Source: Microbacterium sp. SORGH_AS_0969
GTDB lineage: Bacteria > Actinomycetota > Actinomycetes > Actinomycetales > Microbacteriaceae
Assembly (NCBI RefSeq): GCF_030818255.1
Contig: NZ_JAUTAG010000001.1
Span: forward strand, 930,001 to 994,000
DNA: 64,000 nucleotides
Reading direction: 5' to 3'
Shown here: piece by piece, positions 1-64,000 of the stretch
Layout of the letters: each line of letters starts with the position of its first letter
How positions within the stretch are numbered: position 1 is the stretch's first letter
The notes under the pieces: generated by a model
Seen by the model: the letters and a program-made list of their open reading frames with translations, nothing else
Told to the model about the DNA's origin: nothing
Database searches by the model: none
Position numbers and translations under genes: made by a program

Positions 1-123
1 GGCCGCATCGGATTGTTCGACGGTCCAGCCGCGGAGTCGGAACCACTCGCCGACCTCTCGCCCTTCGAGCGGAATACGCCGCACGCGCCACGGCGACCGT
101 GGCGGGTGGCGGTCGCGTGTCAC
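1..123 (-). CDS. AraC-like regulator, N-terminal fragment (runs off the window)
   Basis: Only the first 41 codons lie in the window. Read from a GTG at 123 with GGAGA 7 nt upstream, the peptide contains PWRVRRIPLEGREVGEWF, which lines up with the N-terminus of the AraC-like regulator at 2008-2930 (PVWTIARVPLTGSAVVEWF). It also diverges from a Tat-exported repeat protein at almost the same distance (about 250 bp versus 230 bp). I infer it is a paralogue of that regulator and that regulator plus exported protein were duplicated as a unit. The DNA-binding part is outside the window, so the family call rests on the paralogue. Confidence 0.6.
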   Translation of the reverse strand, partial: MTRDRHPPRSPWRVRRIPLEGREVGEWFRLRGWTVEQSDAA

Positions 124-293
124 GGCAATGTCTCCAGAGCATTCCTCAGAACGAGGTCACAAAAACCTAGACCCGCTTCGCGTTGACAGAGCCGCCTCGC
201 CCACCCAGGCCCGCTTTCCCTCACCCCGACCATCCCCACCACCAGGGATCCCCCTCACCCGCGAAGCCGGTGGAGCGACAGCCGCGACGGCGC

Positions 294-374
294 TCCGACA
301 CCGCCTATGCGCGGAGGAGGCGAACACGGCTGGATGTGACACGGAACATCACCCACCCTGAGAGGAACTCCCCC
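294..374 (+). promoter_or_regulatory. conserved leader of Tat repeat protein gene 1
   Basis: About 80 bp upstream of the start codon are clearly related to the leader of the second repeat-protein gene (3080-3160). The shared block includes CACGGCTGGATGTGA, AACATCACCC and GAGAGGA, the last being the ribosome binding site. Conservation of non-coding sequence in both copies suggests a shared promoter or operator, possibly for the adjacent AraC-like regulators. Confidence 0.5.
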
Positions 375-1616
375 ATGGAGAACGCCCCCGAAACTCCCGC
401 TGTCGACAGCGGACTCCCCCGCCGCACGGTGCTCACCGGCGCCGCCTGGACCATCCCCGTCATCGCCGCCGCCACTATCGCACCCACGGCGTCCGCCTCG
501 GGCACGCTGCAGCTCGCGTTCGACAAGACGACCTACAACGGCACCGCCTGCTCAACCATCACGGGCGCGTACGTGACCGCGACGACGAACGGCGTGCCGA
601 CGACGGGAGCGTCGATCACGGTAAGCCTGTCGAACAACTACACGTTCTCGGGCGGCTCGACGTCGGCTACCGGGCTGTCGGGGTCGAACGGGCGTTACAC
701 GTTGCCGGACATCAACGTGCCTGCCAGCGGAGGGAGCGGTGTGCTCAACGCACAATCCGGGAGCGCTTCAGCCAGCGGAGCAATCAGCGCTTCGGCTAAG
801 TCGGGGGGCCTCGGTTGGTATGACACCAGCCGTCAGTTCCACGCGGTCACCGCAAACATCCCCGCGGACTCCGTCCCCTACGGCGCCTGGTTCCTCACCC
901 AGGACGGACGCCTCCTCAACGCCGCAGACGCCGCCGTCAAAGGCACCGGAATCGCCACCGTCGGCCCGGAAATCGGCGGCTACTTCGGCGTCACCCTCAA
1001 AAACGGAGGGTACGGATGGTACGACACCCAACTCCAATTCCACACCGTCACCGCAAACATCCCCGCAAACTCCGTCCCCTACGGCGCCTGGTTCCTCACC
1101 CCAGACGGACGCCTCCTCAACGCCGCAGACGCCGCCGTCAAAGGCACCGGAATCGCCACCGTCGGCCCCGTCATCAACGACTACTTCGCCGTCACCCTTA
1201 AAAACGGAGGGTACGGATGGTACGACACCAGCCGTCAGTTCCACACGGTCACCGCAAACATCCCCGCGGACTCCGTCCCCTACGGCGCCTGGTTCCTCAC
1301 CCAGGACGGACGCCTCCTCAACGCCGCAGACGCCGCCGTCAAAGGCACCGGAATCGCCACCGTCGGCCCGGAAATCGGCGGCTACTTCGGCGTCACCCTC
1401 AAAAACGGAGGGTACGGATGGTACGACACCCAACTCCAATTCCACACCGTCACCGCAAACATCCCCGCAAACTCCGTCCCCTACGGCGCCTGGTTCCTCA
1501 CCCCAGACGGACGCCTCCTCAACGCCGCAGACGCCGCCGTCAAAGGCACCGGAATCGCCACCGTCGGCCCCGTCATCAACGACTACTTCGCCGTCACCCT
1601 CAAGGGAACCTGCTAA
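375..1616 (+). CDS. Tat-exported surface protein with four 67-aa repeats
   Basis: The product has 413 residues. RRTVLTG at residues 16-22 followed by a hydrophobic stretch and ASAS near 39-42 is a typical twin-arginine signal with a cleavage site. Residues 43-145 form a head that looks like a beta-sandwich (GTLQLAFDK, GRYTLPDINV). From residue 147 follow four 67-residue repeats in an A-B-A-B pattern, each with a GWYDT opening and a WFL-x-x-DGRLLNAADAAV core. There are exactly two cysteines, C59 in the head and C413 as the last residue. The ATG at 375 was chosen because of GAGGA just upstream and because the paralogue starts identically; the frame is open further upstream. Function is unknown; an exported, possibly cell-surface role is inferred. 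Confidence 0.8.
   Translation: MENAPETPAVDSGLPRRTVLTGAAWTIPVIAAATIAPTASASGTLQLAFDKTTYNGTACSTITGAYVTATTNGVPTTGASITVSLSNNYTFSGGSTSATGLSGSNGRYTLPDINVPASGGSGVLNAQSGSASASGAISASAKSGGLGWYDTSRQFHAVTANIPADSVPYGAWFLTQDGRLLNAADAAVKGTGIATVGPEIGGYFGVTLKNGGYGWYDTQLQFHTVTANIPANSVPYGAWFLTPDGRLLNAADAAVKGTGIATVGPVINDYFAVTLKNGGYGWYDTSRQFHTVTANIPADSVPYGAWFLTQDGRLLNAADAAVKGTGIATVGPEIGGYFGVTLKNGGYGWYDTQLQFHTVTANIPANSVPYGAWFLTPDGRLLNAADAAVKGTGIATVGPVINDYFAVTLKGTC
813..1613 (+). repeat. four 201-bp in-gene repeats (A-B-A-B)
   Basis: The unit starts GG[A/T]TGGTA[C/T]GACACC at 813, 1014, 1215 and 1416, an exact 201-bp period. Units 1 and 3 match each other and units 2 and 4 match each other almost to the base, giving a 402-bp higher-order duplication. 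The period is a multiple of three, so reading frames are kept and other frames also stay open. Confidence 0.95.
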
Positions 1617-1633
1617 GCGCGGCGGTTCTCTTC

Positions 1634-1662
1634 GTGGCCGCCCGATCTCTTCGGGCGGCCAC
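1634..1662 (+). terminator. hairpin terminator of repeat protein gene 1
   Basis: A perfect 12-bp stem GTGGCCGCCCGA with a 5-nt loop, 18 bp after the TAA. There is no long T run, as is usual in high-GC actinobacteria. Confidence 0.7.
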
Positions 1663-1771
1663 TGCGCTCGTCGCCAAGAGTGGGAAGTGGGCTTGCCGTC
1701 GGCATGTCACCCGTTCACGGGGGCGGAGCTCACCCCTGACGGCGGAACAGCGACAGCGGCAAAGGCGATCC

Positions 1772-1915
1772 GACGGGTGGGTCCTGATTTCCGATGGAAC
1801 GCTCTACTGGTCCCAGAACGGATCCACGTTCCCCGCCGCCGCGAATAACTTTGAGCGCCTTGCCGCCGCCGACAAGGCCAACATCTACGCGCTGAGCCAG
1901 CCTGCTGATGCGTGC
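1772..1915 (+). pseudogene. orphan tail fragment of a repeat-protein family member
   Basis: Reading from 1772 gives a 48-residue stretch containing DGWVLISDGTLYWSQNGS and ending ...IYALSQPADAC. It has the W-x3-DG-x-L pattern of the tails of both flanking repeat proteins and ends in a cysteine like them. It has no head, no start codon with a ribosome binding site, and no stop directly after the cysteine. Upstream in another frame, LTPDGGTATAAKAI may be more of the same tail after a frameshift. I read it as the displaced 3-prime end of an older family member, or a silent tail cassette. Confidence 0.45.
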
Positions 1916-1918
1916 CCC

Positions 1919-1954
1919 GCGGGGCCGGCCGCTCATTCAAGCGGCCGGCCCCGC
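1919..1954 (+). terminator. strong hairpin after the orphan tail
   Basis: A 15-bp perfect stem with a 6-nt loop (CATTCA) immediately after the orphan tail fragment. It supports the idea that the fragment was once the end of a transcribed gene. It may also serve the convergent regulator at 2008-2930. Confidence 0.7.
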
Positions 1955-2007
1955 AACCAGAGCCCGGATCGCGGGCGACCGGTGAATTGACCGCACGACG
2001 AGACGGG

Positions 2008-2930
2008 TCACCGCGCGAGGGCGTGCGTGAGCGCCCGTTCCGAGGAGAAGCCGGCGAGTTTCGCGACACTCGCCAGGGGAAAGTCAGGGTCGGCGGCGAG
2101 CAGCATGCGGGCCAGGCGGAGCCGTTCCTCGCGGAGCATCTGTCCCGGCGATCGGCCGTGCGCGGCGAAGGCGCGCTCCAACTGCCGACGCGTCGCGCCC
2201 AGGCGTTCGGCGAGACGATCGACGGTGAGATCGACGTGCATCGCTCCCGACGCGATGACGACCGATGCGCGGTCGTAGAGGTCGGCGTAGTCGACGGTCT
2301 CGCGAGATCGAGCACGGGGTGAAGCGCGTAGCGCTCCGGCCTCGGCGCGAGCGGCGGCGATGAGAGCTTCAACGGATGCCGCGACCGCGGTCGCAACGCT
2401 GATTACCCCCCCCCCCCCCCCCCCCCCGAAACGGGGGTGTGGAAGAGGGCGTTGACGGCCGACAGGATCATGGTGGCCGACACCAACTCGCCGTTGCCGT
2501 GTACCCACGCGGGCGAACGGTCGTGCGCGCGATAGTCGATCTCGACGCGCGCGATCGGCTCGTCGGATACGAGCGAGAAGGCCTGCCCGCCGGGGAGGAA
2601 GACGACGTCGTTGGGGCCGAGAGTAACTTCGGTGTCATCGCCGAGCGAAAGCCGTGCCTCCCCGGCGACCTGCACGAGAAGCGTGTCCCGCGTGCTCATG
2701 GTGTTCGCGGCGGGGCGGGTGAGGCTCAGCGGCGTGTGCCAGATCCGTCGCACCGAGACCTCGGCGACGTCCGCCTCATCAATGAACGCGTGACTGCGCG
2801 CGAGGTCGCCACGGGCATCGATCCCGCGGGCTGTGAACCACTCGACGACGGCGGACCCGGTGAGTGGAACACGGGCGATCGTCCACACGGGTTCGCGGCG
2901 CCGAGAGCCCGATGCACCGGGCTCGCTCAT
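2008..2930 (-). CDS. AraC-family regulator split by a poly-G tract (phase-variable candidate)
   Basis: The N-terminal part (ATG at 2930, about 167 residues) has the cupin-like ligand-binding fold of AraC_binding_2 regulators (LTRPAANTMSTRDTLLVQ, LPGGQAFSL). After HTPVS the frame enters 22 consecutive G residues, makes seven glycines and stops at TAA (2405-2403). The DNA-binding part lies in another frame from the tract to TGA at 2010-2008, with LTVDRLAERLGATRRQLERA and VAKLAGFSSERAL. A tract of 20 or 23 G would join the two parts into about 306 or 307 residues, with a polyglycine linker between the domains. As sequenced the gene is OFF. It diverges from the repeat protein at 3161 and probably regulates it. 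The second helix-turn-helix ends a little early for the family. The tract length could be a sequencing error. Confidence 0.75.
2406..2427 (-). repeat. 22-nt homopolymer (C on plus, G on coding strand)
   Basis: Twenty-two uninterrupted C residues on the plus strand, inside the AraC-like gene at the junction of its two domains. A homopolymer this long is expected to slip during replication. Current length puts the regulator out of frame. Confidence 0.9.
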
Positions 2931-3079
2931 GCGGTCTCCCCTCCACGATGCGTAGGGACCGAATCTAGACGCCGCGATTCACCGCGGGAAGCTGCTTCAC
3001 CCTCTCTCCCTGACTGCGGCGTTCGGGAGTCACCCGCTGCCCACCCGCTGAGGCCGGCTCCCGACAGCACGCACCATCT

Positions 3080-3160
3080 TGCGACACCGTTTGCGCCGCA
3101 GAGGGGGATGCACGGCTGGATGTGAGACGCAACATCACCCGACCCCGAGAGGACCTCCCC
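3080..3160 (+). promoter_or_regulatory. conserved leader of Tat repeat protein gene 2
   Basis: This is the paralogous leader to 294-374 (GCACGGCTGGATGTGA, AACATCACCC, GAGAGGA). It lies in the 230-bp divergent region between the AraC-like regulator and the repeat protein, the natural place for that regulator to bind. Confidence 0.5.
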
Positions 3161-5044
3161 ATGGAGAACACCCCCGAATTCCCTGCCGTCGATGCCGGCC
3201 TCCCCCGCCGCACGGTGCTCACTGGCGCCGCCTGGACCATCCCGGTCATCGCCGCCGCCACCATCGCCCCTGCCGCATCCGCGTCGGGCACGCTTCAGCT
3301 GGCGTTCGACAAGAGCACCTATAACGGCACGGCCTGCTCGACCATCACCGGCGCCTACGTGACGGCGACGACCAACGGGGTGCCGACGACAGGAGCGTCG
3401 ATCACGGTGAGCTTGTCGAACAATTACACGTTCTCGGGCGGCTCGACCACGGCCACCGGCTACTCCGACACGAACGGGCGGTATACGCTGCCGGACATCA
3501 ACGTGGCGGCGGCGGGTGGGACAGCTGCCGTTACGGCGACCTCGGGATCGTCGACCGGGACCGCGACTCTCAGCGCGCCCGCCGTTCCTGATGAAGTCCC
3601 GCAAGACGGGAGCGTGGCGCTGACCGGGCTACCCGCCGGAGTCACCGCCACCCAGATCGCCCGCCAGAACACCGCCAACGGCGGCGTCATCTGGGTACGC
3701 GGCAGCGATAACAACCTCTACGGCGTCACCCGAACCTCCACCGCCGTCACGACACTGACCCGACAGTTCACCAACGCCAACTCGTTCTACTCCACCCCCA
3801 ACAGCGACGCCATCGGATGGATCACCACCAGCGGGACCCCCATGGACGGGAGCGTGGCGCTGACCGGGCTACCCGCCGGAGTCACCGCCACCCAGATCGC
3901 CCGCCAGAACACCGCCAACGGCGGCGTCATCTGGGTACGCGGCAGCGATAACAACCTCTACGGCGTCACCCGAACCTCCACCGCCGTCACGACACTGACC
4001 CGACAGTTCACCAACGCCAACTCGTTCTACTCCACCCCCAACAGCGACGCCATCGGATGGATCACCACCAGCGGGACCCCCATGGACGGGAGCGTGGCGC
4101 TGACCGGGCTACCCGCCGGAGTCACCGCCACCCAGATCGCCCGCCAGAACACCGCCAACGGCGGCGTCATCTGGGTACGCGGCAGCGATAACAACCTCTA
4201 CGGCGTCACCCGAACCTCCACCGCCGTCACGACACTGACCCGACAGTTCACCAACGCCAACTCGTTCTACTCCACCCCCAACAGCGACGCCATCGGATGG
4301 ATCACCACCAGCGGGACCCCCATGGACGGGAGCGTGGCGCTGACCGGGCTACCCGCCGGAGTCACCGCCACCCAGATCGCCCGCCAGAACACCGCCAACG
4401 GCGGCGTCATCTGGGTACGCGGCAGCGATAACAACCTCTACGGCGTCACCCGAACCTCCACCGCCGTCACGACACTGACCCGACAGTTCACCAACGCCAA
4501 CTCGTTCTACTCCACCCCCAACAGCGACGCCATCGGATGGATCACCACCAGCGGGACCCCCATGGACGGGAGCGTGGCGCTGACCGGGCTACCCGCCGGA
4601 GTCACCGCCACCCAGATCGCCCGCCAGAACACCGCCAACGGCGGCGTCATCTGGGTACGCGGCAGCGATAACAACCTCTACGGCGTCACCCGAACCTCCA
4701 CCGCCGTCACGACACTGACCCGACAGTTCACCAACGCCAACTCGTTCTACTCCACCCCCAACAGCGACGCCATCGGATGGATCACCACCAGCGGGACCCC
4801 CATGGACGGGAGCGTGGCGCTGACCGGGCTACCCGCCGGAGTCACCGCCACCCAGATCGCCCGCCAGAACACCGCCAACGGCGGCGTCATCTGGGTACGC
4901 GGCAGCGATAACAACCTCTACGGCGTCACCCGAACCTCCACCGCCGTCACGACACTGACCCGACAGTTCACCAACGCCAACTCGTTCTACTCCACCCCCA
5001 ACAGCGACGCCATCGGATGGATTGCGCAGGCGGCGTGCTCCTAA
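3161..5044 (+). CDS. Tat-exported surface protein with six identical 80-aa repeats
   Basis: The product has 627 residues. Residues 1-145 match the signal and head of the protein at 375-1616 (RRTVLTG at 16-22, C59, GRYTLPDINV). The tail is unrelated: six 80-residue repeats, each with LTGLPAGVTATQIARQ, GGVIWVRGSDNNLYGV and DAIGWI. The last repeat diverges into IAQAACS at the C-terminus. Only two cysteines are present, C59 and C626, mirroring the other protein, so a head-to-tail disulfide is plausible. Six blades of this size could form a propeller, but this is a guess. The ATG is preceded by GAGAGGA. The adjacent AraC-like gene is the likely regulator. Confidence 0.8.
   Translation: MENTPEFPAVDAGLPRRTVLTGAAWTIPVIAAATIAPAASASGTLQLAFDKSTYNGTACSTITGAYVTATTNGVPTTGASITVSLSNNYTFSGGSTTATGYSDTNGRYTLPDINVAAAGGTAAVTATSGSSTGTATLSAPAVPDEVPQDGSVALTGLPAGVTATQIARQNTANGGVIWVRGSDNNLYGVTRTSTAVTTLTRQFTNANSFYSTPNSDAIGWITTSGTPMDGSVALTGLPAGVTATQIARQNTANGGVIWVRGSDNNLYGVTRTSTAVTTLTRQFTNANSFYSTPNSDAIGWITTSGTPMDGSVALTGLPAGVTATQIARQNTANGGVIWVRGSDNNLYGVTRTSTAVTTLTRQFTNANSFYSTPNSDAIGWITTSGTPMDGSVALTGLPAGVTATQIARQNTANGGVIWVRGSDNNLYGVTRTSTAVTTLTRQFTNANSFYSTPNSDAIGWITTSGTPMDGSVALTGLPAGVTATQIARQNTANGGVIWVRGSDNNLYGVTRTSTAVTTLTRQFTNANSFYSTPNSDAIGWITTSGTPMDGSVALTGLPAGVTATQIARQNTANGGVIWVRGSDNNLYGVTRTSTAVTTLTRQFTNANSFYSTPNSDAIGWIAQAACS
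3605..5022 (+). repeat. six 240-bp in-gene repeats with no visible differences
   Basis: Copies start at 3605, 3845, 4085, 4325, 4565 and 4805. I compared them line by line and found no base difference until 5023 in the last copy, including at silent sites. Such identity implies very recent expansion or ongoing homogenisation. Copy number may differ from the true genome if short reads were used. Confidence 0.95.
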
Positions 5045-5056
5045 GACATTCGTGAC

Positions 5057-5111
5057 GGGCCCGCAGAGAGCCCCGGCTCGGGTCGCCCCAGTCGGGGCTG
5101 TCTGCGGGCCC
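5057..5111. terminator. bidirectional hairpin between convergent genes
   Basis: Arms GGGCCCGCAGA (5057-5067) and TCTGCGGGCCC (5101-5111) pair perfectly, with a second inner stem AGCCCCG/CGGGGCT. It sits between the end of repeat protein 2 and the end of the beta-glucosidase gene, so it can serve both. Confidence 0.8.
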
Positions 5112-5137
5112 AAGTTAGAGCGTTGAGGCGGGACAAC

Positions 5138-6628
<1,491 letters not shown>

Positions 6629-6657
6629 GGTTCGGGTTCCTTCCGTGGGCGCGAGGG

Positions 6658-7572
6658 TCATCCCTTCACCGCCCCTTGCATGATGCCACTGACCAGCTGC
6701 TTGCCCGCGAACACGAACAACAGCAGCAGAGGAACAGTGGAAAGCAGCACACCCGCGAGCACGACCGAGTAGTCGACGAAGTAGTTCGACTGCAGCAGCG
6801 ACAGGGCCACCGGCAGCGTCGGGTTCTGGCGGTCGAGCACGATGAACGGCCAGAAGAAGTTGTTCCACGCGGTGACGAAGGTGAACAGACCCAGCATCGC
6901 CGCGGCCGGGCGAGCGGCCGGGACGCCCACCGTGAGGAACGTGCGGAACGAGCTCGCTCCGTCGACGCGGGCGGCCTCGATCAGCTCGTCGGGAACGGCC
7001 TGGCGCAGGTACTGCGTCATCCAGAAGACACCGAAGGCGCTGGTGAGCGCCGGCACGATGATCGCGCCGATCTGTCCCGTCCACCCGATCTCGCTGAACA
7101 GGATGTAGAGCGGAACGACGCCGAGCTGCGTGGGCACGGCCATCGTCGCGACGACGAACACCAGCAGCCAGGGACCGCCTCGGAAGCGCAGCTTCGCGAA
7201 GGCCCAACCCGCGAGGGTCGAGAAGAAGACGACGGATGCCGCGATCAAGGCCGAGCTGAAGATGGAGTTCCACAGGCCCGTCCAGAAGTTGACGGCGGGG
7301 TTGTTCAGCACCGCGGCGGCGTTCGTGAAGAAGTTGCCGCCGGGGATCCACGACAGCTCGGTGTTGCGGATCGTCGAGGAGTCACCCGAGCCGATCAGTA
7401 GCGCCCAGTAGTAGGGCACGATCGCCGCGAGCAAGACGACGCCGAGGCTGGCGTAGACGAACCAACCGGGACGCGAGCCCCGCACGGCGCGGGGCCGGCG
7501 GGCCCGGGACTGGCGCTGCGGCGGATTCGGGTCTGCGGCCGCGGTGACGGGAGAGGTGTCGATGACGCTCAT
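6658..7572 (-). CDS. cebG: ABC sugar permease (CebG/MalG-like)
   Basis: A 304-residue integral membrane protein with about six hydrophobic segments and the MalG-type EAA loop ELIEAARVDGASSFRTFL, which contacts the ATPase. It forms the translocation channel with the permease encoded just upstream, sharing an ATGA overlap at 7569-7572 (translational coupling). No ATPase gene is in the operon; a shared MsiK-like ATPase encoded elsewhere is expected, as known for CebEFG systems. Likely substrate is cellobiose or cellodextrins, inferred from the neighbouring GH1 enzyme and CebR-like operators. Confidence 0.88.
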   Translation of the reverse strand: MSVIDTSPVTAAADPNPPQRQSRARRPRAVRGSRPGWFVYASLGVVLLAAIVPYYWALLIGSGDSSTIRNTELSWIPGGNFFTNAAAVLNNPAVNFWTGLWNSIFSSALIAASVVFFSTLAGWAFAKLRFRGGPWLLVFVVATMAVPTQLGVVPLYILFSEIGWTGQIGAIIVPALTSAFGVFWMTQYLRQAVPDELIEAARVDGASSFRTFLTVGVPAARPAAAMLGLFTFVTAWNNFFWPFIVLDRQNPTLPVALSLLQSNYFVDYSVVLAGVLLSTVPLLLLFVFAGKQLVSGIMQGAVKG

Positions 7573-8648
7573 GACCGTGCGCCCTTTCCGGTGGATTCGG
7601 CGGCGAGGCGCTGCTTCGCCGCACGAGAGGCGGCACGACGCTGAGCACGGGTGAGGCCGTCGCGAGCGCCCTCGTCACGCACGAGCGAGCGGCTGATGAA
7701 GAGGTTGACCGCCCCGATGACGAGGATGATGAGGAAGAGGATCCACGCGAGCGCGGCCGCCCGACCGAAGTTCCACTCGCCCCACCCGAGCTTGTAAAGG
7801 TAGAGCGAGATCGTCAGCCATTGGTTGTTGGACCCGCCGGTGCCGCCCTGGTCGAACATGCGCGGCTCGTCGAAGATCTGCAGGCCGCCGATGGTCGACG
7901 TGATGACGACGAAGATGAGGGTCGGCTTGAGGCTCGGCAGCGTGATCGAGAAGAACTGACGGACCTTGCCCGCACCGTCGACCGTGGCCGCCTCGTAGTA
8001 CTCGCGCGGGACGGCCTGCATGGCGGCGAGCAGGATGAGGGTGTTGTAGCCGGTCCAGCGGAAGTTGACCATCGTCGCGATGGCGATGTGGCTGGCGAAG
8101 GTGTCGGAGTGCCATCCGACCCCGGGGAGGCCGATGCGGCCGAGCAGGGTGTTCACGATGCCGTACTGGTCGCCGAACATGTTGCTGAAGATCAGCGCGA
8201 CGGCGACGGGGGCCATGACGTACGGGACGAGGACGCCCATTCGCCAGAGGGTCTTCGCCCGGATGTTCTGGTCGAGCATCGCCGCGATGAAGACCGCGAA
8301 GATCAGCTGCGGCACGGTCGACAGCACGAAGATGCTGAAGGTGTTGCGCAGGGCGTCCCAGAACGCGGGCTGGGAGAGCACGTAGGCGTACTGGTCGAAG
8401 CCGACGAAGGTGCCCGAGCCCCGGATCTGGTCCCAGTCCATGAACGAGATGACGCCCGTGTACAGGATCGGGAAGAGGCCCGTGACGATGAAGAGGATGA
8501 AGAACGGGGAGATGTAGAGGTACGGGGAAAGCTTCAGATCCCAGGCGCTGAGCTTCGAGCCGAACCCGACGCGTCGGGGCGTGCGAGCGGGGGGACCGTC
8601 GGGGGCGGATGCCGCGGGGTTCGCGGGCGGCTGCAGTGTCGTGGTCAT
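7569..8648 (-). CDS. cebF: ABC sugar permease (CebF/MalF-like)
   Basis: A 359-residue permease with a polar N-terminus, about six membrane segments and the EAA loop EYYEAATVDGAGKVRQFF. The ATG at 8648 was preferred over upstream in-frame codons because GGAAGGAAA precedes it. The C-terminus overlaps the next permease by ATGA. A hairpin separates it from the upstream binding-protein gene, probably lowering its expression relative to the binding protein. The long basic C-terminal tail (LTRAQRRAASRAAKQRL) is common in actinobacterial MalF-type permeases. Confidence 0.88.
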   Translation of the reverse strand: MTTTLQPPANPAASAPDGPPARTPRRVGFGSKLSAWDLKLSPYLYISPFFILFIVTGLFPILYTGVISFMDWDQIRGSGTFVGFDQYAYVLSQPAFWDALRNTFSIFVLSTVPQLIFAVFIAAMLDQNIRAKTLWRMGVLVPYVMAPVAVALIFSNMFGDQYGIVNTLLGRIGLPGVGWHSDTFASHIAIATMVNFRWTGYNTLILLAAMQAVPREYYEAATVDGAGKVRQFFSITLPSLKPTLIFVVITSTIGGLQIFDEPRMFDQGGTGGSNNQWLTISLYLYKLGWGEWNFGRAAALAWILFLIILVIGAVNLFISRSLVRDEGARDGLTRAQRRAASRAAKQRLAAESTGKGARS

Positions 8649-8667
8649 GGGTTTCCTTCCGGGGGTA

Positions 8668-8696
8668 CGGGCCGGGCGCACACGGCGCCCGGCCCG
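8668..8696 (-). terminator. intercistronic hairpin after the binding-protein gene
   Basis: A 12-bp perfect G+C stem with a 5-nt loop lies between the binding-protein stop and the permease ribosome binding site. It is probably a partial terminator or RNA stabiliser that favours the binding protein. Confidence 0.6.
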
Positions 8697-8708
8697 CGAC
8701 GTCCGACG

Positions 8709-9986
8709 TCAGCCGATGGCATCCACCTGAGAGACCCACTGGTCCCACGAGGTCTGGGCGTCCTGCGTGTTCTGATCGACGCGCAGGAGCGCCTTCGACA
8801 TCGCGTCGTTCACCTGGAAGTAGTACTGGCCCTTGAACGGGGTCACCGACACGGCGTTCGCGCGGTTGGTGAAGATCTCACCGATCGCCGCGTCGCCGAA
8901 GTAGGCGTTCTTCGCACCGAGGAGCTCGGGCGACTTCAGCGCGTCGACCTGGCTCGGGAAGGTGCCCGCCTGCTCGAAGAACTTCACCTGCTGCTCGGGA
9001 GAGGTCAGCCAGTCGGCGAGGGCCTGCGCCTCGGCGACGTGCGGGCCGTTGGCGGGGACGGTCAGGTACGAACCGCCCCAGTTGCCGCCGCCGTTGGGGA
9101 AGACGTCGGCGATCTTCCATCCCGAGACCTCGGGAGCGTTGCCCTCGATCTGCGTCAGCATCCAGCCGGGGCAGGAGAGCGTCGCGAACGCGCCGTTCGC
9201 CATGCCCGCGTACCAGTCGGTCGACCACTGCTCGAAGTGCGCCGACTGCGTCTTGCTGGCGTCGAGCGTCTGGGTGTAGATCTTCTTGACCTCGGGGTTG
9301 GTCGTGGCGGTGATCTCTCCCGTGTCGGGGTCCTCGTAAGCCGCCTCGACCTGGTTGATCATGCCCTGGTACACGCTGCTGGCGGAGTCGAAGAACGGCT
9401 TGCCGGTGGCGGCGACGTAGGTGTCGCCCATCTCGAAGTACTTGGACCAATCGCCCTGAAGAGCGGCCGCGACCTCGGCCGGGTCGGAGGGGAGGCCCGC
9501 GGCCTCGAACAGGTCGGCGCGGTAGCAGATGGCCTCCGGGCCGATGTCGGTGCCATAGCCGATGAGGTTGCCGGAGGAGTCGGTCGCGGCCTTCGACTTC
9601 CAGTCGAGCCACCGGTCCTTCAGGTCGTCGGGCACCGGTGCCAGCAGGTCGGAGTACTTCATGACCTCGGGCAGCCAGTCGACCTCGATCGCCTCGATGT
9701 CGGCCAGGCCGGTCTTGCCGAGCTTCTGGAAGTAGTTGGCGCGGGCGTCGTTCGACTTGGCCGCGCGGTTGTGCACGATCTTTACGTTCGGGTGCTCGGC
9801 GGTGTACGCGTTCAGCAGCTCGTCGGTGTAGCCGAAGTCGTTGAAGGTCGCGACGGTGAGGGTGATCTCCTCGTCGCTGCTGCCGGCGGCAGCGCCCCCG
9901 CCGCCGGAGCAACCGGCCAGCACGAGGGCAGAGGTGGAAGCGACGGACGCCGCCAGGGCGACGCGGCGCAGGGCGCGTGATTTCAC
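8709..9986 (-). CDS. cebE: ABC sugar-binding lipoprotein (CebE-like)
   Basis: A 425-residue extracytoplasmic solute-binding protein. The lipobox LVLAGC near residues 21-26 and the glycine/serine-rich linker mark a lipoprotein anchored in the membrane. The body has the family-1 binding-protein pattern (VTATFNDFG-like start, DWLPEVMKYSDLLAPV, NGAFATLSCPGWML). It delivers sugar to the two permeases downstream. The GTG at 9986 is preceded by AAAGGAG. First gene of the operon; the upstream region holds CebR-type operators, so repression relieved by cello-oligosaccharides is likely. Confidence 0.9.
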   Translation of the reverse strand: MKSRALRRVALAASVASTSALVLAGCSGGGGAAAGSSDEEITLTVATFNDFGYTDELLNAYTAEHPNVKIVHNRAAKSNDARANYFQKLGKTGLADIEAIEVDWLPEVMKYSDLLAPVPDDLKDRWLDWKSKAATDSSGNLIGYGTDIGPEAICYRADLFEAAGLPSDPAEVAAALQGDWSKYFEMGDTYVAATGKPFFDSASSVYQGMINQVEAAYEDPDTGEITATTNPEVKKIYTQTLDASKTQSAHFEQWSTDWYAGMANGAFATLSCPGWMLTQIEGNAPEVSGWKIADVFPNGGGNWGGSYLTVPANGPHVAEAQALADWLTSPEQQVKFFEQAGTFPSQVDALKSPELLGAKNAYFGDAAIGEIFTNRANAVSVTPFKGQYYFQVNDAMSKALLRVDQNTQDAQTSWDQWVSQVDAIG

Positions 9987-10045
9987 AGGACACTCCTTTG
10001 TGGTGGATGCGAATCGACAGAGCGATCAGCCCCCGGCCTCGCGTG

Positions 10046-10113
10046 TGGGAGCGCTCTCATCGATTTCGTCGAGAGTATGGGATCGCTCCCACGACGTCAA
10101 GAGAGCGCTCCCA
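10046..10113. promoter_or_regulatory. three CebR-like operator sites
   Basis: Sites at 10046-10059 (TGGGAGCGCTCTCA), 10078-10091 (TGGGATCGCTCCCA) and 10100-10113 (AGAGAGCGCTCCCA). They differ at 1, 1 and 2 positions from TGGGAGCGCTCCCA, the known Streptomyces CebR operator. They lie directly upstream of the sugar-binding protein gene. The repressor gene itself is not recognisable nearby. Confidence 0.8.
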
Positions 10114-10270
10114 CATCGTTACGCGCCGCGCTGTCCCGCAAGGAGCCTCGCGAGACTTCATCGCGCTGACAAACCCACTGCAGCCTGCAATGGAGATGTC
10201 AGCGGGATGCTGTCTCGCGGCCAGATCGCCGAGACCCCGTCCGCGACCGCGGCAGCCGGGGCGCCCTGCG

Positions 10271-10276
10271 TAGAAT
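10271..10276 (+). promoter_or_regulatory. candidate -10 box of purS
   Basis: TAGAAT, 33 bp before the purS start codon, is a good sigma-70-type -10 hexamer. The -35 region is not convincing. Confidence 0.4.
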
Positions 10277-10309
10277 GGGGGCACAACCCCACCGACTTCT
10301 GGAGCTGCT

Positions 10310-10558
10310 GTGCCCACCATCGTCGTTGACGTCATGCCCAAGGCCGAGCTTCTCGACCCCCAGGGGAAGGCCGTCGCCGGCGCCCTGTCGCGTCTGGGTG
10401 AGAACCGCTTCTCCGACGTCCGCATCGGCAAGCGCTTCGAGCTCACCGTCGAGGGCGAGGTCGACGAGGCCACGCTCGCTCGCGCTCGCGAGCTCGCCGA
10501 CGAGATGCTCTCGAACACCGTCATCGAAGACGTCGTCAACATCGAGGTCGTGGAGTGA
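10310..10558 (+). CDS. purS: phosphoribosylformylglycinamidine synthase subunit PurS
   Basis: An 82-residue small subunit of the three-part FGAM synthase (PurS-PurQ-PurL) in purine synthesis. The pattern [18 protein letters not shown] and RIGKRFEL is diagnostic of PurS, and the length is normal. It starts with GTG preceded by GGAG. The stop overlaps the purQ start (GTGGAGTGA). purL is not in the window. Confidence 0.95.
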
Positions 10559-11262
10559 CCGCCCGCATCGGGGTCATCACCTTCCCCGGTTCGCTCGACG
10601 ATCGCGACGCCCAGCGCGCGATCCGTCTCGCGGGCGCCGAGCCGGTTGCGCTCTGGCACGGCGAGCACGACCTGAAGGGCGTCGACGCCCTCGTCCTGCC
10701 CGGTGGGTTCAGCTACGGCGACTACCTGCGCGCCGGCGCGATCGCCGCGTTCGCGCCGATCATGGCCGAGGTCAAAGACGCCGCGAGCAAGGGCATGCCC
10801 GTGCTCGGTATCTGCAACGGCTTCCAGATGCTCGTCGAGGCCCACCTGCTCCCGGGCGGTCTCATCCGCAACGCCCACCAGCAGTTCATCCGCCGCGACC
10901 AGCGCCTGCGCGTCGAGAACGCCTCGACCGCGTGGACGAGCGACTTCACCGAGGGCGAAGAGATCGTCATCCCCCTCAAGAACGCCGACGGCGGCTACAT
11001 CGCGGATGCCGAGACCCTGGCGCGCGTGAACGGCGAGGGCCTCGTCGCCTTCCGGTACCTCGGCGTGAACCCCAACGGATCGCTCGATGACATCGCCGGC
11101 CTGACGAACGAGCGCGGCAACGTGGTCGGCCTGATGCCGCACCCCGAGCACGCGGTCGAGCCGGGCTTCGGCCCGGGCACGTCTGCCGCCATGCGCTCCG
11201 GCGTCGACGGGCTGGGCTTCTTCACCTCGGCGATCTCGGCCGTGGTCTCCGCCGCCGCCTAG
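10555..11262 (+). CDS. purQ: phosphoribosylformylglycinamidine synthase glutaminase subunit PurQ
   Basis: A 235-residue class-I glutamine amidotransferase that supplies ammonia for FGAR amidation. The nucleophile cysteine is in LGICNGFQ, and the His-Glu pair is in MPHPEHAVE; the [11 protein letters not shown] oxyanion region is intact. It overlaps purS by 4 nt, so the two are co-translated. A short ACCGGC/GCCGGT hairpin at about 11283-11300 may end the transcript. Confidence 0.95.
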
Positions 11263-11437
11263 CCGCACCCGCATTACCGCAGGACCGGCCGCTGCGCCGG
11301 TGGATCATGCGAAATCTCACCCGGGTCACTATCGTTCTCCGTACCCGCATCCCGATATCGCGCTTCCCGACCTCCCCATCGAGCCCGCGGATGGCGAGCC
11401 CGGCACCCGTCGCCGCGCGCCCGGGCGGAGAGAGGAT

Positions 11438-12877
11438 GTGCCGATCGTGGACGTGCCCGAAGGTGGCGATGCGCTTCGCGCGGCGTCGGCGCAGACCCTC
11501 CTGCGCCTCGAGCCCGGACACGGTCAGCCGATCGCCCGCCACCTGACCCTTCTCGCCGAGGTCGATCCGGGGCCTGCGCCGCCCGTCTGGACCGACGCGC
11601 GCGCCGGCGTCCTCGCCAGCATCCTTGCCGCCCGCGCGCGGCGCGACGCCCTCGCGGACGGCCTGGCCCTACCGCAACGCTACTTCGAGGACGGACGCCT
11701 GACACGGCCGGCTTCGATGTCGACCAGCGCGCGCTCGCGTCTGTACGCGAGCGTGAGCGAGTACTGCTCCGCCGCCGGGTGGCCGCAGATCGCGGCACGG
11801 TATGCGGCCGAATCGCTGCTGTTCGCCGAGACGGATGCGCAGCGGTACCGGGCCCACAGCGTGCACGCGCTCGCTCTCGCCCTCAACGCGGAGTACATCG
11901 CCGCCGCGGAGGCAATCGAGCAGGCCCACGCCCTGTTCGCGGCGCACGACTGGCACGACGACGACCTCTCGCACTGTCTGTGCCTCGGAGAGGCGATGCT
12001 CGCTCTCACCCGCGCCGACGTCGGACGTCTCCGCGAACTGGCCGACGCGCTGCAGAGGACGCCGTCCGACCAGCCCTACTGGAACTTCGGTGCGGCGGTC
12101 ATGCGCGTCGCCGCGCACTTCTTCGATCGGGACCTCGCGGCGGGCCTCGCCGAGAGTCGCCGACTGCTCCACGCCTCCGATCGCGCCAGGAGTCCACGGT
12201 TGCAGCGCGACCTCCTGCTCGGGATGCACGCCGACATGCTCGCCCTGCACGGCGAGTTCGACGAAGCGCTGGCCGTGCTCTCGACGGGGGTCACCCAGCC
12301 CGGGCACGCCGTGTGCTTCCCGATGCAGCGGGCGGCGACGCTCCTGCTCACGGGAAGGGAGCGCGAGGTCATCGAATCGACGAACGCCTGCGTCGCGATG
12401 CACGACGAGCACTGCCTGCGCACCCTCACTCCTCTCCTCACCCGCCGCGCCGTCGCCTTCCTTCGCCTGGGCCACCTTCGTCGCGCTACGCAGAGCATGG
12501 AGTCGGCCATCGTGCTCATCGCACGGACGGGCGGATCGCTTATGCCGTTCCTGATGATCCCGAGCGCCGACGCGGCGCGACTGCTCGACCTCGTCGCCGA
12601 AGAGCGCGACGACCTCGCCGAGACCATCACCGCGATGCGCGCCGCCCTCCCGGCGCTGGCTGCACGCCAGTCGATGTCTCCCGCCCTGTCGCCGCTCAGC
12701 CCGGCGGAGCGGGAGCTCGCGGCCCTCCTGCGGACGGATCAGACCACCGCGGAAATCGCTCGCGCGCGCGGGGTGTCGGTGAACACCGTCAAGTCTCAGA
12801 TGCGATCGATCTACAGCAAGCTCGGGGTGTCGAGCCGCGAGGAGGCGGTGGACATCCTCGACGTCCACTCGGACTGA
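11438..12877 (+). CDS. LuxR-type regulator with TPR-like sensor region (copy 1)
   Basis: About 479 residues. The C-terminal 60 residues are a LuxR/GerE helix-turn-helix (LSPAERELAALL, TAEIARARGVSVNTVKSQM, IYSKLGVSSREEAV). The remainder is helical and TPR-like, with no kinase or receiver domain and no ATPase Walker motif. It is closely similar along its length to the next gene, so the pair arose by duplication. The GTG at 11438 was picked by alignment with the paralogue start; the frame is open back to 11300. Target genes are unknown. Confidence 0.75.
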   Translation: MPIVDVPEGGDALRAASAQTLLRLEPGHGQPIARHLTLLAEVDPGPAPPVWTDARAGVLASILAARARRDALADGLALPQRYFEDGRLTRPASMSTSARSRLYASVSEYCSAAGWPQIAARYAAESLLFAETDAQRYRAHSVHALALALNAEYIAAAEAIEQAHALFAAHDWHDDDLSHCLCLGEAMLALTRADVGRLRELADALQRTPSDQPYWNFGAAVMRVAAHFFDRDLAAGLAESRRLLHASDRARSPRLQRDLLLGMHADMLALHGEFDEALAVLSTGVTQPGHAVCFPMQRAATLLLTGREREVIESTNACVAMHDEHCLRTLTPLLTRRAVAFLRLGHLRRATQSMESAIVLIARTGGSLMPFLMIPSADAARLLDLVAEERDDLAETITAMRAALPALAARQSMSPALSPLSPAERELAALLRTDQTTAEIARARGVSVNTVKSQMRSIYSKLGVSSREEAVDILDVHSD

Positions 12878-13128
12878 GGCCACCCGTCGCATCGACCCGC
12901 GTCGATCGATCACGCTCACCCCAGATCCCGCCGTGACAGTGCCGTGAAGTGCGCCCGTGCCCGACACTGAGGCGTATCCTCGCAAATGGACCGCTCACGG
13001 GGGCAGCGGGTTCCGACGATCGCCCGCGGACCCGAAACCGCGCCCGACCGCCGCCCACAGAGGCGCTTTTCCGTATAGCCGTCGCGCACGCTGTGTCCAC
13101 GCGCCCGTGTTCGCCTCTGGAGGGCCTC

Positions 13129-14571
13129 ATGAGCGACCCCGAAAGCTCGACCGATCCCGGCACCGCGTTGCGGGCGGCCGCCGCGCACACCGTCCTGCGC
13201 CTCGAGCCCGGGCACGGCCAACCGCTCGCGCGCCACCTGGCGCTGCTCGCCGAGGCGGAGCCCGGACCCCCTCCGCTGCTGTGGACCGACGCCCGGGCAA
13301 TGATGCTCTCGGCCGTGCTCGTCGCCCGCGCGCGCCACGACGCCCTCGGCGAGGGGCTCGACCTCGTCTCACGCTACTTCGACACCGGCCGACTCACGCG
13401 GCCCGCAGCCCTCTCGGGACCGGTCAGGTCAGGGCTCTTCGCGAGCGTGGCGGAGTACTGCGCCGCCGCGGGGTGGCCGCAGCTCGGCGGGCATTACGCG
13501 GCTGAGGCGTTGTTGTTCGCGGAGACGCCGGGGCAGAGATATCGCGCGCTCAGTGCACAGGCTTTGTGCTTGGGGTTGAATGCCGAATACCCCGCGGCCA
13601 GACGAGCCATCCACGAAGCGTGGGCGATCTTCGGCGCAGAGAGGTGGGGTGCCGCCGACGTCTCGCACTGCCTCTTGCTCGGCGAAGTACTCGTCGCGGT
13701 CAGCCGTGCCGACGTCGAGCGGATGAGAGAGATAGCCGACGAACTCGAGCGCGCGCAGCCCGATAACCCGTATTGGGCGTTCAGCGCCGGAATGGTCCGC
13801 GTCAGCACCACGCTCATCGATCGAGGTGCCACCGCGGGCCTGTCGCAATGCCGCGAGCTGCTGCACGGTTCCGGTCGATCGCGCAGCTTTCGCATCACAC
13901 GCGAGATCCTCCTCGGGGTTTACGCGGACATGCTCGCTTCCCTCGGTGAGTTCGAAGAGGCCCTCGCCGTGATCTCGCACGCCGTGACCCACCCGGGACA
14001 CGCGGTCTGCTTCCCGATGCAACGAGCGGGCGTCCTGCTGCAAATGGGACGCGAGCGCGAACTCATCGACATCACCAACGCCTGCGTGGCCCTGCACGAC
14101 GAACACTGCCTACGCACGCTCACCCCGCTGCTCACTCGGCGGGCGGTCGCCTTCCTGCGTCTGGGGAACGAGAAGCGCGCGGTGCAGAGCATGGAGGCAG
14201 CCGTATTGCTGATCCAGCGAACGGGTGGGTCGCTCACGCCGTTCCTCATGATCCCGCTCTCCGACACCGACCGCCTCCTCGACCTGGTGGCCTCCCATAC
14301 ACCCGACCTGGCTCCCGCCGTCACCGCGACGCGACAGATGCTGCCGCGCGTCGCCGCCTCCTCTCCCTCGGTCGACGCCCTCTCCGCTCTCACGGCCACG
14401 GAGCGCGAACTCGCGCACCTCCTCACCTCGAGCCTGAGCCTGGCCGAGATCGCGCGCGTCCGAAGCGTGTCGACGAATACCGTGAAGTCTCAGGTCCGCT
14501 CGATCTACGGCAAGCTGGGGGTGTCCAGCCGCGAAGAGGCCGTCGGGATCCTGCGGGGTTCCCCGACGTGA
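13129..14571 (+). CDS. LuxR-type regulator with TPR-like sensor region (copy 2)
   Basis: 480 residues, a tandem paralogue of the preceding gene. Shared stretches include LRLEPGHGQP, MQRAGVLLQMGRERELI, NACVALHDEHCLRTL and TGGSLTPFLMIP. The helix-turn-helix is LAEIARVRSVSTNTVKSQ followed by IYGKLGVSSREEAV. The ATG at 13129 has GGAGG upstream. It sits 28 bp before a GntR regulator, but co-regulation is uncertain. Solitary LuxR proteins of this kind are common in actinobacteria with unknown signals. Confidence 0.8.
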   Translation: MSDPESSTDPGTALRAAAAHTVLRLEPGHGQPLARHLALLAEAEPGPPPLLWTDARAMMLSAVLVARARHDALGEGLDLVSRYFDTGRLTRPAALSGPVRSGLFASVAEYCAAAGWPQLGGHYAAEALLFAETPGQRYRALSAQALCLGLNAEYPAARRAIHEAWAIFGAERWGAADVSHCLLLGEVLVAVSRADVERMREIADELERAQPDNPYWAFSAGMVRVSTTLIDRGATAGLSQCRELLHGSGRSRSFRITREILLGVYADMLASLGEFEEALAVISHAVTHPGHAVCFPMQRAGVLLQMGRERELIDITNACVALHDEHCLRTLTPLLTRRAVAFLRLGNEKRAVQSMEAAVLLIQRTGGSLTPFLMIPLSDTDRLLDLVASHTPDLAPAVTATRQMLPRVAASSPSVDALSALTATERELAHLLTSSLSLAEIARVRSVSTNTVKSQVRSIYGKLGVSSREEAVGILRGSPT

Positions 14572-14599
14572 GCCGCCGCTCGACACGAACGAGGAGCCC

Positions 14600-15328
14600 A
14601 TGGCAACGACCGATCAGGATGCCGTCATCGACCGGATCCTGGCTCTGTGGAGCGGCGACCTCGAGACGCTTCCGTCCGAGCCGCGGCTCGCGGAGCTGAC
14701 CGGCGCGAGCCGCGCGTCCGTTCGCGAGGCGCTCGTCCGGCTCGAGGAGCGCGGATACGTGCACCGCACGCAGGGCACCCGCACCACGCCGAATCGTCGA
14801 CTCCCGCACGTGGGTCGTCGGATCGACGAGCAGTTCGACCATTCGCTCTCGATCCGCTCGGCCGGGTACGAGCCGCGGCTCGAGGTCGTGGCATCCGAGG
14901 TCCGGGTTCTTCTGCCCGGCGACCCGCACCGCTACGACGACCTGCCCGACGGCACGCGCGTCTTCCGAACGGTGAAGGTCTGGAGCGTTGACGGAACGCC
15001 CTACGCCCTCGCGGAGGACCTCGTGCCTCTTGCTCGCGACATCGACCTCGACCCGCACCGACCCGTGTTCGAGCTGGCCGAGGAGGCCAATGGCATCCAT
15101 GTCGCGTGGGAGACGCTCTGGGTCGACGCGGTCGCGCTCGATGCCGCGCGCGCGGAGCTGCTGTCGACCGAGCCCGGCGTGCCGGTGGTCGAGATGACGT
15201 ACTGCGGCTACGGCACGGGCGACACGGTCGGGTACTGGTCGCGCGAAGTGCAGGTCGCGGCGCCGGCGGGACTGCGCAACGCCTTGATCCGTCGAGTACG
15301 GCACGATCGGGGCGTTTCGGGGTCGTAA
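14600..15328 (+). CDS. GntR/HutC-type transcriptional regulator
   Basis: A 242-residue regulator. The N-terminal winged helix is LPSEPRLAELTGASRASVREAL; the rest is a UTRA ligand-binding domain of normal size. The ATG has GAGGAG upstream. A perfect inverted repeat just after the gene, overlapping the promoter of the next gene, is its likely operator. It probably represses the three-gene run that follows, responding to a purine-derived or hydroxyacid ligand (inference from neighbours). Confidence 0.85.
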   Translation: MATTDQDAVIDRILALWSGDLETLPSEPRLAELTGASRASVREALVRLEERGYVHRTQGTRTTPNRRLPHVGRRIDEQFDHSLSIRSAGYEPRLEVVASEVRVLLPGDPHRYDDLPDGTRVFRTVKVWSVDGTPYALAEDLVPLARDIDLDPHRPVFELAEEANGIHVAWETLWVDAVALDAARAELLSTEPGVPVVEMTYCGYGTGDTVGYWSREVQVAAPAGLRNALIRRVRHDRGVSGS

Positions 15329-15341
15329 CGAGGTCGTAAAC
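15325..15341. promoter_or_regulatory. weak GlnR-like motif before the ureidoglycolate lyase gene
   Basis: GTAAC, six bases, then GTAAAC resembles the actinobacterial GlnR half-site GTnAC-N6-GAAAC. It overlaps the end of the GntR gene. One base differs from the consensus, so it could be chance. Confidence 0.25.
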
Positions 15342-15342
15342 G

Positions 15343-15375
15343 TGTCAGACAAGATGGGACAAAACTTGTCTGACA
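15343..15375. promoter_or_regulatory. operator with perfect 11-bp inverted repeat
   Basis: TGTCAGACAAG (15343-15353) and CTTGTCTGACA (15365-15375) are exact inverted copies separated by 11 bp. The right arm abuts a TATAGC -10-like hexamer (15378-15383) and GGGACA lies 16 bp further up. The -10 is so near the ATG at 15392 that the mRNA may be leaderless. The upstream GntR protein is the obvious ligand. Confidence 0.75.
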
Positions 15376-15391
15376 GGTATAGCTTCGTGGC

Positions 15392-15880
15392 ATGCCCGAG
15401 ACCCTCACCCCCCACGCACTCGCCGCCGAGACCGTCACCGCCGAGAACTTCGCCCCGTTCGGCGTCATCCTCACGCCGATGGCCGACGGCACGCCCTTCA
15501 CGTCCGAGGAGGCCGTGCTCGACGTCTCGGGTGGCATCCCGCGCTTCTACCTGATGTCACTCGACGACAAGAAGCCCGAGTTCGTGCGCGTCACGCGTCA
15601 CCTCGAGACGACCCAGACGCTCATGGCGGTCGGCGACGTCGAGTGGACGATCGCCGTCGCACCCAAGGGCATCGACGAGCCGACGCTCGACGACCTGCGC
15701 GCGTTCCGCATCCCGCCGCGCACCGCGATCACGATGCTCAAGGGCACGTGGCACGCGGGCCCGTTCTTCGACGAGCCCAGCATGGACTTCGTCAACCTCG
15801 AACTCGACGACACCAACGTCACCGACCACCACAACTTCCGACTCGACGACGCGTACGGCGTGCGGGTCGTCGTCGAGTGA
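15392..15880 (+). CDS. ureidoglycolate lyase-like protein
   Basis: A 162-residue protein of the ureidoglycolate lyase (AllA) family, which cleaves ureidoglycolate to glyoxylate and urea in allantoin breakdown. Family features include AENFAPFGVIL, the VTRHLETTQTLM histidine region and MLKGTWHAGPF. There is no clear ribosome binding site, in line with a leaderless transcript. It overlaps the next gene by GTGA. No allantoinase or allantoate enzymes are nearby, so the true substrate may be a related ureido or hydroxy acid. Confidence 0.75.
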   Translation: MPETLTPHALAAETVTAENFAPFGVILTPMADGTPFTSEEAVLDVSGGIPRFYLMSLDDKKPEFVRVTRHLETTQTLMAVGDVEWTIAVAPKGIDEPTLDDLRAFRIPPRTAITMLKGTWHAGPFFDEPSMDFVNLELDDTNVTDHHNFRLDDAYGVRVVVE

Positions 15881-17349
15881 ACACGCTCGAACCGCGCCCC
15901 GACGCAGCCGCCCGCCTGGCCGCCCTCGAGCGCGAAGCGGCGCACCAGGAGCGACTGAGCGCCGGCGACGAGCGGGCGTGGGTCGGCGAGAGCGACGGCG
16001 AGCACCCGGTCGTCATCGTCGGCGCCGGCCAAGCCGGGCTCGTGCTCGCGCGCGGACTCCGGCGGCGCGGGATCGACGACGTCGTCGTGATCGACGCCGC
16101 CCCGGTCGACGCCACCGGTCCGTGGACGACCTACGCGCGCATGCACACGCTGCGCACCCCCAAGGACATCGCCTGGCCGACCTGGGATGTTCCCGCGGTG
16201 AGCCCTCGCGCCTGGTTCGAAGCCGTCTACGGCGAAGACGCGTGGGAGGCCATCGCGTTCTTCCCCACGGTCGCGTGGCAGGGCTTCTTGCAGTGGTACC
16301 GGGTCGTCTCAGGCATCGAGGTGGTCGGGTCCACCCGCGTCGGCGCGATCCGCCCGACCGAGCCCGACGGTCCGCTGCGCATGCACCTCGACGGACCCGA
16401 CGGCTCCTGGGTGCTGCTGGCCCGCCACGTCGTGCTCGCGACCGGCATCGAGGGGGCGGGCGGACGCCACATCCCGGCGCTCCTCGGTGACATCCCGTCC
16501 GACCGCGTGCACCACACGCACGACGACATCGACTTCGCCGCTCTCGCGGGCCTGCGGATCGGCATCCTGGGGGCGGGCACGGGCGCATTCGACAACGCCG
16601 CGACCGCCCTCGAGCACGGCGCGGCCTCCGTCAACGTGCACATGCGACGCCCCGCCATGCCGCAGGTCAGCCCGTACCGCTGGATGGAGTTCGCCGGCCT
16701 CATCGAGAACTACGGTTCGTTCACCGACGAGCAGAAGTGGGCGTTCAACGTCCACCTCTCGGCCGTCGACCAGCCCGCGACGCAGAACGCGATCTGGCGC
16801 GCGCACGCCTTCGACGGCTTCCGATTCCTCACCGCTTCGCCGTGGCAGAGCGTCGAGTGGGACGGCAGCGACATCGTCGTGACGACGCCGCATGGCATCC
16901 ATCGTTATGACGTCGTCTTCGCCGCGACGGGGATCGTGGCCGACCTGGCTCGACGCCCGGAGCTCTCAGCGGTGGCCGCGGATGCCACCCTCTGGAGCGA
17001 TCGCCTCAGCCCCGAGGCCGCGGCGCAGAACCCGGGGCTCGCCGCGTTCCCCTACCTCGACGACGACTTCGGCCTCGTGGACCGCCGCGGAGGGGAAGCG
17101 CTGTCGCGGATCCACCTGTTCAACCACGGCGCGCGGATCAGCCAGGGGATGCTGAGCCATCAGATCCCGGGTCTCGTGGGCGGGGCGACGAAGCTCGCCG
17201 CCGCGCTCTCGCGGCGTCTTTTCGCGCAGCGCTCCGACGAACTGCTGGCCGAGTACCTCGCCTACGACGTGCCCGTGGGCGTTCACGTCGGCCGACGCGC
17301 GCAACCCGCCTCCACGGGCGAGACGCCGGCGGTAGCGTTCTCGGGATGA
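15877..17349 (+). CDS. FAD/NAD(P)-binding flavoprotein oxidoreductase
   Basis: A 490-residue flavoprotein. VVIVGAGQAGLVLARGL is an N-terminal FAD-binding fold, and RIGILGAGTGAFDNAATAL in the middle is a second Rossmann motif for NAD(P)H. The arrangement is like flavin monooxygenases and pyridine-nucleotide reductases. It overlaps both neighbours (GTGA upstream, ATGA downstream), so the three genes form one translational unit under the GntR operator. The substrate is not evident; oxidation of a purine-derived compound is a guess. Confidence 0.75.
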   Translation: MNTLEPRPDAAARLAALEREAAHQERLSAGDERAWVGESDGEHPVVIVGAGQAGLVLARGLRRRGIDDVVVIDAAPVDATGPWTTYARMHTLRTPKDIAWPTWDVPAVSPRAWFEAVYGEDAWEAIAFFPTVAWQGFLQWYRVVSGIEVVGSTRVGAIRPTEPDGPLRMHLDGPDGSWVLLARHVVLATGIEGAGGRHIPALLGDIPSDRVHHTHDDIDFAALAGLRIGILGAGTGAFDNAATALEHGAASVNVHMRRPAMPQVSPYRWMEFAGLIENYGSFTDEQKWAFNVHLSAVDQPATQNAIWRAHAFDGFRFLTASPWQSVEWDGSDIVVTTPHGIHRYDVVFAATGIVADLARRPELSAVAADATLWSDRLSPEAAAQNPGLAAFPYLDDDFGLVDRRGGEALSRIHLFNHGARISQGMLSHQIPGLVGGATKLAAALSRRLFAQRSDELLAEYLAYDVPVGVHVGRRAQPASTGETPAVAFSG

Positions 17350-18275
17350 CGACCGCGACCCCCCTCACCGTGTCCGTGCCCACCGCCCAGCTCCGCGATG
17401 ACCTCGGCGAGCTCCCCGACGGCGTCGAGGTGGTGATCTGGGACATGAAGGATGCCGCCCCGCGCGAGCGTTTCGACATGGTGGTGCCGCCGTACATGTC
17501 GATGGACGGGGTCGTCGAGGCCCTGTCGAGCGTCGAGGTCGGGCTCGTCCAGAGCCAGTCGATCGGCTACGACAACGTCGAAGGACGCCTGCCCGAGGGG
17601 CTCGTGTTCGCGAACGCGTCGTCGGTGCACGAGACCGCGACGGCAGAGCTCGCCGTGGCGCTCGCCCTGGCCGCGCAGCGTCGCCTCCCCGAGTTCGTGC
17701 GTGCGCAAGACCGCGGCGAATGGATCGGCGGTGGCGCGCCCGGTCTCGCCGACCGTCGTGTGACGCTCCTCGGTTTCGGGGGCGTCGGTCGCGCGATCGC
17801 CGCACGTCTGAAGCCGTTCGAGCTCGAGCTGCGCGCGGTCGCCTCGCACGGGCGCCTGCAGGACGAGGTCGAGGTCTTCCCCCTCGGTGAGTTGGCCGAG
17901 GTGCTTGCCGACACCGACATCCTCATCGCGTCGCTCCCCGGCGGCGACGCGACCCGGCACATCATCGACGACGCGGCGCTATCGGCACTCCCCGACGGCG
18001 CGCTCGTGGTCAACGTCGGACGCGGCCCGCTCGTCGACACCGACGCTCTCGTCGACCACGTGCGACGCGGCCGGATCCGGGCGGCGCTCGACGTGACCGA
18101 CCCCGAGCCGCTGCCCGCGGGGCACCCGCTGTGGAGCCTCGAGGGCGCCCTCGTCGTCCCGCACGTGGGAGGAGCGACGGATGCCATGCGCCCCCGCATC
18201 GCTCGCCTCGTGCGTCGGCAGATCGACCGCCTCCGCGCCGGCGAGGAGCCGCTGAACGTGGTCCTCGGCGGCTGA
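17346..18275 (+). CDS. D-2-hydroxyacid dehydrogenase
   Basis: A 309-residue NAD(P)-dependent oxidoreductase. LLGFGGVGRAIAARL is the nucleotide-binding loop, NVGRGPLVDTDAL holds the catalytic arginine region, and DVTDPEPLPAGHPLW plus VPHVGGAT carry the Glu and His of the relay. Glyoxylate made by the lyase in the same operon could be its substrate, giving glycolate; this is inferred. The ATG overlaps the previous stop. Confidence 0.85.
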   Translation: MTTATPLTVSVPTAQLRDDLGELPDGVEVVIWDMKDAAPRERFDMVVPPYMSMDGVVEALSSVEVGLVQSQSIGYDNVEGRLPEGLVFANASSVHETATAELAVALALAAQRRLPEFVRAQDRGEWIGGGAPGLADRRVTLLGFGGVGRAIAARLKPFELELRAVASHGRLQDEVEVFPLGELAEVLADTDILIASLPGGDATRHIIDDAALSALPDGALVVNVGRGPLVDTDALVDHVRRGRIRAALDVTDPEPLPAGHPLWSLEGALVVPHVGGATDAMRPRIARLVRRQIDRLRAGEEPLNVVLGG

Positions 18276-18320
18276 CGCCCCGCCCCGCGGCGCCGGCGCG
18301 CGCCGCCCCCGCACGTCCAG

Positions 18321-18384
18321 CGTTGAGTGTCCAAGACACGCCGTAATGGCCCCGGCAGTTGCGGCGTGTCTTGGACACTCAACG
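18321..18384. terminator. long palindrome between convergent genes (family of two in the window)
   Basis: A perfect 23-bp stem, arms at 18321-18343 and 18362-18384, around an 18-nt loop. The outer part reads GAGTGTCC-AAGACAC. A second member with the same outer motif but different inner stem lies at 50141-50196, also between convergent genes. It probably terminates both flanking transcripts. Confidence 0.7.
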
Positions 18385-18411
18385 GGGGGCGGGGGCGGCG
18401 ACGGGACGACG

Positions 18412-19623
18412 TCAGGCGCGGAAGCCTGCGGGGTTCGAGAGCAGGTCGGCGAAGGCCAGCTCGGCGGGGCCGACGAGCATCAGGCGCGAGCGCAGGTGGG
18501 CGCGCTCGAGGCGGATCGTGCGCCCCTCCGCGCCTAAGGGGTGCACGCGCACCGCTTCGGCCAGGCGCTCGCGACTCACCGACAGCAGGGCGCCGAGGTA
18601 GCCCGAGAGCACCACGGTCTCGGGGCTGAAGGCGTTGACGAAGTTGGTCAGTGCGACCGAGAGCACCTCGACCTGACGGGTGACCTCGGCCATCACGCGG
18701 GGATCGCGAGCGACCCCGAGCTCGACGTCGAGCTCGTCTTCGTCGAGCTTGCGGCGCCCGAGGAGCGGCTCGAGGAGGTCGAGGCTGACCTCGGCTTCGA
18801 GGCATCCCTTCCTCCCGCACACGCAGCGCCGACCCCGAGGGTCGACGACCGTGTGGCCGAGCTCGCCCGCGTAGCCCGAGGTTCCGCGCAGCAGCGTGCC
18901 GTCGATGATGAGCCCGCCGCCAATGCTGTGCATCGCGCCGCCGAGGTAGAGGAGGTTGCCGACGCCCACCCCGACGCCGAACCGCGACTCGGCGAGGGCA
19001 CCGATGCTCGCGTCGTTGCCGGCCATGACCGGCATGCCGAGCTGATCGCTGAGGCGGGCGGCGACCGGGTCGCGCTTCCACCCGAGCGTCGGCGACACGA
19101 GGACCGAGCCGTTCGCGTTGACCAGACCCGGCACCGCGAGGCCGGCACCGACCACCCGGTAGTGCCGGTCGATGTCGGCGCGCATCGCCTCGACCGACGA
19201 TTCGACGATCTGCACGAACCGGCGCGGCGAGGGAGCGCTCGCGGTGTCGTGGCGCAGGCGCGCGTGCACCACGCCGCCGAGTCCGACGAGCGCCACGGTC
19301 ACCGCGTGCGGCTCGGCGCGGACGCTCAGGGCCGCGACGTGGTCTTCGGGTTCGATGTCGAGCGTGGGCCGCCCGACCTTGCCGGTGCGCTCCCCGCCCG
19401 GGGCTTCGCGGACGAGCCCCAGCTCGGTGAGCTCCATGACCAGGCCGGTCACGGTCGAGCGGTTCAAGCCGGTGGTGGCGCCCAGCTGCGCGCGTGAGAG
19501 CGCTCCCCGCGAGTGAAGGAGCGACAGCACGGACGCGAGGTTCTGCTGGCGGATCAGGTCGTTGGTCGTACGACCGGCCGGGGGTGCGAGCGGCGTCGCG
19601 GGCTCGAACACGGCAGGGGTCAT
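18412..19623 (-). CDS. ROK-family transcriptional repressor
   Basis: A 403-residue regulator of the NagC/XylR type. The winged helix is ALSRAQLGATTGLNRSTV near residue 42; the C-terminal ROK fold has GAGLAVPGLV, GNDASIGALAE and the zinc site CVCGRKGC. It follows the chvE-gguAB operon on the same strand but is separated by a terminator, so it probably has its own promoter within the 78-bp gap. GGAGGTG precedes the ATG. It most likely controls the adjacent importer in response to its sugar. Confidence 0.88.
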   Translation of the reverse strand: MTPAVFEPATPLAPPAGRTTNDLIRQQNLASVLSLLHSRGALSRAQLGATTGLNRSTVTGLVMELTELGLVREAPGGERTGKVGRPTLDIEPEDHVAALSVRAEPHAVTVALVGLGGVVHARLRHDTASAPSPRRFVQIVESSVEAMRADIDRHYRVVGAGLAVPGLVNANGSVLVSPTLGWKRDPVAARLSDQLGMPVMAGNDASIGALAESRFGVGVGVGNLLYLGGAMHSIGGGLIIDGTLLRGTSGYAGELGHTVVDPRGRRCVCGRKGCLEAEVSLDLLEPLLGRRKLDEDELDVELGVARDPRVMAEVTRQVEVLSVALTNFVNAFSPETVVLSGYLGALLSVSRERLAEAVRVHPLGAEGRTIRLERAHLRSRLMLVGPAELAFADLLSNPAGFRA

Positions 19624-19661
19624 GAGGGGCGCACCTCCCCCATCATTCCATCGGAGCCGGG

Positions 19662-19700
19662 CGGATGGGGAGCGGGCCCCGGGGCCACGCTCCCCATCCG
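19662..19700 (-). terminator. terminator of the sugar importer operon
   Basis: A perfect 13-bp stem (CGGATGGGGAGCG and its complement) with a G+C-rich loop lies directly after the permease stop codon. Confidence 0.8.
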
Positions 19701-19701
19701 A

Positions 19702-20922
19702 TCACGCACCGCCGTTGCGGCGCTTGTTGAAGATGTCGAACGCGACGGCCAGCAGCAGCACGATGCCCTTGATCGCCATCTGCCAGGCGGCATCCACACT
19801 GAGGATCGACAGACCCATGTTCAGCACGCCCATGACGAGGCCACCGACGACGGCGCCGATCACGGTGCCGATGCCGCCCTGGACGGCCGCTCCACCGATG
19901 AACACGGCGGCGATGGCATCCAGTTCGTAGTTCTGACCGGCGGATGCCACGGCGCCACCGGCGCGAGCGGTGCTGACCACGGCGGCCAGGCCCGCGAGCA
20001 CGCCCATGTTCACGAAGATGAAGAAGTTGACCCACTTCGTCTTCACACCGCTCATCACGGCGGCGAACAGGTTGCCGCCCATTGCGTAGACGTGACGACC
20101 GAAGGTCGTGCGGTTGAGCACGAACGTGTAGGCGAGCACGAGCACGGCCAGGATGATCAGCACGATCGGGGTGCCGTTGTAGGCGGCGAGGGTGAAGGCG
20201 ACCGCCATGATCGCGACCGCGGCGATGGCGTTCTTCGCCCAGAACGACCACGCGACCTCGCGGGGCAGCTCGAGACGACGCAGCGTCGCCCGCGTCCGCA
20301 GCTGCTGGGCGATGAGCGCGACCACGGCGACGAAACCGAGGACCACCGTCAGGGAGTCCCAGACGCCGACGTAACCGAGGATGGGCGGCAGCCAGCCGGC
20401 GCCGATGGCGGTGAAGCCGTCGGGCAGGCCCGCGATGGTCCCGCCGGTGAGCAGCACCAGGGTCAGGCCGCGGAACAGCAGCATGCCGGCGAGGGTGACG
20501 ATGAACGCGGGTATGCCCACGAAGGCGACCCAGAAGCCCTGCCAGGCACCGACGACGGCGCCGACGGCGAGCGAGAGGATCACGGCCAACCACCACGGGA
20601 GGCCCCATTGGTTCATCGCGATCGCCGCGATCGCCCCGACCATGGCGACCACCGAACCGACCGACAGGTCGATGTGCCCGGCGATGATGACCATGACCAT
20701 GCCGATCGCGAGGATCAGCACGTAGGCGTTCTGCTGGATGAGGTTGTTGACGTTGCCCGGCATGAGCAGTCGCCCGCCGGTGAGCACCTGGAACAGCACG
20801 ATGATGATGACCAGGGCGGCGAGGATGCCGAACTGACGGAAGTTGATGCGCGACAGGATGCCGCGGCGACGCGGCCCGGGCTGGGTCGGCGCTTCGACCG
20901 TCTGGGTGGATGCGGTGGCCAT
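19702..20922 (-). CDS. gguB: multiple-sugar ABC permease (GguB-like)
   Basis: A 406-residue permease of the ribose/xylose (BPD_transp_2) class with about ten hydrophobic segments. HIDLSVGSVVAM is a family hallmark and the C-terminal region GGVGT-like VQGGIGTVIGAVVG is present. The length matches GguB rather than the shorter RbsC. The ATG at 20922 follows GGAAGG; only 5 bp separate it from the ATPase gene. It imports sugars bound by the ChvE-like protein at 22524. Confidence 0.9.
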   Translation of the reverse strand: MATASTQTVEAPTQPGPRRRGILSRINFRQFGILAALVIIIVLFQVLTGGRLLMPGNVNNLIQQNAYVLILAIGMVMVIIAGHIDLSVGSVVAMVGAIAAIAMNQWGLPWWLAVILSLAVGAVVGAWQGFWVAFVGIPAFIVTLAGMLLFRGLTLVLLTGGTIAGLPDGFTAIGAGWLPPILGYVGVWDSLTVVLGFVAVVALIAQQLRTRATLRRLELPREVAWSFWAKNAIAAVAIMAVAFTLAAYNGTPIVLIILAVLVLAYTFVLNRTTFGRHVYAMGGNLFAAVMSGVKTKWVNFFIFVNMGVLAGLAAVVSTARAGGAVASAGQNYELDAIAAVFIGGAAVQGGIGTVIGAVVGGLVMGVLNMGLSILSVDAAWQMAIKGIVLLLAVAFDIFNKRRNGGA

Positions 20923-20927
20923 TGCTG

Positions 20928-22457
20928 TCAGTTCCTTCCGGCGGTCATGTGCCGCATGAGCGTCTCCTGGGTGGCATCCGCGCGGCTGACCTCGCCCGTG
21001 ATGCGTCCCTCGGAGATGGTGTAGATGCGGTCGGAGAGGCCGATGACCTCGGGCAGCTCCGACGAGATGACGATGACGGCCTTCCCCTGGGCCGCGAGTT
21101 CGTTGATGATTCCGTAGATCTCGTACTTCGCGCCGACGTCGATGCCGCGGGTGGGCTCGTCGAGGATGAGCACGTCGGGTCCGGTGAACATCCACTTCGA
21201 CAGCACGACCTTCTGCTGGTTGCCGCCGGACAGGCGTCCGGTAATCGCGGCGACGCTGGGGGCCTTGATGTTCATCTTGTAGCGGTACGAGTCGGCGACC
21301 TTGTACTCGCGGTACCGGTCGACGACGCCCAGACGCGCGAGGCGGGCGAGGGCGGATGCCGAGACGTTGACCTGGATGTCGCCGATGAGGTTGAGGCCGT
21401 ACTTCTTGCGGTCCTCGGTGGCGTAGGCGATGCCGTGCTTGATCGCCGCGTCGACCGTACGTACGTCGATCGGCTGGCCGTTCTTGTAGACCTCGCCCGA
21501 GATGCCCGTGCCGTACATGCGGCCGAAGATGCTCATCGCGAGCTCGGTGCGGCCGGCACCCATGAGTCCTGCGAAACCGACGATCTCGCCCGCTCGCACC
21601 ATGAACGAGGCGTTGTCGATCACGACGCGCTCGGTGTCGACGGGGTGGTGCACGGTCCAGTTCTCGACGCGGAACAGCTCGTCGCCGATGTCGGGCTCGC
21701 GCGGCGGGAAGAGACTGTTGAGGTCGCGACCGACCATCGCGCGGATGATCCGCCCTTCGTCGGTGTCGGGATCGTCGCGGAGCATCGTCTCGATCGTCCG
21801 GCCGTCACGGATGATCGTGATGCGGTCGGCGATGCGGAGCACCTCCTTCAGCTTGTGGCTGATGATGATGCAGGTGATGCCCTGGTCGCGGAGCTGATCG
21901 ATGAGGTCGAGCAGGTGCGCGGAGTCGTCGTCGTTCAGCGCGGCGGTGGGCTCGTCGAGGATGAGGAGCTTGACCTCCTTGGCCAGCGCCTTGGCGATCT
22001 CGACGAGCTGCTGCTTGCCGACGCCGATCTCGTAGATCTTCGTCGCGGGGTTCTCGCGCAACCCCACGCGCTTGAGGAGCTGGGCGGCCGCGGTGTTCGT
22101 GGCGTTCCAGTCGATGACGCCGCGCTTGGCCTTCTCATTGCCGAGGAAGATGTTCTCGGCGATCGACAGGTACGGGCTGAGGGCCAGTTCCTGGTGGATG
22201 ATGACGATGCCGGCCGCTTCGCTGTCGTTGATCGAGCGGAACGCCATCTCCTCGCCCTCGAGGGTGATGCTGCCCTCGAAGCTGCCGGCCGGGTAGACGC
22301 CGCTCAGCACCTTCATGAGGGTGGACTTGCCGGCGCCGTTCTCGCCGCAGATCGCGTGCACCTCGCCCCGGTGCACGTCGATCGAGACGTCGGCGAGCGC
22401 CGGGATGCCGTTGAACGACTTCGAGATCCCCGACATGCGCAGGATCGGTTCGGTCAT
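20928..22457 (-). CDS. gguA: multiple-sugar ABC ATPase (GguA-like)
   Basis: A 509-residue ATPase with two fused nucleotide-binding domains, as in all ribose-type importers. Domain 1 has Walker [10 protein letters not shown] and Walker [12 protein letters not shown]; domain 2 has the degenerate loop [10 protein letters not shown], signature LSGGNQQKV and Walker [12 protein letters not shown]. It has GGAGGG before its ATG. It powers the permease encoded downstream. A UUCG-capped hairpin between it and the binding-protein gene may reduce its expression. Confidence 0.93.
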
Positions 22458-22482
22458 GGTTGTCCCTCCGTCAGGGATCGAG

Positions 22483-22512
22483 CGGCGGGACGGGCCGAAG
22501 CCCGCCCCGCCG
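22483..22512 (-). terminator. UUCG-capped intercistronic hairpin
   Basis: On the minus strand a CGGGC/GCCCG stem is closed by a TTCG loop and continues, after one mismatch, in a 7-bp CGGCGGG stem. It sits between the binding-protein and ATPase genes and is probably an attenuator or mRNA stabiliser. Confidence 0.65.
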
Positions 22513-22523
22513 CGAGGGGTGGA

Positions 22524-23639
22524 TCAGAGTCCGACGTCGGACGCCTTCAGGAAGCCCGAGTCGATGAGCTTCGACTGCACGTCGTCCTTGGTGACCACCT
22601 CGGGAGTCAGCAGGTACGAGGGGACGACCTTCTTGCCGTTGTCGTACGTCTTGGTGTCGTTGACCTCGACGGTCTTGCCGTCCTTGATCTCCTGGATCAT
22701 CGTGAACACGCGGTCACCGAGGGCGCGGGTGTCCTTCCACACGGTCATCGCCTGAGCGCCGTCGAGGATCGCCTTGACGTTGGCCTTGTCGGCATCCTGG
22801 CCCGTGATGATCGGGTAGTCGGCGCCCGGGGTGTACCCGGCCGACTTCAGCGACGCCTCGATACCGATGGCGAGGCTGTCGTTGGGCGAGAGCACGACGT
22901 TGACCTTCTTGCCGTCGCCGTAGAACGACGAGAGGCGGTTGTCCATCTCGGCCTGGGCCTTGTCGGACGCCCAGCCCTGGATGCCGATCGACGCCCATGC
23001 GTCGTCGTTCGCCGGGGCCTTGCCGCTGGGGACGACCAGCTGGCCCTTGTCGACGTACGGCTTCAGCACGTCCCACGCACCGGCGAAGAAGAACTTCGCG
23101 TTGTTGTCGTCGGGGCTGCCGGCGAAGGGCTCGAGGTTGAACGGGCCCTTGCCGTCCGCAAGGTCCAGCTGCGTCTCGATGTACTGGCCCTGGAGGGTGC
23201 CGACCTTGTAGTTGTCGAAGGTGGCGTAGTAGTCGACGTTCTCGCTGCCGTTGATGAGGCGGTCGTAGGCGATGACCGTGGCGTTCTGCGCCTTGGCCTC
23301 CTGCAGCACCGGGCCCAGGGTCGATCCGTCGATCGCGGCGATCACGAGGATCTTCGCTCCGCCCGAGATCTGGTTCTGGATCTGGCTGATCTGCTGGTCG
23401 GTCTTGTTGTCGGCGTACTGCAGGTCGACGGTGCAACCGGCGTCGGTGAGCTTCTTCTGGAGCTGCTCGCCGTCGTTGATCCAGCGCTCGAGGCTGCGAG
23501 TCGGCATCGCGATACCGACGTTGCACTCGGTGCCGCCGGCGGCGTCGCCGCCACCGGAGGTCGCGCGCTCCGAGCTGCACGCTCCGAGACCGACGGCGAG
23601 AGCGGCGATGGCCGCACCGGTCAGGATTTTCTTCAGCAT
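22524..23639 (-). CDS. chvE: multiple-sugar-binding lipoprotein (ChvE-like)
   Basis: A 371-residue periplasmic-binding-type lipoprotein with lipobox LAVGLGAC. It closely resembles ChvE: PTRSLERWINDGEQL, VIAAIDGSTLGPVL, GSPDDNNAKFFFAG, TKTYDNGKKVVPSYLL. ChvE proteins bind xylose, galactose, arabinose or glucuronate. First gene of the chvE-gguA-gguB operon. ATG at 23639 with GAGGAA upstream. Confidence 0.92.
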   Translation of the reverse strand: MLKKILTGAAIAALAVGLGACSSERATSGGGDAAGGTECNVGIAMPTRSLERWINDGEQLQKKLTDAGCTVDLQYADNKTDQQISQIQNQISGGAKILVIAAIDGSTLGPVLQEAKAQNATVIAYDRLINGSENVDYYATFDNYKVGTLQGQYIETQLDLADGKGPFNLEPFAGSPDDNNAKFFFAGAWDVLKPYVDKGQLVVPSGKAPANDDAWASIGIQGWASDKAQAEMDNRLSSFYGDGKKVNVVLSPNDSLAIGIEASLKSAGYTPGADYPIITGQDADKANVKAILDGAQAMTVWKDTRALGDRVFTMIQEIKDGKTVEVNDTKTYDNGKKVVPSYLLTPEVVTKDDVQSKLIDSGFLKASDVGL

Positions 23640-23739
23640 GTGATCTGCGTTCCTCTCTGAACTGCAGGGACCCCCATGGTCGTACCCGTGCCCTCCCCGG
23701 CACAGATCGGGTACGCCTTCGTCCCGGCTCTCTGGTTGC

Positions 23740-23830
23740 CGTCGCAATTATGACGGCTCCGAAAAATTATCTAGCCGCAGGGGTTTTGTCTATAGCCACG
23801 TCAAAATTCACCCCGGCCGTGATCAGACCG
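23740..23830 (-). promoter_or_regulatory. AT-rich promoter region of the chvE-like operon
   Basis: An unusually A+T-rich patch for this genome, with AATTATGACGG and a second AATTAT 19 bp later on the plus strand, and TAGACA...TAATTT 17 bp apart on the minus strand as a possible promoter. The ROK repressor may bind the AATTAT repeats. No strict palindrome was found. Confidence 0.35.
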
Positions 23831-23906
23831 TGACCGAGACAGACCCGCGGAATCGATGAGGCGGGCCATCGTCCGCCCCCGTCGGATCGCGAGGTGGGGC
23901 CCCGGC

Positions 23907-25289
23907 TCACACCCGCTCGGAGAACTGGCCGTCCGAGTCGGCAAGCGCGCCGAACAGCGCAATCGGAAGGTGCGAGGTCTCGGCGTCGATCGAAACGGCG
24001 ACCGCAGCCGACCCGAGCGTCACCACGTGCGACAGCACGACCGCCCCGTCATCGGCGAAGACCTCGAGGAGCATGCCGTCGAGGACCACGGTCAGCTCTC
24101 CGGCGCCGTCACGTACGAGCGGAGCGACGCTCGTTCCGGCGAAGTCGGAGTGAAGGGCCATCGCCGCCGATCCCGCGCGCGTGACCGACAGGGTCCGCAC
24201 TCGCGGATCGTGAACGATCTCGACCGTCGCGTCCCCCTCGCCCTCGAGCAGCACGCGGACGACGCCGGACTCCCGCGGGTCCCAGCGCAGATCGAGCACC
24301 CCGTGCGGGATCGCCGCGAACGGGGCTGCACCCGTCACCGCGGCAGTCCGCATCGGCGGCAGCACCGCCGGGCGCTGCACGAGACGCGGCACGCCGTCGA
24401 CGCGGCGCAGCCCGAGAATCCGCGGCAGCGACATCGCCCCGCGCCACGGTGAGGTGGGCATCTCGTGGGCGTACCGCCAGTTGCCCATCCACGCCAGCAT
24501 CACCGCGGCGGCCCCGGGGGCATCGGCGAAGGTGACTCCGGCGTAGCAGTCCCGCCCGTGATCGAGGGGCGACAGATCCGCGGCATCCGCGTGAAAAACC
24601 CCGTCGGACAGGTCGCCGACGACGTAGTGCATCGCGGACCCGCGCGGGTCGGCGTGGTCGCCGACGGGATTGGTGCTGAGCAGCAGCACCCACGCCGACT
24701 CGGCCGAGTCCTCGACCGGCAGCCGCACCAGGTCGGGGCACTCCCACACCACGTCGGTCGGCCCGAGCGGACCGAACGATCCGGCCTCGCGCCAGTGCAC
24801 GAGATCGTCCGAAACGTAGAAGACGACGCGGCGTTGCACGGCCTCGACCGCCAGCATCACCCAGCCGCCGCCCGGAAGCGGAACGACCTTCGGGTCGCGA
24901 AAGTCGCTGCTCCCGCGGTCGAGCACCGGGTTCGCGGCATCCGGTCTCCACGTGTATCCCCCGTCGATGCTGGTGGCGCGGGACTGGGCCTGAATGCCGT
25001 GATCGTACGCGCTCGTGTAGAACGCGGTCAGCGTGCCGTCGGGCGCCGAGACGACCGAGCCCGAGAAGATCTGCTCGCCCGGGCGGTGTGCGAGAGCGAC
25101 CGGGTGCTCGTTCCACAGCACCAGGTCGGCGCTGGAGGCATGGCCCCAGCTCATGTTGCCCCAGTCGTTGCCCTCGGGGTTGTACTGGAAGAACGCGTGC
25201 CAGCGCCCATCGACGTGGATGAGCCCGTTCGGATCGTTCATCCAATTCCGCGACGGCGCGAGATGGAAGCGCGGGCGCGGAAGCGTCAT
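23907..25289 (-). CDS. GH32 beta-fructosidase (levanase/inulinase/sucrose hydrolase type)
   Basis: A 460-residue cytoplasmic GH32 enzyme. NWMNDPNG holds the nucleophile aspartate, SDFRDPK the transition-state stabiliser, and WECPDL the acid/base glutamate. The C-terminal part is the usual beta-sandwich. It lacks a signal peptide, so it splits imported fructo-oligosaccharides or sucrose. The start overlaps the LacI stop by ATGA, making it the last gene of a six-gene operon. Confidence 0.9.
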   Translation of the reverse strand: MTLPRPRFHLAPSRNWMNDPNGLIHVDGRWHAFFQYNPEGNDWGNMSWGHASSADLVLWNEHPVALAHRPGEQIFSGSVVSAPDGTLTAFYTSAYDHGIQAQSRATSIDGGYTWRPDAANPVLDRGSSDFRDPKVVPLPGGGWVMLAVEAVQRRVVFYVSDDLVHWREAGSFGPLGPTDVVWECPDLVRLPVEDSAESAWVLLLSTNPVGDHADPRGSAMHYVVGDLSDGVFHADAADLSPLDHGRDCYAGVTFADAPGAAAVMLAWMGNWRYAHEMPTSPWRGAMSLPRILGLRRVDGVPRLVQRPAVLPPMRTAAVTGAAPFAAIPHGVLDLRWDPRESGVVRVLLEGEGDATVEIVHDPRVRTLSVTRAGSAAMALHSDFAGTSVAPLVRDGAGELTVVLDGMLLEVFADDGAVVLSHVVTLGSAAVAVSIDAETSHLPIALFGALADSDGQFSERV

Positions 25290-26275
25290 AGCGACTGCCG
25301 GCGGACGGTCGGGCAGTCGATCAGTCGACGTGACCCGGTGGCGGAAGCGTCCAGCCCGAGCAGAGTCCGTACTCCGGCGGCGCCGAGCTCGTAGTGCGGC
25401 AGCGCGACCGTCGACAGCGGAGGTCGCAGGTGCGCGGCGATGACGTCCTGGTTGTCGAAGCCGATGACGGCCATGTCCTCGGGGATACGCAGCCCGCGCT
25501 CGCGCAGACCGTCGTAGAGGCCCATCGCGACACGGTCGTTGTGGCAGAACACGCCCGTCGCCCCGGAGGCCACGACCTCAGCGACCACGTCGTACCCGCC
25601 CTCCTGCGCGGGATCCGCATCGAACACGAGCGCGTCGTCGACCGCGATTCCGGCCTCGTCCAGCGCAGCGCGGTAGCCGGCCAGACGTCCATCCCGCGCG
25701 GGAGACGGAGTGGTCGTGTTGACGAAGGCGATCCGGCTGTGTCCGGCCGCGATCAGTTCTGCCGTGGCCGCGCGACCCCCCTGCTCCTCGTCGGGGACGA
25801 CCGCGGGGAACGAGTCGTCGTCGCTGAAGCAGTTCACCAGCACGGTCTCGCTCTGCCGCAGCGCAGGGGGCACGGCGATCTCGCGGTGATACCAGGTGGA
25901 GTACAGGATGCCGCGCACCTGATGCTCCAGCATCATCGCGATCGCGTCGTTCTCGACCGCGCCGTTGCCCTCGGTGTTGGCCACGAGTAGCACGAAGCCG
26001 TGACGCCACGCCTCGTCCTGCGCGCCGTGGATGATCTGCCCGGCGAAGGGCGTCGTGGCGATGGCATCCGCTACGAGACCGATGAATCGCGAGCTGCCCT
26101 CGGACAGGGTCTTCGCCAGGGCGTTCGGGCGATAGCCGAGCGCCGCGATCGCTTCGTGCACACGTCGGCGGGCGTCGTCGCCGATGCGCGCCCCCGGCTT
26201 GTCGTTGACGACGTGCGACACCGTCGCCACCGACACTCCCGCCGCCCGCGCCACGTCGCGCATGGTCGTGCTCAT
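25286..26275 (-). CDS. LacI-family repressor of the fructan-type operon
   Basis: A 329-residue regulator. MRDVARAAGVSVATVSHVVND is the LacI helix-turn-helix and hinge start; the rest is a sugar-binding fold with GFDNQDVIAAHL. It overlaps both neighbours by ATGA and is thus transcribed in the operon it probably represses. Two operator-like sites with a central CG lie upstream of the first gene at 31036-31092. The in-frame ATG four codons later (26263) is an alternative start. Confidence 0.9.
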   Translation of the reverse strand: MSTTMRDVARAAGVSVATVSHVVNDKPGARIGDDARRRVHEAIAALGYRPNALAKTLSEGSSRFIGLVADAIATTPFAGQIIHGAQDEAWRHGFVLLVANTEGNGAVENDAIAMMLEHQVRGILYSTWYHREIAVPPALRQSETVLVNCFSDDDSFPAVVPDEEQGGRAATAELIAAGHSRIAFVNTTTPSPARDGRLAGYRAALDEAGIAVDDALVFDADPAQEGGYDVVAEVVASGATGVFCHNDRVAMGLYDGLRERGLRIPEDMAVIGFDNQDVIAAHLRPPLSTVALPHYELGAAGVRTLLGLDASATGSRRLIDCPTVRRQSL

Positions 26276-27183
26276 CCCTTGGTGGCTCCGCTCTCCAGGC
26301 CCGCGATCATCGCCTTGTTCAGCACGAGGAACACCAGCAGCAGCGGCGTCACCGTCACGCACACGGCGGCGAACGTCGCTGTCCAATCGGTGTTGCCCAT
26401 GGCTCCGATGTAGTTTTGCAGGCCGAGCGGGATCGTCTTCAATCCGTCCGACAGAACGAACGTGTTCGCGAAGATGAAGTCGTTCCAGATGAAGATGCTG
26501 TTGACCAGCACGACCGTGATGATCGTGTTCACCGACAGCGGCGCCGTGATCTGCAGGAAGATACGGTACGGCCCTGCGCCGTCGAGAGAGGCGGCCTCGT
26601 ACAGCTCGCGCGGGATGTACTCGTAGAACGACGAGAACAGGTACACGCCCATCGGCAGCGAGAAGGCCGCGAGCGGCAAAATCATCGACAGATGCGTGTC
26701 GAGCAGGCCCACTTTCGAGTAGTCGATGAACAGCGGTACGAGCGCGATCTGCACCGGGACGATGATGCCGAGCAGGAACAGGGCGCGGACGAACCCACTG
26801 AAGCGGAACCCCAGCACTTGCAGGGCGTAGGCGGCCATCATCCCGGCCACGACGATGAGCGCGCTGGCGCCGAGGGTGACGATGAAACTGTTGGCGATGT
26901 TCAGCGCCAGGTTGCCGGTCGCGAACGCGCGCGAGTAGTTCTCGAGCGTCCACTCCGCGGGGAGGGCGAAGGGGTCGCCGCCGGCGAAGTCGCTCGCGGT
27001 GCGGAAGCTCGTGAGGAACAGCCACAGCAGCGGGTACACCTGCACCACGACGATGAGGATCACCGTGACGGTCAGCAGGGTCCGCTGCACACGGGCGCGC
27101 GGCGACCGGCGCACGGGCTGGGGAACCGTCGCGGGAGACGGAGGGAGGGATGCCACCGGGGCCGGGGCGAGAGTCGTGCTCAT
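26272..27183 (-). CDS. ABC sugar permease (MalG-like), fructan-type operon
   Basis: A 303-residue permease with about six membrane segments and the EAA loop ELYEAASLDGAGPYRIFL. It pairs with the permease encoded just upstream (1-bp stop-start overlap, TGATG). No ATPase is in the operon, so a shared MsiK-like ATPase is expected. Substrate inferred as fructo-oligosaccharide from the two flanking GH32-like enzymes. Confidence 0.88.
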   Translation of the reverse strand: MSTTLAPAPVASLPPSPATVPQPVRRSPRARVQRTLLTVTVILIVVVQVYPLLWLFLTSFRTASDFAGGDPFALPAEWTLENYSRAFATGNLALNIANSFIVTLGASALIVVAGMMAAYALQVLGFRFSGFVRALFLLGIIVPVQIALVPLFIDYSKVGLLDTHLSMILPLAAFSLPMGVYLFSSFYEYIPRELYEAASLDGAGPYRIFLQITAPLSVNTIITVVLVNSIFIWNDFIFANTFVLSDGLKTIPLGLQNYIGAMGNTDWTATFAAVCVTVTPLLLVFLVLNKAMIAGLESGATKG

Positions 27184-28145
27184 CACGCATCCTTTCGACG
27201 CAGCAGCAGGAAGATGAGGCCCACCGCGACGAGGCACTCCACCACGATGAAGACCGAGATGGCGCTGGCGTAGCCGTAGTCGGTGTGGACGAAGGCCGTC
27301 TTGTACATGTACGTGGTCAGCAGTTCGGACGACTGCCCCGGCCCGCCGTTGGTGAGCAGATAGGGGATGTCGAAGCCGCGGAGCGCGAAGGTCGTGGCCA
27401 TGACCGTCGTCGTGATCCACACGGGGCGGATGTAGGGGAACCGGATGCGCCAGAACGTCTGCCACCACGACGCGCCGTCCAGCCGCGCGGCCTCCTCGAG
27501 CTCTTTCGGCACGGCCAGGAGAGCCGCGTAGATGATGAGCATGTACAGACCGGTGAAGCGCCACCCCTCGGGGATCGACACCGCCGCCAGCACCGTCTGC
27601 ACGTTCGAGAGCCAGGCCGTCTGGAGCCCCTCGAGTCCCACCCACGCCAGCAGCTGATTCAGCAGGCCGACGGGTTCGAGCGAGTAGATACGGACGAAGA
27701 GGAACGCGATCGCCACGGTGGAGATGACCGCCGGCAGCAGATAGAGCGTCTTGACCAGCTCGCGGGCCCGCGGAAGCGCGGTGAGGAGTCCCGCGACTGC
27801 CAGGGCTCCACCCAGTTGGAGGACCAGGCAGATCGCGAGGTAGCCGAGGGCGTTGCCGAAGGCCGTCCAGAACACGTCGTCGCGCGTGAACATCTTGATG
27901 TAGTTGTCGAGGCCGACGAACTGCAGGGCGGTGATGCCATCCCACTCGAACAAGCTCAGGATGAGGGACTGCACGATGGGCAGCAGGACCGCAGCGCCAT
28001 AGAGCAGCAAAGGCGGGACGAGGAAGACGGCGACGGCCAAGCCCGAGCGCCGCGGCAGCATCGAGGTGCTGAGCGGACGCCGACGCGGGGAGGGCCGGCC
28101 GGCCCCGGTCACCCGGGGCCGGCGCGGAGCGAGCGTGTCAGCCAC
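27183..28145 (-). CDS. ABC sugar permease (MalF-like), fructan-type operon
   Basis: A 320-residue permease with a basic N-terminus, about six membrane segments and the EAA loop ELEEAARLDGASWWQTFW. It starts with GTG at 28145, overlapping the binding-protein gene by 8 bp, so it is translationally coupled to it. It partners the MalG-like permease downstream. Confidence 0.88.
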   Translation of the reverse strand: MADTLAPRRPRVTGAGRPSPRRRPLSTSMLPRRSGLAVAVFLVPPLLLYGAAVLLPIVQSLILSLFEWDGITALQFVGLDNYIKMFTRDDVFWTAFGNALGYLAICLVLQLGGALAVAGLLTALPRARELVKTLYLLPAVISTVAIAFLFVRIYSLEPVGLLNQLLAWVGLEGLQTAWLSNVQTVLAAVSIPEGWRFTGLYMLIIYAALLAVPKELEEAARLDGASWWQTFWRIRFPYIRPVWITTTVMATTFALRGFDIPYLLTNGGPGQSSELLTTYMYKTAFVHTDYGYASAISVFIVVECLVAVGLIFLLLRRKDA

Positions 28146-29481
28146 CGACGTTCTCCGTCAGGGCGGCATCCATCGTGCTGATGAACTCGTCGGGCGTGAT
28201 GTCGCCCTGGACCAGGAGGGTCAGCTCCTGCTGAAGGCGAGTGTTCGTCGCCGGGTCGAGCTGCGTGTCCCACGGCATCGCGATCTTCGTGCCGACGTCG
28301 CCGGCCTGCTCGATCGCCCGCGTGTACAGCGGAGTGGCATCCGCGGGAATCGTCGTCTCGACGCCGGTCGTCGGCGACAGGGCACCGGAGGCGGCGACCT
28401 CGGCGGGGTAGCGCTCGAGGGCGAAGTGCAAGAAGTCGCGCACGAGCGGGTCGTACGTGGCGGAGTTGACCGCCATGCCGATGCCGGAGGGAGTCACGTA
28501 CTCGTTGTCGGCTGTCACCGATCCCGGGATCGTCGGGAGAGTGAAGTAGTCGACGTTGTCACGGACGCCCGCGTCGAGCTTGTCGGTGGCGAGGTTGGCC
28601 AGCTCCCACGTGCCGATGTTGTACACCGCGGCCTTGCCCGAGGTGAACTGCGCTTGCGCGTCGGCGTAGCCGGTGGCCGAGAAGCCCTCCTGGAAGCAGC
28701 CGGCCTTGCCGAGTCCGGACAGCCACTCGGCGGCGGCGCGTCCGGGAGCGTCGGAGAACTTCGCCTCACCCGTCTTGAGCTTCTGCACGTATTCGGGTCC
28801 CGCCTGACGGAACGGGTAGTACGCCATGTACCTCTCGAGCGGCCATCCGTCGGCTCCGTCGAGAGCGATGGGCGTGATACCCTTGGCGCGCAGCGCCTCG
28901 CACATCGGGGCGAAGTCGTCGAGGGTGGCGGGAACCGACACCCCCGCCTGGGCGAGGAGGTCCTTGTTGTACCAGAAGAACTCCAGTTGGAACTCGAACG
29001 GCACCATGTACAGCGAGCCGTCGTCGAAGCGCTGGTAGTTCAGGGCCGCTTCGCGGTACTCGTCGGACAGACCGAGATCCTTCAGCAGCAGGTCGACGTC
29101 GACCATGCGGCCCTGCTGCGCGAGCTTCTGCGCGAAGGGGGTGGCGTCCGTGTCGAAGAGCTCGGGGAGCTTGTTCGCCGCCGCGAGCGTTTCGTACTTC
29201 TGGATGTAGCTGGGCCGGTCGGGCGTCGTGATGAGGTTCAACGAGAAGCCGGGGTGATCGGCGGCGTACTCATCGGCGATCTTCTGCATCACGGTGATGA
29301 CGCCGCCGTCGGCGGGACGAGACAGCAGCCACGAGATCTCGCGGGGTTTCACCTCTCCTTCGGGGTTGACGTCGGTGGGGTCTCCGCCGCCGCCGGTACC
29401 GGCGCAGCCGGACAGGACGATCGCGGTGGCGGCGACGAGGGCGGCCCAGGAGGCCGGGCGCAGAGAGCGGGGGTGGACCAT
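28138..29481 (-). CDS. ABC sugar-binding lipoprotein, fructan-type operon
   Basis: A 447-residue solute-binding protein with lipobox IVLSGC and a glycine-rich linker. Family-1 features include ADEYAADHPGFSLNL, FEFQLEFFWYNKDLL and SGKAAVYNIGTWEL. The ATG at 29481 was chosen over an upstream in-frame start because of the adjacent GGAG and because it directly begins the signal peptide. It captures the sugar for the two downstream permeases. Confidence 0.9.
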   Translation of the reverse strand: MVHPRSLRPASWAALVAATAIVLSGCAGTGGGGDPTDVNPEGEVKPREISWLLSRPADGGVITVMQKIADEYAADHPGFSLNLITTPDRPSYIQKYETLAAANKLPELFDTDATPFAQKLAQQGRMVDVDLLLKDLGLSDEYREAALNYQRFDDGSLYMVPFEFQLEFFWYNKDLLAQAGVSVPATLDDFAPMCEALRAKGITPIALDGADGWPLERYMAYYPFRQAGPEYVQKLKTGEAKFSDAPGRAAAEWLSGLGKAGCFQEGFSATGYADAQAQFTSGKAAVYNIGTWELANLATDKLDAGVRDNVDYFTLPTIPGSVTADNEYVTPSGIGMAVNSATYDPLVRDFLHFALERYPAEVAASGALSPTTGVETTIPADATPLYTRAIEQAGDVGTKIAMPWDTQLDPATNTRLQQELTLLVQGDITPDEFISTMDAALTENVGG

Positions 29482-29530
29482 GTGAATCTCCGTTGATATG
29501 TGTGGTTCGGGCAGGAAAGGGTGGTGCGGG

Positions 29531-30997
29531 TCAGGAGGAGGCGACGAGGGCGTCGTCAAGCGACGCGACCGCCGCGGCGGCGGACGCCCCGGTGATCTCC
29601 AGCGAGAGCACCGTCACGGTGCCCTCGCCGACGAAGACGCCCACGTGGCCGTCGGTGCGGTCATAGAGCCTGGTGCTCAGCGTCACGGCCCCATCGACGG
29701 TGGCCACGCACAGGTCACCGTCGACGACGACCTCGAGCCGGTGCGGTCCGGGTGCGAGTGTCACGGGGCGCTCGAGCTCGACGACGTGGGGGACGTCGCC
29801 CGAGATCTGCCACTGTTCCCCGCCCGTGCGGCGGCGGGGCCAGCGGTCGAAGACGAGGCGGTTCCGTCGTGGCTCGAGGCGCAGGACGTACGCCTCGTCG
29901 CCGTCCGCGCTCGCGCGCAGCAGCAGACCGCACTCGGTCGTGTCGGGGGCGATGTCGACGACGGCATCGACGCGGAAGGCCGAGGGGAGGACTGTCGGTA
30001 CGAGCAGCTCGGCGTAGCCGTCGGGGGCAGACAGGACGGTTCCGGATGCCGTCGACCCGAGGCGCTCGTGGAAGCCCTCGGAGAGTTCACGCGGCCGATG
30101 GAACCGCAGCGAGCCGTCGGCGTTCTGTTCTGCCTCGAGGACCGAGAGGGTACCGGCCCACTGCCAGGGGCCATCGTCGGTGCCTCCCTCGCGGGAGGAG
30201 ATCCAGCCGAAGAAGAACCGGCGTCCGTCGCGGGCGGCGGACTTGGCGGCGTAGTACGCGCGCCCGTCGATCGTGTCGTTCTCGGGCACCTGCCACGGCC
30301 CGTGCAGACTCCGCGACAGCCGATAGCGGGTGGTGAAGGACTCGCTGAACTCGGAGTACACCAGGTACCACCAGCCGTTCCACTCGAAGACCTCGGGGCA
30401 CTCGTGAGCGATGTATCGCCGCGGGTCCCAGAATGGCTCGACGGGCTCCCACGACTCCAGGTCGCGCGACACGCACTGCGCGATGACTCCGCGTCGGCGG
30501 ATCGGACCGTCGATGTGACGCGCGGTGATGAGCATGCGCCAGAGCCCGGCCTCCTCATCGCGGAAGACGAACGGATCCCGCCAGTCGGCCGTCTCATAGC
30601 CCGCGGTCGCCCCGAACGTGTGCTCCGGGTGCCGGATCCACGTACGCATTCCGTCGACGCTCGTCGCGTGCAGGACCACCTGGAGGGGCAGACCATCGGC
30701 ACCGAGCTTGTCGGGATTCTGACCGGTGTAGAACACGTGATGGATGCCGTCCGCCTCGATGATGCTGCCCGTGTAGACGTTGAAGTCATCGGCGTGCGGA
30801 CCCCCGGATGCCAGGGCCCATCCGGTCTCGGTGAACGTGGTCACATCATCGGTCACGACGTGGTGCCACGGCATCCCGATCTTGGGTGTCTGTCGGGTCT
30901 CGTGCAGGTAGAAGAGGTGCAGTCGACCGTCCTCCTCGAAGGGGATGACGTCGCCGACCCAGGCGTCGTGCGGTTGGTAGAACCCTCGTCGGTTCAC
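29531..30997 (-). CDS. GH32-like glycoside hydrolase, atypical nucleophile motif
   Basis: About 488 residues, first gene of the operon. It keeps the later GH32 motifs, DWRDPFVFRD and HECPEVF, and a C-terminal beta-sandwich, but the N-terminal block is YQPHDAWVGD in place of WMNDPNG. The Asp of HDAWVGD may act as nucleophile. No signal peptide is seen. The GTG at 30997 has GAGGAG 7 nt upstream; an earlier in-frame GTG at 31024 lacks this. It may have a different linkage preference from the GH32 enzyme at the operon end, or transfer rather than hydrolyse fructosyl groups. Confidence 0.8.
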   Translation of the reverse strand: MNRRGFYQPHDAWVGDVIPFEEDGRLHLFYLHETRQTPKIGMPWHHVVTDDVTTFTETGWALASGGPHADDFNVYTGSIIEADGIHHVFYTGQNPDKLGADGLPLQVVLHATSVDGMRTWIRHPEHTFGATAGYETADWRDPFVFRDEEAGLWRMLITARHIDGPIRRRGVIAQCVSRDLESWEPVEPFWDPRRYIAHECPEVFEWNGWWYLVYSEFSESFTTRYRLSRSLHGPWQVPENDTIDGRAYYAAKSAARDGRRFFFGWISSREGGTDDGPWQWAGTLSVLEAEQNADGSLRFHRPRELSEGFHERLGSTASGTVLSAPDGYAELLVPTVLPSAFRVDAVVDIAPDTTECGLLLRASADGDEAYVLRLEPRRNRLVFDRWPRRRTGGEQWQISGDVPHVVELERPVTLAPGPHRLEVVVDGDLCVATVDGAVTLSTRLYDRTDGHVGVFVGEGTVTVLSLEITGASAAAAVASLDDALVASS

Positions 30998-31035
30998 GTG
31001 GTCACTCCTCGTCGAGATCGGCACCGATGCAGGTG

Positions 31036-31092
31036 GTTAATCGGTTACGCAGACCGTAGCAAGGGTCGTCGAGGTTGGTCAAGCGGTTAATC
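31036..31092. promoter_or_regulatory. two LacI-type operators upstream of the fructan-type operon
   Basis: GTTAATCGGTTAC (31036-31048) and GGTCAAGCGGTTAATC (31077-31092) fit a TTAAnCGnTTAA-type palindrome with a central CG, typical of LacI-family sites. They flank the likely promoter of the first gene. The LacI protein encoded in the operon is the candidate ligand. Confidence 0.6.
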
Positions 31093-31128
31093 ACAGTGAT
31101 TCGTGGCACCGCACGAGAGCCGAGAACG

Positions 31129-31698
31129 TCAGCAGGTGTCGCAGTCCACGCCCGACCAGAGGTCGCCGCATTCGACGAGGGCGGCCTCCTGCGCGATCAG
31201 GTACGGTCTCGCGCCGACATCGCCCCGCACCGAGGCCGACACCGCCGCCCAGTGCGCCCGCCCCAGCAGCACCGGATGCCCGGGGACGCCGTCGTAGACG
31301 GCCTGCGCGAGCGCGTCGCCGTCGGAGCGGCGGACGACTCGCGACACCGCCGCCGGCACCAGGTCGGGGGTGTCGACGGGGATGACGACGGCGGCCAGCG
31401 CCGACCCCGACTCCAGCGACGCGAGACCCGCCCGCAACGACGCCGCCGCTCCCGAGACCCAGTCGGCGACCCGCACGATCGCGACCCCGTCGGGCACGAG
31501 CGTGGCGGCTTCGTCGGCCCCGGCTCCGAGCGCGACGGTGACGTCGCGGCATCCGCCCTCTCTCAGCGCGCGGACGGCGAGAGCGAGCCACGGCGTCCCC
31601 GCGGGGGTGCGGGCGAGGGCCTTCGGACCACCGAAACGCCGACCCGCACCCGCGGCCAGGACGAGCCCCGAGACGGCGACAGGAGGCGCGGCGGGCAT
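31129..31698 (-). CDS. MobA-like nucleotidyltransferase (molybdenum cofactor)
   Basis: A 189-residue NTP transferase. GLVLAAGAGRRFGGPKAL is the nucleotide-binding loop and VIPVDTPDLVP the metal-binding site; the PGHPVLLG block is typical of the MocA/MobA-like group that makes cytidylated or guanylated molybdenum cofactor. It diverges from an xdhC-like gene across 51 bp, which supports a role in maturing a molybdenum hydroxylase. No such hydroxylase is in the window. ATG at 31698; an in-frame GTG is two codons earlier. Confidence 0.8.
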   Translation of the reverse strand: MPAAPPVAVSGLVLAAGAGRRFGGPKALARTPAGTPWLALAVRALREGGCRDVTVALGAGADEAATLVPDGVAIVRVADWVSGAAASLRAGLASLESGSALAAVVIPVDTPDLVPAAVSRVVRRSDGDALAQAVYDGVPGHPVLLGRAHWAAVSASVRGDVGARPYLIAQEAALVECGDLWSGVDCDTC

Positions 31699-31710
31699 GG
31701 TCACGACAGC

Positions 31711-31726
31711 GTAGCGTGCGCGAAAC
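31711..31726. promoter_or_regulatory. possible GlnR-like box in the mobA/xdhC divergent promoter
   Basis: GTAGC, six bases, GAAAC. It differs at one base from GTnAC-N6-GAAAC. Nitrogen control of purine or heterocycle oxidation genes would be plausible. Confidence 0.3.
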
Positions 31727-31749
31727 ACGCCCCGACTACCGTCGCGTCC

Positions 31750-32716
31750 ATGCTCGATCTGGCCGCCGACCTGCTGCCGCTGCTCGACGCGGACGTGCCC
31801 GTCGCCGCGGTCACGGTCACCGCGGTCGTGCGCAGCGCGCCGCGCGGAGTGGGTGCCACGCTCGCCGTCACGCGGGACGCGCGGGTGATCGGGTCGATCT
31901 CGGGCGGCTGCGTCGAGAACGACGCCGTGATGCTCGGCCTCGACGCGCTGCGCACGGGAGAGGTGCGTCGCGCACGCTTCGGGTTCTCGGACGACGACGG
32001 CGTCACGCCCATCGCCGCGGGACTCGCGTGCGGCGGGGCCGTCGACGTCGTGGCCTACCCGGTCGATGGTGCCGCGGCGCGGGCGGCGTTGGGGGACGCC
32101 CGCGCCGGCCGGGAGGCGACGCTGCGCCTCGACCTCGACGGCGAGCCGCTCGAGCTGCACCGACCCGCCCTCCCGCGGTTGATCGTGCTGGGCGCGGGTG
32201 AGCACGCCGCCGCCCTGTGCCGGCTCGGAGCGGCCGCGGGCTTCGCCGTGACGGTGTGCGACGACTGGGCGCTTCTGGTCACGCGCGAACGGTTCCCGGA
32301 TGCCGCCGAACTCGTCGTCGCGGCTCCGCACGAGTACCTCGAGAACCTCGACTCCCCCGACGCCCGCACCGCCGTGTGCGTGCTGACGCACGACGAGCGG
32401 CTCGACGTCCCGGCCCTGCGCACCGCCCTGCGGATGCCCGTCGGCTTCGTCGGCGCGATGGGCGCACGGGCCACGGTCGCGCGTCGCGCGATGCTCCTCC
32501 GCTCCGCCGGGGGTCACGGATGCCGAGCTCTCACGCCTGCACTCCCCCCTCGGCCTCGACCTCGGCGGCGCCACGCCGGAAGAGACGGCACTGTCGGTGA
32601 TCGCCGAGATCGTGGCATCCCGGAACTCCGCCAGCGCGCGGCCGCTCCGCGACGGACACGGCTCCGTGCGACGCCGAGACGCCTCGTCGGACTCGTGCGC
32701 GGTGAGGAGCGCGTGA
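31750..32716 (+). pseudogene. xdhC: XdhC-like molybdenum insertion protein, frameshifted
   Basis: XdhC/CoxI proteins insert or sulfurate the molybdenum cofactor of xanthine dehydrogenase-type enzymes. The N-terminal block SAPRGVGATLAVTRD and ISGGCVEND is intact, as is the Rossmann part (LIVLGAGEHAAAL, GFVGAMGAR). After LLRSAG the frame is lost: with one G fewer in the GGGGG at 32509-32513, translation would continue VTDAELSRLHSPLGLDLGG and end at TGA 32714-32716, overlapping the next start by GTGA. As sequenced, the frame instead runs into the amidohydrolase gene. A sequencing error or a recent mutation are both possible. Confidence 0.75.
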
Positions 32717-34011
32717 GCGCTCTGGTCGTGCGCGGCGCGGTCGCGGTGGTCGACGGCGTCGGCGGAGTGCACACGGGAGATGTCGTCAGCGTCGACGGAG
32801 TGATCGTCGACGGCGCCGCCCCCGAGGGAGCGACGATCGTGGACGCCACGGGGTGCGTGGTCACGGCGGGTCTCGTGAACGCCCACCACCATCTGCTGCA
32901 GACCGCGTTCCGGACGCTTCCCGGCACCCGCGGCATCCCGATGAGGGAGTGGCTGCCGGCGATGGCGGCGGCCTACACCGCCGCGGGAGTGGACCCCGAG
33001 CTGACCGGGCTCGCGGCGCGCGCCGGTCTCGCCGAAGCCCTGCTGAGCGGCGTCACCACGGTCGCCGACCACCACCTCACCTGGCCGAGCGGCGCCGACA
33101 CCGTCGGCATGGCGCGGGCCGCGGCCGAGGCCGCAGCCGGGCTCGGGGCACGCCTCGTGTTCGTGCGGGGAGCCGCGCGCGACGATCCGCAAGAGGCCGC
33201 GACCTCGGCCGATGCGATCGTGCGGGCGCTGGTCCCGGATGCCCCGGGCGGTGTTTCCGCCGACGGGATGCTGCAGGTCGCCGTGGGACCCGCCGGCGTG
33301 CACAGCGACCCGCGAGAGACCTTCGCGCTGCTCGGCGAGGTCGCCCGCGAGCACGGGCTGCGCCGACGCACGCAGGCCAACGAGGTCGTCGACGTCGAGA
33401 TCGCGCTGGATCGCTACGGCGCGCGTCCGCTCGACCTCCTCGAGGAGTGGGGCTGGCTCGCCCCCGACGTCACCCTCGCCCACCTGTGCGACGTCACCGA
33501 TGACGAGATCGCCCGGGTCGCGGCATCCGGGGCCTCCGCGACGCACGCGCCGGGCTGCGACGTGCCGATGGGCTGGGGCGTCGCTCCCGTGCGCCGCCTG
33601 CTCGACGCCGGCATCGCCGTGGGGCTCGGGACGAGCGGCGGAGGCAGCAACGACGCGGGGCACCTGCTCGCGGACGCGCGCCTGGCGATGCAGGTGTCAG
33701 CTCTCGTGGGGCCGCAGCTGCCGGCATCCGAGGTCCTCTCGCTCGCGACGAGCGGATCGGCGGACGGACTGGGGCGGCCCGAGCTGGGCCGGCTGACCAC
33801 CGGGGCCGCCGCAGACCTCTGCCTGTGGGATGTGTCGGGCGTCGCGGATGCCGGCGTCGCCGACCCCGTGGCCGGGCTCCTGTGGGCGTCACCTGGACGG
33901 CGGCCGCGCACGGTCGTCGTGGGCGGACGCCTCCTCGTCGACGAGGGGCGCCTGCTGACCGCCGACGAGGACGAGGTCGTCGCGCGACTGTTCGAGAGGG
34001 TGGGACGATGA
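32713..34011 (+). CDS. amidohydrolase of the 8-oxoguanine deaminase/TrzN group, altered active site
   Basis: A 432-residue protein. LVNAHHHLLQTAFRTLPG carries the first metal-binding HxH, and LAHLCDV the third-site histidine. The usual HTHLAE is RTQANE here and the usual VDGSASND is TSGGGSND, so a conserved histidine and the catalytic aspartate are missing. It may be inactive as a classical deaminase or use another chemistry. GTG at 32713 with GAGGAG nearby. Because of the xdhC frameshift, the upstream frame also reads into this gene. Confidence 0.75.
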   Translation: MSALVVRGAVAVVDGVGGVHTGDVVSVDGVIVDGAAPEGATIVDATGCVVTAGLVNAHHHLLQTAFRTLPGTRGIPMREWLPAMAAAYTAAGVDPELTGLAARAGLAEALLSGVTTVADHHLTWPSGADTVGMARAAAEAAAGLGARLVFVRGAARDDPQEAATSADAIVRALVPDAPGGVSADGMLQVAVGPAGVHSDPRETFALLGEVAREHGLRRRTQANEVVDVEIALDRYGARPLDLLEEWGWLAPDVTLAHLCDVTDDEIARVAASGASATHAPGCDVPMGWGVAPVRRLLDAGIAVGLGTSGGGSNDAGHLLADARLAMQVSALVGPQLPASEVLSLATSGSADGLGRPELGRLTTGAAADLCLWDVSGVADAGVADPVAGLLWASPGRRPRTVVVGGRLLVDEGRLLTADEDEVVARLFERVGR

Positions 34012-34649
34012 CGACCATGGCTCCTGCGACGTCGGTCGACGACTCCCCCACCGGCGACGAGAGGCTCGGGGCCCGGGTCCGCGGGCTGCGCAAGGCGCGC
34101 GGGCTCACCCTCACGCAGCTGGCCGAGGCCGCCGCACTGTCGCACCCCTTCCTCAGCCAGCTCGAACGCGGACTCGCGCGGCCCAGCATGGCCAGCCTCG
34201 AACGACTCGCGCGGGCGCTGGGAACGAGCCGCGTCGAGCTGATCGCGGCCTCCGAGCCGCGCCGTGCCGACGCCGATGCGGAGCCGTCGTTCGTACTCGC
34301 CGACGAGGGCGCGATCGGGCCGTACGCCGAGGGCACGGCGCGCCTGCTCGCGGACGGACCGCGCCGATTCGAGCCGCTGGAGTTCTCGGGGTCGAACGCC
34401 GCCCCGGGCGACCACTACATCCACGAGGAAGACGAGTTCCTCACCGTGCTCGAGGGCACGATCGTGATCTCGTTCGGGCCGTTCGGCGAGCGGCGCCTGT
34501 CGGTGGGCGACTCGGTCTACTGCCGCTCGGGCACGCCCCATCGCTGGCACTCGCCGGACGGCTCTCCGTACCGTCTGCTGATCGTGAAGGAACTCGTGCA
34601 CGGGTCGGTAGACGGAGCTGCGGACGACGGGAGCCAGGGAGACACATGA
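34008..34649 (+). CDS. XRE-family regulator with cupin domain
   Basis: A 213-residue regulator. Residues 20-75 form a helix-turn-helix (LTLTQLAEAAALSHPFLSQ, RPSMASLERLARALG); the C-terminal half is a cupin (HEEDEFLTVLEGT, GDSVYCRSGTPHRWHS). It overlaps the genes on both sides by ATGA, so it is part of the purine-like operon and may sense its substrate. Confidence 0.88.
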   Translation: MTTMAPATSVDDSPTGDERLGARVRGLRKARGLTLTQLAEAAALSHPFLSQLERGLARPSMASLERLARALGTSRVELIAASEPRRADADAEPSFVLADEGAIGPYAEGTARLLADGPRRFEPLEFSGSNAAPGDHYIHEEDEFLTVLEGTIVISFGPFGERRLSVGDSVYCRSGTPHRWHSPDGSPYRLLIVKELVHGSVDGAADDGSQGDT

Positions 34650-35593
34650 GCGGTGGAGTGACCTTCGAGGCCATCGTCCGAGAGCGACGGGAGGCCGCCG
34701 ACGGGGTGATCGTCCTCGACCTCGAGCGCGCCACCGGCACGCTCCCGCACTGGTCGCCGGGCGCGCACATCGACGTCGTGCTGCCCGGCGGCATCGAGCG
34801 GCAGTACTCGCTGTGCGGATCGCCGAGCGAGCGCGGCACGTGGCGCATCGGGGTGCTCCGCGAGCGCGAGGGCTCGGTCTGGCTGCACGAGAACGCCCAC
34901 GTGGGCGCGACGCTGCGGGTGCGCGGTCCCGCCAACCACTTCCTGTTCGCGCCCACCGCGGGCCGATCGTACGTGTTCGTCGCGGGCGGCATCGGCATCA
35001 CGCCGATCGTGCCGATGATCGAGGCCGCCGAGGCCGCGGGCGCGACCTGGACGCTTCTCTACGCGGGACGCTCACGGGGCACGATGGCCTTCGTCGACGA
35101 GCTGGTCGAGCGCTACGGCGAGCGCGTCGAGGTGTACGCGGCCGACGAGGGGCGACGTCTCGACCTCGCGGAGCGCTTCGGAACGCCGACGGCGCGGACC
35201 GTCGTCTACTCGTGCGGCCCCGCGCGCCTGCTCGAGGCCCTCGAGGACGCGATGACGGGCTGGCCGCGCGGGAGCCTGCACCTCGAGCGTTTCGAGGCGA
35301 AGGTGCTCGGCCCGCCGGTGTGGAGCGAGCCGTTCGAGGTCGACCTCATGATGTCGGGGATCACGGTGACGGTTCCGCCGGAGCGCTCGATCCTCGACGT
35401 CGTCGAGGAGGCCGGGGCCGTCGTGCCGTCGAGCTGCCGCGTCGGCACCTGCGGGACGTGCGAGGTCGCGGTGGTCGACGGCGAGGTCGAGCACCGCGAC
35501 TCCGTGCTGTCGCCGGAGGAACAGGATGCGAACCGCTCGATGATGGTGTGCGTCTCGCGGGCGGCGTGCGGGCGGATCACGCTCGAGCTCTGA
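34646..35593 (+). CDS. phthalate dioxygenase reductase-type iron-sulfur flavoprotein
   Basis: A 315-residue electron-transfer protein. RQYSLCG binds flavin, GGIGITPIVPM binds NAD(P)H, and the C-terminal plant-type 2Fe-2S domain has SSCRVGTCGTCEV plus a later MVCVS cysteine. This reductase-ferredoxin fusion normally feeds a Rieske oxygenase or demethylase. No oxygenase gene is next to it, so its partner is elsewhere or the reductase serves a molybdenum hydroxylase-like system. Overlaps the cupin regulator by ATGA. Confidence 0.88.
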   Translation: MSGGVTFEAIVRERREAADGVIVLDLERATGTLPHWSPGAHIDVVLPGGIERQYSLCGSPSERGTWRIGVLREREGSVWLHENAHVGATLRVRGPANHFLFAPTAGRSYVFVAGGIGITPIVPMIEAAEAAGATWTLLYAGRSRGTMAFVDELVERYGERVEVYAADEGRRLDLAERFGTPTARTVVYSCGPARLLEALEDAMTGWPRGSLHLERFEAKVLGPPVWSEPFEVDLMMSGITVTVPPERSILDVVEEAGAVVPSSCRVGTCGTCEVAVVDGEVEHRDSVLSPEEQDANRSMMVCVSRAACGRITLEL

Positions 35594-35613
35594 CGCGGCG
35601 TCGTGAGAACAGG

Positions 35614-35704
35614 GGATACCACGGGAACAGGGCGATCGCCGGACCGACGGCTCGTTCTCGCGGCAAGCCCTGTTCTCGCGGCACGCCCTGTTCTCGTGGC
35701 ATCC
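35614..35704. repeat. palindromic intergenic element with CCCTGTTCTCG copies
   Basis: Arms 35614-35634 and 35684-35704 match at 19 of 21 positions as inverted copies. The loop contains another copy of CCCTGTTCTCGCGG. It follows the reductase stop and may terminate transcription. Confidence 0.5.
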
Positions 35705-35752
35705 GCTCTCTCGTAACGATGCGCGCGGACCCGCCGACGACGGAGCCCGATG

Positions 35753-35928
35753 TCAGGGGCGGAACACCGCGCGGACGCAGCCGTCGCTCTTCTTCTTGAA
35801 CATGGCGTACCCCTCGGGCCCCTCGTCCAGCTGCATCACGTGGCGAGGTGCTCGGTGCGGAGCTCGTCGCGCGCCATCCGCTCAAGGAGCATCGGGATAT
35901 AGCGGTGCCCGTGCTGCTGGGCCGAGTG
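35753..35928 (-). pseudogene. 3-prime remnant of a zinc-dependent alcohol dehydrogenase
   Basis: Reading the minus strand gives HRYIPMLLERMARDELRTEHLAT, then after a 2-nt frameshift VMQLDEGPEGYAMFKKKSDGCV and a stop at 35753. This is the C-terminal end of medium-chain zinc alcohol dehydrogenases. Nothing of the catalytic or cofactor domains remains. It marks an old deletion next to the monooxygenase cluster. Confidence 0.65.
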
Positions 35929-36112
35929 CCTGCTGGCGCGTGGGGCGCTACGTTCCCGTCTCGCAGGCGCGTCCCGCCTGAGCCAAGAGCGCGGTCGACG
36001 TCGACCGGTACCCGTCTCGCTCGCCGTCGACGCGGTATCCACTTTGCGAACGGCTCCCCCCTGGTCGAACCACCGACCTATCGTTTTGCTCACATAGCGG
36101 TCTCACCACCGC

Positions 36113-36133
36113 TTGACAGCCCGATAATCGGGC
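36113..36133 (+). promoter_or_regulatory. -35-like TTGACA with adjacent inverted repeat
   Basis: TTGACA at 36113-36118 is followed at once by GCCCGA-TAA-TCGGGC (36119-36133). The repeat sits between the -35 box and any -10 about 55 bp before the monooxygenase start, a typical repressor site. The -10 is not clear. Confidence 0.45.
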
Positions 36134-36187
36134 CGGTACGCAATGACGCGGACACCTCTTCGCGTCTCGACGAGAGAGACAGGAAGC

Positions 36188-37420
36188 ATGGCAACGATCG
36201 GCATAGTCGGCGCCGGAGTCGCAGGTCTTCACCTGGGACTGCACCTGCGGCAGCAGGGACGCAACGTCACCATCTACACCAACCGCACGGCCCAGCAGGT
36301 GGCCGACGGCAAGGTGATGAACTCCGTCGCGCATATGAGCGCGACCATCGACATCGAACGCGAGCTCGGGATCGCCGACTGGCCGGAAACGGATGCCGAG
36401 TACTCGCTCCACCACCACTACAACGGCTGGGGAGAAGAGCGCCGGTTCAGCGGTGCCTTCGAGAAGCCGGCGCGCGTCATCGACTACCGGATCTACCTCC
36501 CCCGCCTCATGGACGAGTTCGAATCACGCGGGGGAACGATCGAGTACCGCGACCTCAGCGTCGCCGACATCGAGAACCTGACGGAGGTGCACGATCTCGT
36601 CGTCGTGTCCACGGGCAAGGGAGAGATCGGCGCGCTCTTCCCGCGGCGTGAGGACAAGTCCCCGTTCGCGGCACCGCAGCGCAAGCTCGCGGTCGGCTTC
36701 TGGAAGGGCGTCGCCTCGCGCGAGCCGCGCGGAGTCGAGATCAGCCTCGCCCCGCCGGCCGGCGAGCTCCTCGCCATCCCGATGTGGTCGTTCAGCGGCC
36801 TCGTCCACGCGCTGCTGTTCGAGAGCGTCCCCGGCGGCGCGCAGGAGATCCTGACCGACTCGCGCTACGAGGACGATCCCGCCCGGTACCGGGAGACGAC
36901 GCTCTCCATCCTCGAGGAGTTCCACCCGACGGTGTTCGAGCGCGTGGACACGCGCTCGTTCGAGCTGCAGAACGGGGCGAAGGACATCCTGCAGGGCGCC
37001 GTTACCCCCGTCCTGCGCGAGGACTACACACTCCTGCCCAACGGGCGGTTCCTGCTCGCGCTCGGCGATGTGCACATGACCGTCGATCCGATCCAGGCCC
37101 AGGGTGCCAACTCGGCGGCGTACTCGGCGAAGGTCATCGCGGATGCCGTCGCCGAAGACCAGGTGTTCGACGAGCGCTTCATGAAGAAGGTGGCGCGACG
37201 CCGTGCGGAGCGCCTCGAGGCATCCAACGACTGGGTCAACACCATCATCCAGACGCCGCCCGCCCCGCATATCCCCGAGCTGTTCTCGGCGATGGTGCAC
37301 GATCAGGCGCTTGCCGATCGGTTCACCGAGAACTTCAATCACCCCATCCGCCAGGTCGATCTGCTCGGCACGCCCGAGCGCGTCACCGCGTCACGGGCCG
37401 CCACCGCGGCCCTGGTCTAG
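36188..37420 (+). CDS. styrene/indole monooxygenase oxygenase component (StyA-like)
   Basis: A 410-residue single-component FAD-dependent epoxidase of the StyA group, which uses FADH2 from a separate reductase. Rossmann motif IGIVGAGVAGLHLGLHL, MNSVAHMSATIDIE, RVIDYRIYLPRLMDEFE and GDVHMTVDPIQAQGAN correspond to StyA blocks and the length is normal. The reductase gene is two genes downstream. Styrene or indole is the usual substrate; the real one is unknown. ATG at 36188 with AGGAAG upstream. Confidence 0.82.
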   Translation: MATIGIVGAGVAGLHLGLHLRQQGRNVTIYTNRTAQQVADGKVMNSVAHMSATIDIERELGIADWPETDAEYSLHHHYNGWGEERRFSGAFEKPARVIDYRIYLPRLMDEFESRGGTIEYRDLSVADIENLTEVHDLVVVSTGKGEIGALFPRREDKSPFAAPQRKLAVGFWKGVASREPRGVEISLAPPAGELLAIPMWSFSGLVHALLFESVPGGAQEILTDSRYEDDPARYRETTLSILEEFHPTVFERVDTRSFELQNGAKDILQGAVTPVLREDYTLLPNGRFLLALGDVHMTVDPIQAQGANSAAYSAKVIADAVAEDQVFDERFMKKVARRRAERLEASNDWVNTIIQTPPAPHIPELFSAMVHDQALADRFTENFNHPIRQVDLLGTPERVTASRAATAALV

Positions 37421-37428
37421 GAGTCCGC

Positions 37429-37749
37429 ATGCACAAGCTCATCGTTCTGTACCCCGAGCCCGTCGACCGGTCCGCCTTCGTGGACTACTACGAGAAGACT
37501 CACCTCCCGCTCGCACAACGGCTGCCCGGCCTCCGCAGCTGGCGGTACTCCGTCGACGTGAGCCCCGACGCCGACGGGAATCCCCCCGCGTACTTCGCCG
37601 TCTTCGAAGCCGAGTTCGACGATGCCGACGCCTTCCGCTCGGCGATGGGGTCGTCCGAGGGCCGGGCCGTCGCGGCCGACGTCCCGAACTACGCGTCAGG
37701 CGGGGCCGTCATCCTCGACTACGCGCTCGCAGGAGGAGGTGCAGCATGA
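37429..37749 (+). CDS. EthD-like small dimeric alpha-beta barrel protein
   Basis: A 106-residue protein with the EthD pattern (KLIVLYPEP, FVDYYEKTHLPLAQRLPGLRSWRY, YFAVFEAEFDDADAFRSAM). Such proteins assist cytochrome P450 or oxygenase systems or rearrange reactive products. Its place between a StyA-like oxygenase and its reductase is unusual and suggests it handles an epoxide or other product. AGGAG precedes the ATG; the stop overlaps the reductase start. Confidence 0.75.
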   Translation: MHKLIVLYPEPVDRSAFVDYYEKTHLPLAQRLPGLRSWRYSVDVSPDADGNPPAYFAVFEAEFDDADAFRSAMGSSEGRAVAADVPNYASGGAVILDYALAGGGAA

Positions 37750-38249
37750 ACAACGAGCTCAGCCCCAAGCAGGTCGACTTCCGGCACGCGATGGCCAACC
37801 TCGCCGCCGCCGTTCACATCGTGACGTCGGACGGACCGCACGGACGGGTCGGCATCACGGTGAGCGCCGCATGCTCGGTCACGGATTCGCCCCCCACGGT
37901 TCTCGTCTGCATCAACCGCAGCAGCGCCACGAGGAACGTCTTCGCCCGCAACGGGAGACTGGCCCTGAACATCCTCGCTGCCGACCAGGAAGAGCTCGCT
38001 CGACATTTCTCGGGCCAGACGGGCGTCCCCATGCCCGAGCGGTTCGCCTGGGACATCTGGACCGATCTCGAGGGGGTGCCCACGCTCACGCAGGCCCGGG
38101 CCGCGCTGTCCGGTCGGGTGGTCAGCCTCCTCGAACAGGGCACGCACACGATCTTCTTCGTCGAGATCGACGCCATCCGCAACCGCGAAGACGTCCAAGC
38201 GCTGGTGTACGACAGACGTGCCTTCCACGCCGTCGGCGCCGTCGCCTGA
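37746..38249 (+). CDS. flavin reductase (StyB/HpaC-like)
   Basis: A 167-residue NADH:flavin reductase. FRHAMANLAAAVHIVTS, GITVSAACSVTDSPPTVLVCIN and LNILAADQEELARHFSG are typical of the FMN-reductase-like family. It supplies reduced flavin to the StyA-like oxygenase. AGGAGGTG precedes the ATG, and the gene overlaps the EthD-like gene by ATGA. Confidence 0.88.
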   Translation: MNNELSPKQVDFRHAMANLAAAVHIVTSDGPHGRVGITVSAACSVTDSPPTVLVCINRSSATRNVFARNGRLALNILAADQEELARHFSGQTGVPMPERFAWDIWTDLEGVPTLTQARAALSGRVVSLLEQGTHTIFFVEIDAIRNREDVQALVYDRRAFHAVGAVA

Positions 38250-38297
38250 CGCGGACGCGACACGACCGACCGCACCGCCGACCACACGGAGATACGC

Positions 38298-39263
38298 ATG
38301 TCTGTGGGACCGCCCCGCGCGCAGATCGCTCTCTCGGCCCGCGCGCGCTCGCTCGAAGAAGCGCACGCGCTGGGAGCGTCGCTGTACTACCCGCATGTCC
38401 TGACGCCCCTGGGCGCCAAGGACGACGTCAGCCTCGTGGCGTCGGCGGCGCGGTTGGGGCCCGTGACCGCCGGCGTTCTGGAGTACTCCTCGGGCATCCG
38501 CATCGACACCGGGGAGTACGGGTCGGCGGTGCAGGTGAACGTCCCCCTGTTCGGTTCGCTGAAGACGACGATCGGCGACGAACACGTCCGCGCGACGAAC
38601 CGGATCGCCGCCGTGTACCCCCACGACGTCCCCACCGTCATCGCCGGCTGGGACAGCCCGCTGGCGATGCTGGCCGTCAAGCTCGACCGTCGCACCGTCG
38701 AGCGCCGTCTCCAGCAGTACGACCAGGCCGTGGACCTGCACGACGTCCCGACTCTGGACGTGCGTACGGGGCCCTCCGCCGACTGGGTGGTGGCGGTGCG
38801 ACGCGTCATCGCGACCGCCCAACGCCTGCCCGCGATGGACGAGGGCCTCGTCCGATTCCTGGCGGACCGTTGCATCGACGGTCTCGTCCTGGCGCTGACG
38901 GCGGACCCGAACTCGCCGTCGTCGGCGGACTCCGCGACGGATCGGACCATCATCGACAGGGCCCGCGAGGCGATCGCGTACTCCAGCGGGCCACTGCTCT
39001 CCCTGCACGACCTCTCGCAGTACGTCGGCGTGAACGCCCGCTCGCTCCAGCTCGCCTTCAAACGCGTCCTCGGTCAGACACCGATGCAGGTACAGCGCCG
39101 AGAACGTCTGCGCCGCGTGGCGCGCGAGCTCGAGGCATCCGCGCACGGGGTCGACCGCGTCCAGACGATCGCGCTCAAGCACGGGTTCACGCACCTCGGC
39201 AGATTCTCGGCCGAGTACGAGCGGACCTTCGGCGAGCTTCCTTCCCGCACGCTCGCCCGCTGA
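38298..39263 (+). CDS. AraC-family regulator of the monooxygenase cluster
   Basis: A 321-residue regulator. The N-terminal half is an AraC_binding_2 domain (LEYSSGIRIDTGEYGSAVQVNVPL). The C-terminal half holds two helix-turn-helix units (LHDLSQYVGVNARSLQLAFK and VQTIALKHGFTHLGRFSAEY) with FGELPSRTL at the end, complete in contrast to the regulator at 2008. GGAGAT precedes the ATG. It is co-directional with the oxygenase genes and probably activates them. Confidence 0.88.
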   Translation: MSVGPPRAQIALSARARSLEEAHALGASLYYPHVLTPLGAKDDVSLVASAARLGPVTAGVLEYSSGIRIDTGEYGSAVQVNVPLFGSLKTTIGDEHVRATNRIAAVYPHDVPTVIAGWDSPLAMLAVKLDRRTVERRLQQYDQAVDLHDVPTLDVRTGPSADWVVAVRRVIATAQRLPAMDEGLVRFLADRCIDGLVLALTADPNSPSSADSATDRTIIDRAREAIAYSSGPLLSLHDLSQYVGVNARSLQLAFKRVLGQTPMQVQRRERLRRVARELEASAHGVDRVQTIALKHGFTHLGRFSAEYERTFGELPSRTLAR

Positions 39264-39355
39264 CCACCGCCTCCTCGGGTGCCACCGAGCGGGCGTCGAC
39301 CGACATCCCCGTCCCCGAACTCCGGGCGACGGGCCACCCCTGACGAAAGGCACTG

Positions 39356-40768
39356 ATGTTCACCTCTTCTCATCTCCTGGATCTCGTCGTGGACGAGACC
39401 GGACGCGGGATCGCGTCCCTCGACCCTGCGACCGGCGAGACCATCGGATCCTTCCGCCCGATGACCGTCGCCGAGCTGCACGAAAGCGTGGATCGCGCGG
39501 CGCAGGCGCAGCCGGCGTGGGCCTCTCTCCCCGACGCCGAACGTCGTCGCTTCCTCCACCGGGCGGCCGACGCCATCGAGGAATCCGCCGAGGCGCTCGC
39601 GGAGCTGCTCTCGCGGGAGCAGGGAAAGCCCCTCAACGGGCCGAACGCACGGTTCGAAGTCGGAGGTTGCGTGGCCTGGCTCCGCGCGACGGCCGAGACC
39701 GAGATCCCGGTCGAGGTGATCGTCGACGACGAGACGGGCAGGGCCGAGATGCACTACCGCCCCCTCGGCGTCGTGGGCGCGATCTCCCCGTGGAACTGGC
39801 CCATGATGATCTCGATCTGGCAGATCGCGCCCTCTCTGCGGATGGGCAACACCGTGGTCCTCAAGCCGGCGGAGACCACGACCCTCTCGGTGCTGGCACT
39901 GGTCGCGGTCATGAACACCGTCCTCCCGGAGGATGTACTCATCGCCGTCCCGGGTTCGGGCGGAACCGTCGGAGACGCGCTCGTGCGCAGTCCGAAGGTG
40001 AGCAAAGTGATGTTCACCGGTTCCACGGCCGTCGGCAAGAAGATCATCGAGGCGTCCGCCGCCAACGTCACGCGTCTCACCCTCGAGCTCGGCGGGAACG
40101 ATGCCGGTATCGTCCTCCCCGACGTCGACCCGGCGGTCATCGCGGAGGACCTCTTCTGGGGCGCCTTCATCAACACCGGTCAGACGTGCGCGGCGCTGAA
40201 GCGCCTCTACGTCCATGACGACATCTACGATCGGGTCGTCGACGAGTTGACGAAAGTCGCCGCAGCCGTGCCCATGGGGCGCGGACTGGACGAGGCGAAC
40301 GTGCTGGGGCCGCTGCAGAACCGGGCGCAGTTCACGATCGTCGACGAGTTGGTCGAGGCGGCGAAGGCCTCGGGCGCACGCGTGGTGCTCGGAGGCGATC
40401 CGGACCGCGACGCCGTGGGGAACTTCTACCCCACCACGCTCATCGCCGACATCGACCCCCGGGAGCGCCTCGTCGTGGAGGAGCAGTTCGGTCCGGCGCT
40501 GCCGATCATCCGCTACACCGACCTCGACGATGTCATCGGTCTCGCGAACGCCCTGGAGTACGGCCTCGGCGCCTCCGTCTGGTCCCCGGATCGGAGCAGG
40601 GCCCTCGAGGTCGCCGCGCGCCTCACCGCGGGGACGGTCTGGATCAACTCGCACGGCGGGTTGCACCCGCTTGTACCCTTCGGCGGGGCGAAGCAATCCG
40701 GATACGGTCGCGAGTTCGGGCTCGAAGGGCTGAAGGCGGTGGCGGAGCCCCAAGTCATCAGCGGGTGA
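39356..40768 (+). CDS. NAD(P)-dependent aldehyde dehydrogenase
   Basis: A 470-residue enzyme of normal length. SPWNWPMMI, LKPAETTTLSVL, FTGSTAVGKKI, LELGGNDAGIVL (general-base Glu) and NTGQTCAALKRLYV (catalytic Cys) are all present. It may oxidise the aldehyde formed by isomerisation of an epoxide, as phenylacetaldehyde is in styrene degradation; this is inferred from position. It ends 3 bp from the convergent IclR gene. Confidence 0.9.
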   Translation: MFTSSHLLDLVVDETGRGIASLDPATGETIGSFRPMTVAELHESVDRAAQAQPAWASLPDAERRRFLHRAADAIEESAEALAELLSREQGKPLNGPNARFEVGGCVAWLRATAETEIPVEVIVDDETGRAEMHYRPLGVVGAISPWNWPMMISIWQIAPSLRMGNTVVLKPAETTTLSVLALVAVMNTVLPEDVLIAVPGSGGTVGDALVRSPKVSKVMFTGSTAVGKKIIEASAANVTRLTLELGGNDAGIVLPDVDPAVIAEDLFWGAFINTGQTCAALKRLYVHDDIYDRVVDELTKVAAAVPMGRGLDEANVLGPLQNRAQFTIVDELVEAAKASGARVVLGGDPDRDAVGNFYPTTLIADIDPRERLVVEEQFGPALPIIRYTDLDDVIGLANALEYGLGASVWSPDRSRALEVAARLTAGTVWINSHGGLHPLVPFGGAKQSGYGREFGLEGLKAVAEPQVISG

Positions 40769-40771
40769 CGG

Positions 40772-41467
40772 TCAGTCCGTCCAGACGTCGAAGGTCCGCC
40801 CCAGGCGCTGAACCGCTCTGAGCAGGGCTTCGACGGAGTCGGCCAGCGGCCGGGTGGCGTGGGGGAAGACGATCGCGACGCTCGCGAGCTGTCCGTCGCG
40901 GATCCTGACCGGAGAGGCCACCGACTCGAAGCCGGGGAAGGGAGAGCCCTTGGTGTGGACGACACCCCGCGAACGCGCCAGGGTGATCTCGTCGGCCTCG
41001 TACGGCTCAGCCGGCCCGAGGGAGAGGATCGCCATCCCCGGCGCGCCGTCGGCCGCGGGCAGACGCGTCCCGCGCCGGATCGCCACCGACGCGGAGTACG
41101 CCGCCGGTCGCACCGAGGACAGGACCACCACGTCATCGCGCTGCGGGATGCAGAGGATCGCCGTCGAACTCGTCTCGTTCGCCAGCTCGGTCAGCACCTC
41201 TTCGATGCGCACCTCGCCCTCGCGCAGTCCTGCGTCCGCGAACGCCGCCAGCCCCAGACCGATCGTGTAGCGACCGTCCGTCGTGCGGGTGACGAAGGCG
41301 TAATCCTCGAAGGTGCGCAGGATGCGATAGACGTTCGATCGCGGGATGCTGAGGGCCTCCGCGAGTTCGTGACTCGAGCGGGGCCGGCCGTCCGCGAGCA
41401 CTTGCAGCGCGTCGAGCGCACGCCCGAGCGTCTGCGAACGCATCGTCGGACTGCCGGAGGAAGACAC
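40772..41467 (-). CDS. IclR-family regulator
   Basis: A 231-residue regulator. LGRALDALQVLADGRPRSSHELAEALSI and SNVYRILRTFEDYAFV form the N-terminal winged helix; the rest is an IclR ligand domain with ASVAIRRGTRLPAADGAPGMAIL. It diverges from the amidohydrolase/transport operon at 41734 across 266 bp that contain a palindrome, so it more likely controls that operon than the aldehyde dehydrogenase. GTG at 41467 is used; ATG at 41443 is an alternative. Confidence 0.85.
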   Translation of the reverse strand: MSSSGSPTMRSQTLGRALDALQVLADGRPRSSHELAEALSIPRSNVYRILRTFEDYAFVTRTTDGRYTIGLGLAAFADAGLREGEVRIEEVLTELANETSSTAILCIPQRDDVVVLSSVRPAAYSASVAIRRGTRLPAADGAPGMAILSLGPAEPYEADEITLARSRGVVHTKGSPFPGFESVASPVRIRDGQLASVAIVFPHATRPLADSVEALLRAVQRLGRTFDVWTD

Positions 41468-41576
41468 CGCCTCAGGCTATCGGTGACGCCGACGGCCCCG
41501 GCGAGGCAACGTGCGCGAAGGAGACATACATCGCGGCATCGCCTGGATGTGGACCCGAGAAAGGTTTGTCACGAGG

Positions 41577-41603
41577 GTCACGCCGAGGAAATACAGCGGA
41601 AAC
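41577..41603. promoter_or_regulatory. GlnR-like boxes upstream of the amidohydrolase/ABC operon
   Basis: GTCAC (41577-41581), six bases, GAAAT (41588-41592), six bases, GAAAC (41599-41603). The spacing equals that of the actinobacterial GlnR consensus GTnAC-N6-GAAAC. It suggests nitrogen-limitation control. Confidence 0.45.
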
Positions 41604-41634
41604 GCGTGGTTCCTAGCATCGGAACATCGCCGGA

Positions 41635-41651
41635 TGTTGGTCACACCAACA
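41635..41651. promoter_or_regulatory. 17-bp palindrome, likely IclR operator
   Basis: TGTTGGT-CAC-ACCAACA is a perfect 7-bp inverted repeat with a 3-bp centre, in the divergent region between the IclR gene and the amidohydrolase operon. Confidence 0.6.
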
Positions 41652-41733
41652 CTGGCCGGCCGCCCCAGGCGACCCGCCCCGATGCCGTGGCTCCCGTCTC
41701 GACGCTCGTCTACCCGACTCCTCGGAGGCCCCC

Positions 41734-42999
41734 GTGTCTGCCGCTCCACCCGTCTCGATCGCTGCGCTCCGCGGTGCGCGCCTGCCCTCCGGCGCGCTCG
41801 TCGACATCGCGCTCGACGGTGACGAGGTGTTCGCGGTCGTCCCGGCGGGGAGCCCGCTCCCCGAGACCGACGGCGAGACCCTCGACCTCACCGGCTACCT
41901 CGTCACCGCCGCCGGCGCCGAGCCGCACGCGCACCTCGACAAGGCGCTGTCGTGGGATGCCATCCAGCCCCCGTTCGGCGACCTCGAGCGCGCGATCGAG
42001 AGCTGGCACGCCTTCGCCGTCGCACTCGACGAGGACGAGACGCTCGGTCGGGCCCGCGCCACGGCGTTGCGGATGCTGGCATCCGGGATCACGTCCGTGC
42101 GCACCCACGTCGACCTGCTTCGCGGCGACGACCCGCTCACGGGCGTGCGCGCGATGGTCCGTCTGCGCGACGAACTCGCGGGCCTCATGGACATCGAGCT
42201 CGTCGCCCTCGGCGGACCCACGATCACCGACGACGTCTTCGAGGCCGCGCTCGACGCGGGCGTCGACCTCGTGGGCGGCGCGCCCCACCTCGCCGAGGAC
42301 CCGATCGCCGACCTCGAGCGCCTCATCGCGCTCGCCCGTCGCCGCGACGTCGGCCTCGACCTGCACACCGACGAGAGCCTCGCCGGAGCAGACACCCTCG
42401 CGACCTACGCCCGCGCGGTGACCGGCTGGCATCGCCCCCGCAGCGCCGGCCACTGCGTGCGCCTGAGCATGATGCCCGCGACCGATCTCGCGGAGCTCGC
42501 CGAACAGATCCGCGTCGCCGACATCGGCGTGATCGCGCTGCCCATCACCAACCTGTACCTGCAGGGATGGGATGCCGATCACGCGGTGCCCCGCGGAATC
42601 GCGCCGATCGCCCGCCTCAAGGCCGCGGGCGTCCGCGTCGCCGCGGGGGCGGACAACGTCCGCGATCCCTTCAACCCCGTCGGTCGCTGCGATCACCTCG
42701 AGACCGCGTCGCTGCTCGTGTCGGCGGGGCACCTCGCCCCGACGGAGGCGATGGATGCCGTGACCGTCGGCGCGCGCGACGTGATGGGCCTGCCCGCGGC
42801 GGGACCCGTGCCGGGATACCGTGCCGACCTCGTCGCCGTCCGCGCCGACTCGATCGGCGAGGCCGTGGCGTTCGCCTCGGCCGACCGCGTCGTCGTCCAC
42901 CGCGGCCGGCTCGTCAGCCGCACCACCGTCTCGACCCGAACCGCCACTCCCCTGCCCACCGAACCCTCCCGCGCCGCCGCACCCGCGACGACTCCCTGA
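41734..42999 (+). CDS. amidohydrolase of the cytosine deaminase (CodA/AtzC) group
   Basis: A 421-residue metal-dependent hydrolase. EPHAHLDKAL has the HxH pair, LHTDES and GHCVRLS the next ligands, and GADNVRDPFNPVG the catalytic aspartate in the form typical of cytosine or creatinine deaminases and N-isopropylammelide hydrolases. It starts with GTG after GGAGG and is the first gene of an operon with a NitT/TauT importer. Likely role: deamination of an imported heterocycle as nitrogen source. Confidence 0.8.
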   Translation: MSAAPPVSIAALRGARLPSGALVDIALDGDEVFAVVPAGSPLPETDGETLDLTGYLVTAAGAEPHAHLDKALSWDAIQPPFGDLERAIESWHAFAVALDEDETLGRARATALRMLASGITSVRTHVDLLRGDDPLTGVRAMVRLRDELAGLMDIELVALGGPTITDDVFEAALDAGVDLVGGAPHLAEDPIADLERLIALARRRDVGLDLHTDESLAGADTLATYARAVTGWHRPRSAGHCVRLSMMPATDLAELAEQIRVADIGVIALPITNLYLQGWDADHAVPRGIAPIARLKAAGVRVAAGADNVRDPFNPVGRCDHLETASLLVSAGHLAPTEAMDAVTVGARDVMGLPAAGPVPGYRADLVAVRADSIGEAVAFASADRVVVHRGRLVSRTTVSTRTATPLPTEPSRAAAPATTP

Positions 43000-43024
43000 A
43001 CCCGACCGGAAAGTGAGCGCCCCC

Positions 43025-43801
43025 GTGACCTTGGCCTCTCCCGCTCCCGCAGACATCGCGGATCCGACCGCGCCCCTGCTGGACTTCCGCAACGTCGCCA
43101 TGACGTTCCCCAACGGCACCACCGCCCTCTCCGGCGTCGACCTCACGGTCGGTCGCGGCGAGTTCGTCAGCGTCGTCGGTCCCTCGGGCTGCGGCAAATC
43201 GACGCTCCTGCGCATCGCCTCGGGTCTCGAGACCGCGAGCGAGGGCACCGCGACCGTCAACACCGACCGCATCGGCTACGTCTTCCAGGACGCGACGCTC
43301 CTGCCCTGGCGCGACGTGCAGTCCAACGTCGAGCTGCTGGCCGAGCTGAACTGGCAGCCCAAGCGCGTCCGCACGCCGAAAGCCCAGTGGGCGATCGACC
43401 TCGTCGGGCTCAAGGGCTTCGAGAAGCACCTGCCCAAGCAGATGTCGGGCGGTATGAAGATGCGCGCCTCGCTCGCCCGCTCGCTCACCCTCGACCCCGA
43501 ACTCTTCCTCTTCGACGAGCCGTTCGGCGCGCTCGACGAGATCACCCGCGAACGCCTGAACGACGAGCTGCTGAAGATCTTCGTCGAGCAGAAGTTCGGC
43601 GGTCTCTTCATCACCCACTCGGTCTCCGAGGCCATCTACCTCTCCACCAAAGTCGTCGTGATGTCGGGTCGCCCCGGCCACCTCGTCGACACCTTCGAGA
43701 TCCCCTTCGACATGCCCCGCGACCCCGAGATCCGCTACACGGCCGAGTACGCGAAGCTCGTCGGCGAGGTCTCCCACGCCCTTCGGGAAGGACACTCATG
43801 A
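43025..43801 (+). CDS. ABC ATPase, NitT/TauT type
   Basis: A 258-residue ATPase with Walker A GPSGCGKSTL, Q-loop VFQDATLLPWRDV, signature MSGGMKMRASLARSL and Walker B LFLFDEPFGALDE, the pattern of nitrate/taurine/pyrimidine importers. GTG at 43025 has a GGAAAGTGAG stretch upstream; GTG at 43013 is possible but too close to it. The stop overlaps the permease start. Confidence 0.9.
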   Translation: MTLASPAPADIADPTAPLLDFRNVAMTFPNGTTALSGVDLTVGRGEFVSVVGPSGCGKSTLLRIASGLETASEGTATVNTDRIGYVFQDATLLPWRDVQSNVELLAELNWQPKRVRTPKAQWAIDLVGLKGFEKHLPKQMSGGMKMRASLARSLTLDPELFLFDEPFGALDEITRERLNDELLKIFVEQKFGGLFITHSVSEAIYLSTKVVVMSGRPGHLVDTFEIPFDMPRDPEIRYTAEYAKLVGEVSHALREGHS

Positions 43802-44688
43802 GCACCACCTCTGCAGAGCCGGTCGCCGCCCTGTCGCCCGAGCCCACGGCATCCACTCCTCCGCCCACTCCGCCGAAGAAGAGCACGCCCGCGCGTCGTC
43901 GCGGCTTCGGCGCCCGCGCCGCGTCGATCCTGCCGCCGCTCGGCGTGCTGGTCGTCCTGCTCGGCGCCTGGTACGGCGTCTCGATCGCCCTCGCGGCGTC
44001 GGGCAAGGGCTTCCTCATGCCCATGCCCCACGAGATGTTCACGCAGGGCTTCTTCGACCCGCAGGTCGGCGCCGACATCTGGATCTCGCTGTTCCGCACC
44101 ACCGGCGTCGCCCTCACGGGTCTCGCGATCGCCATGATCATCGGCATCGGGTGGGCCATCGCGATGTCGCTGGCGCGCTGGGTCGAGCGGTCCACCTACG
44201 CGTACGCCGTGATGCTCCAGTGCATCCCGATCCTCGCGCTGGTGCCGCTCGTGGGCTTCTGGTTCGGCTACGAGTTCCTCGCCCGCGTGATCGTCTGCGT
44301 GCTCATCGCGCTGTTCCCGATGGTGTCGAACACGCTGTTCGGTCTGCAGTCGGTCGACAAGTCGCAGCGCGAGCTCTTCCGCCTGCAGAAGGCCGACAAG
44401 TGGACGGTGCTCACCAAGCTCACGCTCCCCGCCGCCCTCCCCTCGATCTTCGTGGGCATGCGCACCTCGGCCGGCCTCTCGGTCATCGGCGCGATCGTCG
44501 GCGACTACTTCTTCCGCCGCGGTGAGCCGGGCATCGGCTCGCTCATCTCGAACTACCAGTCGCGCCTGCAGAGCGCCGAACTGTTCGCCGCGATCCTCGC
44601 GGCGTGCCTCCTCGGCGTGGCGATCTTCGCGTTCTTCGGCTGGTTGTCGAAGGTCGCCGTCGGCCGCTGGTACGACAGCACGCGCTGA
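43798..44688 (+). CDS. ABC permease, NitT/TauT type
   Basis: A 296-residue permease with a proline-rich cytoplasmic N-terminus (about 40 residues) and six membrane segments. The EAA-like loop LFRLQKADKWTVLTKLTLPAALPSIFVG is typical of the SsuC/TauC/ThiX group. It overlaps the ATPase gene by ATGA. A hairpin follows, separating it from the binding-protein gene. Confidence 0.9.
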   Translation: MSTTSAEPVAALSPEPTASTPPPTPPKKSTPARRRGFGARAASILPPLGVLVVLLGAWYGVSIALAASGKGFLMPMPHEMFTQGFFDPQVGADIWISLFRTTGVALTGLAIAMIIGIGWAIAMSLARWVERSTYAYAVMLQCIPILALVPLVGFWFGYEFLARVIVCVLIALFPMVSNTLFGLQSVDKSQRELFRLQKADKWTVLTKLTLPAALPSIFVGMRTSAGLSVIGAIVGDYFFRRGEPGIGSLISNYQSRLQSAELFAAILAACLLGVAIFAFFGWLSKVAVGRWYDSTR

Positions 44689-44696
44689 CCCAGACC

Positions 44697-44746
44697 CCGG
44701 ATGCCACGGCCTCCCCCCTCGTCACGAGCGAGGAGGCGGCATCCGG
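44697..44746 (+). terminator. intercistronic hairpin before the binding-protein gene
   Basis: CCGGATGCC (44697-44705) and GGCATCCGG (44738-44746) pair perfectly, with inner CCTCC/GGAGG and CTCG/CGAG pairs. Could stabilise or attenuate the mRNA at this junction. Confidence 0.55.
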
Positions 44747-44819
44747 CGTACCCGGAAACACCCCGCACCTGCTTCACCTTCCGCACCCGAGTTCCATCCG
44801 TCACAGAAAGCGACCCAGC

Positions 44820-45998
44820 ATGCAGCGCTCCACCCTTCTTCGCGCCACCGCCGCCACCGGTGCCTTCGCGATCGCCCTCACGCTCACCTCGTGCGCCGGG
44901 AGCGCCGCGGAGCAGGCGGCGCCGGCGACCGACATGCCCATCGGCTCGGTCGACCTCTCGGCCGACTGCCCCTCGACGATCGTGGTCCAGACCGACTGGA
45001 ACCCCGAGGCCGAGCACGGTCACCTCTACGAGATGATCAAGGACGATTACACGATCGACGCGAACACCAAGTCGGTCACCGGCCCCCTCATGGCCGACGG
45101 CGAGTACACCGGCGTCAACCTCGAGATCCGCGCCGGTGGCCCCGCGATCGGCTTCCAGACCGTCTCGGCGCAGATGTACCAGGACGACAAGATCACCCTC
45201 GGTTACGTCAGCACGGACGAGGCCATCCAGCTCTCGGCGACCACCCCCACCAAGGCCGTCATGGCGCCGCTCGACATCAGCCCGACCATGGTCATGTGGG
45301 ACCCCGCGACCTACCCCGACGTCAAGACCATCCAAGACGTCGCTCCGGCGCTCGAGAAGAACGGCGGCGTGTGGCGCTACTTCGACGGCTCCGCGTACAT
45401 CGAGTACCTCAAGAGCGCGGGCCTGGCCAACGCCTCGATCCTCGACGGCTCGTACGACGGCACCCCGTCGAACTTCGTCGCCGCCGGCGGCAAGGACATG
45501 CAGCAGGGCTTCGCCTCGGCTGAGCCGTACGTGTACCAGAACGAGGTCTCGGCCTGGGGCAAGCCCGTGAAGTTCGCCCTGATCCACGACGCGGGATGGC
45601 AGACCTACCAGTCGTCGATGTCGGTGAAGAAGGACGACTTCGACAAGCTGTCACCGTGCCTCTCGAAGCTCGTCCCCGTTCTCCAGAAGGCGGGCGTCGC
45701 GTACTACAAGGACCCGAAGGCCGCGAACGACCTCATCCTCAAGCTCGTCGACGAGTACGCCACCGGCTGGACCTACACGCAGGGCGTCGCCGACTACTCG
45801 GTGAAGACGCAGGTCGACCTCGGCCTGGTCGGCAACGGCACCGACTCCACCTACGGCAACTTCGACGACGCCCGCTTCGCGGACTTCTACACGAAGGCTG
45901 CGAAGGTCTACACCGACCTCGGCACCCCGCCGGCGTCGGGTGAGACCGCGAAGGACCTCTACACGAACGAGTTCATCGACACCTCGATCTCGTTCTGA
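44820..45998 (+). CDS. ABC substrate-binding lipoprotein, NMT1/THI5-like
   Basis: A 392-residue lipoprotein with lipobox LTLTSC. VVQTDWNPEAEHGHLYEM, IRAGGPAIGFQTVSAQ and YVSTDEAIQ are typical of NMT1-like proteins that bind pyrimidines, riboflavin or related heterocycles. It serves the ATPase and permease just upstream. Strong hairpin terminator follows. The ligand is probably the substrate of the cytosine-deaminase-like enzyme. Confidence 0.85.
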   Translation: MQRSTLLRATAATGAFAIALTLTSCAGSAAEQAAPATDMPIGSVDLSADCPSTIVVQTDWNPEAEHGHLYEMIKDDYTIDANTKSVTGPLMADGEYTGVNLEIRAGGPAIGFQTVSAQMYQDDKITLGYVSTDEAIQLSATTPTKAVMAPLDISPTMVMWDPATYPDVKTIQDVAPALEKNGGVWRYFDGSAYIEYLKSAGLANASILDGSYDGTPSNFVAAGGKDMQQGFASAEPYVYQNEVSAWGKPVKFALIHDAGWQTYQSSMSVKKDDFDKLSPCLSKLVPVLQKAGVAYYKDPKAANDLILKLVDEYATGWTYTQGVADYSVKTQVDLGLVGNGTDSTYGNFDDARFADFYTKAAKVYTDLGTPPASGETAKDLYTNEFIDTSISF

Positions 45999-46004
45999 CC
46001 CGTC

Positions 46005-46035
46005 CGGCCCGGCCCGCCTCGTGCGGGCCGGGCCG
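46005..46035 (+). terminator. strong hairpin after the binding-protein gene
   Basis: A 13-bp perfect stem CGGCCCGGCCCGC with a 5-nt loop (CTCGT), 6 bp after the stop codon. Confidence 0.75.
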
Positions 46036-46054
46036 CCTCGGTCTGGTCCACCCC

Positions 46055-46219
46055 GGTGGCTTCGACAAGCTCAGCCACCCCCGAAACCCAGGTCCCTGAG
46101 CCCGTCGAAGGGACCGGGCACCGCGCCCACCCCCGAAACCCAGGTCCCTGAGCCCGTCGAAGGGACCGGGCACCGCGCCCACCCCCGAAACCCAGGTCCC
46201 TGAGCCCGTCGAAGGGACC
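46055..46219. repeat. TTCGAC-core hairpins, including a 52-bp tandem array
   Basis: One hairpin GGTGGC-TTCGACAAGCTCA-GCCACC (46055-46079) is followed by three tandem units of 52 bp starting at 46081, 46133 and 46185. Each unit carries GGTCCC-TGAGCCCGTCGAA-GGGACC, the same core in reverse orientation with different arms. Confidence 0.85.
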
Positions 46220-46263
46220 GGAACCACACACCCCACGTCCCCGTTCCACCCGGAGAAACACCC

Positions 46264-47592
46264 ATGAGCGACACCGCCACCCGCGTCCTCTCCCTCGAGG
46301 ACGAGCTCCTCGACCTGCTCGGCCCCGCAGCCGTCAGCACCGAACCGCGCGTGCGCGAGCGCGCGAGCGTCGACGGCTCCCCGATGTCGCCGATCATCGC
46401 CGCACAGCTCCCGCTCGGGCTGGCCGATCTCGTCGTCTTCGCCGCGGACGCCGAGCAGATCGCCACGGCCGTGGCCGCGGCATCCCGTCACGGGGTCCCG
46501 ATCACCGTGCGGGGCAAGGGCACGGGCAACTACGGTCAGGCCATTCCGATGCAGGGCGGCCTCGTCATCGACACCACCCGCGCCAAGGCCATCGTCGAGG
46601 TCGGCGACGGCTTCATTACCGCCGAGGCGGGCACCCCCATGGTGCTGCTCGAGCAGGCCGCGTGGGCCAGCGGGCAGGCGCTCTGGATGTACCCCTCGAC
46701 CGCGCAGTCCACCATCGGCGGCTTCCTCTCGGGCGGCTCCGGCGGCACCGGCTCAATCGCCTACGGATCGAACGACCGCGGCTTCGTCGCCGCCCTCGAC
46801 GTCGTGCACGCCGACGGCAGCGCCGAGATCCACCACGTCGAGGGCGACGAGGCCCAGAAGTACGTGCACAACTACGGCACCGCGGGGGTCATCGTCCGCG
46901 CGACCGTCCGCCTCGAGCCGCTGCGCGAGTGGCGCGGGCTCTGGGCGAGCTTCCCCGACTTCTCGGGCACCCTGTCGGTGCTGCAGACCATCGGCAACCT
47001 CGACCCCTCGCCGCGCCTCGTGTCGGGCGACGGCCCCGACATCTCGGCATCCCTTCCCGCCGACGAGGCGATCCCCGAGGGCCGGTCGAGTCTTCGCGTG
47101 ATCCTGGATGCCGCCCAGATCGACACCGTGACCGCGATCATCGAGGGCGCCGGCGGGCGCGTCGAGGCGGTGCGCGAGGGGCCCCAGGCGAGCATCCGCC
47201 TGTCGATGCTCAGCTACAACCACCCGATCGAGTGGTACCAGAAGAGCCAGCCGCACGAGGTCTTCCACCTCGAAGTGGCGGGGATGCCGCTGAGCGAGAA
47301 CGTCGAGGCGGTCGAGGCCGTGTTCCCCGGCGGGAAGCTCCACATCGAGTCGACGAAGCAGCACCCGATCGGCATGCTCGCCGCCCCCTACGTGAGCGAG
47401 GAGGACGTGTATCGCGGCATCGCCGCGCTCAACGCGATCGGTGTGGGCGTGCACAACCCCCACCAGTGGAACGTCGACTTCAACGTCGAGCAGACGGTCG
47501 AGACCGCGCGCGTGACCGACCCGAACGGCCTGCTGAACCCCGGCAAGCTCAACCCCGAGTACACCGGCGCCCGCAAGGGAGCGATCCGTTGA
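46264..47592 (+). CDS. FAD-linked oxidase (PCMH-type flavoprotein)
   Basis: A 442-residue oxidase of the GlcD/vanillyl-alcohol-oxidase fold. VRGKGTGNYGQAIPMQGGLV is the FAD-binding loop; STIGGFLSGGSGGTGSIAYGSN and the end PNGLLNPGKLNPE are typical. GGAGAAA precedes the ATG. The hairpin array upstream may reduce its co-expression with the importer. It overlaps the creatininase-like gene, so they act together, perhaps in oxidising a ring intermediate. Confidence 0.8.
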   Translation: MSDTATRVLSLEDELLDLLGPAAVSTEPRVRERASVDGSPMSPIIAAQLPLGLADLVVFAADAEQIATAVAAASRHGVPITVRGKGTGNYGQAIPMQGGLVIDTTRAKAIVEVGDGFITAEAGTPMVLLEQAAWASGQALWMYPSTAQSTIGGFLSGGSGGTGSIAYGSNDRGFVAALDVVHADGSAEIHHVEGDEAQKYVHNYGTAGVIVRATVRLEPLREWRGLWASFPDFSGTLSVLQTIGNLDPSPRLVSGDGPDISASLPADEAIPEGRSSLRVILDAAQIDTVTAIIEGAGGRVEAVREGPQASIRLSMLSYNHPIEWYQKSQPHEVFHLEVAGMPLSENVEAVEAVFPGGKLHIESTKQHPIGMLAAPYVSEEDVYRGIAALNAIGVGVHNPHQWNVDFNVEQTVETARVTDPNGLLNPGKLNPEYTGARKGAIR

Positions 47593-48368
47593 GCCGTCTG
47601 CTCGCCGAGCTGAGCGGCCCCGCCGCCGCCGAGGCCCTCACCGAGAAGTCGATCATCGTGCTGCCCACGGGCGCGATCGAGCACCACGGTCCGCATCTGC
47701 CCCTGGCGACGGATGCCATCGTGGCCGAGGCCTCGGCGACGGCCGCCGTCGCGCGGGCCGCGGCCCAGGGCCTCGACGTCTGGCAGCTGCCGACCCTGTC
47801 GATCACGAAGTCGGACGAGCACTCCTGGGCTCCCGGGACGCTGTGGCTCACGCCCGAGACGATGATGCAGACGATCGTCGACATCGGCCGGTCGCTTCTG
47901 ACCACGCGCGCCCGCACCCTCGTGTTCCTCAACGGGCACGGCGGCAACGTCGCGCTGCTGAACGTCGCGAACCGCGAGCTGCGCCGCCGCTTCGGCCTGC
48001 GCACGTTCTTCATGCCCGCCGCGCGCGTGCCCTCGTTCGACGGCACCGACGGCGGCCCCGACGAGCACGGCACCGGCATCCACGCCGGCCACGGCGAGAC
48101 GAGCATGATCATGCACCTGCGGCCCGAGCTCGTCGACGCGTCGAAATTCGAAGCGACGGTGCCGGCGCACATCGGCGACTTCCGGCACATCGGCTTCAAC
48201 GGCAAACCCGTGACCTTCGGCTGGCTGTCGAACGACTTCGGTCCCACGGGGGTGCTCGGCGACCCCACGGGGGCGAACGCCGCCCACGGGGCGCAGCTGT
48301 TCGAGGACAGCGTGTCGTTCGTCGTCGAAGCCCTCGAGGAGATCAGCCGATTCGACTACACGGCGTGA
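47589..48368 (+). CDS. creatininase-family amidohydrolase
   Basis: A 259-residue protein. LPTGAIEHHGPHLPLATD, NGHGGN and IHAGHGETSMIM carry the zinc ligands of the creatininase family, which opens cyclic amides (creatinine) or hydrolyses formamides. A TTG start at 47589 overlaps the oxidase stop (TTGA), with AAGGGAG upstream. With the deaminase-like and oxidase genes it suggests stepwise breakdown of a nitrogen heterocycle. Confidence 0.82.
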   Translation: MSRLLAELSGPAAAEALTEKSIIVLPTGAIEHHGPHLPLATDAIVAEASATAAVARAAAQGLDVWQLPTLSITKSDEHSWAPGTLWLTPETMMQTIVDIGRSLLTTRARTLVFLNGHGGNVALLNVANRELRRRFGLRTFFMPAARVPSFDGTDGGPDEHGTGIHAGHGETSMIMHLRPELVDASKFEATVPAHIGDFRHIGFNGKPVTFGWLSNDFGPTGVLGDPTGANAAHGAQLFEDSVSFVVEALEEISRFDYTA

Positions 48369-48408
48369 GCGCCGTGACGCCGAACGCGATGGGCTCGGCG
48401 GCGCGCGC

Positions 48409-49620
48409 GTGAGCGCCGCCGCCGAGACGCGTCAGGGGGTTCGCGCCTACGGGCAGGTGCTGCGCCTGCCCGGGGCGCGGAGCTTCGTCGCCGCGGGCAT
48501 CCTGGCCCGTTTCCCGCGCGCGACCCTGTCGCTCGGCATCATCCTTCTGGTGTCGGCGGTGACCGGGAGCTTCGCCTCCGCGGGACTCGTCGTCGCGCCG
48601 CTGGTCGGCGGCATGGCAGTCGCGGCGCCGCTCTGGTCGTCGCGCATGGATCGGCACGGCCAGGCGCGGGTGATCCTGGTGTCTCTCGGATGCCTCGTGC
48701 TCGCGGCATCCGGATTCCTCGCCCTCGTGCTCGCGGGGGCACCGTTCTGGACGTGGCTCGTCGCCGCGTTCGTGACCGGGGCGTCGACTCCCGACCTGAC
48801 CTCGGCCGTGCGGGCGCGGTGGACGGTCCTGGCGCCCGAGTCGCAGCGGACCGCCGCGCTCGCGCTCGAGACGATCGCCGATCAGATGGTCTTCATCTCC
48901 GGTCCGCCCGCGATCACGGCGGTCGCCGCCGCGATCGATCCCGCCGTGGCGATGCTCGGCTCGCTCGGGCTCGGGGTGGTCGGCGGGGTGTGGCTCGCGT
49001 CGCAGCGAGGGACGCAGCCCGTCGCGACCCCGCGCGGGCCGCGCCGAGGTCTCGTGCTTCCGCCCGCCGGGGTGATCCCGGTGGCGATCGCGTGCATCGC
49101 CCTCGGCGGAGTCTTCGGCGCCTTCGACGTCAGCCTCGTCGGCTGGGCCGAGCTGAGCGAACGGCCGTGGCTCGCGGGCCCGGCGTTCAGCGCCTTGGCG
49201 GTGGCCATCGCCATCGGCTCGGTCATCACGGGCGCTCGCGCATGGAAGCTGTCGCCCGCCGCTCGATACATCGGCTTCGCGGCGCTGGCCGCCGTCGTCG
49301 CCGCGGGCCTGCCCGTGGCGCAGGGCTCGGCGCCCGTGCTGTTCGGCGTGATCCTGCTGCTGGGCCTCGCGGTGTCGCCGGTGATGGTGTCCGGCATCCT
49401 GGTCGCGTCCGCGCGGGCACCCGAGGGGCGTGTGACCGAGACGCTCGCCTACCCGACCGCCGCGATGTCGCTCGGCGTGCCGATCGGCGGGGTGATCGCG
49501 GGAGCGGCCCTGGATGCCACGGGCCCGGCGACTGCCCTGGTCACGATCGCGGTGTCGCTGGCTCTCGCGGCGGCGATCGCCGCGGTAGGTGAGGCGTTGT
49601 TGCGGGCACGGCGGCGGTAG
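48409..49620 (+). CDS. MFS transporter
   Basis: A 403-residue membrane protein with about twelve hydrophobic segments in two halves and a basic central loop (RGPRRGL). The family motif between segments 2 and 3 is APLWSSRMDRHGQARV. It starts with GTG 40 bp after the creatininase-like gene and probably belongs to the same operon. It could export a product or import a related compound. It is followed by hairpin elements. Confidence 0.75.
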   Translation: MSAAAETRQGVRAYGQVLRLPGARSFVAAGILARFPRATLSLGIILLVSAVTGSFASAGLVVAPLVGGMAVAAPLWSSRMDRHGQARVILVSLGCLVLAASGFLALVLAGAPFWTWLVAAFVTGASTPDLTSAVRARWTVLAPESQRTAALALETIADQMVFISGPPAITAVAAAIDPAVAMLGSLGLGVVGGVWLASQRGTQPVATPRGPRRGLVLPPAGVIPVAIACIALGGVFGAFDVSLVGWAELSERPWLAGPAFSALAVAIAIGSVITGARAWKLSPAARYIGFAALAAVVAAGLPVAQGSAPVLFGVILLLGLAVSPVMVSGILVASARAPEGRVTETLAYPTAAMSLGVPIGGVIAGAALDATGPATALVTIAVSLALAAAIAAVGEALLRARRR

Positions 49621-49624
49621 GGGC

Positions 49625-49705
49625 GGAGGCTTCGACGGGCTCAGCCACCGCGCACGACCGAGACCCCCTGCCGCCACCGAGGTCCCTGAGCCTGTCGAAG
49701 GGACC
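49625..49705. repeat. two TTCGAC-core hairpins after the MFS gene
   Basis: GGAGGC-TTCGACGGGCTCA-GCCACC (one mismatch in the arms) at 49625-49649 and GGTCCC-TGAGCCTGTCGAA-GGGACC at 49681-49705, in opposite orientation. Confidence 0.8.
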
Positions 49706-49748
49706 GGACACGCGCGGCGGCGGGCGGACGACGCGTACCGTGGCTGTC

Positions 49749-50120
49749 ATGGAGCCCGAGACCGAGGAACAGCGAGCGCGCTTGGCGCACTGGAGCTGGC
49801 AGGAACGGTCGCTGACGTCCACCACACCGCCACGGCTCGAGGACGGTCGTCGGCTCATCCGCGTCTTCCCCGAGTGGATCAGCTGCCTCCCCCTCTGGGA
49901 GAACTACACGGACAACTACCCGTTCGAACGCGACGTCCTGCCCCTCTCGTCCGAGCTGCAGGACCGGCTCGTGGCGTGGAACGACCACTGGCAGAACCGG
50001 GACCTCGACGAGGAGGTGCCCGACCTCGACCGGTGGATCGCCGAGGGCCGGGAACTCGTCGCCCGGCTCCGCGACGAGCTGGGTGACATCGCCGACGTGC
50101 GGGCCGAGTTCGGCCTGTGA
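49749..50120 (+). CDS. small acidic protein of unknown function
   Basis: A 123-residue protein from ATG 49749, or 126 residues from GTG 49740. There is no clear ribosome binding site for either. It is acidic and tryptophan-rich (HWSWQERSL, EWISCLPLWENY, HWQNRDLDEEVPDLDRWI). No signal, membrane segment or known motif is seen. It reads like the short uncharacterised proteins common in actinobacteria. It is followed by a palindromic terminator and stands alone. Confidence 0.6.
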   Translation: MEPETEEQRARLAHWSWQERSLTSTTPPRLEDGRRLIRVFPEWISCLPLWENYTDNYPFERDVLPLSSELQDRLVAWNDHWQNRDLDEEVPDLDRWIAEGRELVARLRDELGDIADVRAEFGL

Positions 50121-50140
50121 AGCGCGAGTCCTCGTTCGGT

Positions 50141-50196
50141 GAGTGTCCAAAACACCCGGGAAGGTGCCGCGACACGTCCGGGTGTCTTGGACACTC
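50141..50196. terminator. second GAGTGTCC-type palindrome between convergent genes
   Basis: Arms 50141-50158 and 50179-50196 pair with one wobble position. The outer motif GAGTGTCC-AA-ACAC matches the element at 18321-18384, while the inner stem differs but still pairs. Confidence 0.7.
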
Positions 50197-50233
50197 AAGT
50201 TGAGGGAAGCCGGCGCGGGCGGGGGCCGCGGGG

Positions 50234-51610
50234 CTAGAGGATGACGCCGAACTCGTCAGCCAGGGCGGGCAGCTGCGTGTGCAGGACCTCGGATGCCTCG
50301 ACCGCGAGCGGGTTCGTCGAGACGCCGTCCTGACTCACGAGCTTGCCCCCGACGTACACCTGCTTCAGGTTGCGCGTGCCGCACGCGAGCACGTAGCTGC
50401 GCACGGGGTTCCACAGCGGACCGATGTCGGGGGTGCGCGGGTCGACCACCACGAAGTCGGCGAACTTGCCGACCTCGAGGCTGCCGACGCGGTCGTCGAC
50501 GCCCATGATCTCGGCGCCGCCCAGGGTGTGCAGGCGCAGGACCCGCTCGGGCATCATCGACAGCGGGTCGTGGGTGCGTGCGCGCTGCATGAACATGCCC
50601 ATGCGCATGTTCTGCCACGGGTCGGCGACGTCGGTGCAGGCCTGGTCGTCGAGGCCCATGCCGACCTTCATGCCGAGGTCGAGCATCTCGGGCACATGCG
50701 CGATGCCGGACGCGAGACGCCCGTTCGACGCGGGCTGCCACGACATGCTCGCGCCGCCGGCAGCGGCATCCGCGATGATCTCGGGCGTCGTCTGGATGAA
50801 GTGCCCGAACATCATGCCCGGCCGCAGGGCTCCGGCGTTCTTGTACAGCTGGAACTTCGTCTGCTGGTGCTCGATCGCCTCGTACGTCTCGAGGAAGTGC
50901 GCCTGGTTGGTAACGCCGAAGCGGTCCATGACCGCGACCTCGATCTCAGCGGCATCCGGCCGAGTCGACCACTGCACCTGCCCCATGATCGACGCGCCGA
51001 GCGCGATGTCGGGGTCCATGGCCAGGACGTGATCGAGGGATGCCTCGAACCGGGCGAAGATCTCGTCGTCGGTGCCGACGGTGGCGTCGAGCGCGATGGA
51101 GTCGACGAAGCGGAGCCCGGCGTCATGGCATCCGTCGGCCTGTCGGGTGTGCCAGGCGTGATCGCGAAGCTGTCCGCCGCCGTCGGCGCGCTTGCCGTCG
51201 ACCATGGGCTCCCAGGGCAGGAGCGGGTCGGTGAAGTTGTACGCCGTGGTCACGCCGTTGGCGAGGAAGTCGAGCGAACCGTGCAGGGTCGCCCAGTAGA
51301 TCTGGTCGGGCGAGGCGTTGTTGAGCACGCTGAACATCGAGGTGCACCAGCCGTAGAGCGTCTGGTCGACGCCGAGTCCGCGCGAGCCGCTCGTGAAGAG
51401 GTGGCTGTGGGAGGAGACGAATCCCGGGGCGACGAACTTGCCGTCGACGTCGAGGACCTCGTCCGCGGAGACATCCGGGGCAGGGTCACCGGCACCGATC
51501 GCGGAGATGCGTCCGTCTTCGACGAGCATGTAGCCGCGCTCGATGTATCCGGGGTCGTCGGTGCCCGCGGGGACGGTGATGAGGCGTGCGTTGGTGACCA
51601 GGAGCGACAT
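50234..51610 (-). CDS. amidohydrolase family protein, TrzN/guanine-deaminase group
   Basis: A 458-residue hydrolase. VSSHSHLFTSG holds the HxH pair, NQAHFLETYE and MFGHFIQ the next two histidines, and GMGLDDQACTD the catalytic aspartate, so unlike the amidohydrolase at 32713 its active site is complete. GSLEVGKFADFVVVDP is the usual C-terminal sheet. The ATG lacks a clear ribosome binding site. A 103-bp tandem array lies upstream. Substrate is likely a purine or triazine-like compound. Confidence 0.8.
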   Translation of the reverse strand: MSLLVTNARLITVPAGTDDPGYIERGYMLVEDGRISAIGAGDPAPDVSADEVLDVDGKFVAPGFVSSHSHLFTSGSRGLGVDQTLYGWCTSMFSVLNNASPDQIYWATLHGSLDFLANGVTTAYNFTDPLLPWEPMVDGKRADGGGQLRDHAWHTRQADGCHDAGLRFVDSIALDATVGTDDEIFARFEASLDHVLAMDPDIALGASIMGQVQWSTRPDAAEIEVAVMDRFGVTNQAHFLETYEAIEHQQTKFQLYKNAGALRPGMMFGHFIQTTPEIIADAAAGGASMSWQPASNGRLASGIAHVPEMLDLGMKVGMGLDDQACTDVADPWQNMRMGMFMQRARTHDPLSMMPERVLRLHTLGGAEIMGVDDRVGSLEVGKFADFVVVDPRTPDIGPLWNPVRSYVLACGTRNLKQVYVGGKLVSQDGVSTNPLAVEASEVLHTQLPALADEFGVIL

Positions 51611-51692
51611 GTTGATGACGGTAACAATCGCGTGTTTCCGCGGTGTTCCAAGCGTGCGGCGGAGCGTTTGCGTGACGGTTTCGTCGCGCCGC

Positions 51693-52065
51693 GTCCCAAT
51701 ATGTGCGGCTCAGCACCCCTGGGACTGCACAAAGTGGGACACGGTGCAGCCAACGCGGGTCGGCTCAGCGGCCGTGAGCACCGGTGGCTCTCCATGTCCC
51801 AAAATGTGCGGCTCAGCACCCCTGGGGCTGCACGAAGTGGGACACGGTCCAGCCGACGCGAGTCGGCTCAGCGGCCGTGAGCACCGGTGGCTCTCCATGT
51901 CCCAAAATGTGCGGCGCAGCACCCCTGGGGCTGCACAAAGTGGGACACGGTGCAGCCAACGCGGGTCGGCTCAGCGGCCGTGAGCACCGGTGGCTCTCCA
52001 TGTCCCAATATGTGCGGCCCAGCACCCCTGGGACTGCACAAAGTGGGACACGGTCCAGCCGACGC
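51693..52065. repeat. tandem array of four 103-bp units with nested palindromes
   Basis: Units start at 51693, 51796, 51899 and 52002; the fourth is cut short. Each carries TGTCCCA...TGGGACA as outer arms with an inner TGTGC/GCACA pair, then a second hairpin region. In unit 2 this is a perfect AGCCGAC-GCGA-GTCGGCT stem with a GNRA-type loop. The array lies between the esterase stop and the start of the amidohydrolase on the same strand. No coding potential with a proper start is seen. Confidence 0.9.
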
Positions 52066-52106
52066 CGAACGCGCGCGGCGGCGCGTCGCCCTACGCGCGC
52101 CGCAGA

Positions 52107-53057
52107 TCACGCGAAGGCGCGACGCACCGCGGGCGCGATCGCCTCGAGGACCTCGTCGCGCGCGGGCGTCGACGGGAACACCAGGAACAGGTGCGGCACA
52201 CCCGCGCGCCGCACGAACTCGACGGGGACTCCGGATGCCGCCAACCGCCCGGCGTACTCCTCGGCCTCGTCGGACAGCGGGTCGACGCTCGCCGCGACGA
52301 TCACCGCCGGCGCCGATCCATCGACGACGGCGGCGCGCAACGGCGCCGCCTCGACGGGCACCGCGCCCGCGGCATCCTGCACGTACAGCCCCCAGTACCA
52401 CTGCATGCCCTTCGCGGTCAGCGGCAGGTTCTCGGTGTGCGCGCGGTAGCTGGGGCGCTCGGGGTCGGGGGCGTCGAGCACGGGGCACAGCAGCACCTGG
52501 ACCCGGATGCCGGGAGCCCGACCCTCGCGCGAGCGCAGGGCGAGCGCGGCGGCGAGGTTGCCCCCCGCGCTGTGCCCGGCGACCCCGAGCAGCGCGGGGT
52601 CGATCAGCCCTTCGGCCCCCGAGGCGGCGAAACGCAACGCCCGCTCGCAGTCGTCGAGCCCGGCTGGGAAGGGATGCTCGGGCGCAAGCCGGTAGTCGAC
52701 GCTCAGCACCTGGGTCCCCGTCGCGGCGGCGAGCGCGCGGCACAGCGCGTCGTTGTTGTCGAGGTCGCCCGCGACCCAGCCGCCACCGTGGGCGAGGACG
52801 AGCGTCCCGCGGTGGCCCGCGCGGGGCCGGTAGAGGCGCAGCGCGAGGCCGTCGGCATCCAGATCTCGCGACTCGACGACCTCGTCGTCGGGCAGCCGCA
52901 CCCACGACGGGTTCGCGCGGAGCTCCGCGATGCGCGCGGCGTCGTCGCCGTCGGCATCCGTGGCACCGGACGGGATGGTTCCCGCCTGCGCCGCGAGCCG
53001 CGCAAGGTGCGCCCGCACGTGCGGGTCGGTGATGGCCGGATGCACGGCGTCGATCAC
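52107..53057 (-). CDS. HSL-family alpha/beta hydrolase (esterase)
   Basis: A 316-residue cytoplasmic esterase. HGGGWVAGD forms the oxyanion hole, GHSAGG holds the nucleophile serine, VDPLSDEAEEY the aspartate and VPHLFLVF the histidine. The GTG at 53057 has GGAAGGA upstream; the frame stays open further up without a good start. It diverges from the FMN-binding protein gene and probably detoxifies or uses short-chain esters. Confidence 0.88.
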   Translation of the reverse strand: MIDAVHPAITDPHVRAHLARLAAQAGTIPSGATDADGDDAARIAELRANPSWVRLPDDEVVESRDLDADGLALRLYRPRAGHRGTLVLAHGGGWVAGDLDNNDALCRALAAATGTQVLSVDYRLAPEHPFPAGLDDCERALRFAASGAEGLIDPALLGVAGHSAGGNLAAALALRSREGRAPGIRVQVLLCPVLDAPDPERPSYRAHTENLPLTAKGMQWYWGLYVQDAAGAVPVEAAPLRAAVVDGSAPAVIVAASVDPLSDEAEEYAGRLAASGVPVEFVRRAGVPHLFLVFPSTPARDEVLEAIAPAVRRAFA

Positions 53058-53156
53058 GGGGGTCCTTCCGGCGGGTATCAGGATGCCGCGCACGCGGGCG
53101 GCGATGCCCCGAGCGTAAGACCCCGGATGCCACCGGCCCGACGCCGACGACCAAGC

Positions 53157-53172
53157 GTTACGCCGCGGAAAC
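53157..53172. promoter_or_regulatory. GlnR-like box
   Basis: GTTAC-GCCGCG-GAAAC matches GTnAC-N6-GAAAC exactly. It lies 33 bp before the ATG of the FMN-binding protein gene and in the divergent region with the esterase. Confidence 0.5.
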
Positions 53173-53205
53173 ACCGGCGTCGCCCGCGCCCCGGACGATG
53201 ACCGC

Positions 53206-53715
53206 ATGTCTTCTCCGGAACAGCGCGCGGCGGCGATCCTCGCGGCGCAGCGCTTCGTCGTCATCGGAACCGCCGACGTCGAGGGCCCGTGGACAGCGGC
53301 CGCGCAGTACCGGCTCCTTCCCCGCGGCCTGTACGTCGAGTCCGACCTCGGGTCGCGCCACGCCCGGGCGATCGCGGCGTCGCGCGTAGCATCCGGGGTC
53401 GTCTACGACTCCTCGGCGGCGATCACCGATGCCGACGGGGTGCAGCTGGCGTTCTCGGCCCGGGAGGTGGATGCCACGGAACCGGCCGTGCGAGCCGTCC
53501 TGGCCGCGCGGCTCCCCCGGGACGCGGCTCCCGCCGACGCGCTCGATGCCGAAGTGGCAGCGGTGCTCGCGGTGCCGACGAAGCGGCTGTACGTTCTCGA
53601 GGTCGAGCGGGCGTACGTCTTCGATCGCGACGCCTGGCGGTCACGTGGCACCGACGCGCGCCTCGAGGTCGACGTCGCCGCGGTGTGGGGTCTCCTCGGC
53701 GCGGGGCGACCCTAG
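53206..53715 (+). CDS. pyridoxamine-phosphate-oxidase-like FMN-binding protein
   Basis: A 169-residue split-barrel protein. RFVVIGTADVEGPWTAAAQYRLL and GLYVESDLGSRHARAI match the PNPOx-like fold that binds FMN or F420. No pathway is evident. The ribosome binding site is weak. A GlnR-like box directly upstream, and another before the next gene, suggest that this gene and the SDR that follows respond to nitrogen status. Confidence 0.7.
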   Translation: MSSPEQRAAAILAAQRFVVIGTADVEGPWTAAAQYRLLPRGLYVESDLGSRHARAIAASRVASGVVYDSSAAITDADGVQLAFSAREVDATEPAVRAVLAARLPRDAAPADALDAEVAAVLAVPTKRLYVLEVERAYVFDRDAWRSRGTDARLEVDVAAVWGLLGAGRP

Positions 53716-53723
53716 CGAGCGGC

Positions 53724-53739
53724 GTTACGCCGCCGAAAC
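53724..53739. promoter_or_regulatory. GlnR-like box
   Basis: GTTAC-GCCGCC-GAAAC, an exact match to GTnAC-N6-GAAAC, 78 bp before the SDR start. The flanks resemble those of the box at 53157 (both have GTCGC six bases after GAAAC). Confidence 0.5.
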
Positions 53740-53817
53740 AGCACCGTCGCGACGCCGTACGACGCGGGGCGTACCGTGACGCCGCAGGGCGACCCGACGT
53801 CCGGAGAGAGGAGCACC

Positions 53818-54525
53818 GTGTCCCACCGCGTCATCGTCACCGGAGGCTCGGGCGGCATCGGCGCCGCCATCGTCGAACGCTTCCTCGACGACGGCGCCCG
53901 TGTCGCGGTCCTCGACCGTCGCGCCCCCGCCGAGGAGTCGGCATCCGTCTTCGTCACCGTCGACCTGCGCGACCCGATCGATACGCGGCGCGCGGTCGCC
54001 GAGGCGATCGAGGTGCTCGGCGGCGTCGACGTCCTCGTGAACTGCGCGGGCATCTTCCAGCACGTCTCGCTGCTCGACATCACGGTCGACGACTGGGATC
54101 GCGTGCTCGACATCAACGCCCGCGCCACTCTCGTGACGATGCAGGCCGTGGCCCCGTCGATGCTCGATGCCCGCCGCGGCGCGATCGTCAACATCGCGAG
54201 CATGGCTGCGAAGCAGGGCGGCGGCGGCGAGGGGCACTACGCCGCTTCGAAGGCCGCGGTCGTCGCGCTGACGCGCGCGGGCGCGCAGGAATGGGGATGC
54301 CACGGCGTCACCGTCAACGCGGTGTGCCCCGGGTACGTGCTCACCGAGATGGGCGCCGACACCCGCTCGGAGGCCGACATCGCCGCGTGGAGCGCGAAGT
54401 CGCCGCTGGGCCGGCTCGGAATCCCCGAGGACGTGGCCGGGGTCACGCACTTCCTCGCCTCACCGGCCGGGAGCTACCTCACCGGCCAGGCGATCAACGT
54501 CACCGGCGGGATGGTCATGCACTGA
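53818..54525 (+). CDS. short-chain dehydrogenase/reductase
   Basis: A 235-residue SDR. TGGSGGIG is the NAD(P) loop, NCAGIF the structural motif, and YAASK the catalytic tyrosine-lysine pair; the end LTGQAINVTGGMVMH is typical. GTG at 53818 with GAGAGGAG upstream. Its substrate is unknown. Confidence 0.9.
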   Translation: MSHRVIVTGGSGGIGAAIVERFLDDGARVAVLDRRAPAEESASVFVTVDLRDPIDTRRAVAEAIEVLGGVDVLVNCAGIFQHVSLLDITVDDWDRVLDINARATLVTMQAVAPSMLDARRGAIVNIASMAAKQGGGGEGHYAASKAAVVALTRAGAQEWGCHGVTVNAVCPGYVLTEMGADTRSEADIAAWSAKSPLGRLGIPEDVAGVTHFLASPAGSYLTGQAINVTGGMVMH

Positions 54526-54582
54526 GGACCCGGCGCGGACACGGGCAGCGCGCGCGGACACGGGGTGCCGGCGCGGGTGCGA

Positions 54583-54664
54583 GCGAAACTCCTGAGATTT
54601 CGAGTCCGCCGACCCCTCCTGCACCACGGGCCGCCGCCGCCGCGCGATTTCTCAGGACTTTCGC
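54583..54664. repeat. imperfect palindrome with TCCTGAGA/TCTCAGGA core
   Basis: Arms 54583-54602 and 54645-54664 pair at 17 of 20 positions. It follows the SDR gene and may be a terminator or a further intergenic repeat type. Confidence 0.5.
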
Positions 54665-54771
54665 GCGGGCCGGTCGCGTGTGACCGCGCGTGACGGCGGC
54701 CGAGGCGCGTCGGAGGGCGATGGTTACGGTGGGGCTTGGCATCCGTCCCGCCCTTTCGACCTGGAGAGCAC

Positions 54772-55122
54772 ATGTCCGAGTACTTCGACCGCACCGCCGA
54801 CAAGACCTACACGAAGGTCTACAAGGCCGAGACGCCCGACATCCTCGCCGCGTTCGCCGCGTTCGATCAGGCCGTCTTCGCTCCCGAAGGGCGCGCGATC
54901 CCGCTGAAGTACCGCGAGCTCATCGCGCTGGCCGTGGGCATCACCACGCAGTGCGTGTACTGCATCGACGGGCACTCGCAGAACGCGGTGAAGGCCGGTG
55001 CGACCGAGGCCGAACTGGCAGAGGCGGCCTGGGTGGCCACCGCCATCCGCGCGGGCGGCGGCTACGCGCACGGCCGCCTCGCCTTCAAGCTCGGCGAGGA
55101 CGCCCGTCCCCACGAGCACTGA
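54772..55122 (+). CDS. carboxymuconolactone decarboxylase-family protein (AhpD-like)
   Basis: A 116-residue all-helical protein. The redox motif CVYCIDGH with the following acidic residues is typical of AhpD-like members, which act as alkylhydroperoxidases or thiol reductases. GGAGAG precedes the ATG. It lies 3 bp before the M20 peptidase start and is probably co-transcribed. Confidence 0.88.
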   Translation: MSEYFDRTADKTYTKVYKAETPDILAAFAAFDQAVFAPEGRAIPLKYRELIALAVGITTQCVYCIDGHSQNAVKAGATEAELAEAAWVATAIRAGGGYAHGRLAFKLGEDARPHEH

Positions 55123-55125
55123 CGC

Positions 55126-56403
55126 GTGTCGCCCCTGGAGGCGGAGGCGCTGGAGTTCGTCCGCGCCCTGATCCGCATCGACAGCGTCAACACCGGCGAG
55201 GCCTCGACGATCGGCGACGGCGAGACGCGCGCCGCGCTCTTCGTCCAGGCGCAGCTCGAAGACGCGGGCTACGAGACGACCCTCGTCGAACCCGTTCCGG
55301 GGCGGGCGAGCGTGATCGCGCGCCTGGCCGGGTCGGATCCGGATGCCGGTGCCCTCGTCGCCCACGCCCACCTCGACGTCGTACCGGTCGAGGCCGAGAA
55401 CTGGACGTATCCGCCGTTCGGCGCCGAGATCCACGACGGCATCCTCTACGGTCGCGGAGCCGTGGACATGAAGGACTTCGCCGGCATGCTGCTCGCGATC
55501 GCCCGGGCCTTCCGGCGCGAGGGCATAATCCCGCGCCGCGACCTCATCTTCGCGTTCTTCGCCGACGAGGAGGCCGGGGGCGTGTGGGGTGCGCGCTGGA
55601 TCGTCCGCCACCGCCCCGAGCTTTTCGCGGGGGCGACCGAGGCGATCAGCGAGGTCGGCGGGTTCTCGATCCCGCTCCCCGGCGACCGTCGCGCGTACCT
55701 CGTGGCGACCGCGGAGAAGGGCGTCACCTCGGCGACCCTGACGGCGCGCGGGCATGCGGCGCACGGCTCACGCCCCACCGCCGACAACGCCGTGGTGCGC
55801 CTCGCGCGCGCGGTCGTCGCGATCGGCGAGCATCGGTTCCCCGTGGTGCGGACGGCGACCCTCGACCGCTTCCTCGACGTCTACGCGCGAGCGGGTGGCG
55901 ATGCCGACGACCTCGGGTTCACGGCATCCCTCATCGACGCGGGAATGCACCACACCGTCTCACCCACCGTGCTCGAGGCCGGGGGAAAGACGAACGTCAT
56001 CCCCTCGACGGCATCCGCTCGCCTCGACATCCGCATGCTGCCGGGGCACGACGACACGCTCCGCGACGAGATCGAAGCCCTCGTCGGCCCCGACATCGAG
56101 GTCACGTGGGCCCGCGCGGTGCCCGCGATCGAAGCACCGGTCGACGCCCCGATCATCGGCGTGCTGCAGGATGCCATCACCGCCGAGGACCCTGACGGCA
56201 CGGTCGTGCCGTATCTGCTGCCGGCCAGCACCGACAACAAGCACCTCGCCGAGCTGGGGATCCGCGGGTACGGCTTCGTGCCGCTGCGCGTGCCCGCCGA
56301 CTTCGACGTGTTCGGGCAGTTCCACGCGGCGGACGAAGGGGTGCCGGTCGAGGCGCTGCTCTTCGGCGCACGGGTGACGGCGCGGGTACTGCGGGAGGCG
56401 TGA
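55126..56403 (+). CDS. M20-family metallopeptidase (ArgE/DapE-like)
   Basis: A 425-residue di-zinc hydrolase. HAHLDVVP has the first metal ligand, GRGAVDMKD the bridging aspartate, DEEAGG the catalytic and metal glutamates; a dimerisation domain with TARGHAAHGSRP and the end PASTDNKHLAELGI follow. Typical substrates are N-acyl or N-carbamoyl amino acids or dipeptides. It starts with GTG immediately after the AhpD-like gene. Confidence 0.88.
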   Translation: MSPLEAEALEFVRALIRIDSVNTGEASTIGDGETRAALFVQAQLEDAGYETTLVEPVPGRASVIARLAGSDPDAGALVAHAHLDVVPVEAENWTYPPFGAEIHDGILYGRGAVDMKDFAGMLLAIARAFRREGIIPRRDLIFAFFADEEAGGVWGARWIVRHRPELFAGATEAISEVGGFSIPLPGDRRAYLVATAEKGVTSATLTARGHAAHGSRPTADNAVVRLARAVVAIGEHRFPVVRTATLDRFLDVYARAGGDADDLGFTASLIDAGMHHTVSPTVLEAGGKTNVIPSTASARLDIRMLPGHDDTLRDEIEALVGPDIEVTWARAVPAIEAPVDAPIIGVLQDAITAEDPDGTVVPYLLPASTDNKHLAELGIRGYGFVPLRVPADFDVFGQFHAADEGVPVEALLFGARVTARVLREA

Positions 56404-56436
56404 GGGCGGTCCGGTCGAGCTGACGGTCAGCGCGAA

Positions 56437-56757
56437 GGGGGCTGAGCCTGTCGAAGCCCCCGGACCCCGGTGCCACCGGTCCCTTCGACAAGCTCAGGGA
56501 CCTCCGACGCGACACGCTCAACGACCTCGAGCGCCCGGCGCCAGGGGGCTGAGCCTGTCGAAGCCCCCGGACCCCGGTGCGACCGGTCCCTTCGACAAGC
56601 TCAGGGACCTCCGACGCGACACGCTCAACGACCTCCGACGCCCGGCACCAGGGGGCTGAGCCTATCGAAGCCCCCGGACCCCGGTGCCACCGGTCCCTTC
56701 GACAAGCTCAGGGACCTCTGACGGGACATGTGCAGCGACCTCGAGCGCGCGGTAGCG
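56437..56757. repeat. three 107-bp tandem units built from two TTCGAC-core hairpins
   Basis: Units start near 56437, 56544 and 56651. Each contains GGGGGC-TGAGCCTGTCGAA-GCCCCC and then GGTCCC-TTCGACAAGCTCA-GGGACC, the same core in opposite orientations with different, fully paired arms. No gene is recognised between 56404 and 56923 apart from promoter-like sequence near 56780-56850. Confidence 0.88.
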
Positions 56758-56923
56758 CGAGCGACCCCGTGACGCCAGCGTGTTACCCCGCGAGGCGGAC
56801 CTTTGCGGAGCGTGGCAGACGGTTGCGACGTGTGAAACGGAGCCTCGCGAGCGACAGAACCCCGGCTTAGCGTCTCGGGCACCCACCGGCTTCACCGCCG
56901 ATCCGCCGCTCGAGGAGCACGCC

Positions 56924-57022
56924 ATGACCACCACCGCGCCGGCCCCCGCCGCCCGCCCCGTCGCCGCGCCACAGGCTGCCGAGAAAGTCGATCTCGCCCC
57001 TCGAGAAGAATGGATGCCATGA
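56924..57022 (+). CDS. 32-residue proline/alanine-rich leader peptide
   Basis: ATG at 56924 has GAGGAG just upstream and runs 33 codons to a TGA that overlaps the next ATG (57019-57022). The peptide is PA-rich then charged (EKVDLAPREEWMP). Because its ribosome binding site is much better than that of the acetyltransferase gene, it may act as a coupling leader. Function unknown. Confidence 0.45.
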   Translation: MTTTAPAPAARPVAAPQAAEKVDLAPREEWMP

Positions 57023-57537
57023 CCCCCGCGACCCCATCGACGCTGACCATCCGCCCGGTCGAGTCACACGAGCTCGCCGAGGCCGGTCGCGTGACCGTCG
57101 AGGCCTACCGCCACAGCTACGACGGGCTCACCGAGAGTTACGTCGCCTCGCTCGCCGACGTCGCCGGCCGCCTGGCTCACGGCGAGGTGTGGGTGGCCGT
57201 GAACGCCTCGGGCGAGATCGTGGGCACGGTGTGGGTCCCGCGACCCGGGGAACGGCTGTCACCCCTCGCGCGCGACGGCGAACTCGACTTCCGCCAGCTG
57301 GCGGTGGCCCCCTCGGCGCGCGGTCGCGGGGTCGGCGAGGCACTCACCCGCCACGTCATCGATCTCGCGCGCGCTCGGGGAGCGCGGCGGGTCGTCATGA
57401 ACAGCGGCCCCGAGATGATCGGCGCGCATGCGCTGTACCTCAAGCTCGGGTTCCGGCGCCTGACCGAGCGGGAGCACCCGGTCGAGGTGGAGCCGGGGCG
57501 GTTCCTCGACCTGCGGGCTTTCGGGTTCGAGCTCTGA
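57019..57537 (+). CDS. GNAT-family N-acetyltransferase
   Basis: A 172-residue acetyltransferase. LAVAPSARGRGVGEALTRH is the acetyl-CoA loop (R-x-x-G-x-G) and MNSGPEMIGAHALYLKLGF the C-terminal motif. ATG at 57019 overlaps the leader peptide stop; ATG at 57010 is an alternative three codons earlier. The substrate is unknown. Confidence 0.85.
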   Translation: MTPATPSTLTIRPVESHELAEAGRVTVEAYRHSYDGLTESYVASLADVAGRLAHGEVWVAVNASGEIVGTVWVPRPGERLSPLARDGELDFRQLAVAPSARGRGVGEALTRHVIDLARARGARRVVMNSGPEMIGAHALYLKLGFRRLTEREHPVEVEPGRFLDLRAFGFEL

Positions 57538-57605
57538 GCGGCGACGAACGTCGCGGGGGAGCGGCGGTGACTCGGGTCCGGATGAAGGCGAAGACCGTCG
57601 ACAGC

Positions 57606-58439
57606 TCAGCTGTCGTGGACGACCGCGGTCAGCTCCGCCAGCAGATCGCGCGCGAGGAACCCGATGCCGATGCGTTCGGTGAGCCGGTCGCCCGCCCGCG
57701 CGTGCGTCCAGCCACCCCAGACCGCCGCGCGCTCCGGTTCCATGCCGAGGGCGGCGAAGCCGGCGATCGCGCCCGCCAGCACGTCGCCGCTCCCGGCCGT
57801 CCCCAAGCCCGACCCTCCGGGTTCGGCCCGCCATGCCCGTCCGTCCGGGGTGGCCACGGTCGCGAAGCAGTGCACCACCGCCGAGAAGCGCTCGGCGATC
57901 TCGCGGACATCGGCGACCCGGTCGTCCCCCAGATCGCGCCCGAGCAGCAGCGCCGCTTCTTCTTCGTTCGCGTTGATGATGAGTTCGTCCGGCAGGATGC
58001 CGCGGTCCACATCGGGCAGGATGCCGAGCGCGAAGGCATCCAGCACGAGCCTGTCGATATCCGCGTCGGCGACGGCGAGGAGCGCCGCGCGAGTGGCATC
58101 CGGATCATCGAAACCGGGCCCGAGGAGAACCGCATCGGCGGACTCGACCGCGGAACGCAGGTGCTCGTCGAGCGGCTGCGACCCGGCCGGGAGCGTGTAG
58201 ACGCCGGCCTCCGGAATCGCCGGTCCGAGCGGCGGCGCGATGTCGACGGGGACGGCGAGACCGACGCGGCCCGCGCCCACGCGCAGCGTCGCCTCGGCCG
58301 ACAGCAGGACACCGCCCGGTGACCGGGTCGAGCCGCCCACGACGACGACCTGGCCTCGCGACTTCTTCGACCCGCCGGGTTCAGGGAGGCCCCAGGCGCG
58401 CAGCAGCGACAGCGTGACGTTCTCAGTGCTCGAGGCCAT
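57606..58439 (-). CDS. nnrD: ADP-dependent NAD(P)H-hydrate dehydratase
   Basis: A 277-residue ribokinase-like enzyme that restores damaged NAD(P)H hydrates. GQVVVVGGSTRSPGG, VLLGPGF, INANEEEAALLL and GTAGSGDVLAGAIAG are diagnostic of the NnrD (YjeF C-terminal) family. It lacks the epimerase half. GGGAGAAG upstream of the ATG lies inside the preceding gene, which it overlaps by 17 bp. Confidence 0.9.
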   Translation of the reverse strand: MASSTENVTLSLLRAWGLPEPGGSKKSRGQVVVVGGSTRSPGGVLLSAEATLRVGAGRVGLAVPVDIAPPLGPAIPEAGVYTLPAGSQPLDEHLRSAVESADAVLLGPGFDDPDATRAALLAVADADIDRLVLDAFALGILPDVDRGILPDELIINANEEEAALLLGRDLGDDRVADVREIAERFSAVVHCFATVATPDGRAWRAEPGGSGLGTAGSGDVLAGAIAGFAALGMEPERAAVWGGWTHARAGDRLTERIGIGFLARDLLAELTAVVHDS

Positions 58440-59175
58440 CGTCTTCTCCCGAGTGGACGGTGATGTCGGCGCCCTCGACGGCGAGGTGCTCGACCGACGA
58501 GAACGTCGTGAGCTGCCACCCGCTCTCGCCGCGGACGAGCCCACCGCGGACGAGCCCACCGCGGACGAGTTCGGTCACCGAGGCGTTGCGCACGGTGTTC
58601 TCGGCAGCGAAGGAGAGCAGCTCGGTCTCGTCGAGGGGCAGCAGCACCGCGAGGATGAGCATCACGACGGCGTCGTGCGCGACGACCATCACGGTGCCGT
58701 CGGGGCGTTCGAGGTTCTCGCCGAGGAACGACCGCAGTCGCAGAGCGACATCGGCCCACGACTCGCCCCCGGGTGGCCGGTGGTAGTACTTGCCGAGATG
58801 GCGCCGCCGCGCCGCCTCTTCGGGGTGGAACTCCCGCACCCCGCGTGACGTCAACAGATCCAGGATGCCGAGCTCCCGGTCGCGCAGCCGGTCGTCGACG
58901 CGCGTGCGGGTCGAGAGCGCCGTGTCGTCGACCGCGAGCGCGAGGGTCTGCCGCGCGCGGAGGTACGGCGAGACCCAGTATTCGTCGATGCGTCCCGCGC
59001 CCTCCCACCACGTGCGCAGCGCCCGCGCCTGATCCTCCCCCGTCGGCGAGAGGGCGACGTCGGCGTCGCGGACGTCGAGGTCGATCGTGGGCGAGCCCTC
59101 GCGCTCCGCTCTCGAGGCGGCGACGTTGCCCTCGCTCTCGCCGTGGCGGACCAGCAGGAGTCGGGTGACGGTCAT
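58423..59175 (-). CDS. histidine phosphatase family protein
   Basis: A 250-residue phosphatase. LLLVRHGESEGN carries the phosphorylated histidine, RARQTLALA the arginine, and VVAHDAVVM the second histidine. A short in-frame repeat (GLVRG, 15 bp units at about 58536-58570) extends a surface loop. It overlaps the nnrD gene by 17 bp. Substrate unknown; broad-specificity phosphatases of this group are common. Confidence 0.88.
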   Translation of the reverse strand: MTVTRLLLVRHGESEGNVAASRAEREGSPTIDLDVRDADVALSPTGEDQARALRTWWEGAGRIDEYWVSPYLRARQTLALAVDDTALSTRTRVDDRLRDRELGILDLLTSRGVREFHPEEAARRRHLGKYYHRPPGGESWADVALRLRSFLGENLERPDGTVMVVAHDAVVMLILAVLLPLDETELLSFAAENTVRNASVTELVRGGLVRGGLVRGESGWQLTTFSSVEHLAVEGADITVHSGEDDGLEH

Positions 59176-59179
59176 GGCG

Positions 59180-59440
59180 TCACGCTAGGTCGACGAAGTC
59201 GCCCCGCGCAGGGGCGTTGACACGGCACGAGGTCCCCTCCGACGTTCCCCGGACGTCGAGCGCCGACACGAGGCACCGGTACAGCTCGCTGTCGCGTAGC
59301 AGGTCGGCGTGCGTTCCGCGCGCGAGGCGCGGGAGAACGACAAGACGTGACCGGCGTCCTGCTCGTCTACCGTGCTCTCGAAGAACCAGGTCTCCTTCGT
59401 CCTCTCCGCGCCGACATTCGAGGGCGGACTGCAACAGCAC
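59180..59440 (-). pseudogene. 3-prime remnant of an ABC exporter gene
   Basis: The minus-strand frame ends with RLVVLPRLARGTHADLLRDS, ELYRCLVSAL and a stop at 59180. GTHADLL...LYRCLV is the usual C-terminal end of ABC exporter ATPase domains. No Walker or signature motif remains upstream, and ST-VDEQDAGHVL in another frame may be a frameshifted piece. I read it as a decayed gene. Confidence 0.45.
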
Positions 59441-59467
59441 GTTCGAGGGAAGTCTTGGGGGCCCAGA

Positions 59468-60586
59468 TCACACGATTGGCGAGATGTTCTGTTCCGCTCC
59501 CACACGGCGGAGGTCCTGCACGGTCTGTTCGGGCAGGATGAGTCCTCCCGCGGCTGCGACGGCCTCGGCGGAGCGATCTTCGAGCTCGCCGGGGTAGAAC
59601 ACCTCGGAATGGCCCTGCGCCAGCGGCACCGACTTCGCCTCGTCGACAAGCGCGGCGACACTGGCGCGGTAGTGCTCCACATCCGCGGCGGTCTCGACGT
59701 CGATGGCGATGAACATGTGTCCGGCACCGCTGCGCGCGTTCGGTTCGTACGGGCCGTGCACGCCGGTCCCGACGGCGCTGCCGGTCAGGGCGCCCGAGAG
59801 CACGTCCATCATGAAGGTGATCGCGTACCCCTTGTGCCCGGCCATGGGCAGGATCACCCCGTGCACCGCTTCAGCGGCATCCGTCGTGCGTGCGCCCTCG
59901 GGGGTGAGCGCCCAGGTGTCGGGAATGGGCTCGCCTTTCTGGCGCGCGAGGTAGATCTTGCCGCGCGCGACGGCGGTGTTCGCGATATCGACCGCCACGA
60001 CCTTGTCGCCGTAGGGGGCGGCGATCGACCAGGGGTTCGTGCCGAGTCGCTTCTCGCGCCCGCCCCACGGGGCCATGGCGGGCGAGGCGTTCGTGGTGAG
60101 GATGGCGGCGCAGCCGTCGTGCGCGGCGCGGCGGGTGAAGTACATCGCCGTGCCGAAGTGGTTGGAGTTGCGCACGCCCACGAGCCCGACGCCGTGCTGC
60201 TTCGCGCGACGCACGGCTTCGATGCGGGCGCGTTCGGTGAGCACCTGACCCATGCCGTCGTGGCCATCGAGGATGAGCATCGGACCGGTGTCGACGACGG
60301 TCGTGGGTTCGGCGACCGGGCGCATGGCGCCGGTGCGGAGTCGCTCGAGGTACCACGGCAGCCGCAGGACGCCGTGCGACTGGTGACCCCACTCGTCGGC
60401 GGCGACGAGGGAGTCGGCCACGAGCTCCGCGTCGGCGCGGGGGACGTCGACGCTCTCGAAGACGTCGCGCGCGAACGCGCGCAGCGCCGTCGGGTCGACG
60501 CGCGTCGACCCGGATGCCGCGGCGGTGGAGGCCGCGGAATCGGGCGTCGCGGTGAGGGTATCGGGGTGCGCAGGCTGAGCAACCAT
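59468..60586 (-). CDS. malate/L-lactate dehydrogenase family (Ldh2/MdhII type)
   Basis: A 372-residue NAD(P)-dependent oxidoreductase, unrelated to classical lactate dehydrogenase. GVRNSNHFGTAMYF contains the catalytic histidine; ARGKIYLARQKGEPIP and LPMAGHKGYAITFMMDVL are family blocks. Substrates include malate, lactate, ureidoglycolate or 2,3-diketogulonate. AAAGG precedes the ATG at 60586. It diverges from the ABM gene across a palindromic operator shared with the GntR/CitMHS promoter, so it belongs to the same regulon. Confidence 0.87.
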   Translation of the reverse strand: MVAQPAHPDTLTATPDSAASTAAASGSTRVDPTALRAFARDVFESVDVPRADAELVADSLVAADEWGHQSHGVLRLPWYLERLRTGAMRPVAEPTTVVDTGPMLILDGHDGMGQVLTERARIEAVRRAKQHGVGLVGVRNSNHFGTAMYFTRRAAHDGCAAILTTNASPAMAPWGGREKRLGTNPWSIAAPYGDKVVAVDIANTAVARGKIYLARQKGEPIPDTWALTPEGARTTDAAEAVHGVILPMAGHKGYAITFMMDVLSGALTGSAVGTGVHGPYEPNARSGAGHMFIAIDVETAADVEHYRASVAALVDEAKSVPLAQGHSEVFYPGELEDRSAEAVAAAGGLILPEQTVQDLRRVGAEQNISPIV

Positions 60587-60605
60587 GATCTGCCTTTCGG
60601 AAGCG

Positions 60606-60627
60606 GTGTACACCTACAGGTATACAC
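60606..60627. promoter_or_regulatory. GntR (FadR-type) operator, site 1
   Basis: A 22-bp near-perfect palindrome reading GTGTACACC on one side and GGTATACAC on the other. It lies between the Ldh2-type and ABM genes. A related sequence is at 61690-61709 before the regulator gene. Confidence 0.65.
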
Positions 60628-60659
60628 TACGAGGCGATCATCATCTCCAAGGAGGAGCT

Positions 60660-60968
60660 ATGCACGCCGTCTGGGTCGAACTGGAAGTGCTTCCGGGAAA
60701 GGTGGAGGAGTTCCGTCGCGCGATCGCGGCGAATGCGGAGGCGACCGTACGTGATGAGCCCGGGTGCTTCTCGTTCGATGTGATCGAACTCGACCCCGAG
60801 CGCCAGCGCTTCGCGTTCTACGAGATCTACCGCGATCGGGAGGCGTTCGTCGTCGAACACCGGAGCGCGGCGCACTACGGCGCGTGGAAAGCGGCCGTCG
60901 CCGAGACGGTGGTGCCGGGCTCGCAGACCATCACCGAAGGCCGGCGCCTGTTCGCCGAGCGCGCTTAG
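60660..60968 (+). CDS. antibiotic biosynthesis monooxygenase (ABM) domain protein
   Basis: A 102-residue dimeric ferredoxin-like protein. WVELEVLPGKVEEFRRAI, EPGCFSFDVI and FAFYEIYRDREAF match the ABM/YgiN group, which includes quinone-oxidising and heme-degrading members. The ribosome binding site AAGGAGGAG is very strong. It converges with and overlaps the GntR gene by 4 bp. Confidence 0.85.
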   Translation: MHAVWVELEVLPGKVEEFRRAIAANAEATVRDEPGCFSFDVIELDPERQRFAFYEIYRDREAFVVEHRSAAHYGAWKAAVAETVVPGSQTITEGRRLFAERA

Positions 60969-61666
60969 GAGACCAGGATCTCTCCGGCTTCGCCCCCTAG
61001 GAGCTGCCGGAAGATCGCCTGGTCCACGTGATGCAGGTGCGTCGTCATCGCCGCGGCAGCTGCGTCGGGGTTGCCGTCGATGATGGCGGTGCACATGGCG
61101 ATGTGCTCGTTCACCGACTCCTGCAGGCGGGACCGGTCGCCGTGCGCGATGTAGCGCAGCCGGGCGCTATGCGGACGCAGATCCGCGATGGCGCGGGCGA
61201 GGTAGCTGTTGGGCGTGTGAAGGGCGACGATGCGGTCGAACTCCGCCGTCGCTCGACGGAACTGCTCCGCGAACGTCTCGTCGTAAGGGACCCCGCGCAT
61301 CGCGTGGAAGGCGTCGAGGAGGGCGAGCAGATCGTCCCGGAGGGCGGAATTCGTCTCGGCCTTCTGCGCCACCGCCCGCACGGCCTCGGGCTCGATGAGC
61401 CGGCGGAAGTCGAAGAGCGCGCGTGCGCCGCGCAGCGAGATCCGAGACACGGTGGGGGCGCGCCGCGGCTCGAGGTCCACGAGCCCCTCGGCCGCGAGGC
61501 GGCGGATGGCCTCGCGTACCGGCGTGCGCGAGGCGCCGGTGTGCGTCGAGAGCTCGATCTCCGACAGGGCCTGGCCCGGCGCGAACACGCCCGTCTCGAT
61601 GTCGTGGCGAAGCTGCGCGTACACCCTGTCGGCTTTTCCCCGCCAGGTGCCCATTTCTTCGACCAT
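60965..61666 (-). CDS. GntR-family regulator, FadR/FCD subgroup
   Basis: About 233 residues. The winged helix has LSEIELSTHTGASRTPVREAI and RLAAEGLVDLEPRRAP; the C-terminal FCD domain is all-helical with HIAMCTAIIDGNPDAAAAAM. Such regulators sense hydroxy or keto acids. ATG at 61666 is used; TTG at 61687 and ATG at 61654 are possible. It diverges from the CitMHS transporter gene and has palindromes in front of both divergent units it likely controls. Confidence 0.87.
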   Translation of the reverse strand: MVEEMGTWRGKADRVYAQLRHDIETGVFAPGQALSEIELSTHTGASRTPVREAIRRLAAEGLVDLEPRRAPTVSRISLRGARALFDFRRLIEPEAVRAVAQKAETNSALRDDLLALLDAFHAMRGVPYDETFAEQFRRATAEFDRIVALHTPNSYLARAIADLRPHSARLRYIAHGDRSRLQESVNEHIAMCTAIIDGNPDAAAAAMTTHLHHVDQAIFRQLLGGEAGEILVS

Positions 61667-61689
61667 ACGACCAGCATAGTTGTCCAACA

Positions 61690-61709
61690 GGTATACCCAC
61701 GTGTATAAC
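61690..61709. promoter_or_regulatory. GntR (FadR-type) operator, site 2
   Basis: GGTATACCCACGTGTATAAC shares the GTATAC half with site 1 and is an imperfect palindrome. It lies between the regulator and the CitMHS gene. Confidence 0.55.
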
Positions 61710-61758
61710 TCTTAGGAGTGGCACCGCCGCCACCTCCCACACACTCGAAGGAGCGACG

Positions 61759-63192
61759 ATGCTCGTAGTACTCGGCTTCGCGATGATCGCGGTGTTCATG
61801 ACACTGGTCATGACCAAGCGCGCCACGCCCATAGCCACGCTGATCCTCGTGCCGATCATCTTCGGGCTGTTCACCGGCGCGGGTCTGGGCCTGAGCGACA
61901 TGATCATCGAGTCGTTCCTCAAGCTGGCGCCGACCGCCGGGTTGCTGTTCTTCGCGATCATGTTCTTCGGCACGATGATCGACGTCGGCCTGTTCGACCC
62001 GTTGATCCGGCTCATCCTGCGCTTCGTCGGCAACCACCCCACGCGGCTGGTGGTGGGCACCGCGCTTCTGACGTCGATCGTGTCGCTCGACGGCGACGGA
62101 TCGACGACATTCATCATCGTGACCTCGGCATTCCTGCCGATCTACCTGCGTCTCGGCATGAGCCCGGTGATCCTCACCGTGGTGGCCGCGATGTCGAACG
62201 GCGTGCTCAACACCGTGCCGTGGGGCGGCTCGACCGCACGTGCGGCCGCTGCGCTGAACGTGTCGCCCATCGACATCTTCGTGCCGATGATCCCCTCGAT
62301 CGCGGCGGGTATCGGCGCTGTCCTGGTCCTGGCCTACCTGATGGGCCGCTCCGAAACGAAGCGCCTCGGCCGTCTCGAACTGACCGAGTCCCCGGGCTTC
62401 CTCCGACGAGCGGATGCCGTCGGCGAAGAGATCCGGGCCGGTTCCTCGCGTCGGTTCCGAGACCGCAGCGCTCAGGAGAACGCCGCTCCGACGTGGAACT
62501 CCTCGGTGGTCGTCACCAACAACTTCGCCGTTCCCGTCGACGACGAGGGCAAGAACATCCTCGACCGGCCGAACGCCCGCCCGAAGCTCATCTGGTTCAA
62601 CCTGGTGCTCACTCTCGCCGTCATGACCACCCTCGTCATGGACATCACGGAGCCGGTCGTCATCTTCCTCGTCGCCGCCGCCCTCGCGCTGGTCGTGAAT
62701 TTCCCGCGAGTTCAGGAACAGTCCGCGCAGATCAAAGCGCACGCCTCCTCGATCGTCTCGGTCGTCGGCATGGTGTTCGCTGCCTCCGTACTCACCGGTG
62801 TCATGAGCGGCACCGGAATGGTCGAGGCGATGGCCGCCTGGCTGGTCAGCGTCATCCCGCCCGTGCTCGGACCGTTCATGGCGGTGATCGCCGGCATCCT
62901 GAGCATTCCGTTGACCTTCATCATGACCAACGACGCGTTCTACTTCGGGGTCCTGCCGATCCTCGCCGAGACCGCAGGGCACTTCGGTATCGAACCGGTC
63001 GAGATGGCGCGTGCCTCGCTCGTCGGTCAGGCCCTGCATCAGTCGAGCCCTCTGGTGGCGTCGTTCCTGCTGCTCATCGGTCTCGCGAACGTCAACCTCG
63101 GAGAGCACTTCAAGAAGGTGATCTGGCGCGGCACGATCGTCGCGCTGGTCATGCTCGCCGTCGGCGGCTTCATCGCCTACCCCCTCTTCTGA
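61759..63192 (+). CDS. CitMHS-family organic acid transporter
   Basis: A 477-residue membrane protein with about twelve hydrophobic segments and a hydrophilic central loop (residues about 205-275). MFFGTMIDVGLFDPLIR, SLDGDGSTTFII and MSNGVLNTVPWGGSTARAA are typical of CitMHS proteins that carry metal-citrate or other di/tricarboxylates. GAAGGAG precedes the ATG. It is followed 27 bp later by an aldehyde dehydrogenase gene. Confidence 0.88.
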   Translation: MLVVLGFAMIAVFMTLVMTKRATPIATLILVPIIFGLFTGAGLGLSDMIIESFLKLAPTAGLLFFAIMFFGTMIDVGLFDPLIRLILRFVGNHPTRLVVGTALLTSIVSLDGDGSTTFIIVTSAFLPIYLRLGMSPVILTVVAAMSNGVLNTVPWGGSTARAAAALNVSPIDIFVPMIPSIAAGIGAVLVLAYLMGRSETKRLGRLELTESPGFLRRADAVGEEIRAGSSRRFRDRSAQENAAPTWNSSVVVTNNFAVPVDDEGKNILDRPNARPKLIWFNLVLTLAVMTTLVMDITEPVVIFLVAAALALVVNFPRVQEQSAQIKAHASSIVSVVGMVFAASVLTGVMSGTGMVEAMAAWLVSVIPPVLGPFMAVIAGILSIPLTFIMTNDAFYFGVLPILAETAGHFGIEPVEMARASLVGQALHQSSPLVASFLLLIGLANVNLGEHFKKVIWRGTIVALVMLAVGGFIAYPLF

Positions 63193-63219
63193 ATCCCCGC
63201 ATCACAGAAAGGCACCACC

Positions 63220-64000
63220 ATGGCCATCACCTCGGTGAATCCCGCGACCGAAGAGGTCGTCGCATCCTTCGACCTGCACACCCCCGACGAGGTCGAGCAG
63301 AAGCTGGCCGCGGCCGCTGCCGCTCAGCGCGCATGGCGGCGCACCCCCGCCGAGGAGCGCACGGCGCTGTTGAGCCGCATCGCGGAGGTGTTGCGCGAGG
63401 GCAGCGAGGAGTACGCGCAGATCATCACGCGCGAGATGGGCAAGCCCATCGCCGAGTCGCGGGCAGAGATCGAGAAGTGCGCGGTCACGCTGGACTACTA
63501 CGCCGCTCACGCGCCGAAGTTCCTCGCCAACGAGAGGGTGGACTCGAACGCGAGCGAGAGCGCGGTGGTGTTCGACCCGCTGGGGGTGGTGTTGGCGATC
63601 ATGCCGTGGAACTACCCGTTCTGGCAGTTCTTCCGCTTCGCCGCCCCCGCGCTGGCGTCCGGGAACGCGCCGTTCCTCAAGCACGCCAACAACGTGCCCG
63701 AGGCGGCGCTCGCGGTCGAGGAGATCGTTCGCAAGGCCGGCGCCCCCGAGGGCCTGTGCACGACCGTGCTCATCGATGCCGGCGACGTGAAGGCGCTGAT
63801 CGACGATGACCGCATCGCCGCGGTCACCCTGACGGGCTCGACGCAGGTGGGCCGGATCGTGGCGTCGCAGGCAGGCACCGCGTTGAAGAAGCAGGTGCTC
63901 GAGCTCGGCGGGTCGGACCCCTTCATCGTGCTCGCGGACGCCGACATCGCCGAGGCGGCGAAGGTGGCGGTGAAGGCGCGGTTCACCAACGTCGGGCAGA
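63220..64000 (+). CDS. aldehyde dehydrogenase, succinate-semialdehyde type (cut by window end)
   Basis: The first 260 residues are present and open to the window end. VNPATEEVVASF, MPWNYPFWQFFRFAAPALASGN, LKHANNVPEAAL, LTGSTQVGRIVA and LELGGSDPFIVL (general-base Glu) fit the YneI/Sad-like succinate-semialdehyde dehydrogenases. The catalytic cysteine should follow FTNVGQ just past the end. AAAGG is upstream of the ATG. It likely oxidises a semialdehyde made from the imported acid. Confidence 0.87.
   Translation, partial: MAITSVNPATEEVVASFDLHTPDEVEQKLAAAAAAQRAWRRTPAEERTALLSRIAEVLREGSEEYAQIITREMGKPIAESRAEIEKCAVTLDYYAAHAPKFLANERVDSNASESAVVFDPLGVVLAIMPWNYPFWQFFRFAAPALASGNAPFLKHANNVPEAALAVEEIVRKAGAPEGLCTTVLIDAGDVKALIDDDRIAAVTLTGSTQVGRIVASQAGTALKKQVLELGGSDPFIVLADADIAEAAKVAVKARFTNVGQ

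Follow-up and report, generated by a model that had tools for sequence, protein, structure and literature searches.

The window analysed here is a 64,000-nucleotide stretch of the Microbacterium sp. SORGH_AS_0969 genome (C1:930001-994000), and it carries at its left end two regulator genes that are each divergent from a gene for a tandem-repeat protein, AraC-A from Surf2 and AraC-B from Surf1. As assembled, AraC-A is split into two parts on the (−) strand. The sensor part with its tract (2403..2930) encodes a 175-aa product with a cupin domain that ends in GGGGGGG and a stop, and the downstream part (2008..2406; 132 codons plus stop) encodes a helix and then an AraC-type HTH. At the junction is a homopolymer of 22 G, presumably a contingency tract, which is read directly from the sequence as C22 on the (+) strand (2406..2427). 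Upstream of AraC-A, an intergenic region (2931..3160) leads to Surf2 (3161..5044, (+) strand), a secreted protein whose leader contains PRRTVLTG, by its motif presumably of the twin-arginine type. The leader is followed by an all-beta N domain and 5.9 tandem 240-bp (80-aa) repeats (3605..5022, (+) strand), five of them base-identical and the sixth matching at 224 of 240 bases. Surf1 (375..1616, (+) strand), a Surf2 paralogue with a different 67-aa (201-bp) repeat, lies beside the sister regulator AraC-B, whose 5′ end falls in the window (1..123, (−) strand) and whose remainder lies beyond the left edge. The C-termini of Surf1 and Surf2, read directly, lack LPXTG. Between Surf1 and AraC-A there is also a Surf repeat relic (1775..1903, (+) strand), which matches the last repeat of an M. 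testaceum Surf protein of another type (P0051) with 86% identity over 43 aa. This hints that repeats may be exchanged as cassettes among Surf genes.

The AraC-A/Surf2 intergenic region has a CGACA core, which is present in all five intergenic modules that we aligned, and TTGCGACAC is present in three (the row of M. testaceum NS283 stops short of the Surf start). A sigma-70-like scan of 2931..3160 gave no match. An inverted repeat spotted by eye in the intergenic region of one relative was only partly conserved and was dropped. The AraC-A/Surf2 intergenic region contains no long homopolymer: besides G22 no run in the window exceeds 6, and in the Surf leader regions runs are no longer than 5.

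We found that AraC-A is OFF in this assembly, with TAA following the seven glycines immediately 3′ of the tract. The three frames behind G22 are the HTH frame, open for 132 codons, an immediate stop, and a stop after 12 codons; the downstream part is in a different frame from the sensor part, yet it is open and conserved. The initial annotation had described a 22-G homopolymer inside an AraC-type regulator, and this is borne out by the C22 at 2406-2427 and by matches to PF12833 and PF12852. The 175-aa ORF at 2403-2930(−) likewise stops after seven glycines as it had stated, and its arithmetic, in which 20 or 23 G reads through, was correct: one length class in three enters the HTH. PF12833 (AraC HTH) matched the downstream part with 48.2 bits against a cut-off of 33.6 and an intact homologue from NS283 with 40.9 bits. 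PF12852 (Cupin_6) matched the sensor part with 29.8 bits against a cut-off of 26.7, and scored 22.5, under the cut-off, on the NS283 protein, whose N part is beta-rich in a structural model. By its HTH and cupin-type sensor domain AraC-A is an AraC/XylS family regulator, with DNA binding and transcription control as putative functions.

The tract is more than a product of chance, since under a model of independent bases G/C runs of at least 22 are expected 6.9e-6 times per window and 4.3e-4 times per genome, the real decay of run lengths in the window is steeper than this model, and no other homopolymer in the 64 kb, whichever the base, is longer than 6. Across the whole genome (one contig, 3,939,785 bases) there are seven sites with G/C runs of at least 9. 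Runs of at least 12 number three, and two of these are the AraC-A tract and its counterpart in AraC-B. The third is a G34 within C9G34 (C1:2242855-2242897; L032:5855-5897), 56 bases upstream of a 246-aa ORF (L032:5058-5798, (−) strand) that appears membrane-bound by eye and has no Pfam or NCBIfam match; C9G34 is possibly a promoter-spacing tract or an artefact.

The AraC-B tract is a G14 (C14 on the (+) strand) at C1:929590-929603, 398-411 bases to the left of window base 1. It lies 2.8 kb from the AraC-A tract and at the equivalent site in its gene, which is OFF as well. The two tracts have the flank G(n)TAAT[C/T]AGC in common, although the proteins are only 54% identical in the sensor and 57% in the HTH part. 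We compared tract lengths among paralogues and species, with one genome per species. A sensor-part profile matched in 8 of 247 Microbacterium genomes at 1e-10 and the intact NS283 protein in 12 of 366 at 1e-20; the NS283 query matched in a family-wide draw of 398 genomes only in the window's own genome, and a plasmid collection gave no match to the AraC-A sensor part. Seven copies of the A/B class were found in six of the 366 genomes, and every one of them either carries the tract or is cut off by a contig end within it or at its edge. Where the assembly runs through, the lengths are G22 and G14 (own genome), G14 (NS283) and G19 (G198). The G14 of M. testaceum NS283 is in frame and yields an intact 304-aa regulator, and the G19 is out of frame in a third way, with a product of 202 aa. 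Three draft assemblies break at the regulator tract: in Microbacterium sp. 5K110 it is flanked by contig ends, in G009 a contig starts with G12 and the shared flank, and in G055 a contig terminates in a 15-base run, the last two having only the downstream part recovered.

In a protein collection, where searches scored the 7991-7996 candidates with most shared words, six matches were obtained at 1e-10 among the candidates scored. These were the NS283 protein, the window's own 175-aa fragment, two truncated sensor parts (P0003 and P0005), one distant protein, and P0002, an M. testaceum regulator with HASVARAEMSVATA at the site in place of a tract, which shows that the tract can be absent. Truncated copies such as P0003 and P0005 enter databases as 'hypothetical protein', and draft assemblies break at tracts of this kind. 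In P0003 (which ends VSGGGAPMTFVKL), P0005 and P0037, unrelated residues begin at or beside the glycine run; these look like copies joined to unrelated sequence at the tract, either by rearrangement or recombination with a breakpoint there or by misassembly. A distant AraC homologue (L092, G171) has a G11 at 2383-2393 near its 5′ end and a tract-free loop.

These comparisons bear on whether the G22 is an assembly or sequencing artefact, the true tract being shorter or in frame and the gene an ordinary intact regulator. Sequencing is known to handle long runs of G poorly. Poly-G runs of at least 12 occurred in 135 of 244 Microbacterium genomes, and of 30 poly-G loci that we read, about 14, in the analyst's reading, abutted a contig end or N or formed part of a G/C mosaic. 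Some tracts in the genus are therefore artefacts, and others lie outside the regulator/Surf system. A Surf2 identical to that of the window (P0045) is also found on a record of 3,939,786 bases, one base longer and perhaps another version of the genome. The tract recurs at the equivalent site in AraC-B, within the same assembly, and in assemblies of other species, and draft contigs break exactly there, which argues that the exact length may be wrong but the tract itself hardly so, and we consider an artefact very unlikely.

We next consider selection on the two parts of the gene. Between the window's AraC-A (OFF) and the NS283 regulator (ON), Nei-Gojobori dN/dS was 0.19 before the tract and 0.11 behind it. 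The ratio ranged from 0.11 to 0.61 for the downstream parts (21 pairs among the seven copies) and from 0.17 to 0.61 for the sensor parts (ten pairs); many pairs are near synonymous saturation, so that weight rests on the A-A pair, with dS of about 0.6. Downstream parts were open for 132-151 codons in all seven copies. Purifying selection behind the tract indicates that AraC-A is not decaying. A pseudogene, decaying or fixed OFF through neutral expansion of a tract in a dispensable regulator, would fit the out-of-frame assemblies of AraC-A, AraC-B and the G198 copy, but the low ratio behind the tract, the frames open in every copy, the intact NS283 protein and the further tracts in the regulator/Surf system (below) make this highly improbable. 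Long homopolymer runs can also slip in transcription or translation, and the reference list of PMC9187656 names work on such slippage. Slippage of RNA polymerase or ribosome could thus express a constant full-length fraction in every cell from unchanged DNA. This would require a fixed phase, yet the NS283 tract is in frame and those of the window and G198 are in two different wrong frames. We regard programmed slippage as a very improbable sole explanation, while slippage of this kind may add leakiness to a switch in the DNA.

To place the tract within the protein, we used an AlphaFold2 model of the NS283 regulator (36 aligned proteins, mean pLDDT 80.6, pTM 0.60). The model has a beta-rich, cupin-like barrel, a helix (150-164), the glycine loop (165-172), a second helix (173-200), a stretch of low confidence (202-206), and an HTH domain from about residue 212. 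Its best PDB match was the AraC-like activator CuxR (5nla; Foldseek E 6.1e-9, TM 0.44/0.48), with 16% identity and an rmsd of 15 across both domains, and further matches were AraC-type regulators (ToxT, CsvR, Rns) and cupins. The tract had been proposed to lie exactly between the ligand-binding and DNA-binding domains; judged from this homologue it lies instead in a loop between two helices, ahead of the HTH. Extra residues are likely tolerated in this loop of the sensor's helical part, and among 13 aligned homologues, the 12 without a tract have loops that fall 2-3 residues short of the NS283 loop.

This position also bears on a second proposal, that slippage varies the length of a linker and tunes the regulator among in-frame lengths, instead of or besides switching it. 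The arithmetic stands, in that the in-frame third of lengths adds or removes one loop glycine for every three bases, and a related regulator (G070, below) carries eight in-frame prolines. The tuning is weakened by the site being an inter-helix loop, by the shorter and different loops of P0002 and distant homologues, and by the fact that most slippage events break the frame. The inter-helix position makes linker tuning less likely than on/off switching; it is possible but secondary, and as a main explanation we think it unlikely.

Of 366 Microbacterium genomes, 43 contained the N domain of the partner proteins, the Surf family, at 1e-10. An AlphaFold2 model of Surf1 was all beta (mean pLDDT 87.2), and its PDB matches were weak (TM about 0.2-0.4), with many propellers by name (RCC1-like, WD-repeat, tectonin) and others to complement proteins and invasin. 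Short matches on the Surf1 and Surf2 repeats to Pfam (RBD_RDR6, N4_GP8, DUF995, DUF346) and NCBIfam (GloVer and others) were judged to be repeat artefacts. The A-class partners have repeat regions that are alike (window and NS283, 52% over 46 aa), and so do the B-class partners (window, G198 and 5K110), whereas A and B repeats are unlike; regulator class pairs with repeat type, A with A and B with B. Of 86 Surf rows in total, 75 had at least 1.2 kb of upstream sequence (the duplicates L096 and L149 have too little sequence upstream to be counted here). A divergent AraC gene of the regulator family lay within 1.5 kb in 18 of the 75, one of which (G347, L144) has an extra ORF in between, and 57 were without one. 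The count was again 18 of 75 when it was repeated without the G070 and G347 regulators as queries.

Tracts were also found elsewhere in this system. In G070 (one contig), the AraC partner has a C21 that is read in frame as eight prolines, immediately ahead of the segment aligning with the first helix. In G347, an AraC gene has a G42 directly before its HTH part and out of frame with it, and the HTH behind exceeds the PF12833 cut-off. Both belong with the AraC-A/B family when self-hits are left out (E 4e-23 for the G070 regulator, 2e-13 and 1e-16 for the two pieces of the G347 regulator). Poly-C tracts were found in Surf leaders as well, where they lie between the ATG and the twin arginines. 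A C16 in G361 leads to a stop after 19 aa; in G347, a C14 leads to a stop after 21 aa, a C9 (L142) to a stop after 16 aa, and a C26 is in frame (435 aa); and a C7 in G305 is in frame (458 aa). Contigs of G055, G009 and 5K110 terminate in a C run at the Surf leader site, though such contig-end runs may be artefactual in part; another 5K110 contig stops a few bases short of the site. The Surf genes with an assembled leader tract number five, and all of them lack an AraC partner of the regulator family. The Surf genes next to an AraC gene with a tract have leader runs of 5 at most.

In frame were three of the nine tracts of at least 12 in the regulator/Surf system that were assembled through, or four of 11 with the C9 and C7 leader tracts added. 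The count leaves out an interrupted C6TC7 (L162 leader), a G8 before a start codon (L179), and the tracts at contig ends (L116/L149, L152, L153, L141). The assembled length of a long homopolymer is not to be relied on, and a proportion of three in nine, as random phase predicts, would also arise from random length errors.

The flank of the regulator tracts extends to some of the leader tracts. The pattern G8-TAWT-N(0,1)-AGC occurred at eight places in 7 of 355 Microbacterium genomes, six of them at A/B regulator tracts and two at tracts in Surf leaders, where it lies on the non-coding strand of Surf. The pattern was found nowhere outside these tracts in the 355 genomes, and a reversed control gave no match. 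Orthology accounts for the likeness among copies within each gene but not for that between AraC and Surf, which is possibly chance. Alternatively, G(n)TAWT(N)AGC could be a functional site, or the signature of a tract cassette that can be transferred.

How far long runs are exclusive to the system varied among the window's own genome and 12 others compared with it, six of the 12 having been picked for tracts in the system. Runs of at least 12 lay inside the regulator/Surf system in two of three cases in the window's own genome, three of three in G347, one of one in both G198 and NS283, one of three in G070, and one of 19 in G361, where many runs are in close pairs and artefact-like. Four further genomes, all with Surf genes (G234, G093, G007 and G185), had 5, 2, 6 and 1 such runs, and 0 of these 14 were at Surf places; G305, G121 and G083 had no G/C runs of at least 12. 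Homopolymers in the genus are thus not confined to this system, and in several genomes most or all are inside it. Among the poly-G loci listed, some runs lie near putative signal peptides of other proteins (e.g. a C20 in G007, L207), and others are paired G and C runs that are artefact-like.

Slipped-strand mispairing at G tracts is established. Features that go with a contingency locus are found at AraC-A, namely a coding repeat that sets the frame, copies that differ in length (22, 14, 14 and 19), and dN/dS of 0.11 behind it. We consider it likely that the AraC-A tract is a simple-sequence contingency locus for slipped-strand phase variation of a surface protein via its regulator, with both the switching and the control of Surf being what sequence comparison leads us to infer. 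The initial annotation had read slippage as a switch of the regulator. On/off switching is well supported by comparison, through the lengths and phases in paralogues and species, the in-frame copy, the evidence for selection and the other tracts, and the part concerning the linker fared less well, as described above. Mispairing during replication would gain or lose G residues, so that one length class in three would give a complete AraC-type regulator and the other two a truncated sensor lacking the DNA-binding domain. To judge from position and pairing, the intact regulator most likely controls the divergent Surf2, and with either sign of control a clone would be a mixture of Surf2-high and Surf2-low cells. 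AraC-B and Surf1 would be a second, independent switch, allowing up to four states, and the biological role would be surface variation. The window's genome has a match to NucS and none to MutS_V (the same searches matched in 7 and 11 of 14 control genomes). In Mycobacterium smegmatis, NucS leaves 1-2 bp indels unrepaired (PMC11551767). With NucS and without MutS_V, such indels would be left unrepaired, and length change at high frequency is expected.

The best reading of the tracts together is that surface proteins may vary in phase in trans, through the regulator, or in cis, through the leader. Tracts at three sites in the regulator family, and in partner leaders, are good evidence for selection on switching. 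More tentatively, and with somewhat less than even confidence, we suggest a stochastic surface-coat system in which several members of the Surf family are switched by homopolymers, either in cis or in trans, and in which tracts had at least three independent origins in the regulator and one or more in the leaders. Just as provisional are the suggestions that the Surf proteins are fast-diversifying, combining an all-beta N domain with propeller-like repeats, and that the regulator tracts perhaps sit in three different loops. Our verdict is that AraC-A belongs to a larger switching system that has evolved repeatedly around secreted repeat proteins. If true, switching in trans through a dedicated local regulator would let one slippage event govern whether a promoter fires.

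Microbacterium is an environmental actinobacterial genus, and classical contingency loci are mostly known from host-adapted bacteria. If the switch is real, such a genus uses classical contingency loci, with the switch in an AraC regulator as well as in a surface gene. In the open-licence literature we found no description of phase variation in Microbacterium or Microbacteriaceae, nor of a poly-G tract with frameshift in the AraC family, which agrees with the earlier remark that little is known in Microbacteriaceae. The phylum does, however, have a demonstrated case. In the closest one that we found, a G-tract switch of a Bifidobacterium breve sortase pilus was shown by maximum depth sequencing (PMC9187656). 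The likeness lies in an intragenic G-tract, replication slippage and a surface structure, in an actinobacterium; there the tract is in the pilus genes themselves, whereas here a dedicated regulator with AraC HTH and cupin matches is split and would do the switching. Many length-variable homopolymers are also described for Cutibacterium acnes, where 96% are G/C, and for Gardnerella, where they lie near surface-protein genes and some regulators, and the accessible portions of these sources hold no such divergent AraC/repeat-protein module (PMC4746626, PMC11287997).

The closest analogue that we found comes from another phylum. In Streptococcus pyogenes, the AraC-family gene Spy1337 and Spy1336-R28 flank an intergenic poly-T, with 9T giving low and 10T high expression (PMC7098570). 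There too an AraC gene is divergent from that of a tandem-repeat surface protein, with repeats of 79 aa against 80 aa in Surf2, and homopolymer length sets expression, as it would here. In S. pyogenes the poly-T tract sits between the two genes and affects transcript levels, in contrast to tracts inside the regulator coding sequence or the Surf leader here, and R28 has YSIRK and LPXTG, whereas Surf1 and Surf2 have a twin-arginine-type leader and no LPXTG. The likeness concerns layout and repeat size. Such convergence with the streptococcal AraC/R28 pair poses the question of why repeat surface proteins pair with homopolymer-switched AraC regulators.
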